From an uncultured Methylophaga sp. (lineage in GTDB: Bacteria; Pseudomonadota; Gammaproteobacteria; Nitrosococcales; Methylophagaceae), in assembly GCF_947259025.1 (NCBI RefSeq), contig NZ_CAMYKO010000004.1, positions 1 to 64,000 on the forward strand: a stretch of 64,000 nt of DNA, read 5' to 3'. Position numbers and translations under genes: made by a program. Positions 1 to 64,000 of the stretch are shown piece by piece; the first letter of the stretch is position 1; each line of letters begins with the position of its first letter. A model generated the notes under the pieces. It saw nothing but the letters and a program-made list of their open reading frames with translations, was not told the DNA's origin and made no database searches.

Positions 1-122
1 TATACGTTACTCACCCGTCCGCCACTAATCCGAAACAGCAAGCTGTTTCTTCATCGTTCGACTTGCATGTGTTAGGCATGCCGCCAGCGTTCAATCTGAG
101 CCATGATCAAACTCTTCAGTTT
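1..122 (-). rRNA. rrs: 16S ribosomal RNA, 5' end only
   Basis: Read on the minus strand, this stretch gives the classical 16S start: AAACTGAAGAGTTTGATC, then ATGGCTCAGATTGAACGC and the conserved V1-flanking text ending in GGACGGGTGAGTAACG. The gene runs off the left edge, so only about 120 of roughly 1,540 bases are present. The 5' end is set by similarity to the E. coli mature end. It is the first gene of an rrn operon whose promoter lies about 170 bp upstream. Confidence 0.97.
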
Positions 123-244
123 AATACTAGCTTGTAACTTTATAAGACAAAGTTACCAAATCTTGATTGACGTTGAACATGAATGTTCACGTCAGGTTTT
201 CTACGACCTAACGTAAGCACCCACATAAATTACTTGATACCAGT

Positions 245-256
245 TTGTTAAAGAGC
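245..256 (-). promoter_or_regulatory. rrn boxA antitermination element
   Basis: The minus strand reads GCTCTTTAACAA, identical to the core boxA of gammaproteobacterial rRNA leaders. It lies between the rrn promoter and the 16S start, where NusB/NusE-dependent antitermination complexes are loaded in E. coli. Confidence 0.85.
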
Positions 257-292
257 GTTTCCTGCAGAACTTGCTGCAGCAAAGAAGCGAGA

Positions 293-320
293 ATTATACA
301 GTGCCTCGCCGGACTGTCAA
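293..320 (-). promoter_or_regulatory. rrn operon sigma70 promoter
   Basis: On the minus strand a perfect -35 TTGACA (315-320) and a perfect -10 TATAAT (293-298) are separated by 16 bp. The bases just upstream (about 321-350) are rich in A/T runs, as in an UP element. Transcription would start near 285 and read through boxA into 16S. The 16-bp spacing and near-perfect hexamers are typical of strong rRNA promoters. Confidence 0.88.
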
Positions 321-667
321 CCGAAATTTTCGACTCATTTTAAAACCGGAAATTTCGCTGAAATTCGTTGTTGTCTGCCTGCTTTCAAAGCCAAGCTCAT
401 CAACTGAGGCTGCGCATCTTACGTGACAGGCTGAGGCATTGCAACAGCTAATTTTCGCCGCTGTCATCAATTTGTCATTTTCCGCCTGATAAAAGCAAAC
501 ATCAAGAGTGAGTTAGCGATTTTTCACTATCAAATACCGCTGCCCCGAATAGCCATTCGATGGCCACTGTGAGTCTGGTCACAGACCGGCGCTCCGCTTT
601 GGGTAATGATGAAGCTATCTGGGAGTAGAACACGCTGCGGCGCAGCGCTCAGGAAAGATGGTGGTAG
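321..667. other. Intergenic region upstream of rrn, no gene seen
   Basis: This is the upstream half of the 590-bp gap between 16S and tRNA-Lys. I see no coding sequence with a credible start, and no RNA gene. It holds an AT-rich UP-like segment next to the rrn promoter, a perfect CRP-type palindrome at 568-583, and a short GC-rich inverted repeat near 631-645 (CGCTGC-GGC-GCAGCG). Confidence 0.6.
568..583. promoter_or_regulatory. CRP/Vfr-like palindrome
   Basis: The sequence TGTGA-GTCTGG-TCACA matches the CRP consensus TGTGA-N6-TCACA in all ten specified positions. It lies about 250 bp upstream of the rrn -35 and about 100 bp beyond the tRNA-Lys terminator, with no other promoter recognised nearby. 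The target gene is unclear. Confidence 0.5.
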
Positions 668-706
668 AAATAAAAAAGGGCTATGCTTAAAAAGCATAAC
701 CCTTTT
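668..706 (-). terminator. Intrinsic terminator after tRNA-Lys
   Basis: On the minus strand, just past the CCA end of tRNA-Lys, AAAAGGG-T-TATGCTT pairs with AAGCATA-G-CCCTTTT around a short T/A loop and is followed by a T run. This is a strong rho-independent terminator. Confidence 0.88.
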
Positions 707-712
707 GAATCT

Positions 713-788
713 TGGTGGGCCGTCTGCGACTCGAACGCAGGACCAACGGATTAAAAGTCCGGTGCTCTACCAACTGAGCTAACGGCCC
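713..788 (-). tRNA. tRNA-Lys(TTT)
   Basis: The minus strand reads GGGCCGTTAGCTCAGTTGG at the 5' end, an anticodon loop ACTTTTAATC (anticodon TTT), the T-arm GTTCGAGTC, and an acceptor 3' strand that pairs with the 5' GGGCCGT, followed by an encoded CCA. It is 76 nt and close to E. coli tRNA-Lys. It lies just downstream of queC as in pseudomonads, and has its own terminator. Confidence 0.97.
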
Positions 789-872
789 GTAAGAAGCCGA
801 GAATGATACCGTATTTGAGATAAATGACAACCCCTAAACCCAGATTTTTTTCATTTTGCTGACGAGGCGGAC

Positions 873-1163
873 ATGGCAGTCATAACCAAACCTGATAAAG
901 CCACATTCACCACGGCACTGAACAACGCCGAGCTGCTGCGCGAGACGGGCAATGATCATCACCATATTGCTCATGCGGTACTGTTTCTCGAAGAACGCAA
1001 CCGGATGTTGCAGGCTGTCGCCGATGCGGCCGAGGAATATGTGCGCTTTGGTGAAGATAGCCAGTTGCACAGCAAGTTGCTTAAGGCGCTGGAAGCCCTG
1101 GACAAATATGAACTGGAAACCGACACCGATGAACCACCGGGCTTTGGCCTGGATCAGGGCTGA
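873..1163 (+). CDS. Small conserved-looking hypothetical protein, 96 aa
   Basis: I do not recognise a family. The protein is soluble, acidic at its C-terminus and likely helical, with a His-rich patch (NDHHHIAHA, around residues 27-35) and a C-terminal [14 protein letters not shown] tail. There is no signal peptide or membrane segment. A GAGG purine run lies six bases before the ATG, and codon use resembles the neighbours, so I treat it as real. It is convergent with queC, and the two coding regions overlap by about 10 bp at their 3' ends. It interrupts an otherwise minus-strand block between queC and tRNA-Lys. Its function is unknown. Confidence 0.65.
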
Positions 1164-1825
1164 TAACGGGTCGGGTCTGTCATGCCGGCCTGGGCAAAGC
1201 CCTGTTTACGAAATCGGCAAGAATCACATTGACCGCAGGCACGGCCTTGGTCATCCGCCTCATAGCATGACACCGTCAGACTGTAATCGACGCCGAGTTC
1301 ATTACCGCGTTCAATAATGGCCTGCTTGCTCAAATCAATCAGCGGGGTTTCAATCTTTAATGGATGTCCTTCCACCCCGGAGCGGGTGGCCAGGTTCGCC
1401 ATTTTTTCAAAGGCCGCAATATACTCGGGACGACAGTCCGGGTAACCGGAATAATCAACGGCATTCACACCCACAAAGATCGCTTCGGCTTCCAGCACTT
1501 CGGCCCAGCCCAGGGCTATCGACATAAAGACGGTATTGCGCGCCGGCACATAAGTCACCGGAATACCTGCCTGCTCCTCATGAGGAACGTCGATATTGGT
1601 GTCAGTCAATGCCGAACCGCCAATAGCGGTCAGATCGATATTAATGACTTTATGCGAAACCGCACCGAGTTGTTCTGAAAGCAAGGCGGATGCATGAAGT
1701 TCAGCGCGATGACGCTGGCCGTAATCAAAGCTGATGGTGTAGCTTTCATAGCCCTGCGCTTTGGCAATCGCCAGTACGGTCGCTGAATCAAGACCACCGG
1801 ATAATAAAACTACCGCGCGTTTCAT
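1154..1825 (-). CDS. queC: 7-cyano-7-deazaguanine synthase QueC
   Basis: This enzyme converts 7-carboxy-7-deazaguanine to preQ0 with ATP and ammonia, in the biosynthesis of queuosine for tRNA. The N-terminus carries the PP-loop ATPase motif SGGLDS (residues 9-14). The C-terminus has the zinc site, four cysteines in [18 protein letters not shown]. At 223 aa it is full length. Its ATG overlaps the stop of queE (ATGA), so the two are translationally coupled. It is the last gene of the ruv/tol/que block. Confidence 0.95.
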
Positions 1826-2463
1826 CGACCCTGCTCATCTCCCCACAGATATTTATGTAACTGCAACTGCATTCTGACCGGCAGATTATCTTCGACAATC
1901 CAGTCAGCCAGATCCGCCGGTTTGAGTTCACCATGAATCGGTGAGAACAGCACTTCACAGCGATCGTTTAATTGATACTGAATCAGTTTGCTTCGGGCCC
2001 AGTCATAATCTTCACGATGACAGATAACGAACTTGAGCTGATCTTTTTGTTCCAGCAGTGCGATATTGTCGTAGCGGTTTCTGCTTTCCTCGCCCGAGCC
2101 TGGTGTTTTAAGATCCATCACCCGCACGACCCGTGGATCAACGTCGCTGATATCCATGGCACCACTGGTTTCCAGTGAGACTTCGACGCCCATGTCACAA
2201 AGCGCTGTGAGTAAAGGCAGGCAGTTGCGCTGAGCCAGCGGTTCACCGCCGGTGACACAGACATAGCGGGGTTTGTAGGCAGCGACCTGGGCGACGATAT
2301 CGTCGATCTCCATTTTTTCGCCACCATAAAACGCATACTCGGTATCACAATAACCGCAGCGAAGTGGACAACCAGTCAGCCGCACGAACACCGTGGGCAA
2401 CCCCACGGTGCGGGACTCGCCCTGTAAAGAATAGAAAATTTCGGTAATGCGGCACTGGGCCAT
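1822..2463 (-). CDS. queE: 7-carboxy-7-deazaguanine synthase QueE (radical SAM)
   Basis: QueE rearranges 6-carboxytetrahydropterin to 7-carboxy-7-deazaguanine using S-adenosylmethionine and a [4Fe-4S] cluster. The cluster ligands are C32, C36 and C39 in the CPLRCGYC motif. The start [16 protein letters not shown] is the usual QueE N-terminus, and the motif VTGGEP near residue 70 matches the SAM-binding GGE motif. At 213 aa it is normal length. It is followed by queC with a 4-bp overlap and preceded by cpoB (20 bp gap), the order found in pseudomonads. Confidence 0.95.
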
Positions 2464-2483
2464 AATAATTCCCGGCTCAGTGT

Positions 2484-3305
2484 TTATTGTGACTGCTGGA
2501 TACGATCCAATCTGACTTTGGCCAGTCTGGCGGCCGAAGTGTCAGGATATTGTTCAATGACCTGCTGCAGCGTGGCAGTAGCTCGGGCGGGATCACCCAT
2601 TTCCTGCTCGCTGAAACCACGCTTGAGCATCGCATCCGGCACCTTGGTACTGGAAGGATATTGATCAATGACGATCTGAAACAGCGCGGCCGCATCAGCA
2701 AATTCACGCAACACGTATTTGGCTTCACCCTGCCAGTAATAGGCATTAGGAAGATAGGTACTGCCCGGATATTGTTCCGGGAAAGCCTGTAAAGCGGCAA
2801 TGGCTTCTTCGTACTGACCGCTACGCAGGGTTTGCAGAGCAGACTGGTAAGCCGCTTCGCCATCTTCTACCGAGGCCGGCGCAGAATCCGGCGTCTGGGT
2901 TTGCTGTGCTGACTGTTCGCCAGAAGCAGGTTCAGTGGTTTGCGACGCCGGTGCAGGTGTTTGACTGCCATTGGTGTTATCGGCAGGCATGCTTGTCTGC
3001 GGTGGTGTCGCCTGAGCCTGTTGCGTCATACGCTCGTCCAGATCGATATACATCTCGCGCTGGCGCTTTTGCATCTGCTCCAGTTCATGGCGCAGGGTTT
3101 CATTTTCGCCGTTCAGCCGTTTGACCTCGTTTTGCAACTGGTCAACACGGGTGATGAGATTCATCAATCCCTGGCCCTGAATAATGCGTTCCAGGCGCTC
3201 CACCCGCTGTTGCAGCGGCTGGCCATCCTCTGCCCAGCTAATGCCGGGCAGAGTGGCGGCCAGAATCACGGCACTGATAAGGCTTGTTTTGCCGTTAAAC
3301 TGCAT
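2484..3305 (-). CDS. cpoB: Cell division coordinator CpoB (YbgF), Tol-Pal associated
   Basis: CpoB is a periplasmic protein that links Tol-Pal function to peptidoglycan synthesis at the septum. The 273-aa product has a signal peptide (cleavage after GISWA, about residue 25), an N-terminal coiled coil (about 30-95) that trimerises in the family, a Gln/Ala/Pro/Thr-rich linker, and about three TPR repeats from residue 150 to the end. It starts 2 bp after pal stops, which fits co-translation in the tol-pal operon. Confidence 0.94.
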   Translation of the reverse strand: MQFNGKTSLISAVILAATLPGISWAEDGQPLQQRVERLERIIQGQGLMNLITRVDQLQNEVKRLNGENETLRHELEQMQKRQREMYIDLDERMTQQAQATPPQTSMPADNTNGSQTPAPASQTTEPASGEQSAQQTQTPDSAPASVEDGEAAYQSALQTLRSGQYEEAIAALQAFPEQYPGSTYLPNAYYWQGEAKYVLREFADAAALFQIVIDQYPSSTKVPDAMLKRGFSEQEMGDPARATATLQQVIEQYPDTSAARLAKVRLDRIQQSQ

Positions 3306-3307
3306 AA

Positions 3308-3877
3308 TTATCGACCTACGTAAACAAGTTCAACACGACGGTTCTGTGACCAGGCATATTCGTCACCGCCCTCTTCGGCAGGACGCTCTTCACCAAAGCT
3401 GGTGACCTGGAACTGGTCAATGCTCGCGCCCTGCAACATCAGAATACGGCGCACTGACAAAGCACGACGTTCGCCCAAAGCCAGGTTGTATTCGCGTGAA
3501 CCACGCTCATCAGTATGGCCTTCCAGACGCACGGTCAGGTTAGGGTTTTCCGCCAGGTAGGCAGCGTGAGCCTGCAGGGTTTGCTGATCCTCGTTACGAA
3601 CCACATCGCTGTCGTATTCAAAATAGACAGTGCGGTTGGATAGCGGGCTATCCGGATCATTGAGTTCATTACCGGCATACTGATCTTCACCGACTACGAC
3701 TTTGGCTTCAGCGCCCATGTCTTCACCGTCAGCACCCTGACCATCAACACCGGCAGATTCAGCGCCACGGTCTTCAACCAGCACATCCCCTTCCTGCATC
3801 CCTTTATCCGGCGAAGAGCTACAGGCTGCCAGCGCGAACAGCGGCAGAATAATTGCAAATAATTTGAATAACTTCAT
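3308..3877 (-). CDS. pal: Peptidoglycan-associated lipoprotein Pal
   Basis: Pal is an outer-membrane lipoprotein that binds peptidoglycan and TolB. The precursor has a lipobox LAAC with the lipidated cysteine at residue 19. An acidic, Gly-rich linker follows, then an OmpA-like C-terminal domain (about 80-189) with the peptidoglycan-contact motif GHTDERGSREYN and the NRRVEL end motif. At 189 aa it is a normal Pal. It sits between tolB (18 bp) and cpoB (2 bp) in the operon. Confidence 0.97.
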   Translation of the reverse strand: MKLFKLFAIILPLFALAACSSSPDKGMQEGDVLVEDRGAESAGVDGQGADGEDMGAEAKVVVGEDQYAGNELNDPDSPLSNRTVYFEYDSDVVRNEDQQTLQAHAAYLAENPNLTVRLEGHTDERGSREYNLALGERRALSVRRILMLQGASIDQFQVTSFGEERPAEEGGDEYAWSQNRRVELVYVGR

Positions 3878-3895
3878 TGATTATCTCCTATCGGA

Positions 3896-5194
3896 TTATT
3901 GTCTGAACGGCGACCAGGCCGGTTCTCGAACTGCACTGCCTGATTCTCCCAGGCGTTGTTTAATACGGCCGTCCACGGAGACTGCCGCCAAAACACCTCT
4001 GCCTTGTTGCTCTGTCGCATACAGGATCATGCGGCCGTTGGGCGCAAAGCTCGGGGATTCATCTGCCGTGGTTTCTGTTAACACCTGCACGGCACCTGTC
4101 TGCAAATCCTGGATAGCAATATGGAACTTGCCATTGACGGCATGCACCATCGCCATATTGCGGCCATCCGGTGAAATATCCGCAGACGCATTATAACTGC
4201 CTTCAAAGGTCACCCGCTCGGCACGACCACCATCAGCATTCACCCGGTAAATCTGCGGGCGACCACCGCGGTCCGAAGTAAACAGGATTTCGCGGCCATT
4301 AGGCAGCCACACCGCCTCGGTATCGATGGCCTGTGAATTATGCGTGACCCGTGACAGATTACCGGAAGCCAGTTCCAGTACATAAATTTCCGGGTTGCCG
4401 TTTTTCGACAAAGTCAGCGCCAGCTTCTTGCCGTCCGGTGACCACGCAGGGGCACTATTAAGGCCACGGAATGAAGCAACCGAGTTGCGACGACCGCTGC
4501 TCAGTTGCTGCACATAGACTTCGGCTTTGTTGTTTTCGAAAGTCACATAGGTCAGTTGCTGACCATCCGGTGACCAGTTGGGAGAAAGGATTGGCTGCGT
4601 GGATTGCAGCACTGTGCGCGGGTTAGCGCCATCGGCATCAGAGACCTGCAGAGCAAAGCGCTTGCTGCCATCCGCATTTTTCATCTCGCTGACAAAAGCC
4701 AGCCGGGTTGAGAACACGCCTTTTTCACCGGTCAGTGTCTCATAGACGATATCGGAAATCTGATGCGCCAGATTGCGCAGACCTGAGGCAGGCACATTAT
4801 AGCGCTTGCCTACCAGTTGCTCGGCTTTGTAAACATCGTAAAGCTGGAACTGAACCTGGTAGTTTTCGCCATCCTGACTGCTGATCTTGCCGATCAGCAA
4901 ACCTTCGGAGCGCAGCAGGCGCCAGTCCTGAAAGTTGACCTGCTGGCCTTCATGCGGCTCTGAAATCAGATCACGTTTTTCCAGCGGCGCGAAGCGGCCA
5001 CTGCTTGCCAGATCGTTGCTGACAATATCGGAAATATTTTCCGGCGGTGCATAACCCTCAACCCCGAACGGGACAATCGCAATCGGCAGTGCTGCTTCGG
5101 AACCGCCGGTGATCTCAATCGTAAGCAGGGCATGCGCCGGCCATGGCACCAATGCTATCAGTAGCGCGATGAGTTTGAACCACTGTCTGAACAT
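3896..5194 (-). CDS. tolB: Tol-Pal system beta-propeller protein TolB
   Basis: TolB is the periplasmic protein that moves between Pal and TolA. The 432-aa product has a signal peptide (to about ALL, residue 24), an N-terminal alpha/beta domain (to about 165), then a six-bladed propeller with repeated WSPDG-type WD/PD40 motifs (NWSPDGQQL, AWSPDGKKL, WLPNGREI, ISPDGRN, FAPNGRM). It starts 12 bp after tolA ends. Confidence 0.97.
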   Translation of the reverse strand: MFRQWFKLIALLIALVPWPAHALLTIEITGGSEAALPIAIVPFGVEGYAPPENISDIVSNDLASSGRFAPLEKRDLISEPHEGQQVNFQDWRLLRSEGLLIGKISSQDGENYQVQFQLYDVYKAEQLVGKRYNVPASGLRNLAHQISDIVYETLTGEKGVFSTRLAFVSEMKNADGSKRFALQVSDADGANPRTVLQSTQPILSPNWSPDGQQLTYVTFENNKAEVYVQQLSSGRRNSVASFRGLNSAPAWSPDGKKLALTLSKNGNPEIYVLELASGNLSRVTHNSQAIDTEAVWLPNGREILFTSDRGGRPQIYRVNADGGRAERVTFEGSYNASADISPDGRNMAMVHAVNGKFHIAIQDLQTGAVQVLTETTADESPSFAPNGRMILYATEQQGRGVLAAVSVDGRIKQRLGESGSAVREPAWSPFRQ

Positions 5195-5206
5195 TGTTTC
5201 TGTCCT

Positions 5207-6400
5207 CTATTCTGGTTTGAAAATAAACTGGAAGTCGCGCAGCGCGTCAGCCGCTTTGGGATCAGAAGGCTGAGGCAGAGGCGCTGCCTTGTAAACCGCA
5301 TTTTCTGCAGAGCGATCAAACACCGGGTTGCCACTGCTTTTAACGATTTTAACGTCACGCACATCACCGCCCGGTAACAAGGTGACCCGGAGCGTGACTT
5401 GCAAGCCCTCTGCCGTATTGGCGGGACGGATCCAGTAACGCTTAACGCGTTGCTTGATCATAATCGAATACTGATCGACTACGCCCTGCACCCGGCGTGC
5501 CTCGCGTTCCTGCTGCTCCTGCTCCAGTTGTTGCTGCAGCGCATCTTCGGCAGCCTGACGCTCGGCCTCTTCAGCTTTACGCCGTGCTTCTTCGGCCTTG
5601 CGTTTTTCTTCCTCGGCTTTGCGACGTGCCTCTTCCTCAGCTTTACGCTTTTCTTCTTCCAGACGTTTGCGTTCTTCCTCTTCCTTGCGGCGCTGCTCTT
5701 CTAATCGCTGGCGTTCTTCTTCCGCCTTGCGCTTTTCTTCTTCAATGCGCTGACGTTCGGCTTCGGCTTTGGCTTTCTCTTCCTCGATGCGCTGGCGTTC
5801 AGCTTCCGCCTTGGCTTTTTCTTCCTCGATAAGCTGGCGCTCGGCTTCAGCTTTGGCTTTTTCTTCCTCGATACGCTGGCGTTCCTGTTCGGCTTTCAGC
5901 TTTTCCTGTTCGATACGCTCACGCTCGGCCTGAGCCTCTTCACGCCGCTTTTCTTCCTGCTGGCGTTGCTGTTCGGCTTCTTTACGCTTTTGCTCTTCCA
6001 ACTCCCGTTGTTTCTCGAGCTCAGCAATGCGTTGTTGTTCTTGTTCCGCCTGTTTCTGACGGCGCTGTTCTTCCAGTTCAGAACGCTGTTCCAGATCCAG
6101 GGCTTCCTGTTCTTTGCGGGCCAGTTCTTCCTGGGTCTGCTGCAAGCGATCTTCCAGTTCCTGCTGACGCTGCTGTTCGGCTTCACGCTCCTGTTGCTCG
6201 CGCTGTTCAAGCTTGGCCATTTCCTGTTCTATCAGATTTTCATCCAGTACTGTGGCCTGCACGATTTCAGTTTCTGGGTTAGAGGCAACCTGTGGTGTGC
6301 TGGTTGACTCCAGCCCCACCACCAGCAATACCAGCAGAGCAGCATGCAACAGCAGTGAGTAGCTTCCTGACAGAAAATTTTCAACGAATGCTTTTTTCAT
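5207..6400 (-). CDS. tolA: Tol-Pal inner-membrane/periplasm-spanning protein TolA
   Basis: TolA links the TolQR proton-driven motor to TolB/Pal across the periplasm. The 397-aa product has one N-terminal transmembrane segment (about 14-30, with the SGSYSLLLHA context conserved for TolQ contact). A very long Glu/Lys/Gln/Arg coiled-coil domain II spans about 55-305, and a C-terminal domain III (about 306-397) includes the YWIRP motif. Domain II contains seven near-identical 14-residue units (162-259), annotated separately. It lies between tolR (9 bp) and tolB. Confidence 0.95.
   Translation of the reverse strand: MKKAFVENFLSGSYSLLLHAALLVLLVVGLESTSTPQVASNPETEIVQATVLDENLIEQEMAKLEQREQQEREAEQQRQQELEDRLQQTQEELARKEQEALDLEQRSELEEQRRQKQAEQEQQRIAELEKQRELEEQKRKEAEQQRQQEEKRREEAQAERERIEQEKLKAEQERQRIEEEKAKAEAERQLIEEEKAKAEAERQRIEEEKAKAEAERQRIEEEKRKAEEERQRLEEQRRKEEEERKRLEEEKRKAEEEARRKAEEEKRKAEEARRKAEEAERQAAEDALQQQLEQEQQEREARRVQGVVDQYSIMIKQRVKRYWIRPANTAEGLQVTLRVTLLPGGDVRDVKIVKSSGNPVFDRSAENAVYKAAPLPQPSDPKAADALRDFQFIFKPE
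5624..5917 (-). repeat. Seven tandem 42-bp units in tolA domain II
   Basis: TolA residues 162-259 consist of seven 14-aa units with consensus RIEEEKAKAEAERQ. The three central copies are almost identical in protein and close in DNA; the outer ones diverge. The period is two heptads, so copy-number change would lengthen the coiled coil without breaking register. Such arrays are prone to slippage and to assembly collapse. Confidence 0.85.
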
Positions 6401-6409
6401 TGTGCGTTC

Positions 6410-6865
6410 TTATTCGTCGTCGCTCACCGGATCAGGTTGCTGAGTTATCAAACCAACGCTGGGTGCACCGGCTTTTTGTAACAGTGCCATGGCACTGACC
6501 ACGTAGCCATAGCTGGCGGCATTATCGCCTCTGACCATCACCGGCGTCTGCGGATTACGGCGCAATACAGCTTGCGTTTTCGCCATCAGCTCACGAGCAG
6601 CTATTGGCTCGTCCTGGCGATCACCGATGGCAGCGTAAAACTTGCCATCGGCATCAACCGATACGATCAAGGGCTCGGTATTCTCATCCGGCATTTCTAC
6701 CGGCTCTGCCGTCGCCTGCGGCAGGTTCACCTTCACACCCTGGGTCAGCATCGGTGCGGTGATCATAAAGATAATCAGCAACACCAGCATCACATCGATA
6801 TACGGTACGACGTTTATCTCGCCCATCGGCTTACGGCGTTGTCGCATTGGTTTGTGAACAGCCAT
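6410..6865 (-). CDS. tolR: TolR, proton-channel partner of the Tol-Pal motor
   Basis: TolR is an ExbD-family inner-membrane protein. The 151-aa product opens with the typical MGEINVVPYIDVMLVLLIIF region (about 15-34), a single transmembrane helix with the conserved Asp (YIDVMLVLL) needed for proton flow. A periplasmic domain follows. Spacing is 24 bp from tolQ and 9 bp to tolA. Confidence 0.96.
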   Translation of the reverse strand: MAVHKPMRQRRKPMGEINVVPYIDVMLVLLIIFMITAPMLTQGVKVNLPQATAEPVEMPDENTEPLIVSVDADGKFYAAIGDRQDEPIAARELMAKTQAVLRRNPQTPVMVRGDNAASYGYVVSAMALLQKAGAPSVGLITQQPDPVSDDE

Positions 6866-6889
6866 ATCTCTACCCGGGTACCTTAACGG

Positions 6890-7564
6890 TTAATCCTGTT
6901 GACGCTGCAAAATGGAAGAAAATTCCTCCAGGAAAGTATCGTAGCGGTTAATCAGCCGCTCTACTTCGTGGGAATAACGGTTATAAGCGATGACCGCCGG
7001 AATCGCAGCAAACAGGCCCATCGCTGTTGCAATCAGGGCTTCGGCGATACCAGGAGCCACCATTGCCAGGGTCGCGTGTTGCACATTACCCAGCGCCCGG
7101 AATGAGTTCATGATGCCCCAGACTGTACCAAACAGACCGATATAGGGACTGGTGGAACCGGCGGTCGCCAGAAACGGCAGCGAGGTTTCCAGTTGGTCAA
7201 TTTCACGGGCCAGCGAAATACGCATCACCCGCTGCGAGCCTTCCAGCACCGCATTATGACCGCTGCCGTTCGATTTTTTCAGGCGAACAAATTCCTTGAA
7301 GCCGACTTCGAAAATGCCTTCCATGCCCCGGCTGGCATGCGGCCTTGAAGAAATGTCTTCATACAGCCGGTTAAGTTCGTTACCGGACCAGAATTTGTCT
7401 TCAAAAGCATCAGCATCACGCTTGGCCTGTTCCAGTTCACTGCGCTTGCGAAAAATCAGCAGCCAGGAATAGAACGAGATCAGTAACAACGCCAGCATCA
7501 CCAGCTTGACCAGCAAACTGGCTTCAGAAATCAGCGTGATAATGGAAAGATCAGCAGTCACCAT
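6890..7564 (-). CDS. tolQ: TolQ, inner-membrane motor subunit
   Basis: TolQ is an ExbB/MotA-type protein that forms the pentameric channel around TolR. The 224-aa product has three transmembrane segments: about 14-34, and the pair around 132-155 and 167-190 containing the conserved GLFGTVWGIM and IAEALIATAMGLFAAIPAV motifs. Its start overlaps the ybgC stop by 14 bp, so ybgC-tolQ are coupled. A GTG immediately after the chosen ATG is an alternative start. Confidence 0.95.
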   Translation of the reverse strand: MVTADLSIITLISEASLLVKLVMLALLLISFYSWLLIFRKRSELEQAKRDADAFEDKFWSGNELNRLYEDISSRPHASRGMEGIFEVGFKEFVRLKKSNGSGHNAVLEGSQRVMRISLAREIDQLETSLPFLATAGSTSPYIGLFGTVWGIMNSFRALGNVQHATLAMVAPGIAEALIATAMGLFAAIPAVIAYNRYSHEVERLINRYDTFLEEFSSILQRQQD

Positions 7565-7955
7565 GCATCTCCGTCAAAATAAAGGTGGGTATGGACTTGG
7601 GGCGAAAGGACTCGGCATCCAGGCTCGCAATTCTGACTGAAGCCTGACATAACAGTTCCTCGCCGCGATAGATGTTTTGTTCAAACTGCATACTAGCACC
7701 GGATGCTTTATTTATCCGTGATTGAATCAACAAAGCATCATTAAAACGGGCCGGCCTGCGGTAAGTCAGTTGCATCGAATGCACGGCGAACAACAGATTA
7801 TGCTCTGTCCTGAGCTGGTCCTGTTCAAACCCCAGGGCACGTAACCACTCTGTCCGCGCCCGCTCCATGAAATTCAAATAGTTGGCATGATACACGACTC
7901 CGCCAGCGTCGGTATCTTCGTAGTAAACCCGCACCGGCCAGTCAAACGTCTGCAT
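7551..7955 (-). CDS. ybgC: Acyl-CoA thioesterase YbgC
   Basis: YbgC is a hotdog-fold thioesterase encoded with Tol-Pal in most proteobacteria. The 134-aa product has the catalytic 4-hydroxybenzoyl-CoA thioesterase signature YYEDTDAGGVVYHANYL (about residues 11-27), with the active-site Asp in EDTDAGG. Its start codon overlaps the ruvB stop by one base (TAATG) and its end overlaps tolQ, so ruvB-ybgC-tolQ are continuous. Confidence 0.94.
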   Translation of the reverse strand: MQTFDWPVRVYYEDTDAGGVVYHANYLNFMERARTEWLRALGFEQDQLRTEHNLLFAVHSMQLTYRRPARFNDALLIQSRINKASGASMQFEQNIYRGEELLCQASVRIASLDAESFRPKSIPTFILTEMHGDC

Positions 7956-8971
7956 TAATGACCGTCCAGCGTCAGGTCCGGTGAGTTCAGCCCGAGGTGC
8001 AGCCAGGCGCGCTTGGTCGCCACCCGTCCACGCGGGGTACGCATAATGAAACCTTCCTGGATCAAATACGGTTCCAGCACGTCTTCAATGGTGCCGACTT
8101 CCTCGCCAATGGCCGCTGCCAGGTTGTTGATGCCGACCGGGCCGCCTTCAAATTTTTCGATAATCGCCAATAATAATTTTCTATCCAGCATATCGAAACC
8201 GTAGTTATCGACATCCAGTAAATCCAGTGCCTGACGGGCCACTTCAGCGGTCACTTCACCGTTGAACTTGACTTCGGCATAGTCACGTACCCGTCGTAAA
8301 AGGCGGTTGGCAATCCGTGGCGTGCCCCGCGAGCGGCGGGCAATTTCATTGGCACCGCCCTGCTCCAGCTTGACGCCCAGAATGCCGGCGCTGCGCTGGA
8401 CGATGGTGCTCAGATCCTCTACCGCATAGAACTCCAGCCTTTGTACAATGCCAAAGCGGTCGCGCAGGGGTGACGTCAGAGAACCGGCGCGGGTAGTGGC
8501 ACCTACCAGAGTGAACGGTTCCAGATCAAGCTTAATCGAGCGTGCTGCCGGCCCTTCGCCGATCATAATATCGATTTGATAATCTTCCATCGCCGGATAT
8601 AAGACTTCTTCCACCACCGGACTCAGGCGGTGAATTTCGTCCACGAACAGCACATCATTGGGTTCAAGATTGGTCAGCAAGGCGGCCAGATCACCGGGAC
8701 GCTCGAGCACCGGGCCCGAAGTCTGCTTGAGGTTGACGCCCATTTCATTGGCGATGATATTTGCCAGCGTGGTTTTACCCAGCCCGGGCGGGCCGAAGAT
8801 CAGCGTGTGGTCGAGCGCTTCTTCACGGTTGCGGGCTGCGGAGACAAACAGATCCATCTGCTCACGCACCACCGGCTGGCCGATATAATCATCCAGCCTG
8901 ACCGGACGAATCGCCCTGTCGATGCGCTCTTCATCGTTGGTAGGCTGCGGCGAAATGAAGCGTTCTTCCAT
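7955..8971 (-). CDS. ruvB: Holliday junction branch migration ATPase RuvB
   Basis: RuvB is the AAA+ hexameric motor that drives branch migration with RuvA. The 338-aa product carries Walker [10 protein letters not shown] (about 60-68), Walker B VDEIHRL, sensor 1 VGATTRAG, the Arg-finger region LRDRFG, and a C-terminal winged helix. The start overlaps the ruvA stop by one base. The order ruvC-ruvA-ruvB is standard. Confidence 0.98.
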
Positions 8972-9570
8972 TAGTGCCTCTGCAACGCCTGGCGAATAAT
9001 CTGTTCGGTGGACATGCCATCTATATCAAAACTGCGCAGCATCTTGTCAGCTTCCGCGGGTTTATAGCCCAGCGCCATCAATGCTTCCACCGCTTCGTTC
9101 TTGGCGCCACCCGCCGGTGCAGAAACACTATCGACCACAATATCCTGCAGTCCCATCGCGCTGCTGACTTCCTTGAGGCGATCGCGCATTTCCACGATCA
9201 GGCGTTCGGCGGTTTTCTTACCGACACCGGGCAGGCGGGTCAGGCTGGCGGTATCACCGTCCTGCACACTGCGGGCAAAGGTATCAACATCACTGCCGGA
9301 GAGAATGGTCAGCGCCAGCTTGGCACCGACACCATTAACTTTAAGCAGGCTGCGAAACAGGAGGCGCTCGCGTTCAGTGGCAAAGCCATAGAGCAGTTGG
9401 GCGTCTTCCCTGACCACCATATGCGTGAACAAGGTCACTTCATCATTGACGGCGGGCAGGTTGAAAAAGGTCGACATCGGCGCTGATAACTCATAACCCA
9501 CACCCTGCACATCCACCACCAGCTCAGGTGGCTGCTTTTCAATGATAACCCCACGTAAACGTCCAATCAT
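8971..9570 (-). CDS. ruvA: Holliday junction DNA-binding protein RuvA
   Basis: RuvA is the tetrameric junction-binding partner of RuvB. The 199-aa product has the N-terminal OB fold ([12 protein letters not shown] start), two helix-hairpin-helix motifs ([10 protein letters not shown], about 77-86; [12 protein letters not shown], about 112-123), and the C-terminal RuvB-binding domain III after a flexible linker. The first 4 bp overlap the end of ruvC. Confidence 0.97.
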
Positions 9571-10103
9571 CGACTATATCGTCCTCCGCGACGGCTAGTG
9601 CGCATGCCTGCCGGTAATTTGCTTTGACTGCTGCCGACCGAAGCGTGATGGGCATGTGTCAGTGCACAGGCCAGCGCATCAGCGGCATCTTCTTCCGGCA
9701 CTTCCGGTAGGTTCAGAATCACAGACATCATATACTGGACCTGATCTTTTTTCGCGTGGCCATTGCCGACCACGGCTTTTTTTATCTGGGTGGCGCTGTA
9801 CTCCGACACCGCCAGTTGTTTGTTGACCGCGGCACAGATGGCCGCGCCGCGTGCCTGCCCCAGCTTCAGTGCCGAGTCGGCATTTTTATGCAGAAAGACT
9901 TTTTCTACCGCGACCATGTCCGGCTGATAGCGCTCGATCAGATCACTGAGGCCTTCAAAGATCTGCCTTAAGCGGTCAGCAAACTCGCCGTCGCCGACTT
10001 TGAGGCGGCCATTGATCACGTGTTTAATTTTTTTGCCATCCAGCTCGATAATGCCAAAGCCGGTTTTACGGGAACCGGGATCAATACCCAGAATGCGCGG
10101 CAT
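9567..10103 (-). CDS. ruvC: Crossover junction endodeoxyribonuclease RuvC
   Basis: RuvC resolves Holliday junctions. The 178-aa product shows the RNase H-like catalytic acids: D7 in GIDPGSRKTG, Glu in VAVEKVF (about 67-69), and the Asp pair in EEDAADALACALTHAH (about 138-146). A basic, Ser/Arg-rich C-terminal tail follows. The gene starts 10 bp after yebC ends and overlaps ruvA by 4 bp. Confidence 0.97.
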   Translation of the reverse strand: MPRILGIDPGSRKTGFGIIELDGKKIKHVINGRLKVGDGEFADRLRQIFEGLSDLIERYQPDMVAVEKVFLHKNADSALKLGQARGAAICAAVNKQLAVSEYSATQIKKAVVGNGHAKKDQVQYMMSVILNLPEVPEEDAADALACALTHAHHASVGSSQSKLPAGMRTSRRGGRYSR

Positions 10104-10113
10104 AGAATCGGCT

Positions 10114-10863
10114 TCAGCCTTCCAGCTGTGCCATCACCTCATCAGAGAAATCCGCGTTGGAATAGACTTCCTGCACATCATCCAGTTCTTCAAACGCTTC
10201 GATCAGACCGATGGTTTTCTTGGCATCGTCCACTTCCAGGCTGACGGTGTTATCCGGGTGCATGGTGACCTGCGAGGATTCAACTTCAATCCCGGCGGCA
10301 ACGAGTGCGTCTTTGACGGTGGAATAATCTTCCGGAGAAGTGAAAACATCCAGACTGCCATCGCTGTTGGTGACGATATCTTCTGCACCGGCTTCCAGTG
10401 CCGCTTCCATCACTTCATCTTCTTCAGTACCGGAAGGCAACGTAATAATGCCTTTCTGGTTGAACATGAAGGCGACACAGCCATCGGTGCCCATATTGCC
10501 GCCGCGCTTGGAAAACACATTACGCACTGCGGCAACTGTGCGGTTTTTATTGTCGGTCATGCAGTCCACCATGATGGCAATGCCGTTGGGGCCATAGCCT
10601 TCGTAACGGATTTCCTCGTAGTTGACGCCTTCCAGCTCACCGGCACCACGCTTGGTCGCGCGTTCGATGACATCCTTGGTCATATTGCTGCCCAGCGCCT
10701 TATCAATTGCTGCCCGCAAACGTGGGTTGGAATCGGGGTCGCTGCCACCCATTCGTGCTGCGACGGTGATCTCACGGATCAGCTTGGTGAACAGTTTGCC
10801 GCGTTTGGCATCCTGTGCGCCTTTACGATGCTGAATATTAGCCCACTTACTATGACCTGCCAT
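10114..10863 (-). CDS. yebC: YebC/PmpR-family regulatory or translation protein
   Basis: This is a TACO1/YebC family protein. Members have been described as DNA-binding regulators and, more recently, as ribosome-associated factors that help translate proline stretches. The 249-aa product starts with the signature [19 protein letters not shown] and contains the conserved GGNMG and YEGYGP motifs. Its place directly upstream of ruvC is conserved in gammaproteobacteria. The precise role here is not shown by sequence. Confidence 0.95.
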
Positions 10864-10923
10864 TGTGCTTATTACCTCTTGCTTTGCTTACAGCCGGTTT
10901 ACCGGCCTCAGTAATGTTCGTTA

Positions 10924-11856
10924 TCAGTCGACCAGCGTATTCCAGTTGCGGTACATCTCGCTGCGGCCCAGAACCTGGTCGAAGTACATCGATTGCAACT
11001 TCTCGGTGATGGGTCCACGGCTGCCCTGACCGATAGGACGATTATCCAACTCACGGATAGGTGTGACTTCCGCCGCGGTACCAGTAAAGAAAGCTTCATC
11101 GGCGACATAAACTTCATCACGGGTGATGCGTTTTTCACGCACTTCCAGGCCGATATCACGCGCCAGGGTGATGACGGTGTCGCGGGTAATGCCTTCCAGC
11201 GCTGATGTCAGCTCCGGGGTGTAGAGCACGTCATCACGCACCATAAAGAAGTTTTCACCACTGCCTTCACAGACAAAGCCCTGAGCGTCGAGCAGCAGTG
11301 CTTCGTCGTAGCCACAGTTGACTGCTTCCTGCAAAGCCATCATGGAGTTCATGTAGTTACCGTTGGCCTTGGCTTTACACATGGTGATATTGACGTGGTG
11401 GCGGGTAAATGACGAGGTCTTGATGCGAATGCCCCGGGTCATGTTTTCTTCGCCCAGATAAGCGCCCCAACTCCAGGCCGCGACCATGGTGTGCACGTTC
11501 AGGTTATCGGCACGAATGCCCATGCCTTCCGAACCGTAAAAACACATCGGGCGGATATAGGCGGATTCAAGGTTATTCTCACGCACGACCTGGCGCTGCG
11601 CTTCGTTGATGGTTTCCTTGTCCTGCTGAATACCCATGCCCAGGATCTTGGCGCTGCGGAACAGACGGTCGGTGTGTTCCTGCAAACGGAAGATTGCGGT
11701 GCCATCATCGGTCTTGTAAGCGCGGACACCTTCAAACACGCCCATGCCGTAATGCAGGGTGTGCGTCAAAACGTGTACCTTCGCTTCACGCCACGGCACC
11801 ATTTTGCCGTCCAGCCAAATCAGGCCGTCACGATCCGCCATTGTTGCTGCTACCAT
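10924..11856 (-). CDS. ilvE: Branched-chain amino acid aminotransferase IlvE
   Basis: IlvE is a PLP-dependent class IV aminotransferase that makes Val, Leu and Ile from their keto acids. The 310-aa product has the DGLIWLDGKMVPW start, the HTLHYGMGVFEGVRAY motif, the likely PLP lysine in CKAKANGNY, and the C-terminal EVYVADEAFFTGTAAEVTPI signature. I chose the ATG at 11856, just after the glnE stop (23 bp gap). The longer reading frame begins inside glnE and adds residues foreign to the family. An internal ATG five codons later is also possible. The yebC gene follows after 60 bp. Confidence 0.93.
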   Translation of the reverse strand: MVAATMADRDGLIWLDGKMVPWREAKVHVLTHTLHYGMGVFEGVRAYKTDDGTAIFRLQEHTDRLFRSAKILGMGIQQDKETINEAQRQVVRENNLESAYIRPMCFYGSEGMGIRADNLNVHTMVAAWSWGAYLGEENMTRGIRIKTSSFTRHHVNITMCKAKANGNYMNSMMALQEAVNCGYDEALLLDAQGFVCEGSGENFFMVRDDVLYTPELTSALEGITRDTVITLARDIGLEVREKRITRDEVYVADEAFFTGTAAEVTPIRELDNRPIGQGSRGPITEKLQSMYFDQVLGRSEMYRNWNTLVD

Positions 11857-11879
11857 ATCCAAAATTCCAAGTCTGTCTG

Positions 11880-14708
11880 TTAATCGGAGCCGGTCAGATC
11901 TTCGTCCAACCAGCGTTGCCAAATTGTGGCTACCTGCTGTGGATAGTCGCCCACTTGCGCAACAGGAGCCAGCGCCGGCCGCTCCTGCAATACGCAGTAA
12001 TTCGCCTCTGAGCGATAGCGCCGATAGGCTTCTGCCAGCATTTCACCCTCATCGGGCTCCAGTTTGCCGCTGGCCACCAGCGCTTCCAAAATCCTGATAT
12101 TATCAGTGTAAACCAGTAGTTCAGGCAAGTTTGCTGACCAGGCCAGTACCGCATATTGCACCATGAACTCGATATCGGTCATGGCGCCGATACCCTGTTT
12201 CAGATCAAACAGTTGACCCTCAGTTTTATCCAGTTGCCCGCGCATCTTGGCGCGCATATCGCGCACCTTGTCAGCCAGCTCGGCGGTATCACGTTGCTTT
12301 GACAGCACCTGTTCGCGGATTTGGCGAACCTGCGCCGACAGTTTTTCATCCCCCACCACGCAACGCGAGCGCACCAAAGCCTGGTGTTCCCAGGTCCAGG
12401 CCTCGGTCTGCTGATAGTCCGCAAAGCCACTGACCGGACTGACCAGCAGACCGGAGGCGCCGCTGGGGCGCAGCCGCATATCCACTTCGTAAAGGATGCC
12501 ACCCGGCGTAATGGTGGAAAGCAAATGAATCATGCGCTGCGCCAGCCGGGTATAGAACACCATCAGCTCCACCGGCTTATCACCGTCAGTCATGCCCTGC
12601 TGGCTGTCATCAAAGATGAACACCAGATCCAGATCCGAACCATAGCCCAGCTCCAGGCCGCCCAATTTACCGTAAGCCAGAATGGTAAAACCGCAGTGGG
12701 TGGGATCATCGCCCTGGGCTGCGGGTGGATAGCCGTGACGCGAAACCAGATGCTGCCAGGCCAGTTGCCAGACTTTTTCAAGCTGAATTTCCGCCAATTC
12801 CGTTAGCTGATCGCCCACCCGCATCACCGGTAAAACCCCGGTCACATCGGCGGCCGCCACATGCAAAGTGGCGATCTGGCGAAATTCCCTGAGGCGATTC
12901 ATCAATTCTTCCAGGTCACCGGCATCGACCGAGGAAAGGAACTGTTCCAGACGCGCCTTTTGCTCTTCCCGTTCAGGTACTTCATAAAGCGACCGGGGAT
13001 CCAGTAGCTCATCCAGCAAAACCGGGTAACGAGCCAGCTGATGACTGATCAGCGGACTGGCAGCACAGAGTTTAATCAGCTGCGACAGGGCCAGTGGATT
13101 TTCCACCAGCAGAGACATGTAAGCACTGCGACGCATAATCGAGGCCAGCAACGGCATCAGTCGCGACAGACACTCGTCGGCATTATCAACGCCAGCCGCG
13201 GCCTGCACCAGCAGTGGCAGCAGTTTTTCCAGCCGCTGGCGTCCGGTCTGGCTCAGGTTGCGGCAAATGTGCATTTCCAGCAATTTGTCGATGACTTCCA
13301 GGCAGGCTTCCGGATCCTGATAACCACATTGAGTCAGGTACTGGAGCTTGTCTTCCTCGCCGGCATTAAGCAGCGATATGTTATTCGTGGCCGCCTCGTC
13401 TTCGGCTTGCGGCGCCGCCAGTAACTGGTTGAAATGATCGTGCACCTGCTGACGATGCTGTGACAGCGTCTCTGCAAACGTCTCCCAGTCTTCAAAGCCC
13501 ATGCCGCAGGCCAGGCGCTGACGCCCTTCCTCTTCAGCGGGCAGCAAGTGTGTTTGCTGGTCGGCCCAGGCCTGAATACGGTGCTCAGTACGGCGCAGGA
13601 AATCATAAGCCTGCTTGAGTTCCTCCACGGCATAGTCGGAAAGCAGCTGCCTCTCGGCTAAACCATCGAGAATAGTGAGGATAGGTCTCTGTTGCAGCGG
13701 TTTATCCCTGCCGCCATAAATCAACTGAAACACCTGGCCGATAAATTCAATTTCACGAATGCCGCCCGCGCCCAGTTTGATATTGTCTTCCATGCCGTTG
13801 CGATGCAGTTGTCCGGCAATCATCGACTTCATCTCACGCAGCGAATCAAACATGCCGTAATCAAGGTAGCGTCGATAGACAAAGGGCTGCAGCATCTCCC
13901 GTAATTGTTCTCTGGCTTCATCAGTGCCGGTAATGCTGCGCGCTTTGATCATGGCGTAGCGCTCCCATTCCCGGCCCTGGGTCTGGTAGTACTCTTCCAT
14001 CGCATCAAAGCTCGAAGCCAGGGCCCCGCTCTCCCCGAAGGGACGCAGCCGCATGTCAACCCGGAACACAAAACCATCGACAGTCTGACTGTCGAGCGAC
14101 TGGATCAGCTTGCGACCGACACGGGTGAAAAACTCGGTGTTAGTCAGCTCGCGGCGGCCACCGCGGGTCTGACCATCTTCGGGATAGGTGAAGATCAAAT
14201 CGATATCCGAAGACAGGTTAAGCTCGCCCGCCCCCAGCTTACCCATGCCCAGTACCACCATGTACTGCGGGTTGCCATCCTCGTCACAGGGTTCACCCAG
14301 TTGCTCAACCTGCCACTCATGCAGCAATGCCAGACTCTGGGCAATAGAGACATCGGCCAATGCTGACAGATCGGCCATGGTCTCGGCCAGATCAGCCCAA
14401 CCGGCCAAATCCCGCCAGATAATGCGGACCATTTGCTGATGACGAAAACGCCGCAGTTGTTGTTGCAGTAACTCTTCCGTGGTGACCTGCTCCAGCCTGG
14501 TGGCAAGCTGCTCGGCAAAGTCCTCAGCTGACAGCGTCTTTTCGATAATATTCGCCGCCATTAACTCTGCCAGTTGCGCCGGCTGGCGTTGCCCCCACTG
14601 ATTCACATAGTCACTACCGGTCAACACTGCCGGCGCCGACTCCTGCAGCGACGGATAATCGTTCAAGATGCCTTGCCAGTCTTCGGGCAGGGAAAAGGCA
14701 GCGGTCAT
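11880..14708 (-). CDS. glnE: Bifunctional glutamine synthetase adenylyltransferase/deadenylylase GlnE
   Basis: GlnE adjusts glutamine synthetase activity by adding or removing AMP in response to PII. The 942-aa product has two nucleotidyltransferase domains with the expected acidic motifs. The N-terminal deadenylylase has GMGKLGAGELNLSSDIDL (about residues 150-167). The C-terminal adenylylase has AYGKLGGLELGYGSDLDL (about 672-689). The length is close to E. coli GlnE (946). An SD-like CAGGAAA lies just before the ATG. It heads the minus-strand block leading into ilvE. Confidence 0.97.
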   Translation of the reverse strand: MTAAFSLPEDWQGILNDYPSLQESAPAVLTGSDYVNQWGQRQPAQLAELMAANIIEKTLSAEDFAEQLATRLEQVTTEELLQQQLRRFRHQQMVRIIWRDLAGWADLAETMADLSALADVSIAQSLALLHEWQVEQLGEPCDEDGNPQYMVVLGMGKLGAGELNLSSDIDLIFTYPEDGQTRGGRRELTNTEFFTRVGRKLIQSLDSQTVDGFVFRVDMRLRPFGESGALASSFDAMEEYYQTQGREWERYAMIKARSITGTDEAREQLREMLQPFVYRRYLDYGMFDSLREMKSMIAGQLHRNGMEDNIKLGAGGIREIEFIGQVFQLIYGGRDKPLQQRPILTILDGLAERQLLSDYAVEELKQAYDFLRRTEHRIQAWADQQTHLLPAEEEGRQRLACGMGFEDWETFAETLSQHRQQVHDHFNQLLAAPQAEDEAATNNISLLNAGEEDKLQYLTQCGYQDPEACLEVIDKLLEMHICRNLSQTGRQRLEKLLPLLVQAAAGVDNADECLSRLMPLLASIMRRSAYMSLLVENPLALSQLIKLCAASPLISHQLARYPVLLDELLDPRSLYEVPEREEQKARLEQFLSSVDAGDLEELMNRLREFRQIATLHVAAADVTGVLPVMRVGDQLTELAEIQLEKVWQLAWQHLVSRHGYPPAAQGDDPTHCGFTILAYGKLGGLELGYGSDLDLVFIFDDSQQGMTDGDKPVELMVFYTRLAQRMIHLLSTITPGGILYEVDMRLRPSGASGLLVSPVSGFADYQQTEAWTWEHQALVRSRCVVGDEKLSAQVRQIREQVLSKQRDTAELADKVRDMRAKMRGQLDKTEGQLFDLKQGIGAMTDIEFMVQYAVLAWSANLPELLVYTDNIRILEALVASGKLEPDEGEMLAEAYRRYRSEANYCVLQERPALAPVAQVGDYPQQVATIWQRWLDEDLTGSD

Positions 14709-14938
14709 ATGATTTCCTGAGTTGAAGCTATAAAAGCCCTACTTTACCGCAAGCGGGCGGATGTCCAAACATGAACTCTGTCACAGGCCGAATAGATTTT
14801 CAGGGTGATTTTGCCGGCTGGGTCACAAAGCGGGTTTCAACTGGTCGAGATTTTCAGATGAATTTGTTAGCTTGCCAGTTGTCTTATAACTGCCACGGTT
14901 AGCAGTTGTGGACTACTTCACTTTGATAAGGAGTATTT

Positions 14939-15337
14939 ATGCATTTTTTCAGACGACTTGGAAAAATCATCCCGGTGCTGTCAATTCTGGCATTCCTGAG
15001 TATGCACATGGCACCGTTACAGGCCGCCATGGTCGATAACAGCCAATTGATCGCCGACTCACAACAACAAATAACCAAACAGGAAGTATTAAGTCAGCTT
15101 GATCGCCAGGATGTGCAGAACAAGCTGGTCGCGATGGACGTGGATATCGACGATGCTAAACAACGCATCGCTCAGATGAGTGATCAGGAGCTGGCCCAGA
15201 TCGCACAGGATTTTGAACAGATGCCCGCAGGTAGCGGTGTCCTCGGTGCCTTGCTGGTCATCTTCATCGTTTTTGTTGTCACCGATATGCTGGGGGCAAC
15301 AGACGTGTTCAGTTTCGTTCACAACATTAATCACTAG
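14939..15337 (+). CDS. PA2779-family small exported/membrane protein
   Basis: The 132-aa product has an N-terminal signal-like hydrophobic segment (about 9-29), a Gln/Asp-rich helical middle (about 35-95) and a C-terminal hydrophobic helix (about 98-118) followed by a short polar tail. The Gly-rich stretch before the helix and the MLGATDVFSF end match my recollection of the PA2779 (DUF6627) family. A good SD (AAGGAG) precedes the ATG. The partner cysteine-peptidase-like gene begins one base after its stop. No function is established that I know of. Confidence 0.75.
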   Translation: MHFFRRLGKIIPVLSILAFLSMHMAPLQAAMVDNSQLIADSQQQITKQEVLSQLDRQDVQNKLVAMDVDIDDAKQRIAQMSDQELAQIAQDFEQMPAGSGVLGALLVIFIVFVVTDMLGATDVFSFVHNINH

Positions 15338-15338
15338 G

Positions 15339-16340
15339 ATGAACGCAAGCTTGATACAAAAAAGCGCCAGGCTGTTGTCTGGCGTTTTTTTTGCTCTGCT
15401 GCTCAGTGCCTGTGCCGGGACACCGCAAACCCGGGAGCTGATCAGCCAGGTGCCGACAAACCTGCCCAGCCAGGTTGAACTCAGCGGCATTGCTTTTTAT
15501 CCGCAGGAAAAATACCAGTGCGGACCGGCGGCGCTGGCCACCATGTTGACCAGTGAGGGCATTGACGTCACGCCCCAGCAACTGGTCGATAAGGTTTATA
15601 TCCCCGAGCGCAAAGGCAGCCTGCAGATAGAAATGATCGCCACTGCCCGCAGTGCCCAACTGCTGGCCTATCAACTGGCCCCTGAGTTAAAAGCAATTCT
15701 CAGAGAAGTCGCATCAGGGCGGCCGGTGTTGGTATTTCAGAATCTGGCGCTGGACTGGTTACCGCAGTGGCACTATGCGGTGGTGGTCGGTTATGACCTC
15801 AGTGCCCAGCAACTGATCCTGCGCTCAGGCACCCAGAAACGCCATTTAGTGGCATTCTCAACTTTTGAACGCACCTGGCAGCGCGGCAAACACTGGGCTT
15901 ATGTGTTTACCGCGCCTGATGAAGTACCGGTCACCGCCAATGTGCTGCAATACAGCCGCAGCGCCAGTGAATTGATGCAATCCGGTCATCAACAAGCGGC
16001 GTTAACCGCCTTCCAGACTGCCAGTCAGCACTGGTCGAATGAGGCTCTGCCACAAATGACGCTGGGCAATGCTCTATATCAGATGGAAGATTTTGAAGGT
16101 GCGCATCAGGCGCTCAGCCGCGCCGTGAAAATTGAACCCGACAATGCCCGTGCCTGGAATAACCTCGCTTACGCGATGATGGCCCGACAATGCCGGGTGG
16201 GCGCGATTAAAGCCATTGGCTGTGCCGTCAGGCTGGATCCCGAAGATCAGAACCTGGCTGACAGTCTCAAAGAACTGGTCGGCCAGCGCACAGTGCCGGC
16301 AGGACAATGCGAAGTGCCACGCTGCCCGCGCTACCAATAA
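15339..16340 (+). CDS. PA2778-family lipoprotein: C39-like cysteine peptidase plus TPR domain
   Basis: The 333-aa product starts with a signal peptide ending in a lipobox (LLSAC, Cys at about residue 24). A papain-fold C39-like peptidase domain follows (about 50-205), with the catalytic Cys in YQCGPAALATML and the His in QWHYAVVVGYD, then two or three TPR repeats (about 215-310). The start is taken at 15339, one base after the preceding stop; the upstream extension lies in another frame of that gene. C39 domains usually cleave double-glycine leaders, but here the domain is a periplasm-facing lipoprotein, so the substrate is unknown. Cotranscription with the PA2779-like gene suggests a joint role. 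Confidence 0.8.
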   Translation: MNASLIQKSARLLSGVFFALLLSACAGTPQTRELISQVPTNLPSQVELSGIAFYPQEKYQCGPAALATMLTSEGIDVTPQQLVDKVYIPERKGSLQIEMIATARSAQLLAYQLAPELKAILREVASGRPVLVFQNLALDWLPQWHYAVVVGYDLSAQQLILRSGTQKRHLVAFSTFERTWQRGKHWAYVFTAPDEVPVTANVLQYSRSASELMQSGHQQAALTAFQTASQHWSNEALPQMTLGNALYQMEDFEGAHQALSRAVKIEPDNARAWNNLAYAMMARQCRVGAIKAIGCAVRLDPEDQNLADSLKELVGQRTVPAGQCEVPRCPRYQ

Positions 16341-16383
16341 ACCTTTTCTCGGGTTAGCATTTTGCTTTTATGTGGAGACGTTG

Positions 16384-16722
16384 ATGGCTGATTTAAGCTG
16401 GCCTGAATTTGAGCAGGTCGAACTGCGGGTGGGCACCATCATTGATGCCAAGCCGTTTCCGGAAGCCCGCAATCCAAGCTATATTCTGCAGCTGGACTTC
16501 GGCCCTGAGATTGGCACGCGTCAATCCAGTGCCCAGATTACCGATCTCTATTCTCCGGAAGATCTGGTAGGCAGGCAGGTGATGGCCGTCACCAACTTTC
16601 CTCCCAAGCAAATCGGCCCTATCATGTCAGCCTGTCTGGTCACCGGCTTTCACCGTGACGATAACAGCGTGGTGCTGGCCGTTCCGGATGCCGAAGTGCC
16701 CAACGGCACCCGACTCGCCTGA
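16384..16722 (+). CDS. CsaA-like tRNA-binding domain protein
   Basis: The 112-aa protein is a single EMAPII/CsaA-type OB-fold domain. It has the WPEFEQVELRVGTIIDAKPF start, the ITDLYSPEDLVGRQVMAVTNFPPKQIG core and the GFH..VVLAVPDAEVPNGTRL end. Bacterial CsaA binds tRNA and has been linked to chaperone or secretion activity. The ATG at 16384 is preceded by GGAGACG. The longer frame (from 16216) lies inside the upstream peptidase gene and is rejected. The next gene starts 8 bp later. Confidence 0.85.
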   Translation: MADLSWPEFEQVELRVGTIIDAKPFPEARNPSYILQLDFGPEIGTRQSSAQITDLYSPEDLVGRQVMAVTNFPPKQIGPIMSACLVTGFHRDDNSVVLAVPDAEVPNGTRLA

Positions 16723-16730
16723 GGTGATAA

Positions 16731-17141
16731 ATGCGTTTTTTGCTGTTGTTAAGCCTTTTCTGTTTACCGGCTACGGTCATGGCCCAACTCCCCTGCACTG
16801 AGGCAGACACCACCGTGGCGATGAATGCCTGTCTGGAAGCAGAGCTGGAAAAAGCAGACAACACCATGCAACGTTATCTGGAGGCCAGCCGCGAGCGTTA
16901 TCAGGACAATCAGGCGGTTCTGACAGCCATCAGCAAAGCCCAGCATGCCTGGCAACAATATCGCGATGACCACTGCAACTCGCTCTACACCATCTGGATA
17001 GACGGCACCATTCGCGGCCCGATTGGCTGGCGCTGTCTGATTGATAAAACCCAACAGCGCAGCCATGAGTTGTGGTCTACCTACCTGAACTTTATGGACA
17101 GTCAGGAGCCACTGTTGCCGGAGCCTTCACCCTCGCCCTGA
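16731..17141 (+). CDS. LprI-like (DUF1311) periplasmic protein
   Basis: The 136-aa product has a clear signal peptide (MRFLLLLSLFCLPATVMA, cleavage after residue 18) and a four-helix LprI/DUF1311-type domain with four conserved cysteines (PCTEAD, MNACLEAE, DHCNSLY, GWRCLIDKT). LprI of Mycobacterium inhibits lysozyme; most proteobacterial members are untested. It follows the CsaA-like gene by 8 bp with an SD-like GAGGTG, so the two are likely cotranscribed. Confidence 0.75.
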   Translation: MRFLLLLSLFCLPATVMAQLPCTEADTTVAMNACLEAELEKADNTMQRYLEASRERYQDNQAVLTAISKAQHAWQQYRDDHCNSLYTIWIDGTIRGPIGWRCLIDKTQQRSHELWSTYLNFMDSQEPLLPEPSPSP

Positions 17142-17234
17142 CGGCGCGACGCTCAGCATTGAGACTTTACCTGTATACCCGAAATCGGTTTAAATTCTCA
17201 CAGATGCAAAGATAAAGGCTTTACAGGACACAGC

Positions 17235-17864
17235 ATGGCAGAAAATTATCAGTCGCCCCCGCATTATTCACCGCGTTGCTTTTCCGACAGGCTGGCCTTG
17301 CGCGTGGTTAAATTTATGCGCTTTTTTGCCGATGCCTTTTTTGCAGGACGCTATGGCCACCGTGCCGTGATCCTGGAAACCGTAGCAGCGGTGCCCGGCA
17401 TGGTGGGCGGTGCTTTACAGCATCTACGATCTCTGCGAAAGATGAAGGATGATGACGGCTGGATTGCCACCTTGCTGGAAGAAGCTGAAAACGAGCGCAT
17501 GCACCTGCTCACCTTTATTCATATCGCCAAACCCAATATCTTTGAGCGCTTGCTGGTCATCGTCACCCAGGGTGTGTTTTATAACTTGTTCTTCCTGCTC
17601 TACCTGTGTTCATCACGGGTGGCCCACCGTATTGTTGGTTACCTGGAAGAAGAAGCGGTGTACAGCTACACCGAATACCTTAACGGCGTTGATAACGGTC
17701 AGTACGAGAATGTCCCGGCACCGCAGATTGCCATTGGTTACTGGGATCTGCCCGCCGATGCGCGGCTGCGCGAGGTGATCGTGAAAGTGCGTGATGATGA
17801 GGCCAAGCACCGTGATGTGAACCACGACTTCGCCAATCAAGTGCAAAATGGTGAGCACCCTTAA
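17235..17864 (+). CDS. aox: Alternative oxidase (AOX), di-iron ubiquinol oxidase
   Basis: AOX is a monotopic membrane enzyme that oxidises ubiquinol with O2 without pumping protons and resists cyanide and NO. The 209-aa product shows all four ligand motifs: [10 protein letters not shown] (E49), EEAENERMH (E87 and H90), [12 protein letters not shown] (a Glu at about 138-140) and [12 protein letters not shown] (E189 and H192). There is no presequence. A SD-like ACAGGA precedes the ATG. The upstream 93 bp show no regulator site I can name. A DUF6164-like gene follows after 2 bp. AOX is sporadic in bacteria, so transfer is possible, though base composition is unremarkable. Confidence 0.93.
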
Positions 17865-17866
17865 TC

Positions 17867-18235
17867 ATGGCAGCCTTATTATTCCGACTGGCTCAGGTGC
17901 CGGAAGATGAACATCAGGATATCCGTCAGCTCCTCGATGAGGGCGGCTTTGATATCTATGAGACTTCGGCCGGGCTATTCGGCCTGGGCGTGGCGGCTAT
18001 CTGGTTGCGTGACCGCGATCAGTTATCTCAGGCACAGGCTGTGATTGACGATTATCAAAAGCAGCGCGCAAAGCAAATGCAGGCTGACTACCAGGCCCGT
18101 GTTGCCAGTGGTGAAGAGGCAAGCTTCTGGGAATACAGCATCCATCACCCCTTCCGCCTGCTGGGCGTCATTGCCGTGGTGGCCCTGGTGCTGGCAGTGA
18201 TGCTGCTGCCATTCTGGAAAACCCTGCACCTCTGA
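17867..18235 (+). CDS. DUF6164-like membrane protein, cotranscribed with AOX
   Basis: The 122-aa product has an N-terminal soluble region with a GLFGLGVAAIWLRDRDQLSQA motif resembling the DUF2007-like/ferredoxin-like fold that senses small ligands, a charged helix (about 55-85), and one C-terminal transmembrane helix (about 99-118). It starts 2 bp after aox ends and is followed by a bidirectional terminator. I assign DUF6164 from memory of the family pattern, with moderate certainty. Its function is unknown. Confidence 0.65.
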   Translation: MAALLFRLAQVPEDEHQDIRQLLDEGGFDIYETSAGLFGLGVAAIWLRDRDQLSQAQAVIDDYQKQRAKQMQADYQARVASGEEASFWEYSIHHPFRLLGVIAVVALVLAVMLLPFWKTLHL

Positions 18236-18250
18236 ACCCTCCCCCATACA

Positions 18251-18283
18251 AAAAAGCCCCGACACAATGTGTCGGGGCTTTTT
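18251..18283. terminator. Bidirectional terminator between the AOX operon and groEL
   Basis: AAAAAGCCCCGACAC pairs perfectly with GTGTCGGGGCTTTTT around an AAT loop, with T runs on both strands. It serves the plus-strand AOX/DUF6164 pair and minus-strand groESL. Confidence 0.93.
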
Positions 18284-18307
18284 GTTTCAGAAGGACTGAA
18301 CGGCTGA

Positions 18308-19963
<1,656 letters not shown>

Positions 19964-19990
19964 TTATAAAGCAAATGAATCCAGAAAAGA

Positions 19991-20281
19991 TTAGCCTTCG
20001 ATAACAGCAACGATGTCGTCTTCGCGCATAACCAGCAGCTCTTCACCGTCAGCCTTGACTTCGGTACCGGCATATTTACCGAACAATACTTTGTCACCGA
20101 CTTTAACAGTCAATGCACGAACGTCACCTGAATCGGTTACTTTGCCATCACCAACGGCAACGACTTCACCGCGTGATGGTTTTTCTGCCGCGTTATCGGG
20201 GATAACGATACCGCCAGCACTCATTGTTTCTTCTTCCATGCGACGCACAATCACACGATCATGAAGGGGACGAAGATTCAT
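19991..20281 (-). CDS. groES: Co-chaperonin GroES
   Basis: This is the 10-kDa heptameric lid of GroEL, 96 aa, starting [18 protein letters not shown]. The mobile loop follows ([18 protein letters not shown]), and the end is [11 protein letters not shown] strong SD (GGAGGAAT) precedes the ATG. It is the first gene of groESL. Confidence 0.98.
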
Positions 20282-20340
20282 CTGTAATTCCTCCGAAAAA
20301 ATGTCTGTTTAGGACCAAGTTGTTTGTTTTGGCTCCCATT

Positions 20341-20368
20341 AAATGGGGGCTGAAAACCCGCTTTCAAG
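20341..20368 (-). promoter_or_regulatory. Sigma32 (RpoH) heat-shock promoter of groESL
   Basis: The minus strand shows -35 CTTGAA (20363-20368) and -10 CCCCATTT (about 20341-20348) with 14 bp between, an excellent match to CTTGAA-N13/14-CCCCAT. No CIRCE inverted repeat (TTAGCACTC) is present, so control is likely by RpoH rather than HrcA. Confidence 0.88.
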
Positions 20369-20401
20369 GGGCTGAGCGAAAATTTTTTTAAGCTTTTTGT
20401 G

Positions 20402-20878
20402 CTATTTGAGGTGTCTGGAATCGTCTTCGTCGACCACTTCACCTTCAATGATGTCGTCATCCTCTGTCGACGACCGATAGGAACGCTGCTGATAAAACCC
20501 GGCTTTGCCACGACCACTGAAAATCATCCGGCTGTTTTTGAGCATCTGTTTAATCAAAGCCTGACGCACCGGCGGTGTCAGCAGTAAGAAGCCCACAGTG
20601 TCAGTGAAAAAGCCCGGCGTCAGTAGCAATGCACCACTAATCAACAGGCACAACCCTTCCAGCATTTCTGTCGCCGGGATTTGCCCCTGCGCCATTGAAG
20701 TCTGTGCCCGGTACAGCGTCTGGAAGCCCTGCAGCCGTAAAAGAAAAGCCCCTATCACTGCGGTGGCCACTACCAGGAAGATCGTCCAGCCAGCCCCTAT
20801 TACCTGTCCAACCTGGATCAGGAAATAGATCTCCACCAGCGGCACTATCAGAAATAAAACAAACAGCAATCGAAACAT
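20402..20878 (-). CDS. fxsA: FxsA family inner-membrane protein
   Basis: FxsA is a cytoplasmic-membrane protein first described in E. coli as suppressing phage T7 exclusion by the F plasmid when overproduced. The 158-aa product has three or four transmembrane segments (about 2-22, 27-48, 75-100) with the LEIYFLIQVGQVIG-type start and LLTPGFFTDTVGFLLLTPP motif. An acidic C-terminal tail follows (EDDDIIEGEVVDEDD). Its position just upstream of groESL is conserved in gammaproteobacteria. Confidence 0.92.
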   Translation of the reverse strand: MFRLLFVLFLIVPLVEIYFLIQVGQVIGAGWTIFLVVATAVIGAFLLRLQGFQTLYRAQTSMAQGQIPATEMLEGLCLLISGALLLTPGFFTDTVGFLLLTPPVRQALIKQMLKNSRMIFSGRGKAGFYQQRSYRSSTEDDDIIEGEVVDEDDSRHLK

Positions 20879-20909
20879 AAGCTTTTCCAGTTCCTGGGTG
20901 TAATAGATG

Positions 20910-20937
20910 ACATTGGGACGACAAGGCTTTTTTCAAG
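20910..20937 (-). promoter_or_regulatory. Sigma32-like promoter upstream of fxsA
   Basis: On the minus strand -35 CTTGAA (20932-20937) and -10 CCCAATGT (20910-20917) are separated by 14 bp, the same geometry as the groESL promoter. It lies 31 bp before the fxsA ATG, so fxsA is probably heat-inducible, and read-through into groESL is possible. Confidence 0.72.
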
Positions 20938-20988
20938 TCCAGCGCGAATTTGTTGCACAGATACAACAAAAAATGTCGTTTTGTCGCA

Positions 20989-21017
20989 TTGTCATCAAAC
21001 TGTCATGGTTTTTTCAT
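20989..21017 (+). promoter_or_regulatory. Triple Pho box upstream of the phosphate porin
   Basis: Three 7-bp direct repeats, TTGTCAT, CTGTCAT and TTTTCAT, are spaced by 4 bp (CAAA, GGTT), giving an 11-bp period. This matches the PhoB box consensus CTGTCAT-N4-CTGTCAT with one extra half-site. It ends 81 bp before the porin start codon. PhoB would activate the porin under phosphate limitation. Confidence 0.85.
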
Positions 21018-21098
21018 CAGCGTGAAATATTTCGGGCATAAGGTGTGCGGGACTTCGGCATTGGACCGGATTTAAAAACCAACCAAGAGGATAGTCCC

Positions 21099-22490
21099 TT
21101 GAAACTCAAATCAACATCTCTTTTAATCGCAGGTGCGTTGTTTGGTGCAGCAGTCATGCCAGCACAAGCTAACAACGATGCCATGATGGATCTGCTGGAA
21201 GTGCTGCGTGACAAAGGCACCATCAGCTCTCAGGATTACGACTTGCTGAAAAATGCCGCGGCAGCGGACAAAGAAGCCAGCGAAGAAGTCGCTAACAAAG
21301 TTAATAAAGTTGAGAAAGAAGCGGTTTCAGTCAGTCTGAAAAAAGGCGCGATGAAGCTTGAATCCGGCGACGGCGCATTCAAGGCACAGGTCGGCGGTCG
21401 TGTGATGGCTGACTACGCCTGGATCGATGATGATGATCGCGCAGAACGTATTGGCGATGCCAGTGGTGACGGTTCTGAACTGCGTCGTGCCCGCCTGTTC
21501 ATGAAAGGCACTGTTTTCAACGACTGGAAATACAAAATGCAGGTCGGTTTCGCCGGTGACGAAGTCGAAATCAAAGACGCTTATATTGGTTACACCGGTT
21601 TCGATGCCGTTGACTTCACACTGGGTAACCACAAAATGCCTTTCAGCCTGGAAGAGCAAACCAGTTCTAAATACATCACCTTTATGGAACGCAGCCTGAC
21701 CAACGACATTTTCTCTCCCGGTCGTCAAAATGGTCTGAGCGCTGCCACCAACGGTGATAACTGGTCTTTGAAAGGTGCGGTACATATGGACGGTATCGAC
21801 AACAACAACGAAGACAAAGATGAAGATTACGGCTACGGTGCCCGTGCTCACTTCGCACCACTGGTTGACGGCAGCAACGCCATTCACCTGGGTGTGTCAT
21901 GGCACCACCAGGAATATGAAGAAGAAGGTCTGAACAACGGCACACACGGTGACCAGCGTTTCCGTGCCCGCCCTGAAATTCACACTGTGGATACACGCCC
22001 TTACCTGACAAACATTGATGGCGTTGAAGATGACGATACCATCGGTCTTGAAGCAGCTGGCGTGTTTGGTCCTTTCTCTTTGCAAGCTGAATACTTTGAC
22101 AAGAGCATCAATACTGAAACTGATGATGTCGATTTTGACGGCTGGTATGTCTACGGTAGCTTCTTCCTGACTGGTGAATCACGTGCCTATGAGGCAGACG
22201 CTGGCGAATTCGGCCGTGTTTCTCCGAAGAGCACTGTGGGTAACGGTGGCTACGGTGCCTGGGAACTGGCACTGCGCTACTCTGAAATTGACCTGTACGA
22301 CTCAAGCTCAGCGGCTGTGACTGATGCCGGTGAAAAAGGCGATATCTTTACCATTGGTCTGAACTGGTACGCCACACGCAACATCCGTGTGATGGCGAAC
22401 TATATCGATGCCACTGTTGAATACCCGGGTCAGGGTATTTCTGATGAAGACATCAAAGCCTTCCAGCTGCGTGGTCAAATTGACTTCTAA
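21099..22490 (+). CDS. Phosphate-selective porin, OprP/OprO family
   Basis: This is an outer-membrane anion channel for phosphate or polyphosphate uptake. The mature part contains the OprP-type core (VGGRVMADYAWID, ELRRARLFMKGTVFNDWKYKMQ, GNHKMPFSLEEQTSSKYITFMERSL) and ends in the outer-membrane signature GQIDF with C-terminal Phe. A signal peptide ends at MPAQA, followed by a short coiled coil (about 25-65). I place the start at the TTG at 21099: it has a good SD (AGAGGA, 8 bp away), and it gives a normal signal peptide, MKLKSTSLLIAGALFGAAV. The upstream ATG would add 18 charged residues. Length is 463 aa. It is controlled by the Pho box upstream. Confidence 0.93.
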   Translation: MKLKSTSLLIAGALFGAAVMPAQANNDAMMDLLEVLRDKGTISSQDYDLLKNAAAADKEASEEVANKVNKVEKEAVSVSLKKGAMKLESGDGAFKAQVGGRVMADYAWIDDDDRAERIGDASGDGSELRRARLFMKGTVFNDWKYKMQVGFAGDEVEIKDAYIGYTGFDAVDFTLGNHKMPFSLEEQTSSKYITFMERSLTNDIFSPGRQNGLSAATNGDNWSLKGAVHMDGIDNNNEDKDEDYGYGARAHFAPLVDGSNAIHLGVSWHHQEYEEEGLNNGTHGDQRFRARPEIHTVDTRPYLTNIDGVEDDDTIGLEAAGVFGPFSLQAEYFDKSINTETDDVDFDGWYVYGSFFLTGESRAYEADAGEFGRVSPKSTVGNGGYGAWELALRYSEIDLYDSSSAAVTDAGEKGDIFTIGLNWYATRNIRVMANYIDATVEYPGQGISDEDIKAFQLRGQIDF

Positions 22491-22518
22491 GCTAAAGCAC
22501 TGAATTGATGTCAGTCTT

Positions 22519-22555
22519 AAAAAGCCCCGCTTAATCTTTTAAGTGGGGCTTTTTT
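22519..22555 (+). terminator. Intrinsic terminator inside the porin/propeller operon
   Basis: AAAAAGCCCCGCTT pairs with AAGTGGGGCTTTTT (14 bp, one G-U) around an eight-base loop and runs into six T. It ends 15 bp before the next start codon. Expression of the downstream gene therefore needs read-through or its own promoter, which suggests the porin is made in excess over the propeller protein. Confidence 0.9.
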
Positions 22556-22570
22556 ATGGAGAAAAAATTA

Positions 22571-24082
22571 ATGAAAATGATGTATCAAACTTTGCTTGCC
22601 ACTATGGCACTGAGCGTCAGTGTCAATGCATCGGCTTTGGATACTGTTGAATTGCTGGATGTGATCCAGACCGGCAACAAGAAAGGCGATGAGATCGTCT
22701 CTGTGCAAAGCAGCAGCAAGCAGCTTGCCGTCTCTAACAGTAAGAAAGGCAGCGTCGATATTTATTCCATTGCCAACCCCGGTCAACCTGTCAAACAACA
22801 CAGCCATGCACTGTCACTAACTGACGGCGAGCAATTAACTTCTGTCGCCATGCACCCGGAATATTCCTATTTTCTGGCTGCGATTCAGGCTACAGGTGCC
22901 ACTGCCGCAGGTCGTGTTCAGTTTCATGACATTGACTCGGGTACATTGCTGGCCAGCTTGCCAACCGGCATAGGCCCGGACGCCGTGGTGATTGATCCCA
23001 CCGGCCGTTATGCGATGTTACCCAATGAAGCTGAAGCCTTTATCTACCACCCGGAAGATGAAACTTTCAGTTCTCCTGAAGGCTCTCTGACTCTGCTTAA
23101 GCTGGCACAGACAGCGCAGCAGAGTGAAGCCGTACAAATTGCATTGCCAGACCTGACCGGTAAAGCCGGGTTTGTCAGTGCGGCTGACAAGCGTTTTATT
23201 GAGCGTGAAATTGACTGGAATGGTGATGGCAAAATCACTGAAGAAGATGTCGATCTGGACAACAACGGTACGATTAGCGAAAACAAAATGACTGTGGGCA
23301 CATTCCGCGGAGAGCCGGTCAGAGTGGAAGAGGAAGACGGAGAGCTTTTCCTGTTTCCATTATTCGATAATCAACCTGATGTGCTTGAGCCTGAATACCC
23401 GGCCTTTTCGCCTGATGGCTCAACAGTCTGGGTAAGCCTGCAGGAGAACAATGGCATGCTCGTAGTAGATACTGAGTCAGCCACTATCATCGACAGCTTT
23501 GGCCTGGGCACCACAACCCATCCGGCCGATCTGGACGACAACCAGAATGTTGATTTCAGCGAGACTCTGACCGCCCTGAGAGAGCCCGATGGCATTGCCA
23601 TCAGTAAAAGTGGTCGTTTCCTGCTGACCGCTGATGAAGGCGATACCGATCCCAAGGCCTCTAAAACTAAAAAAGGTCCGGCAGGTGGTGGCAGAACCAT
23701 CAGTGTATTTGATGCCGGCAATGGTGAGTTTATTGCTGATACCGGCAATCAGATTGATCTGATGGCACATAATAAAGGCATTTACCCGGAGTCGCGCAGT
23801 GACAATAAAGGCTCCGAACCGGAAATGCTGATCAGCTTTACCGACATGGGTATCGACTATGCGGCAATTGGTCTGGAGAGAGCGAATGCGCTGGCATTGT
23901 TATCCCTGCAAAACCCTCAGCAGCCCGTCATTCTGGATATTACTGCGATCAATGCTGATGCAGAAGATGGAAAGGTGGCCCCAGAGGGTGTGGCCTACTA
24001 TCAGGACAAAGACAGTGGGTCGCATTATATATACACCGCCAATGAAAAAGACGGCACACTGGCCGTATTTCAATTACGTTAA
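22571..24082 (+). CDS. Secreted choice-of-anchor I beta-propeller protein with EF-hand loops
   Basis: The 503-aa product has a signal peptide (MKMMYQTLLATMALSVSVNASA) and repeated propeller-like strands (VAMHPEYSYFLA, VVIDPTGRYAML, PAFSPDGSTVWVS, IAISKSGRFLLTADEGD). It ends with the GVAYYQDKDSGSHYIYTANEKDGTLAVFQL signature of choice-of-anchor I proteins, often linked to alkaline phosphatase or 5'-nucleotidase modules. Three EF-hand-type calcium loops are visible: DWNGDGKITEED (215-226), DLDNNGTISENK (228-239, incomplete) and DLDDNQNVDFSE (320-331). I chose the ATG at 22571 because GGAG lies 9 bp before it; an ATG at 22556 abuts the terminator. Its position after the porin suggests a phosphate-starvation role. 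Confidence 0.8.
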   Translation: MKMMYQTLLATMALSVSVNASALDTVELLDVIQTGNKKGDEIVSVQSSSKQLAVSNSKKGSVDIYSIANPGQPVKQHSHALSLTDGEQLTSVAMHPEYSYFLAAIQATGATAAGRVQFHDIDSGTLLASLPTGIGPDAVVIDPTGRYAMLPNEAEAFIYHPEDETFSSPEGSLTLLKLAQTAQQSEAVQIALPDLTGKAGFVSAADKRFIEREIDWNGDGKITEEDVDLDNNGTISENKMTVGTFRGEPVRVEEEDGELFLFPLFDNQPDVLEPEYPAFSPDGSTVWVSLQENNGMLVVDTESATIIDSFGLGTTTHPADLDDNQNVDFSETLTALREPDGIAISKSGRFLLTADEGDTDPKASKTKKGPAGGGRTISVFDAGNGEFIADTGNQIDLMAHNKGIYPESRSDNKGSEPEMLISFTDMGIDYAAIGLERANALALLSLQNPQQPVILDITAINADAEDGKVAPEGVAYYQDKDSGSHYIYTANEKDGTLAVFQLR

Positions 24083-24093
24083 AAGCCACAGTA

Positions 24094-24126
24094 GCTCAGT
24101 CTCTGCCTGGCAGGGACTGAGCTTTA
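24094..24126 (+). terminator. Terminator after the propeller gene
   Basis: GCTCAGTCTCTGC pairs with GCAGGGACTGAGC (13 bp, one G-U) around a CTG loop, followed by TTTACTAA. The T run is short, so efficiency may be moderate. Confidence 0.7.
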
Positions 24127-24305
24127 CTAAACTCGAAACAGCTTAAGAATTCATCGAATGGTAATAATTCACATATATGATGTGTATTGAGTTTATTCAG
24201 CAACCTGCCGGTTTATAGGCACAGACGCTCAAGACAGCCGGCTTACTGAGATTACTCATCTCTCGTGGTGACTTATCCTGCCTCTCCGGGGGCAGGATTT
24301 TTTTT
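24127..24305 (+). ncRNA. Putative structured leader or small RNA ending in an intrinsic terminator
   Basis: The gap between the propeller gene and the EAL/GGDEF gene holds several inverted segments: GCCGG near 24207 with CCGGC near 24237, TGAG-ATTA-CTCA near 24247, and others. It closes with a clear intrinsic terminator. It is either a 5' leader that attenuates the downstream gene or a separate RNA of roughly 130-150 nt. Parts (GACGCTCAAG, AGCCGGCTTAC) resemble c-di-GMP-I riboswitch motifs, but a required helix seems missing. The promoter was not found with confidence. Confidence 0.4.
24275..24305 (+). terminator. Intrinsic terminator immediately before the EAL/GGDEF start
   Basis: ATCCTGCC pairs with GGCAGGAT around a small loop (the stem may extend through TC/GG), followed by a run of eight T. 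It ends only 14 bp before the start codon of the next gene, which has a weak ribosome binding site. Such placement fits conditional read-through. Confidence 0.88.
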
Positions 24306-24319
24306 GGTAGCGGCTCAGT

Positions 24320-26143
24320 ATGACACAAGAAGAACTTCGCCATTTTCACTCACTGGAAGAGATTCTCAGTCAAGGGACTTTGACACCACTGTTTCAACCG
24401 ATAGTCTCGCTACAACAACAGCAGATTCTGGGTTATGAAGCTCTGATTCGTGGTCCTTCCGACAGTCCGCTGCACTCTCCTATCAACCTGTTCAACACGG
24501 CCCACCGCCATGGCCGCCTGGCCGATCTGGATTTGTTATGTCGTGAGACGGTGATCCGCCGTTTCGGTGAGTTAGGGCTGAACCACACCCTGTTCATCAA
24601 CACCTCTCCGGCTGCATTGCTGACAGAGGGTTACCCGCATGGCCTGACCCTTAAGTATCTGCAACAGGCGGGGCTATCACCACAACAGGTGGTCATTGAA
24701 CTGACCGAGCAACATCCAATTGATGACTATGAGCTGATGCGCGATGCCACCCGCCATTACCGCGACATGGGCTTTTCCATCGCCATTGATGACCTGGGCG
24801 CGGGGTACTCGGGCCTCAGAACCTGGTCTGAACTCAAGCCTGATTATGTCAAGCTGGATAGGCATTTTATGCAGAATATCCACGACGATCGACAAAAACG
24901 CCATTTCGTTCAATCAATGATTGATATTGCCCGTAGCATTGGCTGTAAGGTCATTGGTGAGGGCGTCGAGGTGCGTCAGGAGTATCTGGCGGCACAGAGC
25001 CTCGATTTGCAATTTGTGCAGGGTTATTATTTCGGTCGCCCGACCCGTCACCCACAAGCCAGCCTTGATCCAAATCTGTTCAGTCAACGTCAACAAAACA
25101 GCCTATTACAGGCCGGCAGACCCAGAAAAAATACCCTGGTGGGCAGCCTGCTCAATGAACTGGCACCGCTGCGCTGTAACGACAGTGTCGAGCAGGCGGC
25201 AGAACGCTTTCAGCGACAATTGAAACTCACTGCTTTGCCCGTGGTGGACAACACCAATCGAGTCAAAGGCATGCTCTGGCGGGATGAATTCATGACGCTG
25301 TATGCCAGCCGTTTTGGCCGGGAATTATATGGCCGTAAATCGGTAGAGACATTTATCGATACCACGCCCGTTGTCGTAGAAACCAGTCAGTCTCTGAAAA
25401 ATCTGAGTTACTACCTGACCAGTCAGCAGTCAGAGCAACAGCACAGCGTTTTTATCATCACCGAAGAACAACGCTATCGCGGGGTAGGCAGCCTAATCGA
25501 CCTTTTACGACAGATCACCGATATGCAAATCACCATGGCCCGCCATGCCAACCCGCTGACCGGCCTGCCAGGCAATGTGCCGCTGAGCGAGCAGACCCGG
25601 GATGTGTTGGAACAGCAACGGGATGTCACCGCCTGTTATATCGACCTGGATAATTTCAAGCCTTATAACGATATTTACGGCTACGGCAAGGGCGACCAGG
25701 TGATCCACCACACTGCCAAAATCCTTCGTGAGCACATCAATAACGATATTGATTTTATCGGCCATGTCGGCGGCGATGATTTTATTATTCTGTTCGAAAG
25801 CCCTGACTGGCGTCAGCGCTGTGAAGCCATCCTCGACGCGTTTCAGCAAGTTCAGCCGCAGTTATATAATCATCGACATATGCAGCAGCAAGGCATTCAC
25901 GCCATGGACCGGCACGGGCGAGAGATGTTTTACCCTCTGATAAGCCTGTCGATTGGCGCGGTAAGGTTCAGGGATTTCGCCGGCATTCTGGTTGAGAGTG
26001 AGTTGGCGGAGTGTGCTACTAAAGCCAAATCAATGGCAAAACAGATAAATGGCAACAGTCTCTACCTGCTGGGTAAACAGCAGTGTGAATGCAATGAAAA
26101 TCTCGTTTCGCCTCGCCTGATGGCTAGTAATAATCAGGCCTAG
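24320..26143 (+). CDS. EAL-CBS-GGDEF c-di-GMP signalling protein
   Basis: The 607-aa protein combines an N-terminal EAL phosphodiesterase domain (about 10-255), a CBS-pair-like sensory region (about 270-400) and a C-terminal GGDEF domain (about 415-590). The EAL part keeps active residues: YEALIRG, the Glu in IELTEQ, DDLGAGYSG, KLDRHFM and GEGVE. The GGDEF signature is VGGDDF with the upstream DLDNFKPYND and GDQVI motifs, so cyclase activity is plausible. The EAL-CBS-GGDEF order matches regulators such as FimX-like or CBS-containing phosphodiesterases. It has no transmembrane helix, so it acts in the cytoplasm. It converges with arsC, with a 4-bp 3' overlap. Expression may be attenuated by the terminator just upstream. 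Confidence 0.9.
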   Translation: MTQEELRHFHSLEEILSQGTLTPLFQPIVSLQQQQILGYEALIRGPSDSPLHSPINLFNTAHRHGRLADLDLLCRETVIRRFGELGLNHTLFINTSPAALLTEGYPHGLTLKYLQQAGLSPQQVVIELTEQHPIDDYELMRDATRHYRDMGFSIAIDDLGAGYSGLRTWSELKPDYVKLDRHFMQNIHDDRQKRHFVQSMIDIARSIGCKVIGEGVEVRQEYLAAQSLDLQFVQGYYFGRPTRHPQASLDPNLFSQRQQNSLLQAGRPRKNTLVGSLLNELAPLRCNDSVEQAAERFQRQLKLTALPVVDNTNRVKGMLWRDEFMTLYASRFGRELYGRKSVETFIDTTPVVVETSQSLKNLSYYLTSQQSEQQHSVFIITEEQRYRGVGSLIDLLRQITDMQITMARHANPLTGLPGNVPLSEQTRDVLEQQRDVTACYIDLDNFKPYNDIYGYGKGDQVIHHTAKILREHINNDIDFIGHVGGDDFIILFESPDWRQRCEAILDAFQQVQPQLYNHRHMQQQGIHAMDRHGREMFYPLISLSIGAVRFRDFAGILVESELAECATKAKSMAKQINGNSLYLLGKQQCECNENLVSPRLMASNNQA

Positions 26144-26574
26144 ATTGCGGCTTCCAGCGCAACTTGTTCCAATACGAACTCAACCCGTTGCCGGACTTTC
26201 TCACGGCTTTCCCGAAACTCTTCCAGCAACTGTGGCTCACTGCCGCGCATTTTGGCCGGATCCGGCAATGGCAGATGCACCTTGATGGTATGTGGGCTCA
26301 GCAGCGGGCATTGTTCTTCTGCATTGTCACATAGGGTCACCAGCAAATCGGCCCACTCCAGCATTTCTCCGTTAACCTTGATGGACTGCTGACGGGAAAT
26401 ATCAATGCCGACTTCCGACATCACCCGAATGGCATGGGCATTCTGACCATGTGCCTCGATACCGGCTGATTTGATTTCCACATTGTCACCGGCCAGGGCC
26501 CTGGCCCAGCCTTCTGCCATTTGTGAACGGCAGGCATTGCCGGTGCATAAAAACATGACTCTTAACGTTTCCAT
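26140..26574 (-). CDS. arsC: Arsenate reductase, thioredoxin-coupled (LMW phosphatase type)
   Basis: This enzyme reduces arsenate to arsenite. The 144-aa product has the P-loop CTGNACRS (C10 to R16) and the redox pair C82 and C89 (LCDNAEEQC), at the same numbering as thioredoxin-dependent S. aureus ArsC. The Asp in LPDPAK is the general acid. I chose the ATG at 26574 (SD AAGG 8 bp upstream); the longer frame adds 38 residues with no similarity. No ars regulator or efflux gene is nearby, so its regulation is unclear. A related protein tyrosine phosphatase is the alternative, but all three cysteines argue for ArsC. Confidence 0.9.
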   Translation of the reverse strand: METLRVMFLCTGNACRSQMAEGWARALAGDNVEIKSAGIEAHGQNAHAIRVMSEVGIDISRQQSIKVNGEMLEWADLLVTLCDNAEEQCPLLSPHTIKVHLPLPDPAKMRGSEPQLLEEFRESREKVRQRVEFVLEQVALEAAI

Positions 26575-26740
26575 TTTCTTTACCTTATTTATCGGTGGGG
26601 GCGACCATACCAGCGCTTTGTGACAAGCCGATGAATCCAAAGGTTTTGCCGACTTAATCGCAGAATCATCAAGGCAACTTGAAGCCAACTGACCGGCATC
26701 TGCTAAAATGCGGGTTTTAAATTAAATAAAGCCAAGCACC

Positions 26741-27415
26741 GTGAAAAAAATCTTCAGTTGCACTCTGCTCATCGCTGCTCTTTGCCTGCCAGCCCTCAGC
26801 CAGGCGCAAACAACGCGTTATGTTTCCGACGAACTGGAAATCACCATGCGTAACGGCCAGGGCATCAAGTTCGGCATCAAGAAAATGCTGCAGTCCGGCA
26901 CCCAGCTTCAGGTGCTGGAAACCGACCCCGCCGGTTACTCCAAGGTCCGGACCCCGGAAGGTGCTGAAGGCTGGGTCTTAACCCGTTATCTGAGCAACAG
27001 CCCCAGCGCCCGTAATCAACTGGAATCCAGCAAGCAGCGAGTGGCAAACCTGGAGCTGGAAATCAGCAAATACAAAGAGGAAATTGCCTCGCTGAGTAAC
27101 CAGAACTCCGATGTTGATTCCAAGAACCTGACCCTGCGCGAGAAATCACAGCGCTTGAGCAAGGAGTTGGATGATCTGCGTCGTACCGCTTCCAACGCTG
27201 TAGCACTGGAAAACGAAAACCGCCAGCTCAAAGAGAAACTGCAACAAATCGACCACGAAAATCAGTCTTTGGTGATCGAAAACAACGCGCTTAAAGACAA
27301 CAGCACCCGTAACTGGTTCCTGGTCGGCGCAGCGGTATTGTTCTCCGGGATCTTACTGGGCCTGATTCTGCCCAGACTGCGCATTCGCAAGAAAGACAGC
27401 TGGGGTAGCCTCTAA
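26741..27415 (+). CDS. ygiM: SH3-domain membrane protein, TIGR04211/YgiM family
   Basis: The 224-aa product has a signal peptide (to AQA, about residue 23), a bacterial SH3 domain (about 25-85; RYVSDELEITMRNGQGIKFGI through EGWVLTRYLS), a coiled coil (about 92-190), and a C-terminal transmembrane helix (about 196-214) with a basic cytoplasmic end. This is the E. coli YgiM layout. The start is GTG at 26741. The function of the family is not established; the SH3b domain suggests cell-wall binding. Confidence 0.88.
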   Translation: MKKIFSCTLLIAALCLPALSQAQTTRYVSDELEITMRNGQGIKFGIKKMLQSGTQLQVLETDPAGYSKVRTPEGAEGWVLTRYLSNSPSARNQLESSKQRVANLELEISKYKEEIASLSNQNSDVDSKNLTLREKSQRLSKELDDLRRTASNAVALENENRQLKEKLQQIDHENQSLVIENNALKDNSTRNWFLVGAAVLFSGILLGLILPRLRIRKKDSWGSL

Positions 27416-27420
27416 TCAGA

Positions 27421-27448
27421 AAAAGGCGCCATTATGGCGCCCTTTTTA
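27421..27448. terminator. Bidirectional terminator between ygiM and the haem operon
   Basis: AAAAAGGCGCC pairs with GGCGCCCTTTTT around an ATTAT loop, with one bulged C and T runs on both strands. It separates convergent ygiM and the HugZ-like gene. Confidence 0.85.
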
Positions 27449-27467
27449 CCTGCTCAAGAAGATAAGT

Positions 27468-27998
27468 TCAGGCCTTCGCATCACTGCGCTTTTTGTGGCC
27501 CTCACGCAGGTGCGACAGACTGTCACCGGACAGGGTCCCGCCCTCAATCTGATAGGCTTTGCCAAACCCTTTCACGTAGCGGCCACCCTGAGGATGCAGG
27601 CGGAACAGCTTAAAGTCGCTGAGTTGACTCAGATTGCTGATTCGCTCGCCATGACGGCTTTGCAGGCAATCAACGCCCTGTTGCCAGTCTGCCGTTTCCG
27701 GTTTAATCATTTCTGCCCACAGCCGGTAAAACACACGCAGGCGGGCAAATAATTCATCAGCGGTATCTTCATCTTCAATGATCAAAGCCGAGGCCTGCGG
27801 GTTGTGTTGCAGATTCCTGCCGTGCACGGCGATTTCACTGATCAACACATACAGGCAGTCATCGCCCACCGCAAACGGTGCATAAGAAGCATAGGGCAGG
27901 CCGTCTTCATCCAGTGATGACAGCATCAGGCTTTTGCGGCTGTTGACCATGGCCATAATCTCATCGCGGATTTGGGTTTCCAGACCTTTGTTATTCAT
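27468..27998 (-). CDS. hutZ: HugZ/HutZ-family haem utilisation protein
   Basis: This belongs to the split-barrel FMN-binding-like family; HutZ and HugZ bind haem and open its ring to release iron. The 176-aa product has the MLSSLDEDGLPYASYAPFAV core, LISEIAVHGRNLQHNPQASALIIED, and the C-terminal GGRYVKGFGKAYQI motif shared with HugZ. The start at 27998 was preferred to an upstream frame that overlaps HutX. It lies 4 bp after hutX and is the last gene of the Fur-controlled minus-strand arm. Confidence 0.88.
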   Translation of the reverse strand: MNNKGLETQIRDEIMAMVNSRKSLMLSSLDEDGLPYASYAPFAVGDDCLYVLISEIAVHGRNLQHNPQASALIIEDEDTADELFARLRVFYRLWAEMIKPETADWQQGVDCLQSRHGERISNLSQLSDFKLFRLHPQGGRYVKGFGKAYQIEGGTLSGDSLSHLREGHKKRSDAKA

Positions 27999-28002
27999 AC
28001 AT

Positions 28003-28398
28003 TCAATCCTGTTGGTACTGCAGCTGCAGTTGTTTAAAACGTGCTGTTTGCGGGGCAATCAACTTACCGTCCGAATCCCGGCCCAGAAAGATCTTGAAGA
28101 TGGTGTCGCCCTCGGCATCTTCAAACACAAAAGCATAGCTTTCCCGGCCACGATGGGCTTTATCCTGAAAGCGGATATGCGACACCCGCTCCAGGTTCAG
28201 ATGGCCGTGAAAACCCGGCAGCGGGCCTTCCAGATTATAAAACCCATGCCCCTCGCTGCCGCGGGGAAACGGGCCTTTGAACTCAAACACCGACCCACCG
28301 TGCAGGATGATGGTGGTTACCCATTCCCAGTCGGCAATTTCCTCCAGCAGCGCCCTGGCCTCTGTGCCCGGCATGCAGTCAATATGTGTGGTGCTCAT
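28003..28398 (-). CDS. hutX: HutX-like haem carrier/utilisation protein
   Basis: HutX-type proteins are cytosolic haem carriers that pass haem to HutZ. The 131-aa product has the GGSVFEFKGPFPRGSEGHGFYNL motif (about 35-57) and NLERVSHIRFQDKAHRGRESYAFVFEDAEG, which match the HuvX/HutX family. It stands between the receptor gene (10 bp) and hutZ (4 bp). No HutW radical-SAM gene is present. Confidence 0.87.
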   Translation of the reverse strand: MSTTHIDCMPGTEARALLEEIADWEWVTTIILHGGSVFEFKGPFPRGSEGHGFYNLEGPLPGFHGHLNLERVSHIRFQDKAHRGRESYAFVFEDAEGDTIFKIFLGRDSDGKLIAPQTARFKQLQLQYQQD

Positions 28399-28408
28399 CT
28401 TGCCTCCT

Positions 28409-30451
28409 TTAGAAATCGTATCTTACACCCAGGCGAATATCTTTACCGGGCATGTAAAGCTGCTCAAAGGCGACGATATATTTCTGATCGGTCAGGTTGT
28501 TCACTGACAGATCTACGGTCAGGTTTTCAACGTCACGTGGTGTCCAGCTGGCATAGAGATCCAGCAGGGTGTAATGATCATAGTCTGCCGAATCGTTGAT
28601 TTCATTGGGCAGATGGTCCTGCGCCTCAACCCGGGTCAGAGTAAAGCCGGTTTTCAGGCTGTCAGCCAGCCAGGCTTTATTCAAATCCACAACCCATTTA
28701 TCTGCAGGCACTGAATACAGGGCGACACCGGTTTTTTTATCCTGACCACGGGTCTGCCCATAGCTTACCAACGCATTCCAGCTTTGCCACTGGTAATTCA
28801 TCGCCAGTTCAAAGCCGACCAACTGAGCTTCATCCACATTTCTGTTAAAGGTGGTACCGGCACTGACTGGAATCACTGTAGGCGGACCTGGCGGGTTAGG
28901 GATCACATTGAATACCGGGTCAGTGACTACCTGCTCAATAAAGTTATCCACATCATTATGGAAGGCTGACGCGTGCCAGTTAATCTTGTCTCCCTGATTG
29001 AAGACATCGCGCATCTGGTAATCCACCAGCAACTCTATATTACGGGATTCTTCCGGTTTCAGATTGGCATCCGGCACAAAGCTGTTACAAAAGCCCGGGA
29101 AAATACAAAAGTGACTGCCTGAGGTGTAAAGCTCTTCGGCGCTGGGGGCGCGGAAAGCTTCGTCATAGCGTAATGTCAGACGCAGATCCTGGTTGGGTAA
29201 CCAGCTGAGCGCGGCTGACGGTGAAAAGGCATTATCACTGCGATCATCGTTGAGGTTATCGGCTTCGGTAGCAAAATAATCGTAGCGGCCGCCCAGTTCC
29301 ACCAGCCATTGTTCATTCAACGGCATCTGCATATTCACAAAGGCGCCCCAGACATCGGTGGTAGCTTCAGGCGGGGTAGGTCGGTTGCTACCGCCGCGGC
29401 TGGTGTCGAGCTTATCCTGGTAGCCGTCGATACCATACAGTAAGTGCACATTGCCCAGATCACTGCGGTTATTCAGGTTGATGCCCAGGGTACGGATTCT
29501 GGTGTCATCCGGCCTGCTATCTGTGATGCGGCTCTCTTTCATCTCGGTTTCATTCCAGTAGAGCTGCAGTTTGCTGTTAATCAGATCACTGTGCGGGTTG
29601 AAATGGTAGTCCAGAGAGGCATGCTGGGTTTCGTTTTCCCGCTCGACCAGAAAGTTGGAAGTGGCATTCGGCACTGCGCTGCCATTACTGGGTACTGAAC
29701 CATCGGCGCGGGAACTGCGGAAATTAAAAGTCGCGGTCTGGCTGTCATCTATAAACCAGTCCATCTTGGCCATCATGCCACGGTCACGAACGGCCGAGTC
29801 CAGCAAGTCATCACCACCGCCAATTTCGATATCATTCCCGTCACGGTAAAAACCTGACACCAGTAAATCGACATCACCGTAGCGCCCGGCCACCGCAGTG
29901 GTGGTCAGCCATTTGTCATTGTTGCTGTTATAGCCCTGCTTGACGAAGCCACCCAGGCTCTCTCCCGGCGACAGCAGATCAGCAGCATGGATGGTGTTGG
30001 ATGCGACCACCCCACCTAAAGCCCCGGAGCCCCATAATGAGCTGACCGGACCTTTGACGACTTCCACGCTTTTCAAAAGCGCCGGATCCAGAAAATAGGT
30101 CGGACGGTGCCCTGAGAAAAAATTCACTCGTTTACCGTCGACCAGTTGTAACACCCGTTCTCCCCCCAGTCCTCGTATGTTCACATTCTGCAGATCCTCA
30201 CGGGGGCCGCCATTAGTTGTGACATTCGGCAGATAACCGACCGTCTCAGGGACAGACACGGCTTGTTGCTGATCCAGTTGCTCCGTTGTGACCCGTTCGA
30301 CATGACGGGTTTGCACTGTGTCAGAATCACTGCGCGTCGCGGTGATCACAATGGTGTTCATTTCATATGCAGGAACAGTATCAGCGCTGGTCGCTGGCAT
30401 CGCTGCTGCAAGAGCGCTGCACAGCAAGGTCATATTACTTTTTAGCTTCAT
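28409..30451 (-). CDS. TonB-dependent haem/haemoglobin outer-membrane receptor
   Basis: The 680-aa product has a signal peptide (MKLKSNMTLLCSALAAAMPATSA), a TonB box (NTIVITATR), a plug domain (about 35-150, with GPVSSLWGSGALGGVV) and a 22-strand barrel. It ends in the outer-membrane signature IRLGVRYDF. The haem-receptor signature is present: FRAPSAEELY, then a His in SGSHF, then the NPxL-like box DANLKPEES. The ATG at 30451 is preceded by AAGGAT; the longer frame starts in front of the signal peptide. It is first in its operon and reads away from the Fur box. Confidence 0.92.
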   Translation of the reverse strand: MKLKSNMTLLCSALAAAMPATSADTVPAYEMNTIVITATRSDSDTVQTRHVERVTTEQLDQQQAVSVPETVGYLPNVTTNGGPREDLQNVNIRGLGGERVLQLVDGKRVNFFSGHRPTYFLDPALLKSVEVVKGPVSSLWGSGALGGVVASNTIHAADLLSPGESLGGFVKQGYNSNNDKWLTTTAVAGRYGDVDLLVSGFYRDGNDIEIGGGDDLLDSAVRDRGMMAKMDWFIDDSQTATFNFRSSRADGSVPSNGSAVPNATSNFLVERENETQHASLDYHFNPHSDLINSKLQLYWNETEMKESRITDSRPDDTRIRTLGINLNNRSDLGNVHLLYGIDGYQDKLDTSRGGSNRPTPPEATTDVWGAFVNMQMPLNEQWLVELGGRYDYFATEADNLNDDRSDNAFSPSAALSWLPNQDLRLTLRYDEAFRAPSAEELYTSGSHFCIFPGFCNSFVPDANLKPEESRNIELLVDYQMRDVFNQGDKINWHASAFHNDVDNFIEQVVTDPVFNVIPNPPGPPTVIPVSAGTTFNRNVDEAQLVGFELAMNYQWQSWNALVSYGQTRGQDKKTGVALYSVPADKWVVDLNKAWLADSLKTGFTLTRVEAQDHLPNEINDSADYDHYTLLDLYASWTPRDVENLTVDLSVNNLTDQKYIVAFEQLYMPGKDIRLGVRYDF

Positions 30452-30492
30452 CGAATAATCCTTCTGGCTGGCCCAACCGGGCAATCGTCTTT

Positions 30493-30511
30493 GATAATGT
30501 GAATTATTATT
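30493..30511. promoter_or_regulatory. Fur box in the divergent haem-uptake promoter
   Basis: GATAATGTGAATTATTATT matches the 19-bp Fur consensus GATAATGATAATCATTATC at 15 positions. It sits 41 bp before the receptor ATG and about 100 bp before hutB, so it can repress both arms when iron is plentiful. Confidence 0.85.
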
Positions 30512-30612
30512 ATTTGCATTACTGGATTTTCTTGTAAAGGATTGTTACATTTCATTTTTCTAAAGCTGTTTTGCTATCTGCCTGTCACCAGGCGCCATAA
30601 CTGGAGATTGAA

Positions 30613-31446
30613 ATGTTGTTACGCCGTTTTCCTGTGCTGCTGATATTGCTGGTTTTCTTATTGCCGCTGCGGGCACAGGCTGAGCCAAATCAGCGCATCG
30701 TCAGTGTCGACAGCAATGCGACTGAGGTGCTGATGGCACTGGGATTAAGTGAACGGATCGTGGCAGCCGATGTCACCAGCCAGTCGCTGTTATCGGCAGA
30801 AGTCCCCGATCTGGGCTATCACCGGGCACTGTCTGCAGAAGGCATTCTCGACAGTAATCCTGACTGGGTGGTCGGCAGTAATCACATGGGGCCGGCGGAG
30901 ACGCTGAATCTGCTGAAAAAGGCACCGCTCAAACTGGTGCAGCTGGATAGTCCGCATACACTGGATGAGTTGCAAGCCAATATTGCGGAACTGGGGCGGT
31001 TACTGCAGCGAGAACAGCAGGCCGCGTCACTGGTGGCCGATATTGAGCAACGTCGCATGCAATTGCCTTCGAACATGGCGCAAAAACAGCAAATGGTTTT
31101 CCTGCTGGATTTGGGCGACCGCGGCTTGTCCCAGGCTGGCAAGGGAACCACTGCTGATGCCCTGATCACTTTACTGGGCGGTGAAAACGTCAGCCAGTTT
31201 GGCGGCTATAAATCCTTGTCGGTAGAAGCCCTGCTGGCTATCAACCCGGATGTCATCCTGCTGGGACAACGGGCTGATGGTGAGCTCGATGTCGATGTTA
31301 TCCAAAAGCGTCATCCGCTGCTTTCAAAGACCCGGGCAGGTAAAAATGGCCATATCGTTGGCGTTAATGCTGCCAAGTTGATTGCCGGTATCAGCCTCGG
31401 CGCGCTGGATGAAGCGCTGGCTATTGCTGACAAACTGACACCGTAA
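30613..31446 (+). CDS. hutB: Haem ABC transporter, periplasmic binding protein HutB
   Basis: The 277-aa product has a signal peptide (MLLRRFPVLLILLVFLLPLRAQA) and a class III haem/Fe3+-siderophore binding fold. It starts QRIVSVDSNATEVLMALG and contains LSVEALLAINPDVILL. A GGAG SD lies six bases before the ATG. It is first of the plus-strand Fur-controlled arm; hutC starts 12 bp later. Confidence 0.93.
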   Translation: MLLRRFPVLLILLVFLLPLRAQAEPNQRIVSVDSNATEVLMALGLSERIVAADVTSQSLLSAEVPDLGYHRALSAEGILDSNPDWVVGSNHMGPAETLNLLKKAPLKLVQLDSPHTLDELQANIAELGRLLQREQQAASLVADIEQRRMQLPSNMAQKQQMVFLLDLGDRGLSQAGKGTTADALITLLGGENVSQFGGYKSLSVEALLAINPDVILLGQRADGELDVDVIQKRHPLLSKTRAGKNGHIVGVNAAKLIAGISLGALDEALAIADKLTP

Positions 31447-31458
31447 GCACACACTACC

Positions 31459-32502
31459 ATGGCGCATACGATCCGCTTTCCGGCCTGGCTGGCCTGGTCC
31501 TCCATGTCAGTCATACTGCTTGCCGGGCTATTACTGTCGCTGACCTCCGGGCCAATGAAACTGACGGCTTCAGACTCGATGCTGACACTCTGGGATGCCA
31601 TCGCCGGTTCCAGCTACAGTCAACTGGCTGAATACCAGCAGCTGGTGATTACCGATATTCGCTGGCCGCGAACGCTGCTGGCCCTGTTTGTCGGCGCTAT
31701 TCTGGCAATCTGTGGCGCGGTGACCCAGGGCCTGTTTCGCAATCCACTCGCTGATCCGGGCATCATCGGTGTCTCTTCCGGCGCCGGTCTGGGTGCAGCC
31801 ATTGCCATTGTCCTGTTACCAGCCAGCCTGACGCTGATATTTACGCCTGTTGCTGCCTTTACTGGTGGCCTGCTGACAACAATTCTGGTTTACCGCCTCG
31901 CACAATCCCAGCAGGGCTCGACATCGGTGCTGATCCTGCTGCTGGCCGGGGTCGCCATTGGCGCTTTCAGCGGTGCGGTAGTCGGGTTTCTCACTTTTAT
32001 CGCCAACGATCAGGCGCTGCGTGACCTGACCCTGTGGGGAATGGGCTCGCTTAACGGTGCCACAACATCAATGTTATGGCTGACGGCCCTGACCAGTCTG
32101 TTTCTGTTATTTTATTACCAGCGTCAGGCAGTCGCACTGAATGCGCTGTTGCTGGGTGAAGCGGAAGCTGAGCATCTGGGTATAGATACCGAAAAGCTTA
32201 AACGACGACTGATTGTGGTCACGGCGATCGGCGTGGGCGTTGCCGTGTCGGCGTCCGGAATTATCGGTTTTATCAGTCTGGTTGTGCCGCATCTGATCCG
32301 CATGAGCCTGGGCCCCGATCATCGGCTGCTGTTGCCTTTTTCGGCTCTGACCGGCGCCGCCCTGTTATTGATGGCTGATGTCGGTGCACGGGTGTGGATG
32401 GCCCCGGCGGAATTACCGGTAGGGCTGGTCACTGCCTTGATCGGCGCACCGTTTTTTGTATTTCTGCTACTGCAACAGCGGCAGCGACTGAGCACGCTCT
32501 GA
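31459..32502 (+). CDS. hutC: Haem ABC transporter permease HutC (FecCD family)
   Basis: The 347-aa product is a FecCD/BtuC-type inner-membrane permease with about ten transmembrane helices. It includes the signatures IRWPRTLLALFVGAILAICGAVTQGLFRNPLADPGIIGVSSGAGLGAA and GIIGFISLVVPHLIR (the loop that contacts the ATPase). It lies 12 bp after hutB and 7 bp before hutD. Confidence 0.95.
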   Translation: MAHTIRFPAWLAWSSMSVILLAGLLLSLTSGPMKLTASDSMLTLWDAIAGSSYSQLAEYQQLVITDIRWPRTLLALFVGAILAICGAVTQGLFRNPLADPGIIGVSSGAGLGAAIAIVLLPASLTLIFTPVAAFTGGLLTTILVYRLAQSQQGSTSVLILLLAGVAIGAFSGAVVGFLTFIANDQALRDLTLWGMGSLNGATTSMLWLTALTSLFLLFYYQRQAVALNALLLGEAEAEHLGIDTEKLKRRLIVVTAIGVGVAVSASGIIGFISLVVPHLIRMSLGPDHRLLLPFSALTGAALLLMADVGARVWMAPAELPVGLVTALIGAPFFVFLLLQQRQRLSTL

Positions 32503-32509
32503 GGTAGTC

Positions 32510-33271
32510 ATGCTGATAATCGACCAACTCGAACTGCACCGCAGTGGACGCGCCATTCTCTCGGTCAATCATGCTGAACTTAAACCCGGCGAAGTGATTG
32601 CTGTTTTGGGCCCCAACGGCGCCGGTAAATCCAGTCTGCTCAAGACCCTGGCCAGCCAGTGGCAGCCTGACAAGGGCGATCTGCTATTGCATGGGAAAGC
32701 GCTGCATGAGTGGCCACGCCGGCAGCGTGCCCGCCATGTTGGCGTGTTGCCGCAGAGTAGTGAGCTGACCTTCCCTTTCAACGCCCGTGAAGTGGTCGCT
32801 ATGGGTGCCACGCCGCTGTCTCTCGAAGCCGCAGAAATCGACGAGCAATCACGTCACTGGATGCAGGTCACCGACACCCTGCCCTTTGCGGACAGGATTT
32901 ATACCAGTCTCTCCGGTGGTGAACGGCAACGGGTGCAACTGGCACGCGTGCTGCTGCAACTCTCAAGCGCAGAACAGCCGCCATTGTTACTGCTGGACGA
33001 ACCCACCTCAGCGCAGGATCTGGGTCAACAGCATCATATGCTGACATTAATTCGTCAGCTCAGCCGTGAACAAAATGCCGGTGTCGTTGCCATATTGCAT
33101 GATCTCAACCAGGCCGTGCGCTATGCCGACAAGATTTGGCTGCTGAATGAGGGTAAAATGGTGTCATCAGGCTCACCCGAGACTATTTTACAAGCCGAAA
33201 CCATTGCAAAAATCTGGGGCTATCATCCGGAGATACTCAGCAGCAAAGATGGTCGTCAGGTGCTGGTCTGA
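32510..33271 (+). CDS. hutD: Haem ABC transporter ATP-binding protein HutD/HmuV
   Basis: The 253-aa protein is an ABC ATPase with Walker A GPNGAGKSS, signature LSGGERQRVQLARVLLQL, and Walker B LLLLDEPTSAQD, followed by the switch His in ILHDLNQA. The HmuV-like N-terminus and its place after hutBC identify it as the haem importer motor. Confidence 0.95.
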   Translation: MLIIDQLELHRSGRAILSVNHAELKPGEVIAVLGPNGAGKSSLLKTLASQWQPDKGDLLLHGKALHEWPRRQRARHVGVLPQSSELTFPFNAREVVAMGATPLSLEAAEIDEQSRHWMQVTDTLPFADRIYTSLSGGERQRVQLARVLLQLSSAEQPPLLLLDEPTSAQDLGQQHHMLTLIRQLSREQNAGVVAILHDLNQAVRYADKIWLLNEGKMVSSGSPETILQAETIAKIWGYHPEILSSKDGRQVLV

Positions 33272-33304
33272 TACCCTGCCTGATTACTGATTTGACTGAC
33301 GCTG

Positions 33305-35089
33305 ATGACAAGCAACAACAACTACGATCTCAAAAGCATCCTGCAGCAGGCGCTGGGCTATAAAAAGCACCTGATCAAAGCCAATATTATCGCTTTGCTT
33401 GCCACTGCCTGTGCCGTGCCCGTGCCCTTGCTACTGCCATTGATGGTGGATGAGGTGTTGTTGGATCAGCCCGGTCCCACGGTACATTTTATTGAGCAGT
33501 TCACCCCTGAACACTGGCATGGGCCGGTGCTTTTCATCCTGGCGGTATTGCTGTTTACCCTGATTTTGCGCGTCTTTTCGCTGATACTGAACGTGGCGCA
33601 GTCGCGTTACTTCACTTTGATTGCCAAGCGCATCACTTTCCGCATCCGGCATAAACTCATTAAAAGACTGGGGCGCATCGCCATCAGCGAATACGAAACC
33701 CGCGGCAGCGCCGGTATCGCTTCACATTTTGTTACGGATATTGAAGTTATCGACGACTTTATCGGTAACACCGTCAGCCGGTTTATCGTCGCCTTTCTCA
33801 GTATTCTCGGTACCGCGATTATCCTGCTGTTTCTGCACTGGCAACTGGCCCTGTTCATTCTGTTTATGAATCCGCTGGTGATTTACTTCACCATGGTGGT
33901 CGGCAAGCATGTCAAAGAACTGAAGAAAAAGGAAAACTCGGCCTTCGAGGTGTTTCAGCAGAGTCTGACCGAAACGCTGGATGCCGTGCAGCAGATCCGC
34001 ACAGCTAACCGCGAAAAACATTATCTGGGCCGCGTTATCGACAACGCCAGGCAGGTGCGCAATCACGCCAGTGAGTTTGCCTGGAAAAGCGATGCCGCCA
34101 ACCGTTTTTCTTTTGTGATCTTCCTGTTTGGCTTCGATGTTTTCCGTGCCATCAGCATGTTTATGGTGGTGTTCTCAGATTTGACCATCGGTCAGATGTT
34201 CGCCGTGTTCGGCTACCTGTGGTTTATGATGAGCCCGGTGCAGGAGATCCTCAATATTCAGTATTCCTACTACGCTGCAGGCGCGGCAGTGGGCCGGCTC
34301 AATAAACTGTTCTCGATGAGAGAGGAAGCCCAATACCCGGACAAAATCAATCCTTTTGTTGCGGGTCAGGCCTGCAGTATTCGCATTGACGATCTGCACT
34401 TCAAATACGGTGATAACAACAAAGTATTGAGCGGCGTTTCGCTCAATATCAAGGCCGGCGAAAAAATCGCACTGGTCGGCGCCAGCGGCGCCGGTAAATC
34501 CACGCTGGTCAATGTGTTGCTGGGTCTCTATCCGGCCGATCAGGGTATGGTCTATTTCAACGATGTCGCGGTCAGTGATATCGGCCTGGAAACCGTTCGC
34601 GAGCATGTAGCGACCGTGCTGCAGGCACCGGCTTTGTTTAATGACAGCGTGCGTCAGAACATCACCATGGGCCGTGAATTTGCTGATGACGCGGTTTGGC
34701 AGGCGATTAAGATCGCTCAGCTGGAAGACACCATCCTGGCCATGCCCAATAAGCTCGATACTATTATCGGCCGGGCCGGGGTCAAACTCTCAGGCGGTCA
34801 ACGTCAGCGGCTGGCCATCGCACGCATGGCACTCATCGACCCCAGTGTAGTAGTGCTGGACGAGGCAACCTCAGCGCTGGACAGTGAGACCGAATACCAC
34901 CTGCATATGGCTTTGGAAGAATATCTTCAGGGCCGGACTACCATCATTATTGCCCACCGCCTGAGTGCCGTGCGTCAGGCTGATCGGGTGGTGGTCTTCG
35001 ATGGCGGGGAGATCATCGCCGAAGGCGATCACGAGTCTTTGATGCGTCAGGAAGGCCTGTACCAGAAGCTCTACGCCCAGCAGATTTAA
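33305..35089 (+). CDS. ABC exporter, fused permease and ATPase (MsbA/HlyB type)
   Basis: The 594-aa half-transporter has a six-helix membrane domain (about 20-320) and an ATPase domain (about 345-594) with Walker A VGASGAGKSTLV, signature KLSGGQRQRLAIARMAL, Walker B VVVLDEATSALD and the H-loop IIAHRLS. It starts 33 bp after hutD and is probably cotranscribed from the Fur-controlled promoter. The substrate cannot be read from sequence; a siderophore, haem/porphyrin or lipid exporter are the options. It has no peptidase domain and no leader-peptide neighbour. Confidence 0.85.
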   Translation: MTSNNNYDLKSILQQALGYKKHLIKANIIALLATACAVPVPLLLPLMVDEVLLDQPGPTVHFIEQFTPEHWHGPVLFILAVLLFTLILRVFSLILNVAQSRYFTLIAKRITFRIRHKLIKRLGRIAISEYETRGSAGIASHFVTDIEVIDDFIGNTVSRFIVAFLSILGTAIILLFLHWQLALFILFMNPLVIYFTMVVGKHVKELKKKENSAFEVFQQSLTETLDAVQQIRTANREKHYLGRVIDNARQVRNHASEFAWKSDAANRFSFVIFLFGFDVFRAISMFMVVFSDLTIGQMFAVFGYLWFMMSPVQEILNIQYSYYAAGAAVGRLNKLFSMREEAQYPDKINPFVAGQACSIRIDDLHFKYGDNNKVLSGVSLNIKAGEKIALVGASGAGKSTLVNVLLGLYPADQGMVYFNDVAVSDIGLETVREHVATVLQAPALFNDSVRQNITMGREFADDAVWQAIKIAQLEDTILAMPNKLDTIIGRAGVKLSGGQRQRLAIARMALIDPSVVVLDEATSALDSETEYHLHMALEEYLQGRTTIIIAHRLSAVRQADRVVVFDGGEIIAEGDHESLMRQEGLYQKLYAQQI

Positions 35090-35098
35090 ATTTGATTC

Positions 35099-35276
35099 AA
35101 CCACAGAGGCACAGAGGGCACAGAGCGTTTGTTATCCGCAGATTTCGCTGATTAACACAGATTTAAAGTCTCTCAGAAATCGGCGCCCATCTGCGAAATC
35201 TGCGGATCAATTGAACTGATGCGCTAGTGAAGAACGCCGTGAAAGAACATTTAATACTCTCTGTTCCTCTGTGGTT
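35099..35276. repeat. Nested inverted-repeat element between convergent genes
   Basis: Two inverted repeats are nested. The outer arms are AACCACAGAGGCACAGAGGG (35099-35118) and the complement of AACCACAGAGGAACAGAGAG (35257-35276), 18 of 20 matching. The inner arms are ATCCGCAGATTTCGCTGAT (35134-35152) and the complement of ATCCGCAGATTTCGCAGAT (35189-35207), 18 of 19 matching. The element fills the gap between the ABC exporter and ilvD and contains no gene. The CCACAGAGGCACAGAG and CCGCAGATTTCGC wordings resemble dispersed intergenic repeats I recall from many bacterial genomes. Confidence 0.8.
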
Positions 35277-35285
35277 AGCCTCCAA

Positions 35286-37139
35286 TCAACGGCGCTTAAG
35301 CTGCTCCACATCACGCACCGCGCCTTTCGCCGCCGAGGTGGTCAAGGCCGCGTAGGCCTGCAGAGCCAGGCTGACTTCACGCTCACGCGCCACCGGTTTC
35401 CAGGCATTTTCGCCGCGGGCTTCCATCTTGGCCCGGCGGTGGGCCAGTTCTTCATCGGTGAGTTCAACATCGATCTTACGGTTGGGAATATCGATATGAA
35501 TCATATCGCCCGGTTCCACCAGCCCGATATTGCCACCCTCCGCCGCTTCCGGTGAGGCATGGCCAATCGACAGACCGGATGTACCGCCAGAAAAACGACC
35601 ATCAGTCAGCAAGGCACAGGCTTTACCCAGGCCTTTGGATTTCAGGTAACTGGTCGGATACAGCATTTCCTGCATGCCCGGACCGCCTTTGGGACCCTCG
35701 TAACGAATCAGCACCACATCGCCTTCTTCAATACCGCCGCCGAGAATACCGGCGACTGCCGCATCCTGGGACTCGAAGATCTTAGCCGGACCTGAGAAAG
35801 TCAGAATCGACTCATCGACACCGGCGGTTTTGACGATGCAGCCATCCTCGGCCAGGTTACCGTAGAGTACGGCGAGACCACCATCCTGACTATAGGCATG
35901 CTCGATATCACGGATACAGCCGTTTTCACGATCGATATCCAGTTCCGGCCAACGGCAGTCCTGGCTGAAGGCGACCTGGGTCGGAATCCCGGCCGGGCCG
36001 GCCAGATAACGGCTCTGCGCCATTTCATATTCACTGCGCGCCACATCCCACTGCGCCAGGCCGTCAGCCATGGTTTTGCTGTGGACGGTCGGCACTTCGG
36101 TGTGCAAAAGACCACCAGCGGCCAGCTCACCCAGAATACCGACGACGCCGCCTGCACGGTGCACATCTTCCATATGGTATTTGTTGGTGGCTGGCGCGAC
36201 TTTGCAGAGGTTAGGAATCTTGCGCGACATGCGGTCAATATCAGCCATGGTGAAATCAACCTTGGCTTCATGCGCTGCTGCCAGCAGGTGCAACACGGTA
36301 TTGGTGGAACCACCCATGGCAATATCAAGCGCAATGGCATTCTCAAACGAGGCCTTGGTCGCAATCGCCCGCGGCAAGACATCGTCTTCATCGTTTTCGT
36401 AGTATCGCTTGGCCAGATCAACGATACGACGACCCGCTTCCAGAAACAGTGCTTCGCGGTCAGCATGAGTTGCCAGCAGCGAACCATTGCCCGGCAAGGA
36501 CAGGCCCAGCGCTTCGGTCAGGCAGTTCATCGAGTTGGCAGTAAACATGCCGGAGCAGGAACCACAGGTGGGGCAAGCGCTACGCTCAACCTGAGCCACA
36601 TCTTCATCACTGACATTGTCATCGGCGGCCTGCACCATGGCATCAACCAGGTCCAGTTTGACGTCTTTACCGGCCAGCTTGGTTTTACCGGCTTCCATCG
36701 GGCCGCCGGAGACAAAAATAACCGGAATGTTAAGCCGCATGGCGGCATTGAGCATGCCCGGCGTAATTTTGTCGCAGTTGGAGATACACACCAGCGCATC
36801 GGCGCAGTGGGCATTGACCATGTATTCAACCGAATCGGCGATAATATCGCGTGACGGCAGGCTGTAGAGCATGCCGCCATGGCCCATGGCAATGCCATCA
36901 TCGACCGCGATGGTATTGAATTCCTTGGCGACGCCGCCAGCACGCTCGATTTCGCGGGCGACCAACTGTCCCAGATCTTTCAGGTGCACATGCCCCGGTA
37001 CAAACTGGGTGAAAGAGTTGGCAATAGCGATAATCGGTTTGTTGAAATCATCGTCTTTCATTCCCGTCGCCCGCCACAAGGCGCGGGCACCTGCCATATT
37101 GCGGCCGGCTGTTGACGTCTTAGAACGATATTCAGGCAT
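35286..37139 (-). CDS. ilvD: Dihydroxy-acid dehydratase IlvD
   Basis: IlvD is the iron-sulphur enzyme of branched-chain amino acid synthesis that dehydrates 2,3-dihydroxy-isovalerate and -methylvalerate. The 617-aa product starts [20 protein letters not shown]. It has the cluster cysteines in [11 protein letters not shown] and [19 protein letters not shown], and [24 protein letters not shown] near the C-terminus. The length matches E. coli IlvD (616). The ATG at 37139 has GGAG nine bases upstream; the five-residue longer frame starts at a TTG inside that SD. It is divergent from argA. Confidence 0.97.
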
Positions 37140-37266
37140 GCTGAGACTCTCCAAAAATCTGTATTGAGCGCGAAATGCTATGATCGCACTGAATTTAATG
37201 AATATTTAACCCAATAATTTTACACCACACTTGGCAAGCGTGCTGAGTCTGAGATAAAAAGAAGCT

Positions 37267-38574
37267 ATGAATAACGCGTCACCGTTCAATTCGGAAAACA
37301 ATCTGGCCACCACAACCAGCTGGTTTCGTACGGCTGCGCCTTATATTCATGCGCATCGCGGCGCCACCTTTGTCATTGCGTTTGATGGCGAAACGATTGC
37401 CAGCGACGGCTTTGCACCGTTGCTACATGATATTGCCATTCTCAATAGCCTCGGCATCAAGCTGATACTGGTTTACGGTGCCCGTCCCCAGATTGAGGCG
37501 CAGTGCGCCGCACAGGACATTGAAGTCCACTATCACAAGGGGCTGCGGATCAGCGACGACGCCAGCATGGAAGCGGCCAAGGCTGTTATCGGCAGGTTGC
37601 GTCTTGATATCGAGTCCCAGCTTTCCTTTGGCCTGCCCCACACGCCAATGGCTGATGCCCGTATCCGCTGCACCAGTGGCAACCTGGTCACTGCCCGTCC
37701 TGCTGGTATTCTCGATGGTGTCGACCTGGGCCATACCGGCGAAGTACGCCGCGTCGATACCGTTGGTATAAACCAGCAACTGACGCTGGGAAATATCGTG
37801 TTATTACCGCCGCTGGGCTACTCATTGACAGGTGAAATGTTCAATTTGTCCGCTGAAGCGATTGCCACCGCAGTCGCTGTCGCATTGAAAGCCGATAAAC
37901 TGATTTTTGTGGGCCCGTCCAATCAGGCACTTCCCCGTGAGCTGACCCTGACTCAGGCCCGTCAGCACCTGGATGAACATCCCTCAATTGCAGCCTCAGT
38001 CAAAGCCTGCGAAGCAGGCGTTCAGCGGGTTCACCTGCTGGATAGGGACCAGGATGGCGCCCTATTGCAGGAACTCTTCAGTCGTGACGGTGCCGGCACC
38101 TTGCTGTCTGCCACCTCATTTGAAACCACGCGCCAGGCAAATATTGACGATGTCGCCGGGATTCTTGAACTGCTACAGCCACTGGAAGCCAACGGCACGC
38201 TGGTCAAACGTTCCCGCGAGTTACTGGAACGCGAAATCGAACATTTCACGGTGATGGAGCGTGATGGCACCGTGGTCGCCTGTGCGGCTTTGTACAACTA
38301 TCCGGACAACCAGATGGCCGAACTCGCCTGCCTGGCAGTATCGGCGGGTTACCAAAGCAAGGGGCGCGGTAAACAGCTGCTGGCCAGCATTGAGCAAAGC
38401 GCGCTACAGGCAGGGGTAAAAGCCATGTATGTGCTCACCACCCAGACTGCTCACTGGTTTCTGGAACAAGGTTTTAAAGCCGCTGATATTGCCGACTTAC
38501 CGGTAGAAAAACAGGCGCTGTATAACTACCAGCGGAACTCGCGGGTATTTCGCAAACCATTAGCGTCTGCTTAA
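37267..38574 (+). CDS. argA: N-acetylglutamate synthase ArgA
   Basis: ArgA makes N-acetylglutamate, the first step of arginine synthesis. The 435-aa product has an N-terminal amino-acid-kinase-like domain (about 20-280, with GATFVIAFDGETI, VYGARPQIE and VDTVGINQQL). A GNAT acetyltransferase domain follows (about 290-430; AELACLAVSAGYQSKGRGKQLLASIE). This is the classical arginine-inhibited form. A weak ArgR-like AT-rich motif is present upstream but not convincing. It ends 4 bp into the convergent GMC gene. Confidence 0.96.
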   Translation: MNNASPFNSENNLATTTSWFRTAAPYIHAHRGATFVIAFDGETIASDGFAPLLHDIAILNSLGIKLILVYGARPQIEAQCAAQDIEVHYHKGLRISDDASMEAAKAVIGRLRLDIESQLSFGLPHTPMADARIRCTSGNLVTARPAGILDGVDLGHTGEVRRVDTVGINQQLTLGNIVLLPPLGYSLTGEMFNLSAEAIATAVAVALKADKLIFVGPSNQALPRELTLTQARQHLDEHPSIAASVKACEAGVQRVHLLDRDQDGALLQELFSRDGAGTLLSATSFETTRQANIDDVAGILELLQPLEANGTLVKRSRELLEREIEHFTVMERDGTVVACAALYNYPDNQMAELACLAVSAGYQSKGRGKQLLASIEQSALQAGVKAMYVLTTQTAHWFLEQGFKAADIADLPVEKQALYNYQRNSRVFRKPLASA

Positions 38575-40238
38575 GTCGTTTTCAGAGACACAATATAGTC
38601 AGCAGTGCGCAAAGCCAGGGCCTGAATGGTCAGAGATGGCGCTTCGCCACCACCGGTTGAGGGAAATACACTGGCATCGGTGATAAACAGATTGGCATGG
38701 TCATGACTCTGACCATAAGCATTGACCACAGATTTCAGCGGATCAGTGCCCATCCTGCAGGTGCCAAACACATGGGTCGCAGAAAAGTGGTCATAGGTGG
38801 TGAACTCCTCTACCAGCTCTGCACCGGCTTGCTTGAGTAATGCTCTGGATTTCTCTGCCATGAACCTGAGCCGCCTCAGTTCCTGCTCACCCAGCGATGA
38901 GTGGATTTGTGGGCTGTAAAGTCCAAGACTGTTTTTTTGACTGCGATCCAGATCCACATAGCTGTCAGGATTGGGTAAAAACTCGCCAATCGCTCCGACA
39001 CTGAGCGCTTTACCAAAGGACTGTCGCATTTGTTGCTTCATCTTGCGCCCAAAACCACCGACAGCTCTCGAGGCATAGGCGATCGGGCCGGTAAAGCCGA
39101 TCTCACGGGTCGCCGAAGTCAGACGGCACCCACCGACCACACCTTCAATCGCATCAGGCCTGTTAAAATCCCAGCAAATGGCATCGGCCGGCAGGCCCAT
39201 ATGTGTGTTGCTCAAATCGGAGACGATTCCTGTTGAGTTCCACACCAGCGTTTCCATAAAGTTTTTACCCACCTGACCGGAACCGTTGGCCAGCCCCTCT
39301 TTCGCGCCCGGCTGTGAAGCATTAAGCAATAAGGCGGGCGTTTGAATCGCACCGGCGGCGAGCACGACGCTAGTGGCAGACAGACGCTGTTTTTGACCCT
39401 GTTCGATAAAACTGACAGCCGTGATATCGCCATTGTCAGACAGCTCAAAACCGACTACCGGGCAGTGGGTTTTAATTGTCAGACGTCCGCTCGCTTCGGC
39501 ATGACGGATAAAGGTCACATCGGCCGAGCCCTTATCCGAAATCGGACATCCCTTCGAGCAATTGCCGCAATAATTACAGGGCGGCCGGTTATCATAGGGC
39601 TGCGACAATGCCGCGCGGGAGTTGGCCTGCCATTGCATGCCCAGTTGCTGTCCTGCCTGCACCAACGCCTGGGCCGAAGTGCTCAGAGGATGGGCTGGTA
39701 GAGGAAACGGTGCCGAGCGCCAGCGTTCGCCCTGCTCAGTGGGCCCCGCCACACCGATGAGCTTTTCTACCTCAAGGTAATAAGGTTCGAGTTCAGCGTA
39801 CTCAACAGGCCAGTCGTATCCCACCCCGAACTCCGTTTGTAGTCGCATTGAGGCTGGGTTGAGGCGGTGGGCTTCCCCCACATAGTGCAGCGTCGAACCA
39901 CCCACTCCCTGGACATGCCAGTATCCGGGTCCACTGGGTTTGCGTTTGCCCTCTCTGGCGAGTTTGCCGCGGGTTTGGCTCCAGGATGCTAAATCAACGT
40001 AATCGGAATTAAGTGGGCCCAGTTCAGCAATACTCACCGCGCCCTGACTGTTTTTCTTTTCGGGGAAGGCATGGCGTTCCCAGTCGGGCTGATCCAGTTT
40101 ATAGTCAGCCTGCGGATCAAAACGGCCACCGGCTTCCAGAATCAGTACATTGAGTCCTTTACTGACCAGTCGCCAGGCTGTGGCGGCACCGCCGGCACCG
40201 GCGCCAATGATGATCACATCAGGATTCGCTAGTGCCAT
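38571..40238 (-). CDS. GMC-family FAD dehydrogenase with cysteine cluster (gluconate-2-dehydrogenase large-subunit type)
   Basis: The 555-aa flavoprotein has the FAD motif VIIIGAGAGGAATAWRL (residues 8-24), the WHVQGVGGSTLHYVG motif (about 107-121), and a C-terminal catalytic region with HVFGTCRMG and STGGGEAPSLTIQALALRTADYI. A compact cluster CNYCGNCSKGCP (about 218-229) may bind an Fe-S centre, as in the gluconate/2-keto-gluconate and FAD-glucose dehydrogenase group. It overlaps the small-subunit-like gene by about 10 bp. The substrate is unknown; sugar acids, sugars or alcohols are all possible. It would be translocated with its partner to the periplasm. Confidence 0.85.
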   Translation of the reverse strand: MALANPDVIIIGAGAGGAATAWRLVSKGLNVLILEAGGRFDPQADYKLDQPDWERHAFPEKKNSQGAVSIAELGPLNSDYVDLASWSQTRGKLAREGKRKPSGPGYWHVQGVGGSTLHYVGEAHRLNPASMRLQTEFGVGYDWPVEYAELEPYYLEVEKLIGVAGPTEQGERWRSAPFPLPAHPLSTSAQALVQAGQQLGMQWQANSRAALSQPYDNRPPCNYCGNCSKGCPISDKGSADVTFIRHAEASGRLTIKTHCPVVGFELSDNGDITAVSFIEQGQKQRLSATSVVLAAGAIQTPALLLNASQPGAKEGLANGSGQVGKNFMETLVWNSTGIVSDLSNTHMGLPADAICWDFNRPDAIEGVVGGCRLTSATREIGFTGPIAYASRAVGGFGRKMKQQMRQSFGKALSVGAIGEFLPNPDSYVDLDRSQKNSLGLYSPQIHSSLGEQELRRLRFMAEKSRALLKQAGAELVEEFTTYDHFSATHVFGTCRMGTDPLKSVVNAYGQSHDHANLFITDASVFPSTGGGEAPSLTIQALALRTADYIVSLKTT

Positions 40239-40771
40239 GGCGGGGAATATCCCAGCGGCTGGGGCGGCCTGTCAATGGCCAGGCCTTCCCAGGCTGCAGG
40301 CTGAGCAAAATAAAAGCGCATGGCGCTACTGCGCACTATTTCGTAAAACAGGCGGGGCACGTTCTCCCAGTCGGATTCGGCCATCCAGGCCACCAGTTTG
40401 TACTGTTGCTTATATTTCAGCTCGGAAAAAGGCGGGCCGCCAGTCTGGTTCAACCATTCACAGCCTGCGGCCAGGAGTTGTCTCAATTTTTCTGAGGACT
40501 CAGCTAAAGACCATAGCTGAGCATCCACCTGCAAATCGGTCGCGGAGCCGGTGAAACGGTCTTTTGGAATCAACACATCCACAAAAGCGGCCAGCGTTGT
40601 TTTTTCCGAGTTTGTAGGCGCCCCCTGATTCAACACCTCTGCACTGAGACTCACGCTATGAGCAGCAAAAAAAACGCCAACAGATTGTAGAATCTGTCGG
40701 CGCTGTTGATTGAAGCTTTTATTTCTCAAACTAATGTTTAAATGTTCATCATTATATTTGGCATGTAACAC
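40229..40771 (-). CDS. Gluconate 2-dehydrogenase subunit 3-like protein with Tat signal
   Basis: The 180-aa product has a twin-arginine motif QQRRQILQS (about residues 22-30) followed by a hydrophobic segment. A subunit-3 domain follows (TLAAFVDVLIPKDRFTGSATDLQVDAQLW and FYEIVRSSAMRFYFAQPAAWEGL). The family's small subunit carries the large flavin subunit through the Tat system. No cytochrome c subunit is encoded beside it. The start is uncertain: GTG at 40771 has no clear SD, and a TTG 14 codons later is possible and keeps the Tat motif. It starts inside the edge of the duplication remnant at 40791-40845. Confidence 0.8.
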   Translation of the reverse strand: MLHAKYNDEHLNISLRNKSFNQQRRQILQSVGVFFAAHSVSLSAEVLNQGAPTNSEKTTLAAFVDVLIPKDRFTGSATDLQVDAQLWSLAESSEKLRQLLAAGCEWLNQTGGPPFSELKYKQQYKLVAWMAESDWENVPRLFYEIVRSSAMRFYFAQPAAWEGLAIDRPPQPLGYSPPWH

Positions 40772-40790
40772 CAGTGATGCTTAATATGGT

Positions 40791-40845
40791 GATAAAGATC
40801 TAAACGACCTGCCTCATGCCGCGCGTTAATCTCAACCGGGATCAA
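40791..40845 (-). pseudogene. Degenerate duplicate of part of the exported-protein gene
   Basis: These 55 bases align without gaps to 40994-41048 inside the neighbouring gene, with 40 identities. Translated in the matching frame (different from that of the upstream gene), they give LIPVEINARHEAGRLDLY against LIPVGVNAPHVAGGLDVY. There is no start codon, and the frame cannot be joined to the upstream gene without a shift. It looks like the residue of a tandem duplication or of a frameshifted second copy. Confidence 0.6.
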
Positions 40846-41417
40846 AAGGGTACGCCATTGAATGGCACAGAGCAGTCAGCATCGACAAACTCGCCACCAC
40901 CACCAGGTCCACGGCTTAAACAGCTAGTTTCTTCATCAGGTTTATCAAACTCATCACGGGTATGCAGCATAAAGTAAGGTTCGATGGCAGATCGATAGAC
41001 ATCCAGCCCTCCAGCCACATGCGGCGCATTGACCCCAACCGGGATCAGAAATGAGTTGGTCTTCAGGTCATAGCCGATACCGGCTTCACCCTGGAAATCT
41101 TCTTTACCATTCAGGTAAGTGAGCTTGGCTTTGCCGAGTTGAAAGCCACCGGCAAAATTGATACTGAGAGAAGCATGTACGCCCTCGGTATCACCATCGG
41201 CTTCCACCTTGCCGTGGGAAAAACCAATCACGGCTGAAGGTGTCATATCACCCCAGGTCCAGACCAGGCCGGCATAAGCCTGATTATCGGTTTTTTCTTT
41301 TCCAGAATCAGAAACCAAATCGTAAGTGACAGGTGGAACATTTGGAACTTGACCAGCAAAGGCATTTGCAGAGATCAGAGCAAAAAGTGCGAAAAAACTA
41401 ATGAGCAGATATTTCAT
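40842..41417 (-). CDS. Exported protein of unknown function, 191 aa
   Basis: No family recognised. The product has a signal peptide (MKYLLISFFALFALISANAFA), then alternating strand-like segments that could form a small outer-membrane-like beta barrel or sandwich (NQAYAGLVWTWGDMTPSAVIGFSHGK, ASLSINFAGGFQLGKAKLTYLNG). The tail has two cysteines (SCLSRGPGGGG, DADCSVPF). The ATG at 41417 has AAGGAT upstream. A perfect CRP-type palindrome lies 56 bp before the start. The 3' end is abnormal: a degenerate repeat of its own internal sequence follows directly (40791-40845). Confidence 0.7.
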   Translation of the reverse strand: MKYLLISFFALFALISANAFAGQVPNVPPVTYDLVSDSGKEKTDNQAYAGLVWTWGDMTPSAVIGFSHGKVEADGDTEGVHASLSINFAGGFQLGKAKLTYLNGKEDFQGEAGIGYDLKTNSFLIPVGVNAPHVAGGLDVYRSAIEPYFMLHTRDEFDKPDEETSCLSRGPGGGGEFVDADCSVPFNGVPF

Positions 41418-41472
41418 GGTGAATCCTTTTATTTGCAAACCCGTTCAAACTGTTTGCGATTTATCCTGTTTT

Positions 41473-41488
41473 TGTGAACTACGTCACA
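41473..41488. promoter_or_regulatory. CRP/Vfr-like palindrome upstream of the exported-protein gene
   Basis: TGTGA-ACTACG-TCACA matches the CRP consensus TGTGA-N6-TCACA exactly. It lies between the exported-protein start (41417) and the end of rppH, at a position where an activator would stand upstream of the exported-protein promoter. Confidence 0.7.
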
Positions 41489-41501
41489 TAAATTAATGCT
41501 T

Positions 41502-42008
41502 TTACTTTCTCTTGGCAAGCACACGCCGTTTGTATTCCGGGAACAAAATGGGGGCAAATTCGTGTAGCGCTTTTTCATAGACCCGGCGTTTGAAAAACAC
41601 GATTTCTTCTACCGGGGTCCAGTAATCCACCCAGCGCCAGTCATCAAACTCGGGTTTTTCGTGCAGATCCAATCGCACGTCCTGTTCATTGCCGGTAAAA
41701 CGCATCAGAAACCAGCGCTGTTTCTGGCCGATGCACAGAGGTTTGTTGCCGTAGCGCAGATAGCGCTTGGGCAGACGGTAGCGTAACCAGTTTCTGGTGG
41801 TTGCCAGCAGTTCAACATGCTGCGGTGACAGGCCCACCTCTTCCATCAGTTCACGGTAAGCCGCCTGTTCGGCAGTTTCATGGGCTTTTATGCCTCCCTG
41901 CGGGAATTGCCATGAATCATGTTGCGCGCGCTGTGCCCACAGCACCTGGTTGTCATCATTGCAGAGTATGATCCCTACGTTAGGCCTGAAGCCATCTTTA
42001 TCAATCAC
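41502..42008 (-). CDS. rppH: RNA pyrophosphohydrolase RppH (NudH)
   Basis: RppH removes pyrophosphate from 5'-triphosphate mRNA ends and triggers decay. The 168-aa product has the [15 protein letters not shown] start, the WQFPQGGIK motif and the Nudix box [23 protein letters not shown] (about residues 38-60). The start is GTG, supported by the conserved N-terminus. It is divergent from the HAD-phosphatase gene, an arrangement also seen near rppH in pseudomonads. Confidence 0.95.
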
Positions 42009-42155
42009 GACTTATGTCTCGACTGGCTGGGCGTTAACACCCCCAGCAGGTTAATCTTAATAGCAACTAGATTAGTAAATGCACCGACAGGTTGCAATGC
42101 ATTTTGGCGTAGAATGAACACTTTACTGAATTAACACGGAGACAAATTCTGGATC

Positions 42156-42809
42156 ATGGCACTGGCAATTTTTGACCTTGATAACACCCTGCTGGGGGGA
42201 GACAGTGACTTTCTTTGGGGTCGCTATTTGTGTGAGAACGGGATTGTCGAGGAAGCCGACTATCGCCGAGCCAATGAGCATTATTACCAGCAGTATCTGG
42301 AAGGCTCGCTGGATATTTATGACTTTCTCGAATTTGTCTTCAAACCACTGGCCACCCACGATATGGACACCCTGCTGCAATGGCGCGAAGCTTATCTGGA
42401 GCAGAAAATCAAACCGATCATGCTGCCGGCTGCCGAGCAACTGGTGGAAAAACACCGAGCTCAGGGCGATACCCTGCTAATTATTACCGCCACCAACAGT
42501 TTTCTGACTACGCCTATTGCCAACTTACTGGGTATCGAGCACCTGATTGCCACCGAACCGGAAGTCGCTGATGGCCGCTTTACCGGCCGGGTTGCCGGCA
42601 AGCCTTCATTTCAGCACGGCAAAGTCGAGCGGCTGCGCGGCTGGCTAAGCGACCGTGATGAAACGCTGGCGGGCAGTATTTTTTACAGCGATTCGCACAA
42701 TGACCTGCCGCTGCTTGAGTTGGTCGACACCCCGATCGCCGTCGATCCGGATCCCAAACTTAAGGCTGAGGCCCAGCAACGTGGCTGGAAAATTCTCAGT
42801 TTAAGGTAA
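42156..42809 (+). CDS. HAD-IB family phosphatase (SerB-like)
   Basis: The 217-aa protein has the HAD motif I IFDLDNTLL (nucleophile D7, D9), motif II with ITATNSFLTTP, motif III Lys in HGKVERL and motif IV YSDSHNDLPLL. A helical cap lies between I and II, as in the IB subfamily (phosphoserine phosphatase-like). The substrate is unknown. It is encoded next to rppH, as in related genomes, and is followed by gatB 48 bp later. Confidence 0.9.
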   Translation: MALAIFDLDNTLLGGDSDFLWGRYLCENGIVEEADYRRANEHYYQQYLEGSLDIYDFLEFVFKPLATHDMDTLLQWREAYLEQKIKPIMLPAAEQLVEKHRAQGDTLLIITATNSFLTTPIANLLGIEHLIATEPEVADGRFTGRVAGKPSFQHGKVERLRGWLSDRDETLAGSIFYSDSHNDLPLLELVDTPIAVDPDPKLKAEAQQRGWKILSLR

Positions 42810-42857
42810 TGCTTGCTACAATCTATCGTTTTTCAGAATCATCATCAGGCCGTCATT

Positions 42858-44300
42858 ATGGAATGGGAAGTTGTTATCGGGCTGGAAATTCACGCCCAGC
42901 TCGCCACCAAAAGTAAGATTTTTTCGGGTGCTGCCACAGCCTACGGTGCTGCGCCCAACACACAGGCTTGTGCCATCGATCTGGGCTTGCCGGGCGTATT
43001 GCCAGTGCTTAACGAGGAAGCGGTAAAAATGGCGCTCAAGTTCGGTCTGGCGGTTGATGCCGAGATCGGCGAGCGCAGTGTGTTTGCCCGTAAAAATTAC
43101 TTTTACCCGGATCTGCCCAAGGGCTATCAAATCAGTCAGTATGAACTGCCGGTTGTTGGAAAAGGCAGTATCAGCATCGAACTGGAAGATGGCAGCGAAA
43201 AAGACATCGGCATTACCCGCGCTCACCTGGAGGAGGATGCCGGCAAGTCGCTGCATGAGGACTTCCACGGTCAGACCGGTATCGATTTGAACCGTGCCGG
43301 CACGCCGCTGCTGGAAATCGTCTCCGAACCGGATCTGCGTAGCGCCAAGGAAGCCGTGGCCTACATGAGAAAGATTCACTCGCTGGTACGCTACCTGGAA
43401 ATCTGTGACGGCAATATGCAGGAAGGCTCTTTCCGCTGCGATGCCAACGTTTCCATCCGTCCCAAAGGACAGCAGGAATTCGGCACCCGCGCCGAGCTGA
43501 AAAACATCAACTCTTTCCGTAACGTTGAACGCGCGATTAACTTCGAAGTTGAGCGTCAGATTGATGTGCTGGAAGGTGGCGGTGAAGTGGTGCAGGAAAC
43601 CCGTCTCTACAATGCTGATAAAGACGAAACCCGTTCCATGCGTAGCAAGGAAGAAGCCAACGACTACCGTTATTTCCCCGATCCCGACCTGCTGCCTTTG
43701 CTGGTCGATCAGCCCTTGATTGAATCAGTGCGTGCAACATTGCCGGAACTGCCTAATGAAAAACGCGATCGTTTTGTCAATGAGCTAGGGCTCTCTTTAT
43801 ATGACGCCTCTATTCTGATCAGTAGTCGTGAACTGGCTGATTATTTTGAAGCTGTGCTGACAGCCACTGGCAATAAAGATCCCAAGCAATGTGCCAACTG
43901 GGTCACCGGCACTTTGTCCGGCGCATTGAACAAGGCCGACCTGGATATCAGTGAGTCACCGGTAACGGCTGAACAACTGGGCAGCATCTTGCAGCGTATC
44001 GATGACAAGACCATTTCCGGCAAGATTGCCAAAACCGTATTCGAAGCGCTGTGGGCAGGTGAAGGCAAAGATGCGGATGAAGTTATCGAAGCCAAAGGCC
44101 TGAAACAGGTGACCGATACCGGTGCCATCGAGGCCATGATTGAGGATGTGCTGACTAACAATCCGGACCAGGTGCAACAGTACCGGGACGGCAAGGAACA
44201 ATTATTCGGTTATTTTGTAGGCCAGGTCATGAAAGCCTCAAAAGGCAAAGCCAACCCGGCGCAGGTCAATGAAATCCTCAAACAAAAGTTGGCTGGATAA
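42858..44300 (+). CDS. gatB: Aspartyl/glutamyl-tRNA(Asn/Gln) amidotransferase subunit B
   Basis: GatB is the kinase/transfer subunit of GatCAB, which converts Glu-tRNA(Gln) or Asp-tRNA(Asn) to the amide forms. The 480-aa product starts [23 protein letters not shown], has [22 protein letters not shown] and [20 protein letters not shown]-type motifs, and a C-terminal YqeY/tail domain. The ATG at 42858 begins the conserved N-terminus; the 15-residue extension is not conserved. gatC and gatA are not beside it, unlike the usual operon. A terminator follows. Confidence 0.95.
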
Positions 44301-44321
44301 CAGCGACACACTCATCAACGT

Positions 44322-44352
44322 AAAAAAGCCACTTTTTGTTGTGGCTTTTTTG
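44322..44352 (+). terminator. Terminator after gatB
   Basis: AAAAAAGCCAC pairs with GTGGCTTTTTT around a TTTTTGTT loop, with a T-rich tail. Confidence 0.9.
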
Positions 44353-44372
44353 TTTGTCAGTGCATGACGAAT

Positions 44373-44388
44373 TGTGAACTTCGTCACA
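44373..44388. promoter_or_regulatory. CRP/Vfr-like palindrome upstream of the FIST gene
   Basis: TGTGA-ACTTCG-TCACA matches TGTGA-N6-TCACA exactly and is nested in a longer inverted repeat (TGACGAA...TTCGTCA). It lies 116 bp upstream of the FIST start codon, downstream of the gatB terminator, in the only available promoter region. Confidence 0.7.
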
Positions 44389-44503
44389 GTTTTGTCAGCG
44401 CATGATTCCCCAGCACGAAAAAACTGATGTAGTATCAGTCGATATTTATTAATTTGTTCAGGCGCAGGATGCGTCATTTTCTCGGAGTCAGATTCGCGAG
44501 CCT

Positions 44504-45646
44504 ATGAAGTTTGAACAGGAACACCTGCCCGCCAAGACGGGCTTGAACAAACTGCCGTCGACCTCACCATTGCCGGATGCAAACTGGGTCTTGGTTTTCG
44601 GTTCGGTCAACCGATTCAACGAACGCGGTTTTGCCAAAAACCTGCGTAAGCGCTATCCGCAAGCACAAATCATCGGCTGCACGACCTCGGGCGAAATCAC
44701 CGGTGAGGGCGTTTACGATGACAGTGTTCACATCAATGCGATGAAGTGGGAGCGCAGTACCCTGCGTTTCATCACCAAGCCGGTAAACAGCATGGAGCAG
44801 TCACATGCGCTGGGCGCACAAATTGCCGGCGAGCTGAAAATGGATGATCTCAAAGGCGTGTTCGTACTCAGCGACGGGCTCAATGTGAACGGTTCCGAAC
44901 TGGTGGAAGGCCTGCAGGAAGTATTGCCCAATGTGCCTATCACTGGCGGTCTGGCTGGCGATGACGCTAAGTTCTCCAAAACCCTGCTCATCAACAATGA
45001 CAAGATCCAGGATCGGGTGGTCATTGCTGTGGGTATTTACGGTGAAGATGCCATTGTCACCAGTGGCGCGCTGGGCGGCTGGAATCCTTACGGTCCACCA
45101 CGACGGATCACCCGTTCCAATAAAAACGTTGTCTACGAAATGGACAACAAACCCGCCTTACCCCTCTATAAAATGTATATCGGCTATTACGCCAATGAGC
45201 TGCCGGCTTCCGGACTCAATTTCCCGTTTGCGATCATGGACGACAAAAACGTCAATGTGATTCGCACGCTGCTGTCGATTAATGAAAAAGACAATAGTCT
45301 GACCTTTGCCGGCAATATTGATCAGGACTCCACCGTCCGCTTTCTCAAATCCGATCACGACAGTCTGGTGATGGGGGCCAGTGAGGCCGCCCGCCAAATC
45401 CTGCAAAAGGATGTCAATATCAATGACCGGGCGTTGGCTATCTGCGTCAGCTGTGTCGGCCGTAAACTGGTGATGGAGTCACAAGTGGCCGATGAAGTGT
45501 TTGCGGTACAACGTTTGCTGGGCATGCAAACCGGTATTACCGGTTTTTATTCCAACGGTGAAATCTGCTCCGGTGAAGACGACAGTCACAGCCAGTTGCA
45601 TAACCAGACCATGACCATCGCCTACCTGAGCGAGCATAACGCCTAG
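44504..45646 (+). CDS. FIST-domain sensory protein
   Basis: The 380-aa cytoplasmic protein consists of FIST-N (about 25-215; GCTTSGEITGEGVYDDS, LSDGLNVNGSELVEGL, PITGGLAGDD) and FIST-C (about 220-370; LYKMYIGYYANELPASGLNFPFAI, GFYSNGEICSGEDDS). FIST proteins are proposed sensors of small molecules such as amino acids and are often encoded near chemotaxis or histidine-kinase genes. It ends 4 bp into convergent gshA. A perfect CRP-type site lies upstream. Its functional partner is not shown; the Pil-Chp operon begins 1.5 kb away. Confidence 0.9.
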   Translation: MKFEQEHLPAKTGLNKLPSTSPLPDANWVLVFGSVNRFNERGFAKNLRKRYPQAQIIGCTTSGEITGEGVYDDSVHINAMKWERSTLRFITKPVNSMEQSHALGAQIAGELKMDDLKGVFVLSDGLNVNGSELVEGLQEVLPNVPITGGLAGDDAKFSKTLLINNDKIQDRVVIAVGIYGEDAIVTSGALGGWNPYGPPRRITRSNKNVVYEMDNKPALPLYKMYIGYYANELPASGLNFPFAIMDDKNVNVIRTLLSINEKDNSLTFAGNIDQDSTVRFLKSDHDSLVMGASEAARQILQKDVNINDRALAICVSCVGRKLVMESQVADEVFAVQRLLGMQTGITGFYSNGEICSGEDDSHSQLHNQTMTIAYLSEHNA

Positions 45647-46917
45647 ACCAGCTCCCTGGCTGCTGCCAGTAAGGCCAGCCGGGCAATGACGCCGTAAGCA
45701 TAAAAACGGTTAGGCTCAGAGTCCGGTTTATCTTGCTGATCCGGCGTAATACAGGACTGGGCAAAAGCCAGTGGTTCAAAATGCATACCCGGTGCATTGA
45801 GGTTTTCGTTGACACCACGGCCGGTATGCACCCGGTAAAAACCGCCGATCACAAAGTGATCCATCATATAAATCACCGGTTCGGCCACCGCTTCTTCCTC
45901 GCCCAGCGTTTCAAAGGTATACACCCCTTCCTGCACCAGTACGTTATCCACCACCAGCCCGTCCTTGGCAGAGGACATCTTATTACGCTGCTTGCGGTTG
46001 AGATTCATGATTTCATCGACACTCTTCACCGTCATGATCCCCATGCCATAGGTGCCGGAATCAGCTTTGACCACGACAAACGGTTCGCGGTCAATATTGT
46101 ACTCACGGTATTTGCTGCGGATTGACATCAGCAGGTTATCAACGTTTCTGGCCAGACATTCCAGGCCGGCTCTTTCCTTGAAGTTGACCTCGCCACACTG
46201 CAAGGTCAGCGGCGAAATCAGCCAGGGATCAATATCAATCTGGCGGGCGAACTCCTTGGCCACATTGTTGTAATGGGTAAAGTGCTGTGACTTCTTACGG
46301 GTTGACCAGCCAGCCTGCAGCGGTGGCATCACTTCCTGCTCCAGCCCTTCCAGGATTTCGGGACGCCCCGCTGATAAGTCGTTATTCAGCAATACCAGAC
46401 AGGGAGAAAAGTCTCCCACCGCGACCCGGTTCCCCTTTCTTACCAGCGGCTCCAGTAGGCATTGCTTGCCCGATGGCAAATCGATAGTCACCGCTTCGGT
46501 GATATCGTCACGCAGGCTACCGATACGCGCCTCCAGGCCGGCTTTCTGGAAAATATCACGCAAGGTTTCCAGACTTTCCAGATAAAACAGGTTGCGAGTA
46601 TGGTTCTCGGCGACAATCAGTACCCTTTTTGCTGTAGGGCAGGCGCGTTCTACCGCTGCCTGTGCAGCCTGAATCGACAGTGGTATAAAGGCTGGATTGA
46701 GATTATTGAAGCCGGCCGGGAACAGATTGGTATCGACCGGTGCCAGCTTGAAACCGGCATTACGCAGATCGACTGAGGCGTAGAACGGCGCTGGTGTCTG
46801 CAGCCATTGTTCTCGCAGCCAGGTTTCGACCTGGGTCTGTTTTTCCAGCAAATGGGCTTCCAGTTGCAGCAGCGGGCCATTGAGAGCGGTGATCAGGTGG
46901 GGGACGCCAGAGGTCAT
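45643..46917 (-). CDS. gshA: Glutamate-cysteine ligase, TIGR02049 (ferrooxidans) type
   Basis: This enzyme catalyses the first step of glutathione synthesis. The 424-aa product matches the distinct gshA family found in thiobacilli and relatives: SVDLRNAGFKLAPVDTNLFPAGFNNL near the N-terminus, LIVAENHTRNLFYLE, VVKADSGTYGMGIMTVKSVDEI and VIYMMDHFVIGGFYRVHTGRGVNENLN. This family is not homologous in layout to the E. coli GshA. It lies divergently from pilG, with 230 bp between. Confidence 0.92.
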   Translation of the reverse strand: MTSGVPHLITALNGPLLQLEAHLLEKQTQVETWLREQWLQTPAPFYASVDLRNAGFKLAPVDTNLFPAGFNNLNPAFIPLSIQAAQAAVERACPTAKRVLIVAENHTRNLFYLESLETLRDIFQKAGLEARIGSLRDDITEAVTIDLPSGKQCLLEPLVRKGNRVAVGDFSPCLVLLNNDLSAGRPEILEGLEQEVMPPLQAGWSTRKKSQHFTHYNNVAKEFARQIDIDPWLISPLTLQCGEVNFKERAGLECLARNVDNLLMSIRSKYREYNIDREPFVVVKADSGTYGMGIMTVKSVDEIMNLNRKQRNKMSSAKDGLVVDNVLVQEGVYTFETLGEEEAVAEPVIYMMDHFVIGGFYRVHTGRGVNENLNAPGMHFEPLAFAQSCITPDQQDKPDSEPNRFYAYGVIARLALLAAARELV

Positions 46918-47057
46918 AGGGTTATCTCGCTGTTTCGATTGCAGGATGCGGGGTTATGGCCGCATATAGTGTGAGATGGGACACAGTTTCCATATTTCAA
47001 GTGATACATACTCGTTTGTCGATTAAATTCGGGCGGCAAGCAAGGCAGAAAAAGGCC

Positions 47058-47072
47058 TGGCACATCACTAGC
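47058..47072 (+). promoter_or_regulatory. Possible sigma54 (RpoN) promoter for pilG
   Basis: TGGCAC-ATCAC-TAGC has the -24 TGGCAC block and a -12 GC at the correct distance (GG-N10-GC); the only deviation in the -12 part is TAGC for TTGC. It lies 76 bp before the pilG start. No enhancer site was identified, so this is tentative. Confidence 0.4.
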
Positions 47073-47147
47073 CTGCAGACAAAAAATGGGTTATCTTCGT
47101 TCGACAGGATTGTTTTAAATGACGACTTTATCAGGTACAGCATAACC

Positions 47148-47558
47148 GTGAGTGAGAACCAATCTGAATTTTCAGGCCTGAAGGTCATGGTAATTGATGA
47201 CAGCAATACCATTCGTCGTACTGCCGAAACTTTGCTCAGCAAAGCCGGTTGCGAAGTACTAACTGCTGACAATGGGTTTGAAGCGCTACCGGTTATCAGT
47301 TCTCATCGTCCGGATATCCTGTTTATTGACATTATGATGCCACGGCTGGATGGATACCAGACCTGCGCGTTGGTGAAAAACAACCCCAGATTCAGTGACA
47401 TCCCAATTATTATGCTCTCCAGCAAGGATGGCTTGTTTGACCGCGCCAAAGGCCGTGTGGTTGGCGCTGAGCAATACCTGACCAAACCCTTTACCAGAGA
47501 CGATCTTCTCGGTGCCATCCGCCAATATTTGCTGGAAAACAACCAGGACGCTGATTAG
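47148..47558 (+). CDS. pilG: Twitching motility response regulator PilG
   Basis: PilG is a single REC-domain output protein of the Pil-Chp system, linked to type IV pilus extension. The 136-aa product has phosphorylation residues in VIDDSNTIRR, the Asp in LFIDIMMPRLDGYQTCALVKNN, and K in YLTKPF, all typical of PilG. I start at the GTG at 47148, giving MSENQSEFSGLKVMVIDD; the preceding in-frame sequence does not look coding. pilH follows 3 bp later. Confidence 0.93.
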   Translation: MSENQSEFSGLKVMVIDDSNTIRRTAETLLSKAGCEVLTADNGFEALPVISSHRPDILFIDIMMPRLDGYQTCALVKNNPRFSDIPIIMLSSKDGLFDRAKGRVVGAEQYLTKPFTRDDLLGAIRQYLLENNQDAD

Positions 47559-47561
47559 CTT

Positions 47562-47936
47562 ATGGCACTGATTCTGATTGCTGATGACTCACCGACCGAA
47601 GTCTACGTTTTGCAAAAAATGCTGGAGCAAAACGAACACCAGGTCCTGATTGCCGAGGATGGCGAACAGGCAGTCAATATGACACATCAAAACAAACCCG
47701 ACTTAATCCTGATGGATGTAGTCATGCCCAATCTCAACGGTTTTCAGGCGACCCGCAAACTGTCCAAGGATGCTGAAACCAGTCACATTCCCATCATCAT
47801 TGTCTCCTCCAAAAATCAGGAAACCGACAAGATGTGGGGATTGCGTCAGGGTGCAAAAGGCTATCTGGGCAAGCCGGTTGATGAAGCCAGCCTGCTCAGT
47901 CAGATTAATGAACTATTGGGAAGTCAACATGGCTGA
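47562..47936 (+). CDS. pilH: Twitching motility response regulator PilH
   Basis: PilH is the second REC-domain protein of Pil-Chp, linked to pilus retraction or phosphate flow. The 124-aa product has LIADDSPTEVYVLQKMLE, Asp in LILMDVVMPNLNGFQATRKL, SSKNQETDKMWGLRQGAKGYLGKPV. It overlaps pilI by 8 bp. Confidence 0.93.
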   Translation: MALILIADDSPTEVYVLQKMLEQNEHQVLIAEDGEQAVNMTHQNKPDLILMDVVMPNLNGFQATRKLSKDAETSHIPIIIVSSKNQETDKMWGLRQGAKGYLGKPVDEASLLSQINELLGSQHG

Positions 47937-48471
47937 ATTGCAGACGCCCGAGGACATCATCGCACTGTTGCAGGACATGGAACGCCGCAGCAAACAACAG
48001 GCGGCCGGGCTGAGTCAGCAGGAACAAGCCGGAGACAGTTGGACTGCTATCGGCTTTCGCATCGGCAAGCAGCATTTTGTTATTCCCCTCAGCCATTCCC
48101 GCGAGGTTTTTCCGCTTCCCGAGCAGGTGACACCGGTGCCCAAATCACAGCACTGGGTTTACGGAATCGTTAATCTGCGCGGCGAACTGTTACCGGTGTT
48201 CGATCTCAGCCTGTTTCTGGCCGGAGAGCCCGCCAATGTCACCAAGCGCAGTCGCATTATCGTTATCAATGACAGTGATATCAGTTCCGGTGTTCTGGTC
48301 GATGAGGTGTTTGGCCTCAAACATTTCCAGCGTGCACCGGAGCCTATCGCAGAACAACTTGAGCTCAAACCCTACTTAAGCGGCAGCCTTTATCAGCAGG
48401 ACACGCTCTGGCACGTGTTCAGTTTTGAAAGGCTGATTGCCGATCCCCGTTTTATTAATGCCGCCGCCTAA
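47929..48471 (+). CDS. pilI: CheW-like adaptor PilI
   Basis: PilI couples PilJ to ChpA. The 180-aa CheW-domain protein has the CheW pattern GFRIGKQHFVIPLSHSREVFPLPE, VYGIVNLRGELLPVFDLSLFL and RIIVINDSDISSGVLVDEVFGLKHF. The ATG at 47929 lies within the end of pilH (8-bp overlap), indicating coupling. Confidence 0.9.
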   Translation: MAELQTPEDIIALLQDMERRSKQQAAGLSQQEQAGDSWTAIGFRIGKQHFVIPLSHSREVFPLPEQVTPVPKSQHWVYGIVNLRGELLPVFDLSLFLAGEPANVTKRSRIIVINDSDISSGVLVDEVFGLKHFQRAPEPIAEQLELKPYLSGSLYQQDTLWHVFSFERLIADPRFINAAA

Positions 48472-48495
48472 CAAATCGATATCAGGACAAGGTTT

Positions 48496-49761
48496 ATGAA
48501 ATCCACCAGCAAGCTTTTTTTATCTTCCCTGATGAGCAGAAAAAACTGGCTCAATCTATTCCTCGTGATCCTGTTTTCAGTGGCAACGCTGGCCGGCCTG
48601 TGGCTGATAGTCAGCGGCCAGTATCAGAGCCTATATAACAATCTGTTACACATCGGTGCCGGCGTGGCGGTCGGTTTTATTCTGACATTGGTGTTTGCGG
48701 TCAGGCTCAGCTTCCCAACCATGAATGCTCTCAAGGCATCGATGGATGACATGGAATTACAAAATCGTCATAACCAGGATGCGATCCTGCGCCTGCTGGA
48801 TGAAATGGGCGACTTGGCCGACGGTGACCTTACGGTCAGCGCCACCGTCACCGAAGACATCACCGGAGCCATCGCCGATTCGGTCAACTACACCATTGAC
48901 GCCCTGCGCAGCCTGGTCGAGCAAATCAACTCCACCACCCTGCAGGTCTCATCGGCAGCGCAGGAAACCCAGGCCACCGCCTTGCACCTGACCGATGCCA
49001 GTGAGCACCAGGCACAGCAAATCACCGAAGTCAGTAGCGCGATTACCCAGATGGCTGGTTCCATCGAGCAAGTATCAGAAAATGCCAGTCAGTCGTCTGA
49101 GGTAGCCCGGCAATCGGTATCACTGGCGGTTCAGGGTAACGGCGCGGTGAAAAAAGCGATTCATGGTATGGACACCATCCGTGAACAAATCCAGGAAACA
49201 TCCAAACGGATCAAACGCCTGGGTGAAAGCTCACAGCAAATCGGCGATATCGTGGAACTGATCAACGACATCGCCGAGCAGACTAATATCCTGTCACTCA
49301 ACGCGGCCATCCAGGCGGCAATGGCTGGTGAAGCCGGTCGCGGCTTTGCTGTGGTCGCCGATGAGGTGCAACGTCTGGCTGAACGCTCCAGTAACGCCAC
49401 CCGCCAGATCGATGCGCTGGTAAAAACCATCCAGAGTGATACCAGTGAAGCCATTGCTTCAATGGAACAGAGCACCACCGAGGTGGTTAGCGGGGCCAAA
49501 CTGTCCCAGGACGCCGGCGCCTCACTGGAACAGATTGAATCGGTGTCACAGCAACTAGCCGAACTCATCAACAACATTTCTGCCAATGCCAAGCAACAGG
49601 CGACAGCAGCGGTCAGCACTTCGGAGAACATGAACGTTATTCAGGAAATCACCATGCAGACCTCGACCGGCACCAATGAGAGTGCCGCAGCTATCGGCCG
49701 GCTGCTGGATTTGACTAATGAACTGCGTAAGTCGGTTTCCGGCTTCAAACTGCCACAGTAA
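48496..49761 (+). CDS. pilJ: Methyl-accepting chemotaxis protein PilJ, lacking a periplasmic sensor domain
   Basis: The 421-aa receptor has two transmembrane helices (about 18-39 and 50-71) joined by a loop of only about ten residues, a short HAMP-like segment ([38 protein letters not shown]), then the signalling domain with its hairpin tip ([45 protein letters not shown]). P. aeruginosa PilJ is about 680 aa with two sensory PilJ domains. Here that region is absent, so ligand sensing must occur elsewhere. The gene lies between pilI (24 bp) and chpA (27 bp). Confidence 0.92.
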
Positions 49762-49788
49762 ACAGACAGGCGAGAGCGGACAGCGAAA

Positions 49789-52700
49789 ATGGCACAATTT
49801 ATCAAGGGCAACTATAACGCTTTGATGTGGCTGCAGGAGGAACTGCAGCAGTCACTGGCACATGCTCTTTACGCCATGAACAGCTACATCGACGGCGATA
49901 CCGATAGTGCTAAATCGTTGTCCGACTGTATCGGTGCGCTGTATCAGGTCAAAGGCACACTCGATATGGTCAATATGAGTGGTGCCGCCATGCTCGCTGA
50001 TGAAATGCAGCAAACCGCAATTGCCCTGCGTGACCACCGTACTGCTGATAAGGAGCAGGCTCAGGATGCACTGGTCCGGGCTCTGCTGTTACTGCCCAAT
50101 TATCTGAAGCTACTGAGCAATGACTTTCAGGACCATCCGCTGTCCTTACTCGATAGTTTCAATGAATTGCGTCATACCCGCGGCGCTGAAAAGCTGACCG
50201 AACAGGCATTGTTCAACCCCATACTCAGTGTGGCATTACCTGATAGCATCGCCCCCAACCCGCTTCGCAAACCGCCCGCGATCGCCATTGAACGCAACAA
50301 GCTGGGTCATGCCTTCCAGGTTATGCTACTCAACTGGTTAAGACAGCAGGATCAGGAAAGTCTGCGCAAAATGCGTGGCGTTACCCATTATCTGCGATTA
50401 GCGAGCCTGGAAGAAAAAACCACCCTGCTCTGGTGGGCAGCGGAAACGATGTTGGAAGCCCTGGAACAGGACGGCCTCGAAACCAGCGCGGAATGCAAAC
50501 AACTGCTCGGCAAACTGGTCGCCCCCATCAAAACCCAGAGCGAACAAAGCGAAGCGGTGTTGCTGGAAACCCTGCCGACCGAACTGATTCACAAACTGTT
50601 GTTACAGGTGGCCCGGGCGCAGAGCAGTGGCCCGCTGGTGACACTGCTGAAAGCCACCTTCAACCTGCATTTCCTCGATCACAAGCAGAAAATCTACGGC
50701 ATGAGCGACAATGCGCTGGGCGACGCGCATTTGGCTCTGCTGGAACAACTGGAAGACCTGAAATCCAGGCTCGATCGCTACAATCCGGATCAGGATCTGG
50801 ATGCAGCCACCATCAGCGAGATCACCCAGCAGTTGCAGAGTATGACCGATACACTGGCACTACTGACCGAATACGAAGCCAGCAACCTGTTGCAACTGCA
50901 GGCTGAAAAACTGCAGGCCCTGAACGAAGATAACCAGCGTCCTGATGAAGACGCATTGACTGAACTGGCCGATGTGTTGCTGCAGGTAGAAAAATTCCTG
51001 CAAACATCAACCCAGGCCAGTGTCAATGACCAATTACGTCATACCGTGATGTCGGAATGTCTGCTGGAAATGGCGAATATCAAGGAAACCCTGACTTTGA
51101 TGAGTCAGGCTCAGCGCCATCCCGATCAGCTAGGTGAAACTGAAAGACAACTCGGTTTGATCGCCGGCAGCATGGAAATGCTCAACTACCCGGACTGTGC
51201 CGACATTCTGCGCCAGACAGTCAGCAAAATCAGCGAGCACAACGATAGCCATGAAGCGTTCAGTCCGGCCCAGCTCAATTATCTGGCCGATATTCTCGCC
51301 TGCTGCGACATATACATGGAAGGCATCAGCCAACATGGCCACGCTGAACCCGGCTTTCTGGCCGATGCCCGAGACAAGCTGGCCTACTACGACCAAGCTG
51401 ATGAGTATGCCGACGACAGCGAACAGACGCCTTCAGAATCAGGGGAAACTGTTCAGGATCCGGCATTAGCGGAACTGGACTCTCTACTCAACGGTGATAA
51501 TGAGCAGTTATTATTTGATGCTGAACCGGCCAATCTGAGCATCGATGAACAAGCAACAAAGGCTGGCAATCATAGCGCTGAGACAGCATTAAGCAGCCCG
51601 GAAAGCGCTGGTTCCGTCGCCGATATCATTGCAAATCGCGATCAATGGCAGTTTGCTGAAGGCATTGATGCGGAAATCGCCGATGTCTTCATCGAAGAAG
51701 CCCAAGAAGTGCTGGGCGAGTTGGATAGCTTGATGCCGCAGTGGCTCAATCATAATAATGAGGCGGCATTAACAGATATCCGCCGTCACTTTCATACGCT
51801 GAAAGGCAGTGGCCGTATGGCCGGGGCGACGGTGCTGGCGGAGCTGGCCTGGGGCGTGGAAAAGGTGCTCAACCATGTGCTTGATGGCACCCGTCCGGAG
51901 ACCGAGCAGGTTCAGCAACTGACTGCCGAATCTCACCAGCTTATTCCCGAGTTGCTGGCCCGTTTCACCCGCGCTGATAACAGTAGCACCGCCCGCGTCG
52001 ATGCCTTACATGAGTTGAAACAGGCCTGCCTGTCGGCAAGCGCAGATGACAGTGCCGCAGCAGATCTGACCCTGTCTTTCGCTGAGACGGATGACGCTGA
52101 TATCAGTGAGACCGCATCTCCTGAAGCCGACAATGCAGCATCGGTGCTTGAATTTGATCCGGCTGACTATCAGCCAGCCTCAGATAACAGTACCTCACAA
52201 ACTTTCGAGGCCAGCGACTTTACAGTCGAGACTGCGCTACTGACCGGCGTTGAACGTTATCTTCGCCGTCAACAGAATACAGCGGTTCTGTCGCAGACTG
52301 ATGAGCAGCCCGCGGCGCTGACCGGGGTTGAGCAATACATCCGCAGCCAGCGCGAAGCGGCGCCAGTCACTGACACCGCTGCCCCCTCCCTGACCGGCGT
52401 TGAACGCTACCTGCGACAGCAGGCAGACGAGACTAGCGTGTCGCGCTACATTCGCCAACAATCATCAATCGCAGAGCCGGAAGCTGACTTAATTGCCAGT
52501 CCTGCAGTGCCACACCAGGCCCTGACTTCGGTTGATCGCTACCTGATTGAACAGGCCAGACAACAACGACCTCTCACCGGGGTAGCACGCTACCTGGCCG
52601 AGCATGACGCCCATACCGAAGCCGATGATGTGGCCGCCGAGGAAGATGACGAACTGCTGCAAATCTTTGCCAGCGAAGCTTCGCAGCATATCGAGCAACT

Positions 52701-55700
52701 CAAACAGGGACTGGATGATATTGCGTTCTCCCGTCAGTTGAATAAAGCCATGTTGCGCGCTATCCACTCACTGAAGGGCTGCGCCAATATTGCCGGTATC
52801 ACGCCAATGGGACTGATCGCCACTGATCTCGATACCGCTATGAAGCAGCTCTACGCCAGCGACAGCGTACTTGATAACACGCAGATGCAGCAGCTTAATT
52901 TGTGCGTGGGTGGTCTGGAACAAATCCTGGCCAGCGTGACCGGTGACGTCAATGAGCCCGATATGCTGGCCTTATCAGCTGCGGTTAGCAGCCTGCAGAG
53001 TGAGATTGATAGTGACAGCGGCACAGTCGTTATCGACCCTGAGTTTCTGGTCGTCTTTCTTGAAGAAACCGATGAATTACTCGACCGTTATACAAATCAG
53101 CTGAATCTCTGGCGTCAACAGCCCGGTGACAATGACAACCTGCAGGCCCTGACCCACACGCTATACGATCTGGAACAGGCTGCCAGTCAGGCCCAGCAAC
53201 AGCAGATTGCCCGCGTTTATGCGGCCCTGTCGCGGCTTATCCAGCAGCGCCAACCGGACACGCCCGGCCTGGAATCCTTACTTGAACAAGGTTACGAACA
53301 GCTCAACCAGCACATCGAAAACCTGCTGCAGAACAAACCGCACACCGCCGAATTTGATTTTGCCGATCGGGTCGATAACTATCTTGCCAGCCAGACTGCC
53401 CCACCTGTTCAGCACGAGCCCGTTGCCGCGATAGATGAAACCGAGTTTGCCTTGCCGGCCGATGCCGATCCGGAACTGCTGGAAGCCTTCAGTGAAGAAG
53501 CGGCGGAGCTGCTGACCTCCAGTGGTCAGTCGATTAAAGCCTGGCAGCAGGATACTGACAACAGCAAGGAACCGCTGCAGCTACAGCGAGACTTGCACAC
53601 ACTCAAAGGCGGGGCACGCCTGACCGGCATCACGCCGATGGCCGATCTCACGCATCAGCTGGAAACCCTGGTGCTGGCAGTCTGCGACCAGCAACAAGCT
53701 GCTGACGAAGACTTTTTCGACTTGATGCAGCGCTGTCAGGATAAGCTTAGCGAGATGCAGGAGCAATTGGCCGATAATCAGTCGATTCAAACGGCCTTAT
53801 CACTGATCGAAGAAATTGCTCAGCGCACCAATGGCCAGGATCTGGATATCGACAACCGGCCCCTGCCTGAACCAGAAATCACTCAGCCAAGCGTCACCGA
53901 AACGCTGGCCAAGGCAGTGGCATCGGAAACAGCTGCAGTCAAGCCCTCCCCACATGTTGAGCAGGTGCGGGTACGGGCAGAACTGCTGGATTACCTGACC
54001 AATTTCGCGGGTGAAGTCAGCATTGCCCGTGACCGCGTTACCCAGCAACATACCGCGCTGCGTCAGCAACTGCAGGAAATGGAAGAAACCGTGAGCCGCC
54101 TGCATGGCCAACTGCGTAAACTGGAAATAGAAACCGAAACCCAGATCCTGTTTCGTTATGAGGATGAACGGCTGAAACAGGACTCAGACTTTGATCCGCT
54201 TGAGCTGGACCGTTTTTCGATGATTCAGCAATTATCGCGTGGCCTCACCGAGAGTGTGATTGACCTCAATGACATCAGTCAGTCAATGAATACGCTGGTC
54301 AAGGAAACTGACACCATTTTGCTGCAACAATCCCGGATTAACACCGACCTGCAGGAAGGCTTAATGGCCACCCGCCTGTTGCCGTTCAGCGGGGTGACGC
54401 CGCGACTGGAACGTATCGTCAGGCAGACCGCGACGGAACTTGAGAAAAAAGCCAGCCTGAGCATACAGGGCGCTGAACTGGAGCTGGATCGAACCATTCT
54501 CGATCGCCTGGTGCCGCCGCTGGAGCACTTGCTGCGTAACGCTATCGCTCATGGCATTGAAGCGCCGGGCGAACGGCTGGCCAACGGCAAAAATGAACAA
54601 GGTCAGTTGCAGCTGCAGATTGAACGCCAGGGTTCAGAAATGGTGCTGACCCTCAGTGATGATGGCCGTGGTATTGATATCGACAAGGTCAAACAAAAAG
54701 CCCTGTCGCTGAACCTGGTATCAGCCGATAACATGCCGGGTGAAGAGGAACTGATTCAGTTGATCCTCAGCTCCGGCTTCAGCACTGCTGACAATATTTC
54801 ACAGCTCTCAGGTCGCGGTGTCGGCATGGACGTGGTCAGCAACGAAATCCGAAGCCTCAAAGGCAGGCTCAGCATTCATTCCGACGCCGGACAGGGCACT
54901 CATTTCACTATTCGCCTGCCATTGACCTTGTCGGTGGTCCAGTCTTTGTTGGTACGGGTACAGGAAGAACAATATGCGGTACCGCTGGGCAGTATCAACG
55001 CCGGCGAACGTATCAGTGTTCGCGATATCAAGCTGCTGCTGGGCACGCACAACCCGCACTACGTATTTAATGGCGAAAAATACGACTTTATGCCGCTGGC
55101 TTCACTGATGGGTAAACCGCTGACCCTGCCGGATAACCTCAAACAGCAACTGCCCTTGTTGTTGTTCCGTTCCGGTGAGATGCGGGTAGCGTTACTGGTG
55201 GATGACATCATCAGTAACCGCGAGATTGTCATCAAATCCGTGGGCCGTCAGTTGGGCACTATCACCGCTATCAATGGGGCCACCATCCTCGGTGATGGCC
55301 GGGTGGTATTTATTCTGGATATTCCGACGCTGATTGAAACCAGCCGCGATATTCGCTTCGACAGTCCGGATGCCGCGCAATTGGATGTCGATCTCAACCA
55401 GGTTCGGGAAAAATCCGCCACCGCCATGGTCGTCGATGACTCGATTACCATGCGTAAAGCTTCTGGCAACTTGCTCAAGCGGCTGGGTTTTGAGGTGATG
55501 ACCGCACGTGACGGTGTCGACGCCCTGTCACAACTGCATGAGCAAAAGCCGGATATCATTTTGCTGGACGTAGAAATGCCACGCATGGACGGCTTTGAGT
55601 TCGCCTCAATTGTGCGCAATGACGATAACTTCCAGCATTTACCCATCATCATGATTACCTCCCGCACCGGCCAGAAACATCGGGAGCGCGCACTGGAGAT

Positions 55701-55803
55701 CGGTGTTAACGCCTATCTGGGTAAACCCTATCAGGAACAGGAACTGGTCAGTGAAATGCAAAAGCTGTTGGGCCAGCAAGCCTTTCCGGTTCAGCCAGCC
55801 TAA
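49789..55803 (+). CDS. chpA: Hybrid chemotaxis kinase ChpA (PilL), with several HPt domains, CheA core and REC domain
   Basis: The 2,004-aa kinase of the Pil-Chp pathway contains several HPt-like modules. Canonical histidines are H669 (HTLKGSGRMAGA), H993 (HSLKGCANIAGI) and H1270 (HTLKGGARLTGI). Two degenerate copies have Y52 (LYQVKGTLDM) and H1123 without the LKG context (HTLYDLEQAA). The CheA core follows: a dimerisation/P3-like helix (about 1395), an ATPase N-box HLLRNAIAHGIEAP (about 1580), DDGRGIDIDK and GRGVGMDVVSNEI, and a CheW-like domain (about 1715-1860). The REC domain ends the protein, with phospho-Asp D1927 (LLDVEMPRMDG). Between the first and later HPt modules are six copies of an LTGVERYLRRQ-type motif (818-939), annotated separately. 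Pilus-linked CheB and CheR homologues are absent from the cluster. Confidence 0.94.
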   Translation: MAQFIKGNYNALMWLQEELQQSLAHALYAMNSYIDGDTDSAKSLSDCIGALYQVKGTLDMVNMSGAAMLADEMQQTAIALRDHRTADKEQAQDALVRALLLLPNYLKLLSNDFQDHPLSLLDSFNELRHTRGAEKLTEQALFNPILSVALPDSIAPNPLRKPPAIAIERNKLGHAFQVMLLNWLRQQDQESLRKMRGVTHYLRLASLEEKTTLLWWAAETMLEALEQDGLETSAECKQLLGKLVAPIKTQSEQSEAVLLETLPTELIHKLLLQVARAQSSGPLVTLLKATFNLHFLDHKQKIYGMSDNALGDAHLALLEQLEDLKSRLDRYNPDQDLDAATISEITQQLQSMTDTLALLTEYEASNLLQLQAEKLQALNEDNQRPDEDALTELADVLLQVEKFLQTSTQASVNDQLRHTVMSECLLEMANIKETLTLMSQAQRHPDQLGETERQLGLIAGSMEMLNYPDCADILRQTVSKISEHNDSHEAFSPAQLNYLADILACCDIYMEGISQHGHAEPGFLADARDKLAYYDQADEYADDSEQTPSESGETVQDPALAELDSLLNGDNEQLLFDAEPANLSIDEQATKAGNHSAETALSSPESAGSVADIIANRDQWQFAEGIDAEIADVFIEEAQEVLGELDSLMPQWLNHNNEAALTDIRRHFHTLKGSGRMAGATVLAELAWGVEKVLNHVLDGTRPETEQVQQLTAESHQLIPELLARFTRADNSSTARVDALHELKQACLSASADDSAAADLTLSFAETDDADISETASPEADNAASVLEFDPADYQPASDNSTSQTFEASDFTVETALLTGVERYLRRQQNTAVLSQTDEQPAALTGVEQYIRSQREAAPVTDTAAPSLTGVERYLRQQADETSVSRYIRQQSSIAEPEADLIASPAVPHQALTSVDRYLIEQARQQRPLTGVARYLAEHDAHTEADDVAAEEDDELLQIFASEASQHIEQLKQGLDDIAFSRQLNKAMLRAIHSLKGCANIAGITPMGLIATDLDTAMKQLYASDSVLDNTQMQQLNLCVGGLEQILASVTGDVNEPDMLALSAAVSSLQSEIDSDSGTVVIDPEFLVVFLEETDELLDRYTNQLNLWRQQPGDNDNLQALTHTLYDLEQAASQAQQQQIARVYAALSRLIQQRQPDTPGLESLLEQGYEQLNQHIENLLQNKPHTAEFDFADRVDNYLASQTAPPVQHEPVAAIDETEFALPADADPELLEAFSEEAAELLTSSGQSIKAWQQDTDNSKEPLQLQRDLHTLKGGARLTGITPMADLTHQLETLVLAVCDQQQAADEDFFDLMQRCQDKLSEMQEQLADNQSIQTALSLIEEIAQRTNGQDLDIDNRPLPEPEITQPSVTETLAKAVASETAAVKPSPHVEQVRVRAELLDYLTNFAGEVSIARDRVTQQHTALRQQLQEMEETVSRLHGQLRKLEIETETQILFRYEDERLKQDSDFDPLELDRFSMIQQLSRGLTESVIDLNDISQSMNTLVKETDTILLQQSRINTDLQEGLMATRLLPFSGVTPRLERIVRQTATELEKKASLSIQGAELELDRTILDRLVPPLEHLLRNAIAHGIEAPGERLANGKNEQGQLQLQIERQGSEMVLTLSDDGRGIDIDKVKQKALSLNLVSADNMPGEEELIQLILSSGFSTADNISQLSGRGVGMDVVSNEIRSLKGRLSIHSDAGQGTHFTIRLPLTLSVVQSLLVRVQEEQYAVPLGSINAGERISVRDIKLLLGTHNPHYVFNGEKYDFMPLASLMGKPLTLPDNLKQQLPLLLFRSGEMRVALLVDDIISNREIVIKSVGRQLGTITAINGATILGDGRVVFILDIPTLIETSRDIRFDSPDAAQLDVDLNQVREKSATAMVVDDSITMRKASGNLLKRLGFEVMTARDGVDALSQLHEQKPDIILLDVEMPRMDGFEFASIVRNDDNFQHLPIIMITSRTGQKHRERALEIGVNAYLGKPYQEQELVSEMQKLLGQQAFPVQPA
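52240..52605 (+). repeat. Six copies of a TGVERYL-type linear motif in ChpA linker
   Basis: Copies start at residues 818 (LTGVERYLRRQ), 844 (LTGVEQYIRSQ), 868 (LTGVERYLRQQ), 882 (TSVSRYIRQQ), 912 (LTSVDRYLIEQ) and 929 (LTGVARYLAEH). Spacing is irregular (14-30 aa) and the intervening sequence is Ala/Pro/Asp-rich. The pattern is T-[GS]-V-x-[RQ]-Y-[LI]-x-x-[QH]. The conserved motif in a disordered linker suggests a short binding site that has been multiplied. The DNA copies are not identical. Confidence 0.75.
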
Positions 55804-55818
55804 TCAGCAAGGATTGTT

Positions 55819-56280
55819 ATGACAGCACAAACGCCACAATTTGTTCACTGCATGCTGATCCCGCTCAACCGGCATTATCTGCTGTTACCCAACAGCAGCA
55901 TCAGCGAGGTGATTCCGGTTACCGGTGTCAGTCAGGAACAGACTGACAGCGTCAATTGGCTTGGCTTTATTCACTGGCAGCAGGAGAAACTGCCGCTGGT
56001 TCGCCTGGAGCAGTTACTCGGCGATCAACCGGAGAGTGAAACCTCCAGCGGTAAAATGTGCATCGTCAACGGTATTAATCCTGAGGCAGGCCTCAACCGC
56101 TATGCCATTCCCTGCAGTGGTTCGCCGCAGTTGATTACTTTGAACCAGGCTGCCCTGCACCTGACTCATGACGACAATAACTCGCCTTATCTGCATTGTC
56201 AGATCAAAATCAGTAACAAAATTGCGCTGATTCCGAACCTGGATCATCTGGAAACCACGATACAATCACAAATTGCCTGA
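55819..56280 (+). CDS. CheW-like protein of the Chp cluster (ChpC-like)
   Basis: The 153-aa protein shows a diverged CheW fold (LIPLNRHYLLLPNSSISEVIPVTG, GFIHWQQEKLPLVRLEQLLG). It follows chpA by 15 bp, in the place of chpC in pseudomonads. An extra coupling adaptor to feed further receptors into ChpA is the likely role. It is the last gene of the operon. Confidence 0.8.
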   Translation: MTAQTPQFVHCMLIPLNRHYLLLPNSSISEVIPVTGVSQEQTDSVNWLGFIHWQQEKLPLVRLEQLLGDQPESETSSGKMCIVNGINPEAGLNRYAIPCSGSPQLITLNQAALHLTHDDNNSPYLHCQIKISNKIALIPNLDHLETTIQSQIA

Positions 56281-56356
56281 ATACAGTGGTTGAACGCGGT
56301 TAAAACAACGCTCATTGGTGCAGATTTTTGTACTCCAGATAGTTTAAGATAGCCGC

Positions 56357-58306
56357 ATGAACTGGATTAAAACACTGCCGTTTTGTCTGTTACTGCTATT
56401 ATGCTTGCCAGCCAGCCAGCTGGCGGCTGAGCCGCAACTGGAAAAACAGCGGCAAACCTTTCAACTGGCGCGCAAGGCGCTGGAAACCAACCAGATAAAC
56501 CTCTACCAGCAATTCTACGCACGGCTTGATGGCTATCCCCTGCAGGGTTATTTGCAATACTTGTATCTGCGCCATCGCCTGAATCATGTTTCAGCCAGTA
56601 CCATCAGCGAATTTTTGCAACAGCAGGATAATACTTTCTATGCCGAAAGGCTCCGGGCTGCCTGGCTCAAAAGACTGGCCAAACAGCAACGCTGGGAGGA
56701 TTATTTACAGTTTTACCGTGAACCGCAGTCGGCCGAGCGAGACTGCTATCGCCTGCAGGCTTTGCTGGCAACCGGTCAACAAAGCAAAGCCTTCGAACTG
56801 ACACCCGCCATGTGGCTGGTGCCACATTCGCAGGACAAAGCCTGTGATCCGGTATTCAAACGCTGGCAGCAGGCCGGGCTTTTGACCGAAGATTTGCGTC
56901 AGCAACGCATGATGCTGGCATTACGCGACAAGCAGTTTTCCATTGCCAGCTACCTGGCCCGCTCAGGCCCCCGTGCCACACAGGATCTGGCCTGGGTAGA
57001 GCGCTGGCAGAGCATTCACAGCAACCCGGCCTCCCTGCTGCGCCAGTTGCCCGCCCAGTCCCCCGCCGACAGTGGGCGGGTGACATTAGCCCGCGATGAA
57101 GCGCTGTCGCGTGAAATTCTGGTGCATGGCTTTAAACGACTGGCCCGACGTTCACCCAAAGACGCTTACAGTTACTGGCTAAAGCTGCGAGATCATTACC
57201 AGTTCAGTGAACAGGACCGCATCGAAGTACGCCGTGCTATCGGCACCTGGGCCGCACTGAACCGTGATGAGATGGCGCTGATCTATTTTGGCAATATTCC
57301 CGGTGGCGAATGGCAGGCCAGAGCGGCTATCTGGCAACAGGACTGGCGCGCCGCTCAGAAAGCCATCAAGCAGATGAATATTGATGAGCAGGGATCGACC
57401 CGCTGGCAATACTGGCTGGGCCGCAGTCAGGCGGGGCTGGGGCAACAGACTGCGGCCGAGCAGACCTTTGCCGGCATCCTGGGCCAGCGTGATTTTTATT
57501 CATTCCTGGCTTCCGACGCCCTGGGCCGCCCCTACGCCATGAATCATCGGCCAATAAGCACCAGTGATGCGCAGCTTGAACCGTTTAGACAACAACTGCC
57601 GGTGCAGCGCCTGCGGGAATTCTACCTGCAGGATATGATGCTGGAGGCACGACGCGAGGCCTATTACCAGTCGCAGTATCGCAGCGATGCTGAGCTGCAA
57701 ATGCTGGCTGAACTCACCCACCAATGGGGCTGGCATCACCAGACCATTGCCCTGCTGGGCAAGGCACAGTATTGGGATGCGCTGGATCTGCGTTTCCCGG
57801 TGATTTTTGACACTGATATGCGCAAAGCCGGACAGACCCATGGCCTCAATCCGTCCTGGCTGATGGCTATCGCCCGCCAGGAGAGTGCCTTCAATCCCAC
57901 CGCCCGCTCCCACGCCGGTGCGATGGGTCTGATGCAGTTAATGCCGGCCACCGGCCGGCAGATATCGAAGCTGATCAATCGGCCGCTCAAGCAGCTTGAT
58001 GAACTTTACCACCCCGAGCGCAACATTGAGTTGGGCAGTGCTTATCTGAAACGTATGCTGGATGAAAACCAGCATAACCCGGTGCTGGCCACCGCGGCCT
58101 ATAATGCTGGCCCACATCGGGTTCGCAAATGGCTGCCGTCCGAGCCGCTGGATGCAGCAATCTGGGCGGAAAATATCCCCTACAATGAAACCCGCCATTA
58201 CGTGCAGACGGTGATGAGCTATGCCGCGATTTTCGACAGTCAACGCAACCAGCCGGTTAAACCATTGTCAGAACGTATGCCTGCAGTAGAACCCAAAAAA
58301 CCGTAA
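56357..58306 (+). CDS. slt: Soluble lytic murein transglycosylase Slt
   Basis: This periplasmic enzyme cuts peptidoglycan to 1,6-anhydro-muropeptides. The 649-aa product has a signal peptide (ending near LAAE), a large alpha-superhelical doughnut domain (U/L domains, to about 480), and a C-terminal SLT domain (about 490-620) with catalytic Glu in IARQESAFNP, and the motifs GAMGLMQLMPAT and AAYNAGPHRV. It is close in length to E. coli Slt70 (645). It is 9 bp upstream of cca. Confidence 0.95.
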   Translation: MNWIKTLPFCLLLLLCLPASQLAAEPQLEKQRQTFQLARKALETNQINLYQQFYARLDGYPLQGYLQYLYLRHRLNHVSASTISEFLQQQDNTFYAERLRAAWLKRLAKQQRWEDYLQFYREPQSAERDCYRLQALLATGQQSKAFELTPAMWLVPHSQDKACDPVFKRWQQAGLLTEDLRQQRMMLALRDKQFSIASYLARSGPRATQDLAWVERWQSIHSNPASLLRQLPAQSPADSGRVTLARDEALSREILVHGFKRLARRSPKDAYSYWLKLRDHYQFSEQDRIEVRRAIGTWAALNRDEMALIYFGNIPGGEWQARAAIWQQDWRAAQKAIKQMNIDEQGSTRWQYWLGRSQAGLGQQTAAEQTFAGILGQRDFYSFLASDALGRPYAMNHRPISTSDAQLEPFRQQLPVQRLREFYLQDMMLEARREAYYQSQYRSDAELQMLAELTHQWGWHHQTIALLGKAQYWDALDLRFPVIFDTDMRKAGQTHGLNPSWLMAIARQESAFNPTARSHAGAMGLMQLMPATGRQISKLINRPLKQLDELYHPERNIELGSAYLKRMLDENQHNPVLATAAYNAGPHRVRKWLPSEPLDAAIWAENIPYNETRHYVQTVMSYAAIFDSQRNQPVKPLSERMPAVEPKKP

Positions 58307-58315
58307 ACTGTTGTT

Positions 58316-59542
58316 ATGCAAACGTATTTAGTTGGCGGCTGTGTCCGCGACAAATTACTGGGCCTGCCGGTCAAGGATCGCGACTGGGTCGTGGTCGGGG
58401 CCGGCCCCGATGAGATGCTGGAGCTCGGCTTTCGGCGGGTAGGTAAAGATTTCCCGGTGTTTCTGCATCCGCAGACGCAGGAGGAATTTGCCCTCGCCCG
58501 CACCGAGCGCAAAGCCGGTCGCGGTTACCATGGCTTTACCTTTTATGCTGAAGCCGATGTCACGCTGGAGCAAGATCTGGCGCGCCGCGATCTGACGATT
58601 AATGCGATTGCCGAGGATCCTGACGGTCTTATCATCGACCCGTATAACGGTCAGCAGGATCTGAAAGACGGCGTATTGCGTCATGTCTCCCCGGCTTTTG
58701 TTGAAGATCCGGTGCGGGTGTTAAGAATCGCCCGCTTCGCCGCCCGTTTCGGCTTTAGCATCGCTGATGAGACGAAGGCCTTGATCAGCAAAATGATTGC
58801 CGACGGTGAACTGGCGTATCTGGTGCCCGAACGAGTCTGGCAGGAACTCTACAAGGCGCTGCAAAGTGACAAGCCCTCGCCGTTCTTCACCAGCCTGCGC
58901 GAAGTTGGCGCCCTGGAAACGCTGTTCCCGGAAGTGGATCGCCTGTTTGGCGTGCCGCAAATCGCCAAATGGCACCCAGAAGTCGATACCGGGGTGCATG
59001 TGATGATGGTAATCGACCAGTCGGCCAGGCTGACTGATGATGTGTCGGTGCGTTTTGCCGCCTTATGTCACGATCTGGGCAAGGGCGTGACCCCTGCTGA
59101 TATTCTGCCCAGCCATAAGGGCCACGAAGCCACGAGTATTAAGCTGACCCGCGACCTGTGCCAGCGTTTACGCGCCCCCAAAGAAACCACGGCTTTGGCC
59201 GTGCGGGTGGCTGAATTTCATACCGATGTGCATCTGCTGTTTGAACTGGATGCCGAGCGGGTGCTGACCGTGCTGGAAGGCGTCGATAGCTTTCGCCGGC
59301 CGCAACGCTTTGAACAATACATGCTGGCTGGTGAAGCCGATTTTCGTGGTCGTCCCGGTTATGAAGACGCGCCAATGCCCGAGGGCGAAGCGTTCAGAGC
59401 CTGTTATCAAGCCGCTGCCGCAGTCACCGCCAGCGAGTTTGTCGAAGCCGGTCTGACCGGTATGGCAATCGGCGATGCAATCCGTCACAAACGCCTCGAG
59501 GTCATAGCACAAACGCTCGACAGCTACCGCCCCGCGGCTTGA
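58316..59542 (+). CDS. cca: Multifunctional CCA-adding enzyme
   Basis: Cca adds or repairs the CCA end of tRNAs. The 408-aa product has the class II nucleotidyltransferase start YLVGGCVRDKLLGLPVKDRDWVVVG with catalytic DxD (DRD), the RRDLTINAI motif, and a C-terminal HD domain (FAALCHDLGKG, about 243-253) typical of the gammaproteobacterial bifunctional form with phosphatase/phosphodiesterase activity. Notably the window's only tRNA already encodes CCA, so this enzyme would mainly repair. Confidence 0.96.
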   Translation: MQTYLVGGCVRDKLLGLPVKDRDWVVVGAGPDEMLELGFRRVGKDFPVFLHPQTQEEFALARTERKAGRGYHGFTFYAEADVTLEQDLARRDLTINAIAEDPDGLIIDPYNGQQDLKDGVLRHVSPAFVEDPVRVLRIARFAARFGFSIADETKALISKMIADGELAYLVPERVWQELYKALQSDKPSPFFTSLREVGALETLFPEVDRLFGVPQIAKWHPEVDTGVHVMMVIDQSARLTDDVSVRFAALCHDLGKGVTPADILPSHKGHEATSIKLTRDLCQRLRAPKETTALAVRVAEFHTDVHLLFELDAERVLTVLEGVDSFRRPQRFEQYMLAGEADFRGRPGYEDAPMPEGEAFRACYQAAAAVTASEFVEAGLTGMAIGDAIRHKRLEVIAQTLDSYRPAA

Positions 59543-59573
59543 ACCCTGACTGCCATCATGCTGGCATTCAGCC

Positions 59574-59612
59574 CTTGTAAGATCACAAGCCTGTCCCCAT
59601 ATCACGTATAAT
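59574..59612 (+). promoter_or_regulatory. Promoter and palindrome upstream of mch
   Basis: A perfect -10 TATAAT is at 59607-59612. The -35 place (59584-59589) is occupied by CACAAG, the right half of the inverted repeat CTTGT-AAGATC-ACAAG (59574-59589), a 16-bp dyad. This could be an operator or activator site in the first gene of the H4MPT cluster. The -35 itself is poor, consistent with activation. Confidence 0.5.
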
Positions 59613-59646
59613 TCGCCTATTTTTCATTTTCAATTTAGGACTTATC

Positions 59647-60630
59647 ATGAGCAGTGAACTCTCAGCCAACTGGACCAGCGTTAACGCTGCGTGCCAGCCG
59701 CTGGTCGATGCATTGGTAGCCGATGCACAGGCCCTCAACCTGGAAATCAGTACCCTGGAAAACGGTACCCGTATCGTTGATGCCGGAATCAATTGCACAG
59801 GCGGGCTGGAAGCCGGTCGCCGTATCGGTGAAATCTGCATGGGCGGCCTGGGTACTGTCACTCTCGGTACTAACAGCGGTTTTAATAACTGGCCCTGGTC
59901 GGTGAATGTCCACGCCAAAAGCCCCGTCCTGAGTTGCCTGGGCAGTCAGTACGCCGGCTGGAGCCTGTCGCATAAAAACGAAGATGGCCAGTTCTTTGCA
60001 CTGGGCAGTGGCCCCGGTCGTGCGCTGGCAGGCCGCGAGGAGCTATTCAAGGAATTCGGCTATCAGGACAAGGCTGACTCGACCGTGATTGTGCTGGAAG
60101 TCGACAGCCTGCCACCGGTCGAAGTCGCCGAGAAAGTCGCCGATAACTGCGGTATCAAGCCCGAAGATCTGACCTTTATCCTGACCCCCACTTCCAGCCT
60201 TGCCGGTGTGATGCAAATCGCCATCCGTGTGTTGGAAGTCGCCATGCACAAAGCCCATGAACTGCACTTCCCACTGGAAAAAATCGTCGATGGTTACGGC
60301 GTGACGCCGGTCGCACCACCGGGCGGTGACTTTATGACTGCAATGGGTCGCACCAACGATGCCATCCTGTTTGGCGGCCAGGTTCACCTGTTTGTCGATG
60401 CCAGCGATGAAGAAGCCAAAGAGCTGGCCGAGAAAATGCCCAGCAACACTTCCTCTGACTACGGTCGTCCGTTTGCTGAAGTGTTCAAATCCTATGACTA
60501 TGACTTTTTTAAAGTCGACGGCATGCTGTTCAGCCCGGGCAAGGTCATTGTGACCAATGCAAACACGGGTAAAAGCTTTACTGCCGGCGAACTGAACCAG
60601 GATCTGCTGAATCAGTCTTTCGGCCTGTAG
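59647..60630 (+). CDS. mch: Methenyltetrahydromethanopterin cyclohydrolase Mch
   Basis: Mch hydrolyses methenyl-H4MPT to formyl-H4MPT in formaldehyde oxidation. The 327-aa product has the family text: [51 protein letters not shown], and [23 protein letters not shown] near residue 220. This is a marker of H4MPT-linked C1 metabolism in bacteria. It is 6 bp before the orf5-type ATP-grasp gene and is the first of the cluster. Confidence 0.97.
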
Positions 60631-60636
60631 GCACGC

Positions 60637-61548
60637 ATGAATCCACGCATCGTCATTTTTAACGACACCCACGGCTGGCACAGCGAACAATTATGCGAAG
60701 CGCTGAGCAGGTTGGGTATCGAGGCGGTGCTGACTGATCTGGCCGAATGTCGTATTGATCTGGATTCGCCCACCGGCCTGTCGATACCAGGTTTTGATGA
60801 TGAGCTGCCAGCCGCGGCAATGGTCCGGGGCATTGCCCCAGGTTTTCTGGAGCAAATCACGCTGCGCATGGATGTGTTGCATACGCTGGCCGAACTTGGG
60901 GTGCCGGTGTTTAACCCAGCCAGCGCTATAGAACATACCGTAGATAAAGCCCGCACCTCTCTCAGGCTGCATCTCGCCGGCTTGACCACGCCCAGAACCT
61001 GGGCCTGTGAAAACAGCGCGATGGCCACGAAAATTGTTGAATCGGAACTGACTGCCGGCCGGCCATTGGTGATGAAACCGCTATTTGGCTGCCAGGGCAA
61101 GGGCGTGGTGTTAATTGAGAGCCTGCCGCAATTCCACCAGCAACAGCCTATGGGTGAGGCGTTTTATCTGCAGCAGTACATTGCCCCGGAAACTGCAGGC
61201 GCCTGGCAGGACTGGCGTCTTCTGGTTATTGATGGTGAAGTCTGCGCCGCCATGTCACGCCGCTCCAGCCACTGGATCACCAATTATGCCCAAGGCGCCA
61301 GTTGTTTTGCTACGCCGGTCTCAGATGAAATGCGTTCATTGGCGCTTGCCGCCACTGAAGCCGTCAATGCCGACTATGCCGGTGTCGACTTAATCCGCGA
61401 CGCCGATGGCCGCTTCACCGTACTTGAAGTCAACAGTGTGCCAGCATGGAAAGGGCTGTATCAGGCGACCGGCGCCGATATTGCCGGCAGCCTGGCAATC
61501 GCCATTGATCAACGTATCAGGACAGCGCTCACTTCACATGCTGTCTAA
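60637..61548 (+). CDS. RimK-like ATP-grasp protein (H4MPT cluster orf5 type)
   Basis: The 303-aa protein has an ATP-grasp fold: PLVMKPLFGCQGKGVVLIES (ATP-binding, about 145-164), QQYIAPETAGAWQDWRLLVIDGEV, and GVDLIRDADGRFTVLEVNSVPAWKGLY (metal-binding end). Its location after mch matches orf5 of methylotroph clusters. Related RimK/MptN enzymes add glutamate to coenzymes, so a tetrahydromethanopterin side-chain role is likely but not proven. The last 11 bp overlap the orf7-type gene. Confidence 0.88.
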   Translation: MNPRIVIFNDTHGWHSEQLCEALSRLGIEAVLTDLAECRIDLDSPTGLSIPGFDDELPAAAMVRGIAPGFLEQITLRMDVLHTLAELGVPVFNPASAIEHTVDKARTSLRLHLAGLTTPRTWACENSAMATKIVESELTAGRPLVMKPLFGCQGKGVVLIESLPQFHQQQPMGEAFYLQQYIAPETAGAWQDWRLLVIDGEVCAAMSRRSSHWITNYAQGASCFATPVSDEMRSLALAATEAVNADYAGVDLIRDADGRFTVLEVNSVPAWKGLYQATGADIAGSLAIAIDQRIRTALTSHAV

Positions 61549-62407
61549 AGACGAAATAAGACAAGCGGTTTTCTGGGCCTCTGAGCAGGAAGTCATGGCA
61601 CCCAAGCCAGGCAATGTGAATTGTTTCAGTGATGGCCACAATATGGCGGTGCAAGACTTTATCCGCAGCGCTAGGGCAATTGCGCCAGTCATGGCCCAGC
61701 CCGGTCTCAGCGTCGGTCAACGTATTCTCCGAGCTGTTGAGGCGACTCGTGAGGTTGTTGACTGTAATACCAACCTGGGCATTGTGCTGTTGTTTGCGCC
61801 GCTGTGTTCAGCCGTAGAACGCTGCGAACGGTTTGATCAGTTGCCCGATGCGTTGTCAGCAGTCTTAGCACAACTGACCGTGGATGATGCGCGACTGTGC
61901 TATCAAGCTATCCGTCTGGCCGAGGCCGGCGGCCTGGGTAGCAGCTCAGAGCAGGACATCAGTGAAGAGCCCAGCGTGACTTTGCTGAACGCCATGGAGC
62001 TGGCCCGCGATCGTGATCAAATAGCCCTGCAATATGTAAGTAATTTCAACACATTATGGCAAGTTAGCCTGCCTGCATTGACAAATTCGCTCAATTCTGG
62101 GGAAAGTGTTGAATGGGCTACGGCTTTCGCGTATCTTAAACTCCTATCAGACGCTCCTGACAGCTTGATTTGTCGCAAGCAAAATCGGGAGACCGCAACC
62201 GCAGTGACCAATAAGGCAAAACAGCTTGTTTTTCAAATGAATAAAAACAGTAAGTTAAATACTTATTCAGCTCAACTCACTGCCTGGGATATCGAATTAA
62301 AACAGAAATCCATCAATCCGGGAACGACCGCCGATCTTGTCGCAGCAACGTTGTTGCTTTGGGCATTTGAGGATGGATTTTCTGCTGACAGAATTTCAGT
62401 ACCATGA
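61538..62407 (+). CDS. CitG/MdcB-like triphosphoribosyl-dephospho-CoA synthase family protein (orf7 type)
   Basis: The 289-aa protein shares with CitG/MdcB the N-terminal MAPKPGNVNCFSDGHNM motif and a C-terminal KSINPGTTADLVAATLLLWAFE motif. In C1 clusters this gene (orf7) is next to mch/orf5, so it is thought to work in methanopterin cofactor synthesis rather than in citrate lyase activation. The start at 61538 lies inside the end of orf5; the longer frame was rejected because it runs in an overlapped frame of orf5. Confidence 0.85.
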   Translation: MLSKDEIRQAVFWASEQEVMAPKPGNVNCFSDGHNMAVQDFIRSARAIAPVMAQPGLSVGQRILRAVEATREVVDCNTNLGIVLLFAPLCSAVERCERFDQLPDALSAVLAQLTVDDARLCYQAIRLAEAGGLGSSSEQDISEEPSVTLLNAMELARDRDQIALQYVSNFNTLWQVSLPALTNSLNSGESVEWATAFAYLKLLSDAPDSLICRKQNRETATAVTNKAKQLVFQMNKNSKLNTYSAQLTAWDIELKQKSINPGTTADLVAATLLLWAFEDGFSADRISVP

Positions 62408-62460
62408 TGCATTCAGCGGACGGCACTGAGCAGGTGATACGTTCCTTTATTACGTATAAA

Positions 62461-62483
62461 CCCTTCCTTGTCCGCAAGGAGGG
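62461..62483 (+). promoter_or_regulatory. Hairpin sequestering the fae ribosome binding site
   Basis: CCCTTCCTTG pairs with CAAGGAGGG around a TCCG loop, with one bulged T. The right arm is the fae Shine-Dalgarno sequence (AAGGAGG), followed by six A and the ATG. The stem would hide the SD unless melted or bound. Confidence 0.7.
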
Positions 62484-62489
62484 AAAAAA

Positions 62490-63050
62490 ATGAGCCTTTT
62501 TGACAATTTTTTTGGAACAGGAAAATATAACATGCCAGTTATCGATCGCGTACTTGTAGGTGAATCTCTAGTCATCGAAGACGGTGACCTTGACAACGTC
62601 GCTCACATTGACCTGATCATGGGCCCACGTGGCTCGGCTGCAGAAGATGCCTTCTGCCGCACTTTGACAGACCAGAAACAAGGGGTTAACGGTCTGTTGG
62701 CTGTTGTTGCGCCTAACCTGATGGTTAAGCCAGCGACTGTGATGTTCAACAAAGTGACCATCAAAAACATGAAGCAAGCCGTACAAATGTTCGGCCCGGC
62801 ACAGCGTGGTGTTTCCCTGGCTGTCGCTGAGTGTGTTGAAGATGGCACTATCCCGGCTGGTGAAGCGGATGACTGCTTCGTTTGTGTGGGTGTTTTCATC
62901 TCTCCAACTGCTGACAGCGATGAGAAAATCCAGGACTGGAACTATCGCGCCACTAAAGAAGCTATCAAACGCGCGGTTGCCCGTGAACCGAAAGCGGCTG
63001 ACGTGGTAGCGCAATACAAATCTTCTGAACACCCATTCGGTGCCAAGTAA
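62490..63050 (+). CDS. fae: Formaldehyde-activating enzyme Fae
   Basis: Fae condenses formaldehyde with tetrahydromethanopterin to methylene-H4MPT. The 186-aa product has the catalytic His in [13 protein letters not shown] (H39), [30 protein letters not shown] and [12 protein letters not shown]. It has a 14-residue N-terminal extension before the internal Met ([12 protein letters not shown]); ordinary Fae begins near that point. The ATG at 62490 has a strong SD (AAGGAGGG), while a second ATG at 62532 has AGGA nine bases upstream, so two forms are possible. It follows orf7 by 82 bp. Confidence 0.95.
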
Positions 63051-63068
63051 GATTTAAAGTTTAAGATG

Positions 63069-63098
63069 CACCGCCCTTCTCAGGAAGGGCGGTGTTCT
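63069..63098 (+). terminator. Terminator after fae
   Basis: CACCGCCCTT pairs perfectly with AAGGGCGGTG around a six-base loop, followed by TTCTT. The U-run is weak, but the stem is long and GC-rich. It overlaps the end of the convergent hisA-like gene. Confidence 0.75.
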
Positions 63099-63799
63099 TG
63101 CTCCAGCCAATAGGCCACGGACTGCCTGTCCAGTTGACCAGTGTGTAAAGCACTGGCAACCAATGCCCCTGTGACCTTATTTTTTTCCAGCGTTAGCAAA
63201 TCCCGCTGATCGCGAACCCCCCCCGCCATATACCATTGAATGTCATCACGGCAGGCCTGCAACTGCTTTAACCAGTCCACCGCCGGCCCCTGATTAGCAC
63301 CCACATGATCCAGACTCATCACAATGACTCTTTCCGGCCATAACTTCGACTTTTCTAGTAAACCGGGAGGCCCCAGCACGCGGCCATGATGCCGATCCAG
63401 CGACAGCACCAGTTTTTGCTGATTGTCCTTGTGGCTAAGCAACTCAACCTGTTTCAGACTTTCACTGCCAATCACCAGGCGCAGGTTATGTATTGTCTGG
63501 TAGGCCTCTGAATCTTGTTGCTGTGCTATCCCGCTATCCAGCCAGAACTCCACCTGTGGGAAACGCGCTGTTAAGTCCCGGTAAAATTCAGGCTGTTGAT
63601 GACCCTGCGTTATGGCATCCAGATCGGCAATATAAAATCGTGGAAACGGTAACCAGGCCAACAGATCAGCAATGACCTCTGCGGGCTCGGTGGCGGATGT
63701 CAGTTGTGACTCAAGCAAAGGGTAAGCCTGTCTGTCTCCCCCCCTGGCGTGAACCACCCTGCCACCCTGAATATCAAGGACCGGTATAATCTGCAACAT
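63080..63799 (-). CDS. HisA-like TIM-barrel protein of C1 cluster
   Basis: The 239-aa product resembles HisA/HisF in the start MLQIIPVLDIQGGRVVHARGGDR, in FYIADLDAITQGHQQPE, and in a C-terminal phosphate-binding-type GGVRDQRD. It is located in the H4MPT cluster, where a hisA-like gene is known in archaea and methylotrophs; participation in methanofuran/methanopterin synthesis is plausible but not established here. Genuine HisA is usually encoded in the his operon, absent here. The start is 15 bp from that of the divergent MfnD-like gene. Confidence 0.82.
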   Translation of the reverse strand: MLQIIPVLDIQGGRVVHARGGDRQAYPLLESQLTSATEPAEVIADLLAWLPFPRFYIADLDAITQGHQQPEFYRDLTARFPQVEFWLDSGIAQQQDSEAYQTIHNLRLVIGSESLKQVELLSHKDNQQKLVLSLDRHHGRVLGPPGLLEKSKLWPERVIVMSLDHVGANQGPAVDWLKQLQACRDDIQWYMAGGVRDQRDLLTLEKNKVTGALVASALHTGQLDRQSVAYWLEQEHRPS

Positions 63800-63814
63800 A
63801 ATGTAATCTGAGCT

Positions 63815-64000
63815 ATGACGATTTTTATCTACGAACATCTTACCAGCGGCGCGCTGGCCGACACCGTCTTTTCCGAAGGATTGCTGCGTGAAGGTGATTT
63901 GATGCTGCAGGCCATATGCCGGGATCTGCTGGTACTGGGGCATACACTTTGTGTCATGCGTGATGCCCGTTTGCCAGCCATTGAAGCCCAGCCCGAGCTC
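63815..64000 (+). CDS. MfnD-like ATP-grasp protein, N-terminal fragment (cut by window end)
   Basis: The first 62 codons read MTIFIYEHLTSGALADTVFS, then EGLLREGDLMLQAICRDLLV. The EHL...G.L...EG.L(M)LQA...DL pattern resembles the N-terminus of tyramine-L-glutamate ligase MfnD (methanofuran synthesis) and related ATP-grasp proteins of C1 clusters. The ATP-binding domain lies beyond the window, so the assignment is tentative. Its start is 15 bp from the divergent hisA-like start. Confidence 0.65.
   Translation, partial: MTIFIYEHLTSGALADTVFSEGLLREGDLMLQAICRDLLVLGHTLCVMRDARLPAIEAQPEL

Follow-up and report, generated by a model that had tools for sequence, protein, structure and literature searches.

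A suspected riboswitch ahead of a c-di-GMP enzyme gene in Methylophaga is most likely the hairpin-and-terminator end of a phosphate-starvation operon

The textbook case of an intrinsic terminator between genes that is passed at a low level is E. coli rpsU-dnaG. The locus described here was found in the window (the whole 64,000-nucleotide stretch of Methylophaga DNA that was analysed). It was similar in that a strong hairpin and a T run stood shortly before the next start on the same strand, and this arrangement was repeated across relatives. However, an extra conserved hairpin was placed before the terminator in four species, and read-through is what we infer here. The c-di-GMP-I and c-di-GMP-II riboswitches (RF01051 and RF01786) also have a terminator ahead of a c-di-GMP gene, but they contain an aptamer, and none was matched in the window. 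Another comparison is given by 3'-UTR-derived small RNAs, for which a review advises, in the sections used here, searching for conservation beyond the terminator (PMC9438474). As described in those sections, such RNAs share with our element conservation beyond the terminator after a stop codon, a Rho-independent terminator and Hfq in the genome, whereas the element is a candidate at the sequence level. The toxic small RNA of Betaproteobacteria (RF02278), in the excerpts of PMC4603805 used here, resembles it with a length of about 57-67 nt and two hairpins, of which the second is the terminator. On the side of the enzyme, RapA of Pseudomonas fluorescens is a Pho-controlled c-di-GMP phosphodiesterase according to the portion of PMC3032545 consulted. 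The window enzyme is likewise of the EAL type and appears to be tied to phosphate starvation. Control in the window would differ in being by read-through, and in some relatives by an own box.

The features of the locus are collected in Table 1. The gene order was a PhoB-box-like site, the porin gene, the choice-of-anchor gene and the EAL-CBS-GGDEF gene. Scoring used a PhoB-box consensus, on which a score of at least 16 was reached at 3 of 127958 window positions, two of them from the 20989 tandem site. A phoB gene was found above the cut-off in the genome, and the locus seems to belong to the Pho regulon. What the sequence itself establishes is the gene order, the PhoB-box-like site, the terminator and where it stands, and the pattern of conservation. 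The porin gene had been listed from GTG 21045, and TTG 21099, with AGAGGA ahead of it, looks like a better start. The porin terminator (region 22520-22580) abutted the next start, its T run touching ATG 22556, and there were therefore two terminators directly before start codons at this locus. ATG 22571, preceded by GGAG, looks better and may be the real start of the choice-of-anchor gene.

Table 1. Features of the locus, in coordinates of the window
Feature	Coordinates	Strand	Basis or detail
Tandem PhoB-box-like repeat upstream of the porin gene	20989..21021	+	TTGTCATCAAA CTGTCATGGTT TTTTCATCAGC; score 17.9
Phosphate-selective porin O/P gene	21099..22490	+	PF07396, E = 1.2e-71
Porin-gene terminator, directly ahead of the next gene's start	22520..22553	+	sequence
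Choice-of-anchor I family gene	22556..24082	+	PF22494, E = 3.2e-20
Strong hairpin following the stop codon of the choice-of-anchor gene; no proper T run	24093..24123	+	24083-24130, z = -4.75
Spacer taken for an aptamer in the original prediction	24124..24254	+	without match in relatives
Hairpin 1, TCATC-TCTCGT-GGTGA	24256..24271	+	invariant in four species
Intrinsic terminator, eight T	24275..24305	+	stem 24275-24298, T run 24298-24305
EAL-CBS-GGDEF gene	24320..26143	+	PF00563, PF00571, PF00990

The two upstream proteins probably had a separate history. The porin and choice-of-anchor proteins resembled those of G059, which belongs to another genus of the family, at 63% and 56%, and the porin gave 41-42% with the porins that the close relatives G003, G005 and G013 carry at the corresponding position. 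Blast similarity to close relatives stopped at about 21275 and restarted at 24255 (window 21275-24254). Because the cassette was nearer to G059 than to the close relatives and similarity was broken over this stretch, these results suggested that the porin and choice-of-anchor cassette was exchanged. The spacer 24083-24254 had no counterpart in G059.

With moderate confidence, we read 24255-24305 as the 3'-end module of a phosphate-starvation operon, with the EAL-CBS-GGDEF gene transcribed by read-through. The module would consist of a short hairpin, a U-rich linker and an intrinsic terminator, and the operon upstream would comprise the porin and choice-of-anchor genes behind a PhoB-type promoter. 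Polymerase from this promoter would mostly halt at the 24275-24305 terminator, and a minority would pass it and transcribe the EAL-CBS-GGDEF gene. When phosphate is scarce, a little c-di-GMP enzyme would thereby be made. The spacer upstream of the module would not be a ligand-sensing aptamer. We infer PhoB control, the efficiency of termination, that EAL mRNA arises mainly by read-through, and in which direction c-di-GMP would change. The riboswitch claim gives way to a layout that can be tested, in which a c-di-GMP enzyme gene is tied via a terminator to a phosphate-starvation operon in a group of methylotrophs.

The original prediction had placed a terminator with an eight-T tail 14 bp before the EAL/GGDEF start, and this was borne out. 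The stem had 10 pairs, 6 of them G-C, with a loop of 4 and 8 T, which gives the G-C-rich stem and trailing T run of an intrinsic terminator, and 14 nt separated the T run from ATG 24320. Pairing of the stem was kept despite changes, one A-T pair of the window being G-C in L035, and the stems of L038 and L039 had other inner pairs that were still paired. The ribosome binding site had been called weak, which was also correct, since no Shine-Dalgarno-like sequence was found in these 14 nt, either in the window or in the three closest relatives. The start at ATG 24320 was backed by the alignment of the relatives, which began at residue 1. The window enzyme probably breaks down c-di-GMP, as its EAL domain could be aligned with solved EAL phosphodiesterases. 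Its GGDEF motif read GGDDF in the translation and may be degenerate.

The leader 24127-24320 had also been described as rich in inverted repeats over 150 bp, with fragments similar to c-di-GMP-I aptamers, and as perhaps a riboswitch-like RNA tuned to c-di-GMP. None of these claims was confirmed. The 184-nt stretch that includes the terminator folded with z = -2.30 (3/200 shuffles equally stable). With the terminator left out, inverted repeats were not beyond chance, as the z value was -0.91 for 24127-24271, with 36 of 200 shuffles equally stable, and -0.63 for 24190-24275, with 50 of 200. The hairpin at 24093-24123 was clearly non-random, with 0 of 200 shuffles as stable as 24083-24130; it precedes the predicted range and lies directly after the upstream stop codon. 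The Rfam check for c-di-GMP families was run on 23980-24420 with 4227 families at E<=10 and gave six matches below the cut-off and no c-di-GMP family. At the gathering thresholds, the whole window gave rRNA and tRNA and nothing else. When 24083-24319 was used as the query, the sequence before 24255 had no match in 57 relatives. A known or new c-di-GMP riboswitch within 24127-24320 is extremely improbable. Its location ahead of a c-di-GMP enzyme gene would fit, and the terminator could act as an expression platform. However, besides the lack of a c-di-GMP family, of conservation and of folding beyond shuffles in this leader, in L035 and L036 the corresponding place was still coding sequence, the end of the gene upstream.

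The same query gave matches in three of the 57 relatives, beginning at 24255-24256, with identities of 96%, 92% and 89%. In the alignment of the four, 16 bases were invariant (TCATCTCTCGTGGTGA, 24256-24271); a U-rich linker that varied in sequence came next and the terminator last, and all four folded into a 5-bp hairpin plus the terminator. At 4-fold degenerate sites of the EAL gene, the three relatives agreed in only 81/209, 90/206 and 85/208 (about 40%), and hairpin 1 therefore appears to be under constraint. Because the stem was invariant in all four species, there was no covariation for hairpin 1. It was missing in L039 and degenerate in L038. The region 24083-24319 was present once in its genome, and a dispersed element was rejected. 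A leader peptide across the element was rejected by eye, since changes in linker and T-run length break any common frame. A literature search of short and partial coverage, which makes it weak evidence of absence, gave no Methylophaga paper describing an element of this kind.

Sixty-three genomes of the order were searched with a covariance model built from the element. At E<=0.1 it gave 18 places in 17 genomes, against a chance expectation of about 6 from rough E-values. Placed by coordinates were 7 of the 18, namely the four founders (E<=1.7e-16), G002 at an EAL locus (29.2 bits), and G011 and G019 at porin 3' ends (26.5 and 22.9 bits), where another gene of 969 nt separates the porin from the EAL gene. 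Of the 24 genus genomes, only 4 gave a strong score. When at most one mismatch was permitted, the 15-base pattern of the hairpin had 19 hits, spread over 18 of the 57 family genomes, and the reversed control pattern had 7. Exact matches were four, all at the EAL locus.

The surroundings of the element were compared among 30 loci, which were the window and 29 of the 80 loci found (L035-L062 and L064; at least 50% identity); the other 51 were excluded, and L063 and L065 were scanned outside the counts. Some of the 30 were short upstream, for example L058 with 85 bases and L056 with 1111. In 18 of 30 loci a terminator ended 20-47 nt before the EAL start, where shuffles gave an expectation of 0.0, and this leaves little room for a promoter, although one may overlap the terminator region. 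It was the porin's own terminator in ten loci (L040-L044, L049, L050, L052, L062, L064) and followed the choice-of-anchor gene in the window, L035, L036 and L039. In L037 and L038 the porin had its own terminator, a leader containing a PhoB-box-like site (14.4 and 17.5) came next, and the terminator counted here was the second. L058 and L059 were among the 18 and outside these groupings. The remaining 12 had no terminator in the last 85 nt before EAL. These included L048, L054, L060 and L061, in which a PhoB-box-like site scoring 16.3-18.2 lay within 320 nt of EAL. These four loci support the operon-end reading. Sites scoring at least 16 were found upstream of EAL in 20/30 loci and downstream in 6/30, a control that is not fully neutral because four of the six (L037, L043, L045, L057; minus strand, 422-471 bases in) sit roughly at the expected start of the LMWPc gene. 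The simplest reading is that the EAL gene would be under phosphate control, via its own box or via read-through from the upstream operon.

The operon-end reading was further supported by L035 and L036, in which the upstream stop codon lay a few bases ahead of the element. In the window the distance was 170 nt, and since a strong hairpin already follows the choice-of-anchor gene, the element may act there as an additional stop. However, hairpin 1, its loop included, was more conserved than would be required of a plain terminator. The element was not directly after the stop codon of a gene in L037 and L038; because these loci had a porin terminator of their own and a separate leader with a box, the element cannot be read there simply as the porin operon's end.

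These last loci bear on the alternative that the element is a regulated attenuator of EAL, in which a protein or another RNA on hairpin 1 would set passage through the terminator. The terminator of L037 and L038 lies within an apparent EAL leader. In addition, blast alignments with L035-L037 started at 24255-24256, so that the element and the EAL gene stay together while the genes upstream differ, with a differing choice-of-anchor gene before the element in L035 and L036 and the leader in L037. However, no convincing antiterminator emerged, as pairing of the spacer with the 3' arm reached -12.8 kcal/mol, as did 33 of 300 shuffles, and that of hairpin 1 with the terminator 3' arm -7.0 kcal/mol, compared to -18.2 for the terminator. 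The spacer was not conserved, hairpin 1 was lost or degenerate in L039 and L038, and the element-like ends of G011 and G019 precede a different gene. We regard this attenuator as improbable. Of the regulated read-through proposed originally, the read-through part fits the terminators in the 18 loci, but nothing indicated regulation.

The short conserved hairpin that adjoins the terminator might represent a small RNA with a regulatory role. The proposed stretch gave no support for the small RNA of the original prediction, but one is possible for 24255-24305, the sole conserved part, which resembles an operon 3' end; the prediction had named such an end as an outcome against it, and this is largely what was found. 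The conserved end of about 55 nt would be a 3'-UTR-derived or stand-alone, Hfq-bound small RNA in which hairpin 1, with its CUCUCG loop, is joined by the U-rich linker to a terminator that ends in a long U tail. It would be freed upon transcription of the Pho operon and pair with purine-rich ribosome binding sites. The 16 invariant bases include the loop, at the low 4-fold agreement given above; Hfq is encoded in the genome; and the two-hairpin layout occurs in known short small RNAs. In G011 and G019, element-like ends also followed the Pho-locus porin, with a different gene next. As for features of 3'-UTR-derived small RNAs, the element of L035 and L036 was placed at the 3' end of an mRNA and included a Rho-independent terminator, and conservation was found besides the terminator. 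The facts seem to fit such an RNA better than an EAL-specific attenuator. However, the invariant stem gave no covariation, and the strong score was confined to the 4 of 24 genus genomes. In addition, pairing of hairpin 1 with neighbouring start regions gave no convincing target, as 14 of 200 shuffles were as good for the porin ribosome binding site, 27 for the gene at 26741, 95 for choice-of-anchor and 131 for EAL. We consider this reading possible but rather doubtful. It is compatible with the operon-end reading, and the two are not mutually exclusive.

The loop motif was counted ahead of 59 terminators, 57 without repeats (20 porin, 5 EAL, 32 other). One tRNA-side terminator was moved by hand from the porin class to the controls, giving 19 and 33, and terminators with loops >9 were left out, so that some porin ends were not counted. 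CTCTC[CG] was found in 6/19 Pho-locus porins and 0/33 other terminators (p = 0.0013; 0.0018 with sister species merged). The association with porin ends is only suggestive, because the count was post hoc and made on related species, the looser TCTC[CG] was weaker (8/19 vs 4/33, p = 0.018) and, in the initial sorting, the reversed [CG]CTCTC likewise occurred more often with porins (2/20 vs 0/32). A more specific and unlikely proposal is that porin-operon transcripts terminate in, or are processed to release, a small RNA so far undescribed, whose CUCUC-G/C loop would control other mRNAs by masking their ribosome binding sites, and whose terminator would be passed on rare occasions to give the c-di-GMP enzyme. 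If true, one module of about 55 nt would couple phosphate hunger to control at the RNA level and to c-di-GMP in Methylophaga-type methylotrophs. If hairpin 1 is a small RNA, it would offer a compact example in which the end of an operon both acts in trans as a regulator and meters the next gene.

Matches to known small RNAs were also inspected. The best Rfam match of the window element was RF02278 at 22.4 bits (cut-off 50), with mostly the terminator matched. Among three relatives, L002 gave RF02278 at 26.4/50 bits and anti-hemB at 19.1/49.5 bits, and the L003 copy only gave the Listeria small RNA sbrA (RF01489) at 34.4 bits (E = 0.00036, cut-off 45), all largely terminator-borne; sbrA had no match in window region 23980-24420 at E<=10. 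These three identities were rejected, as all were below the curated cut-off.

Minus-strand PhoB-box-like sites (15.7-16.9) were observed 422-520 bases into the stretch downstream of EAL in L035, L037, L039, L043, L045 and L057. Since they lie about where LMWPc would start in these six loci, this phosphatase/arsenate-reductase-like gene may also be phosphate-controlled. In the case of L038 (Methylophaga thiooxydans), the EAL start at 3980-4015 looked tandemly duplicated (ATGACTGAAGAAGA, ATGACCAAAGAAG...), which gave a tiny overlapping frame.
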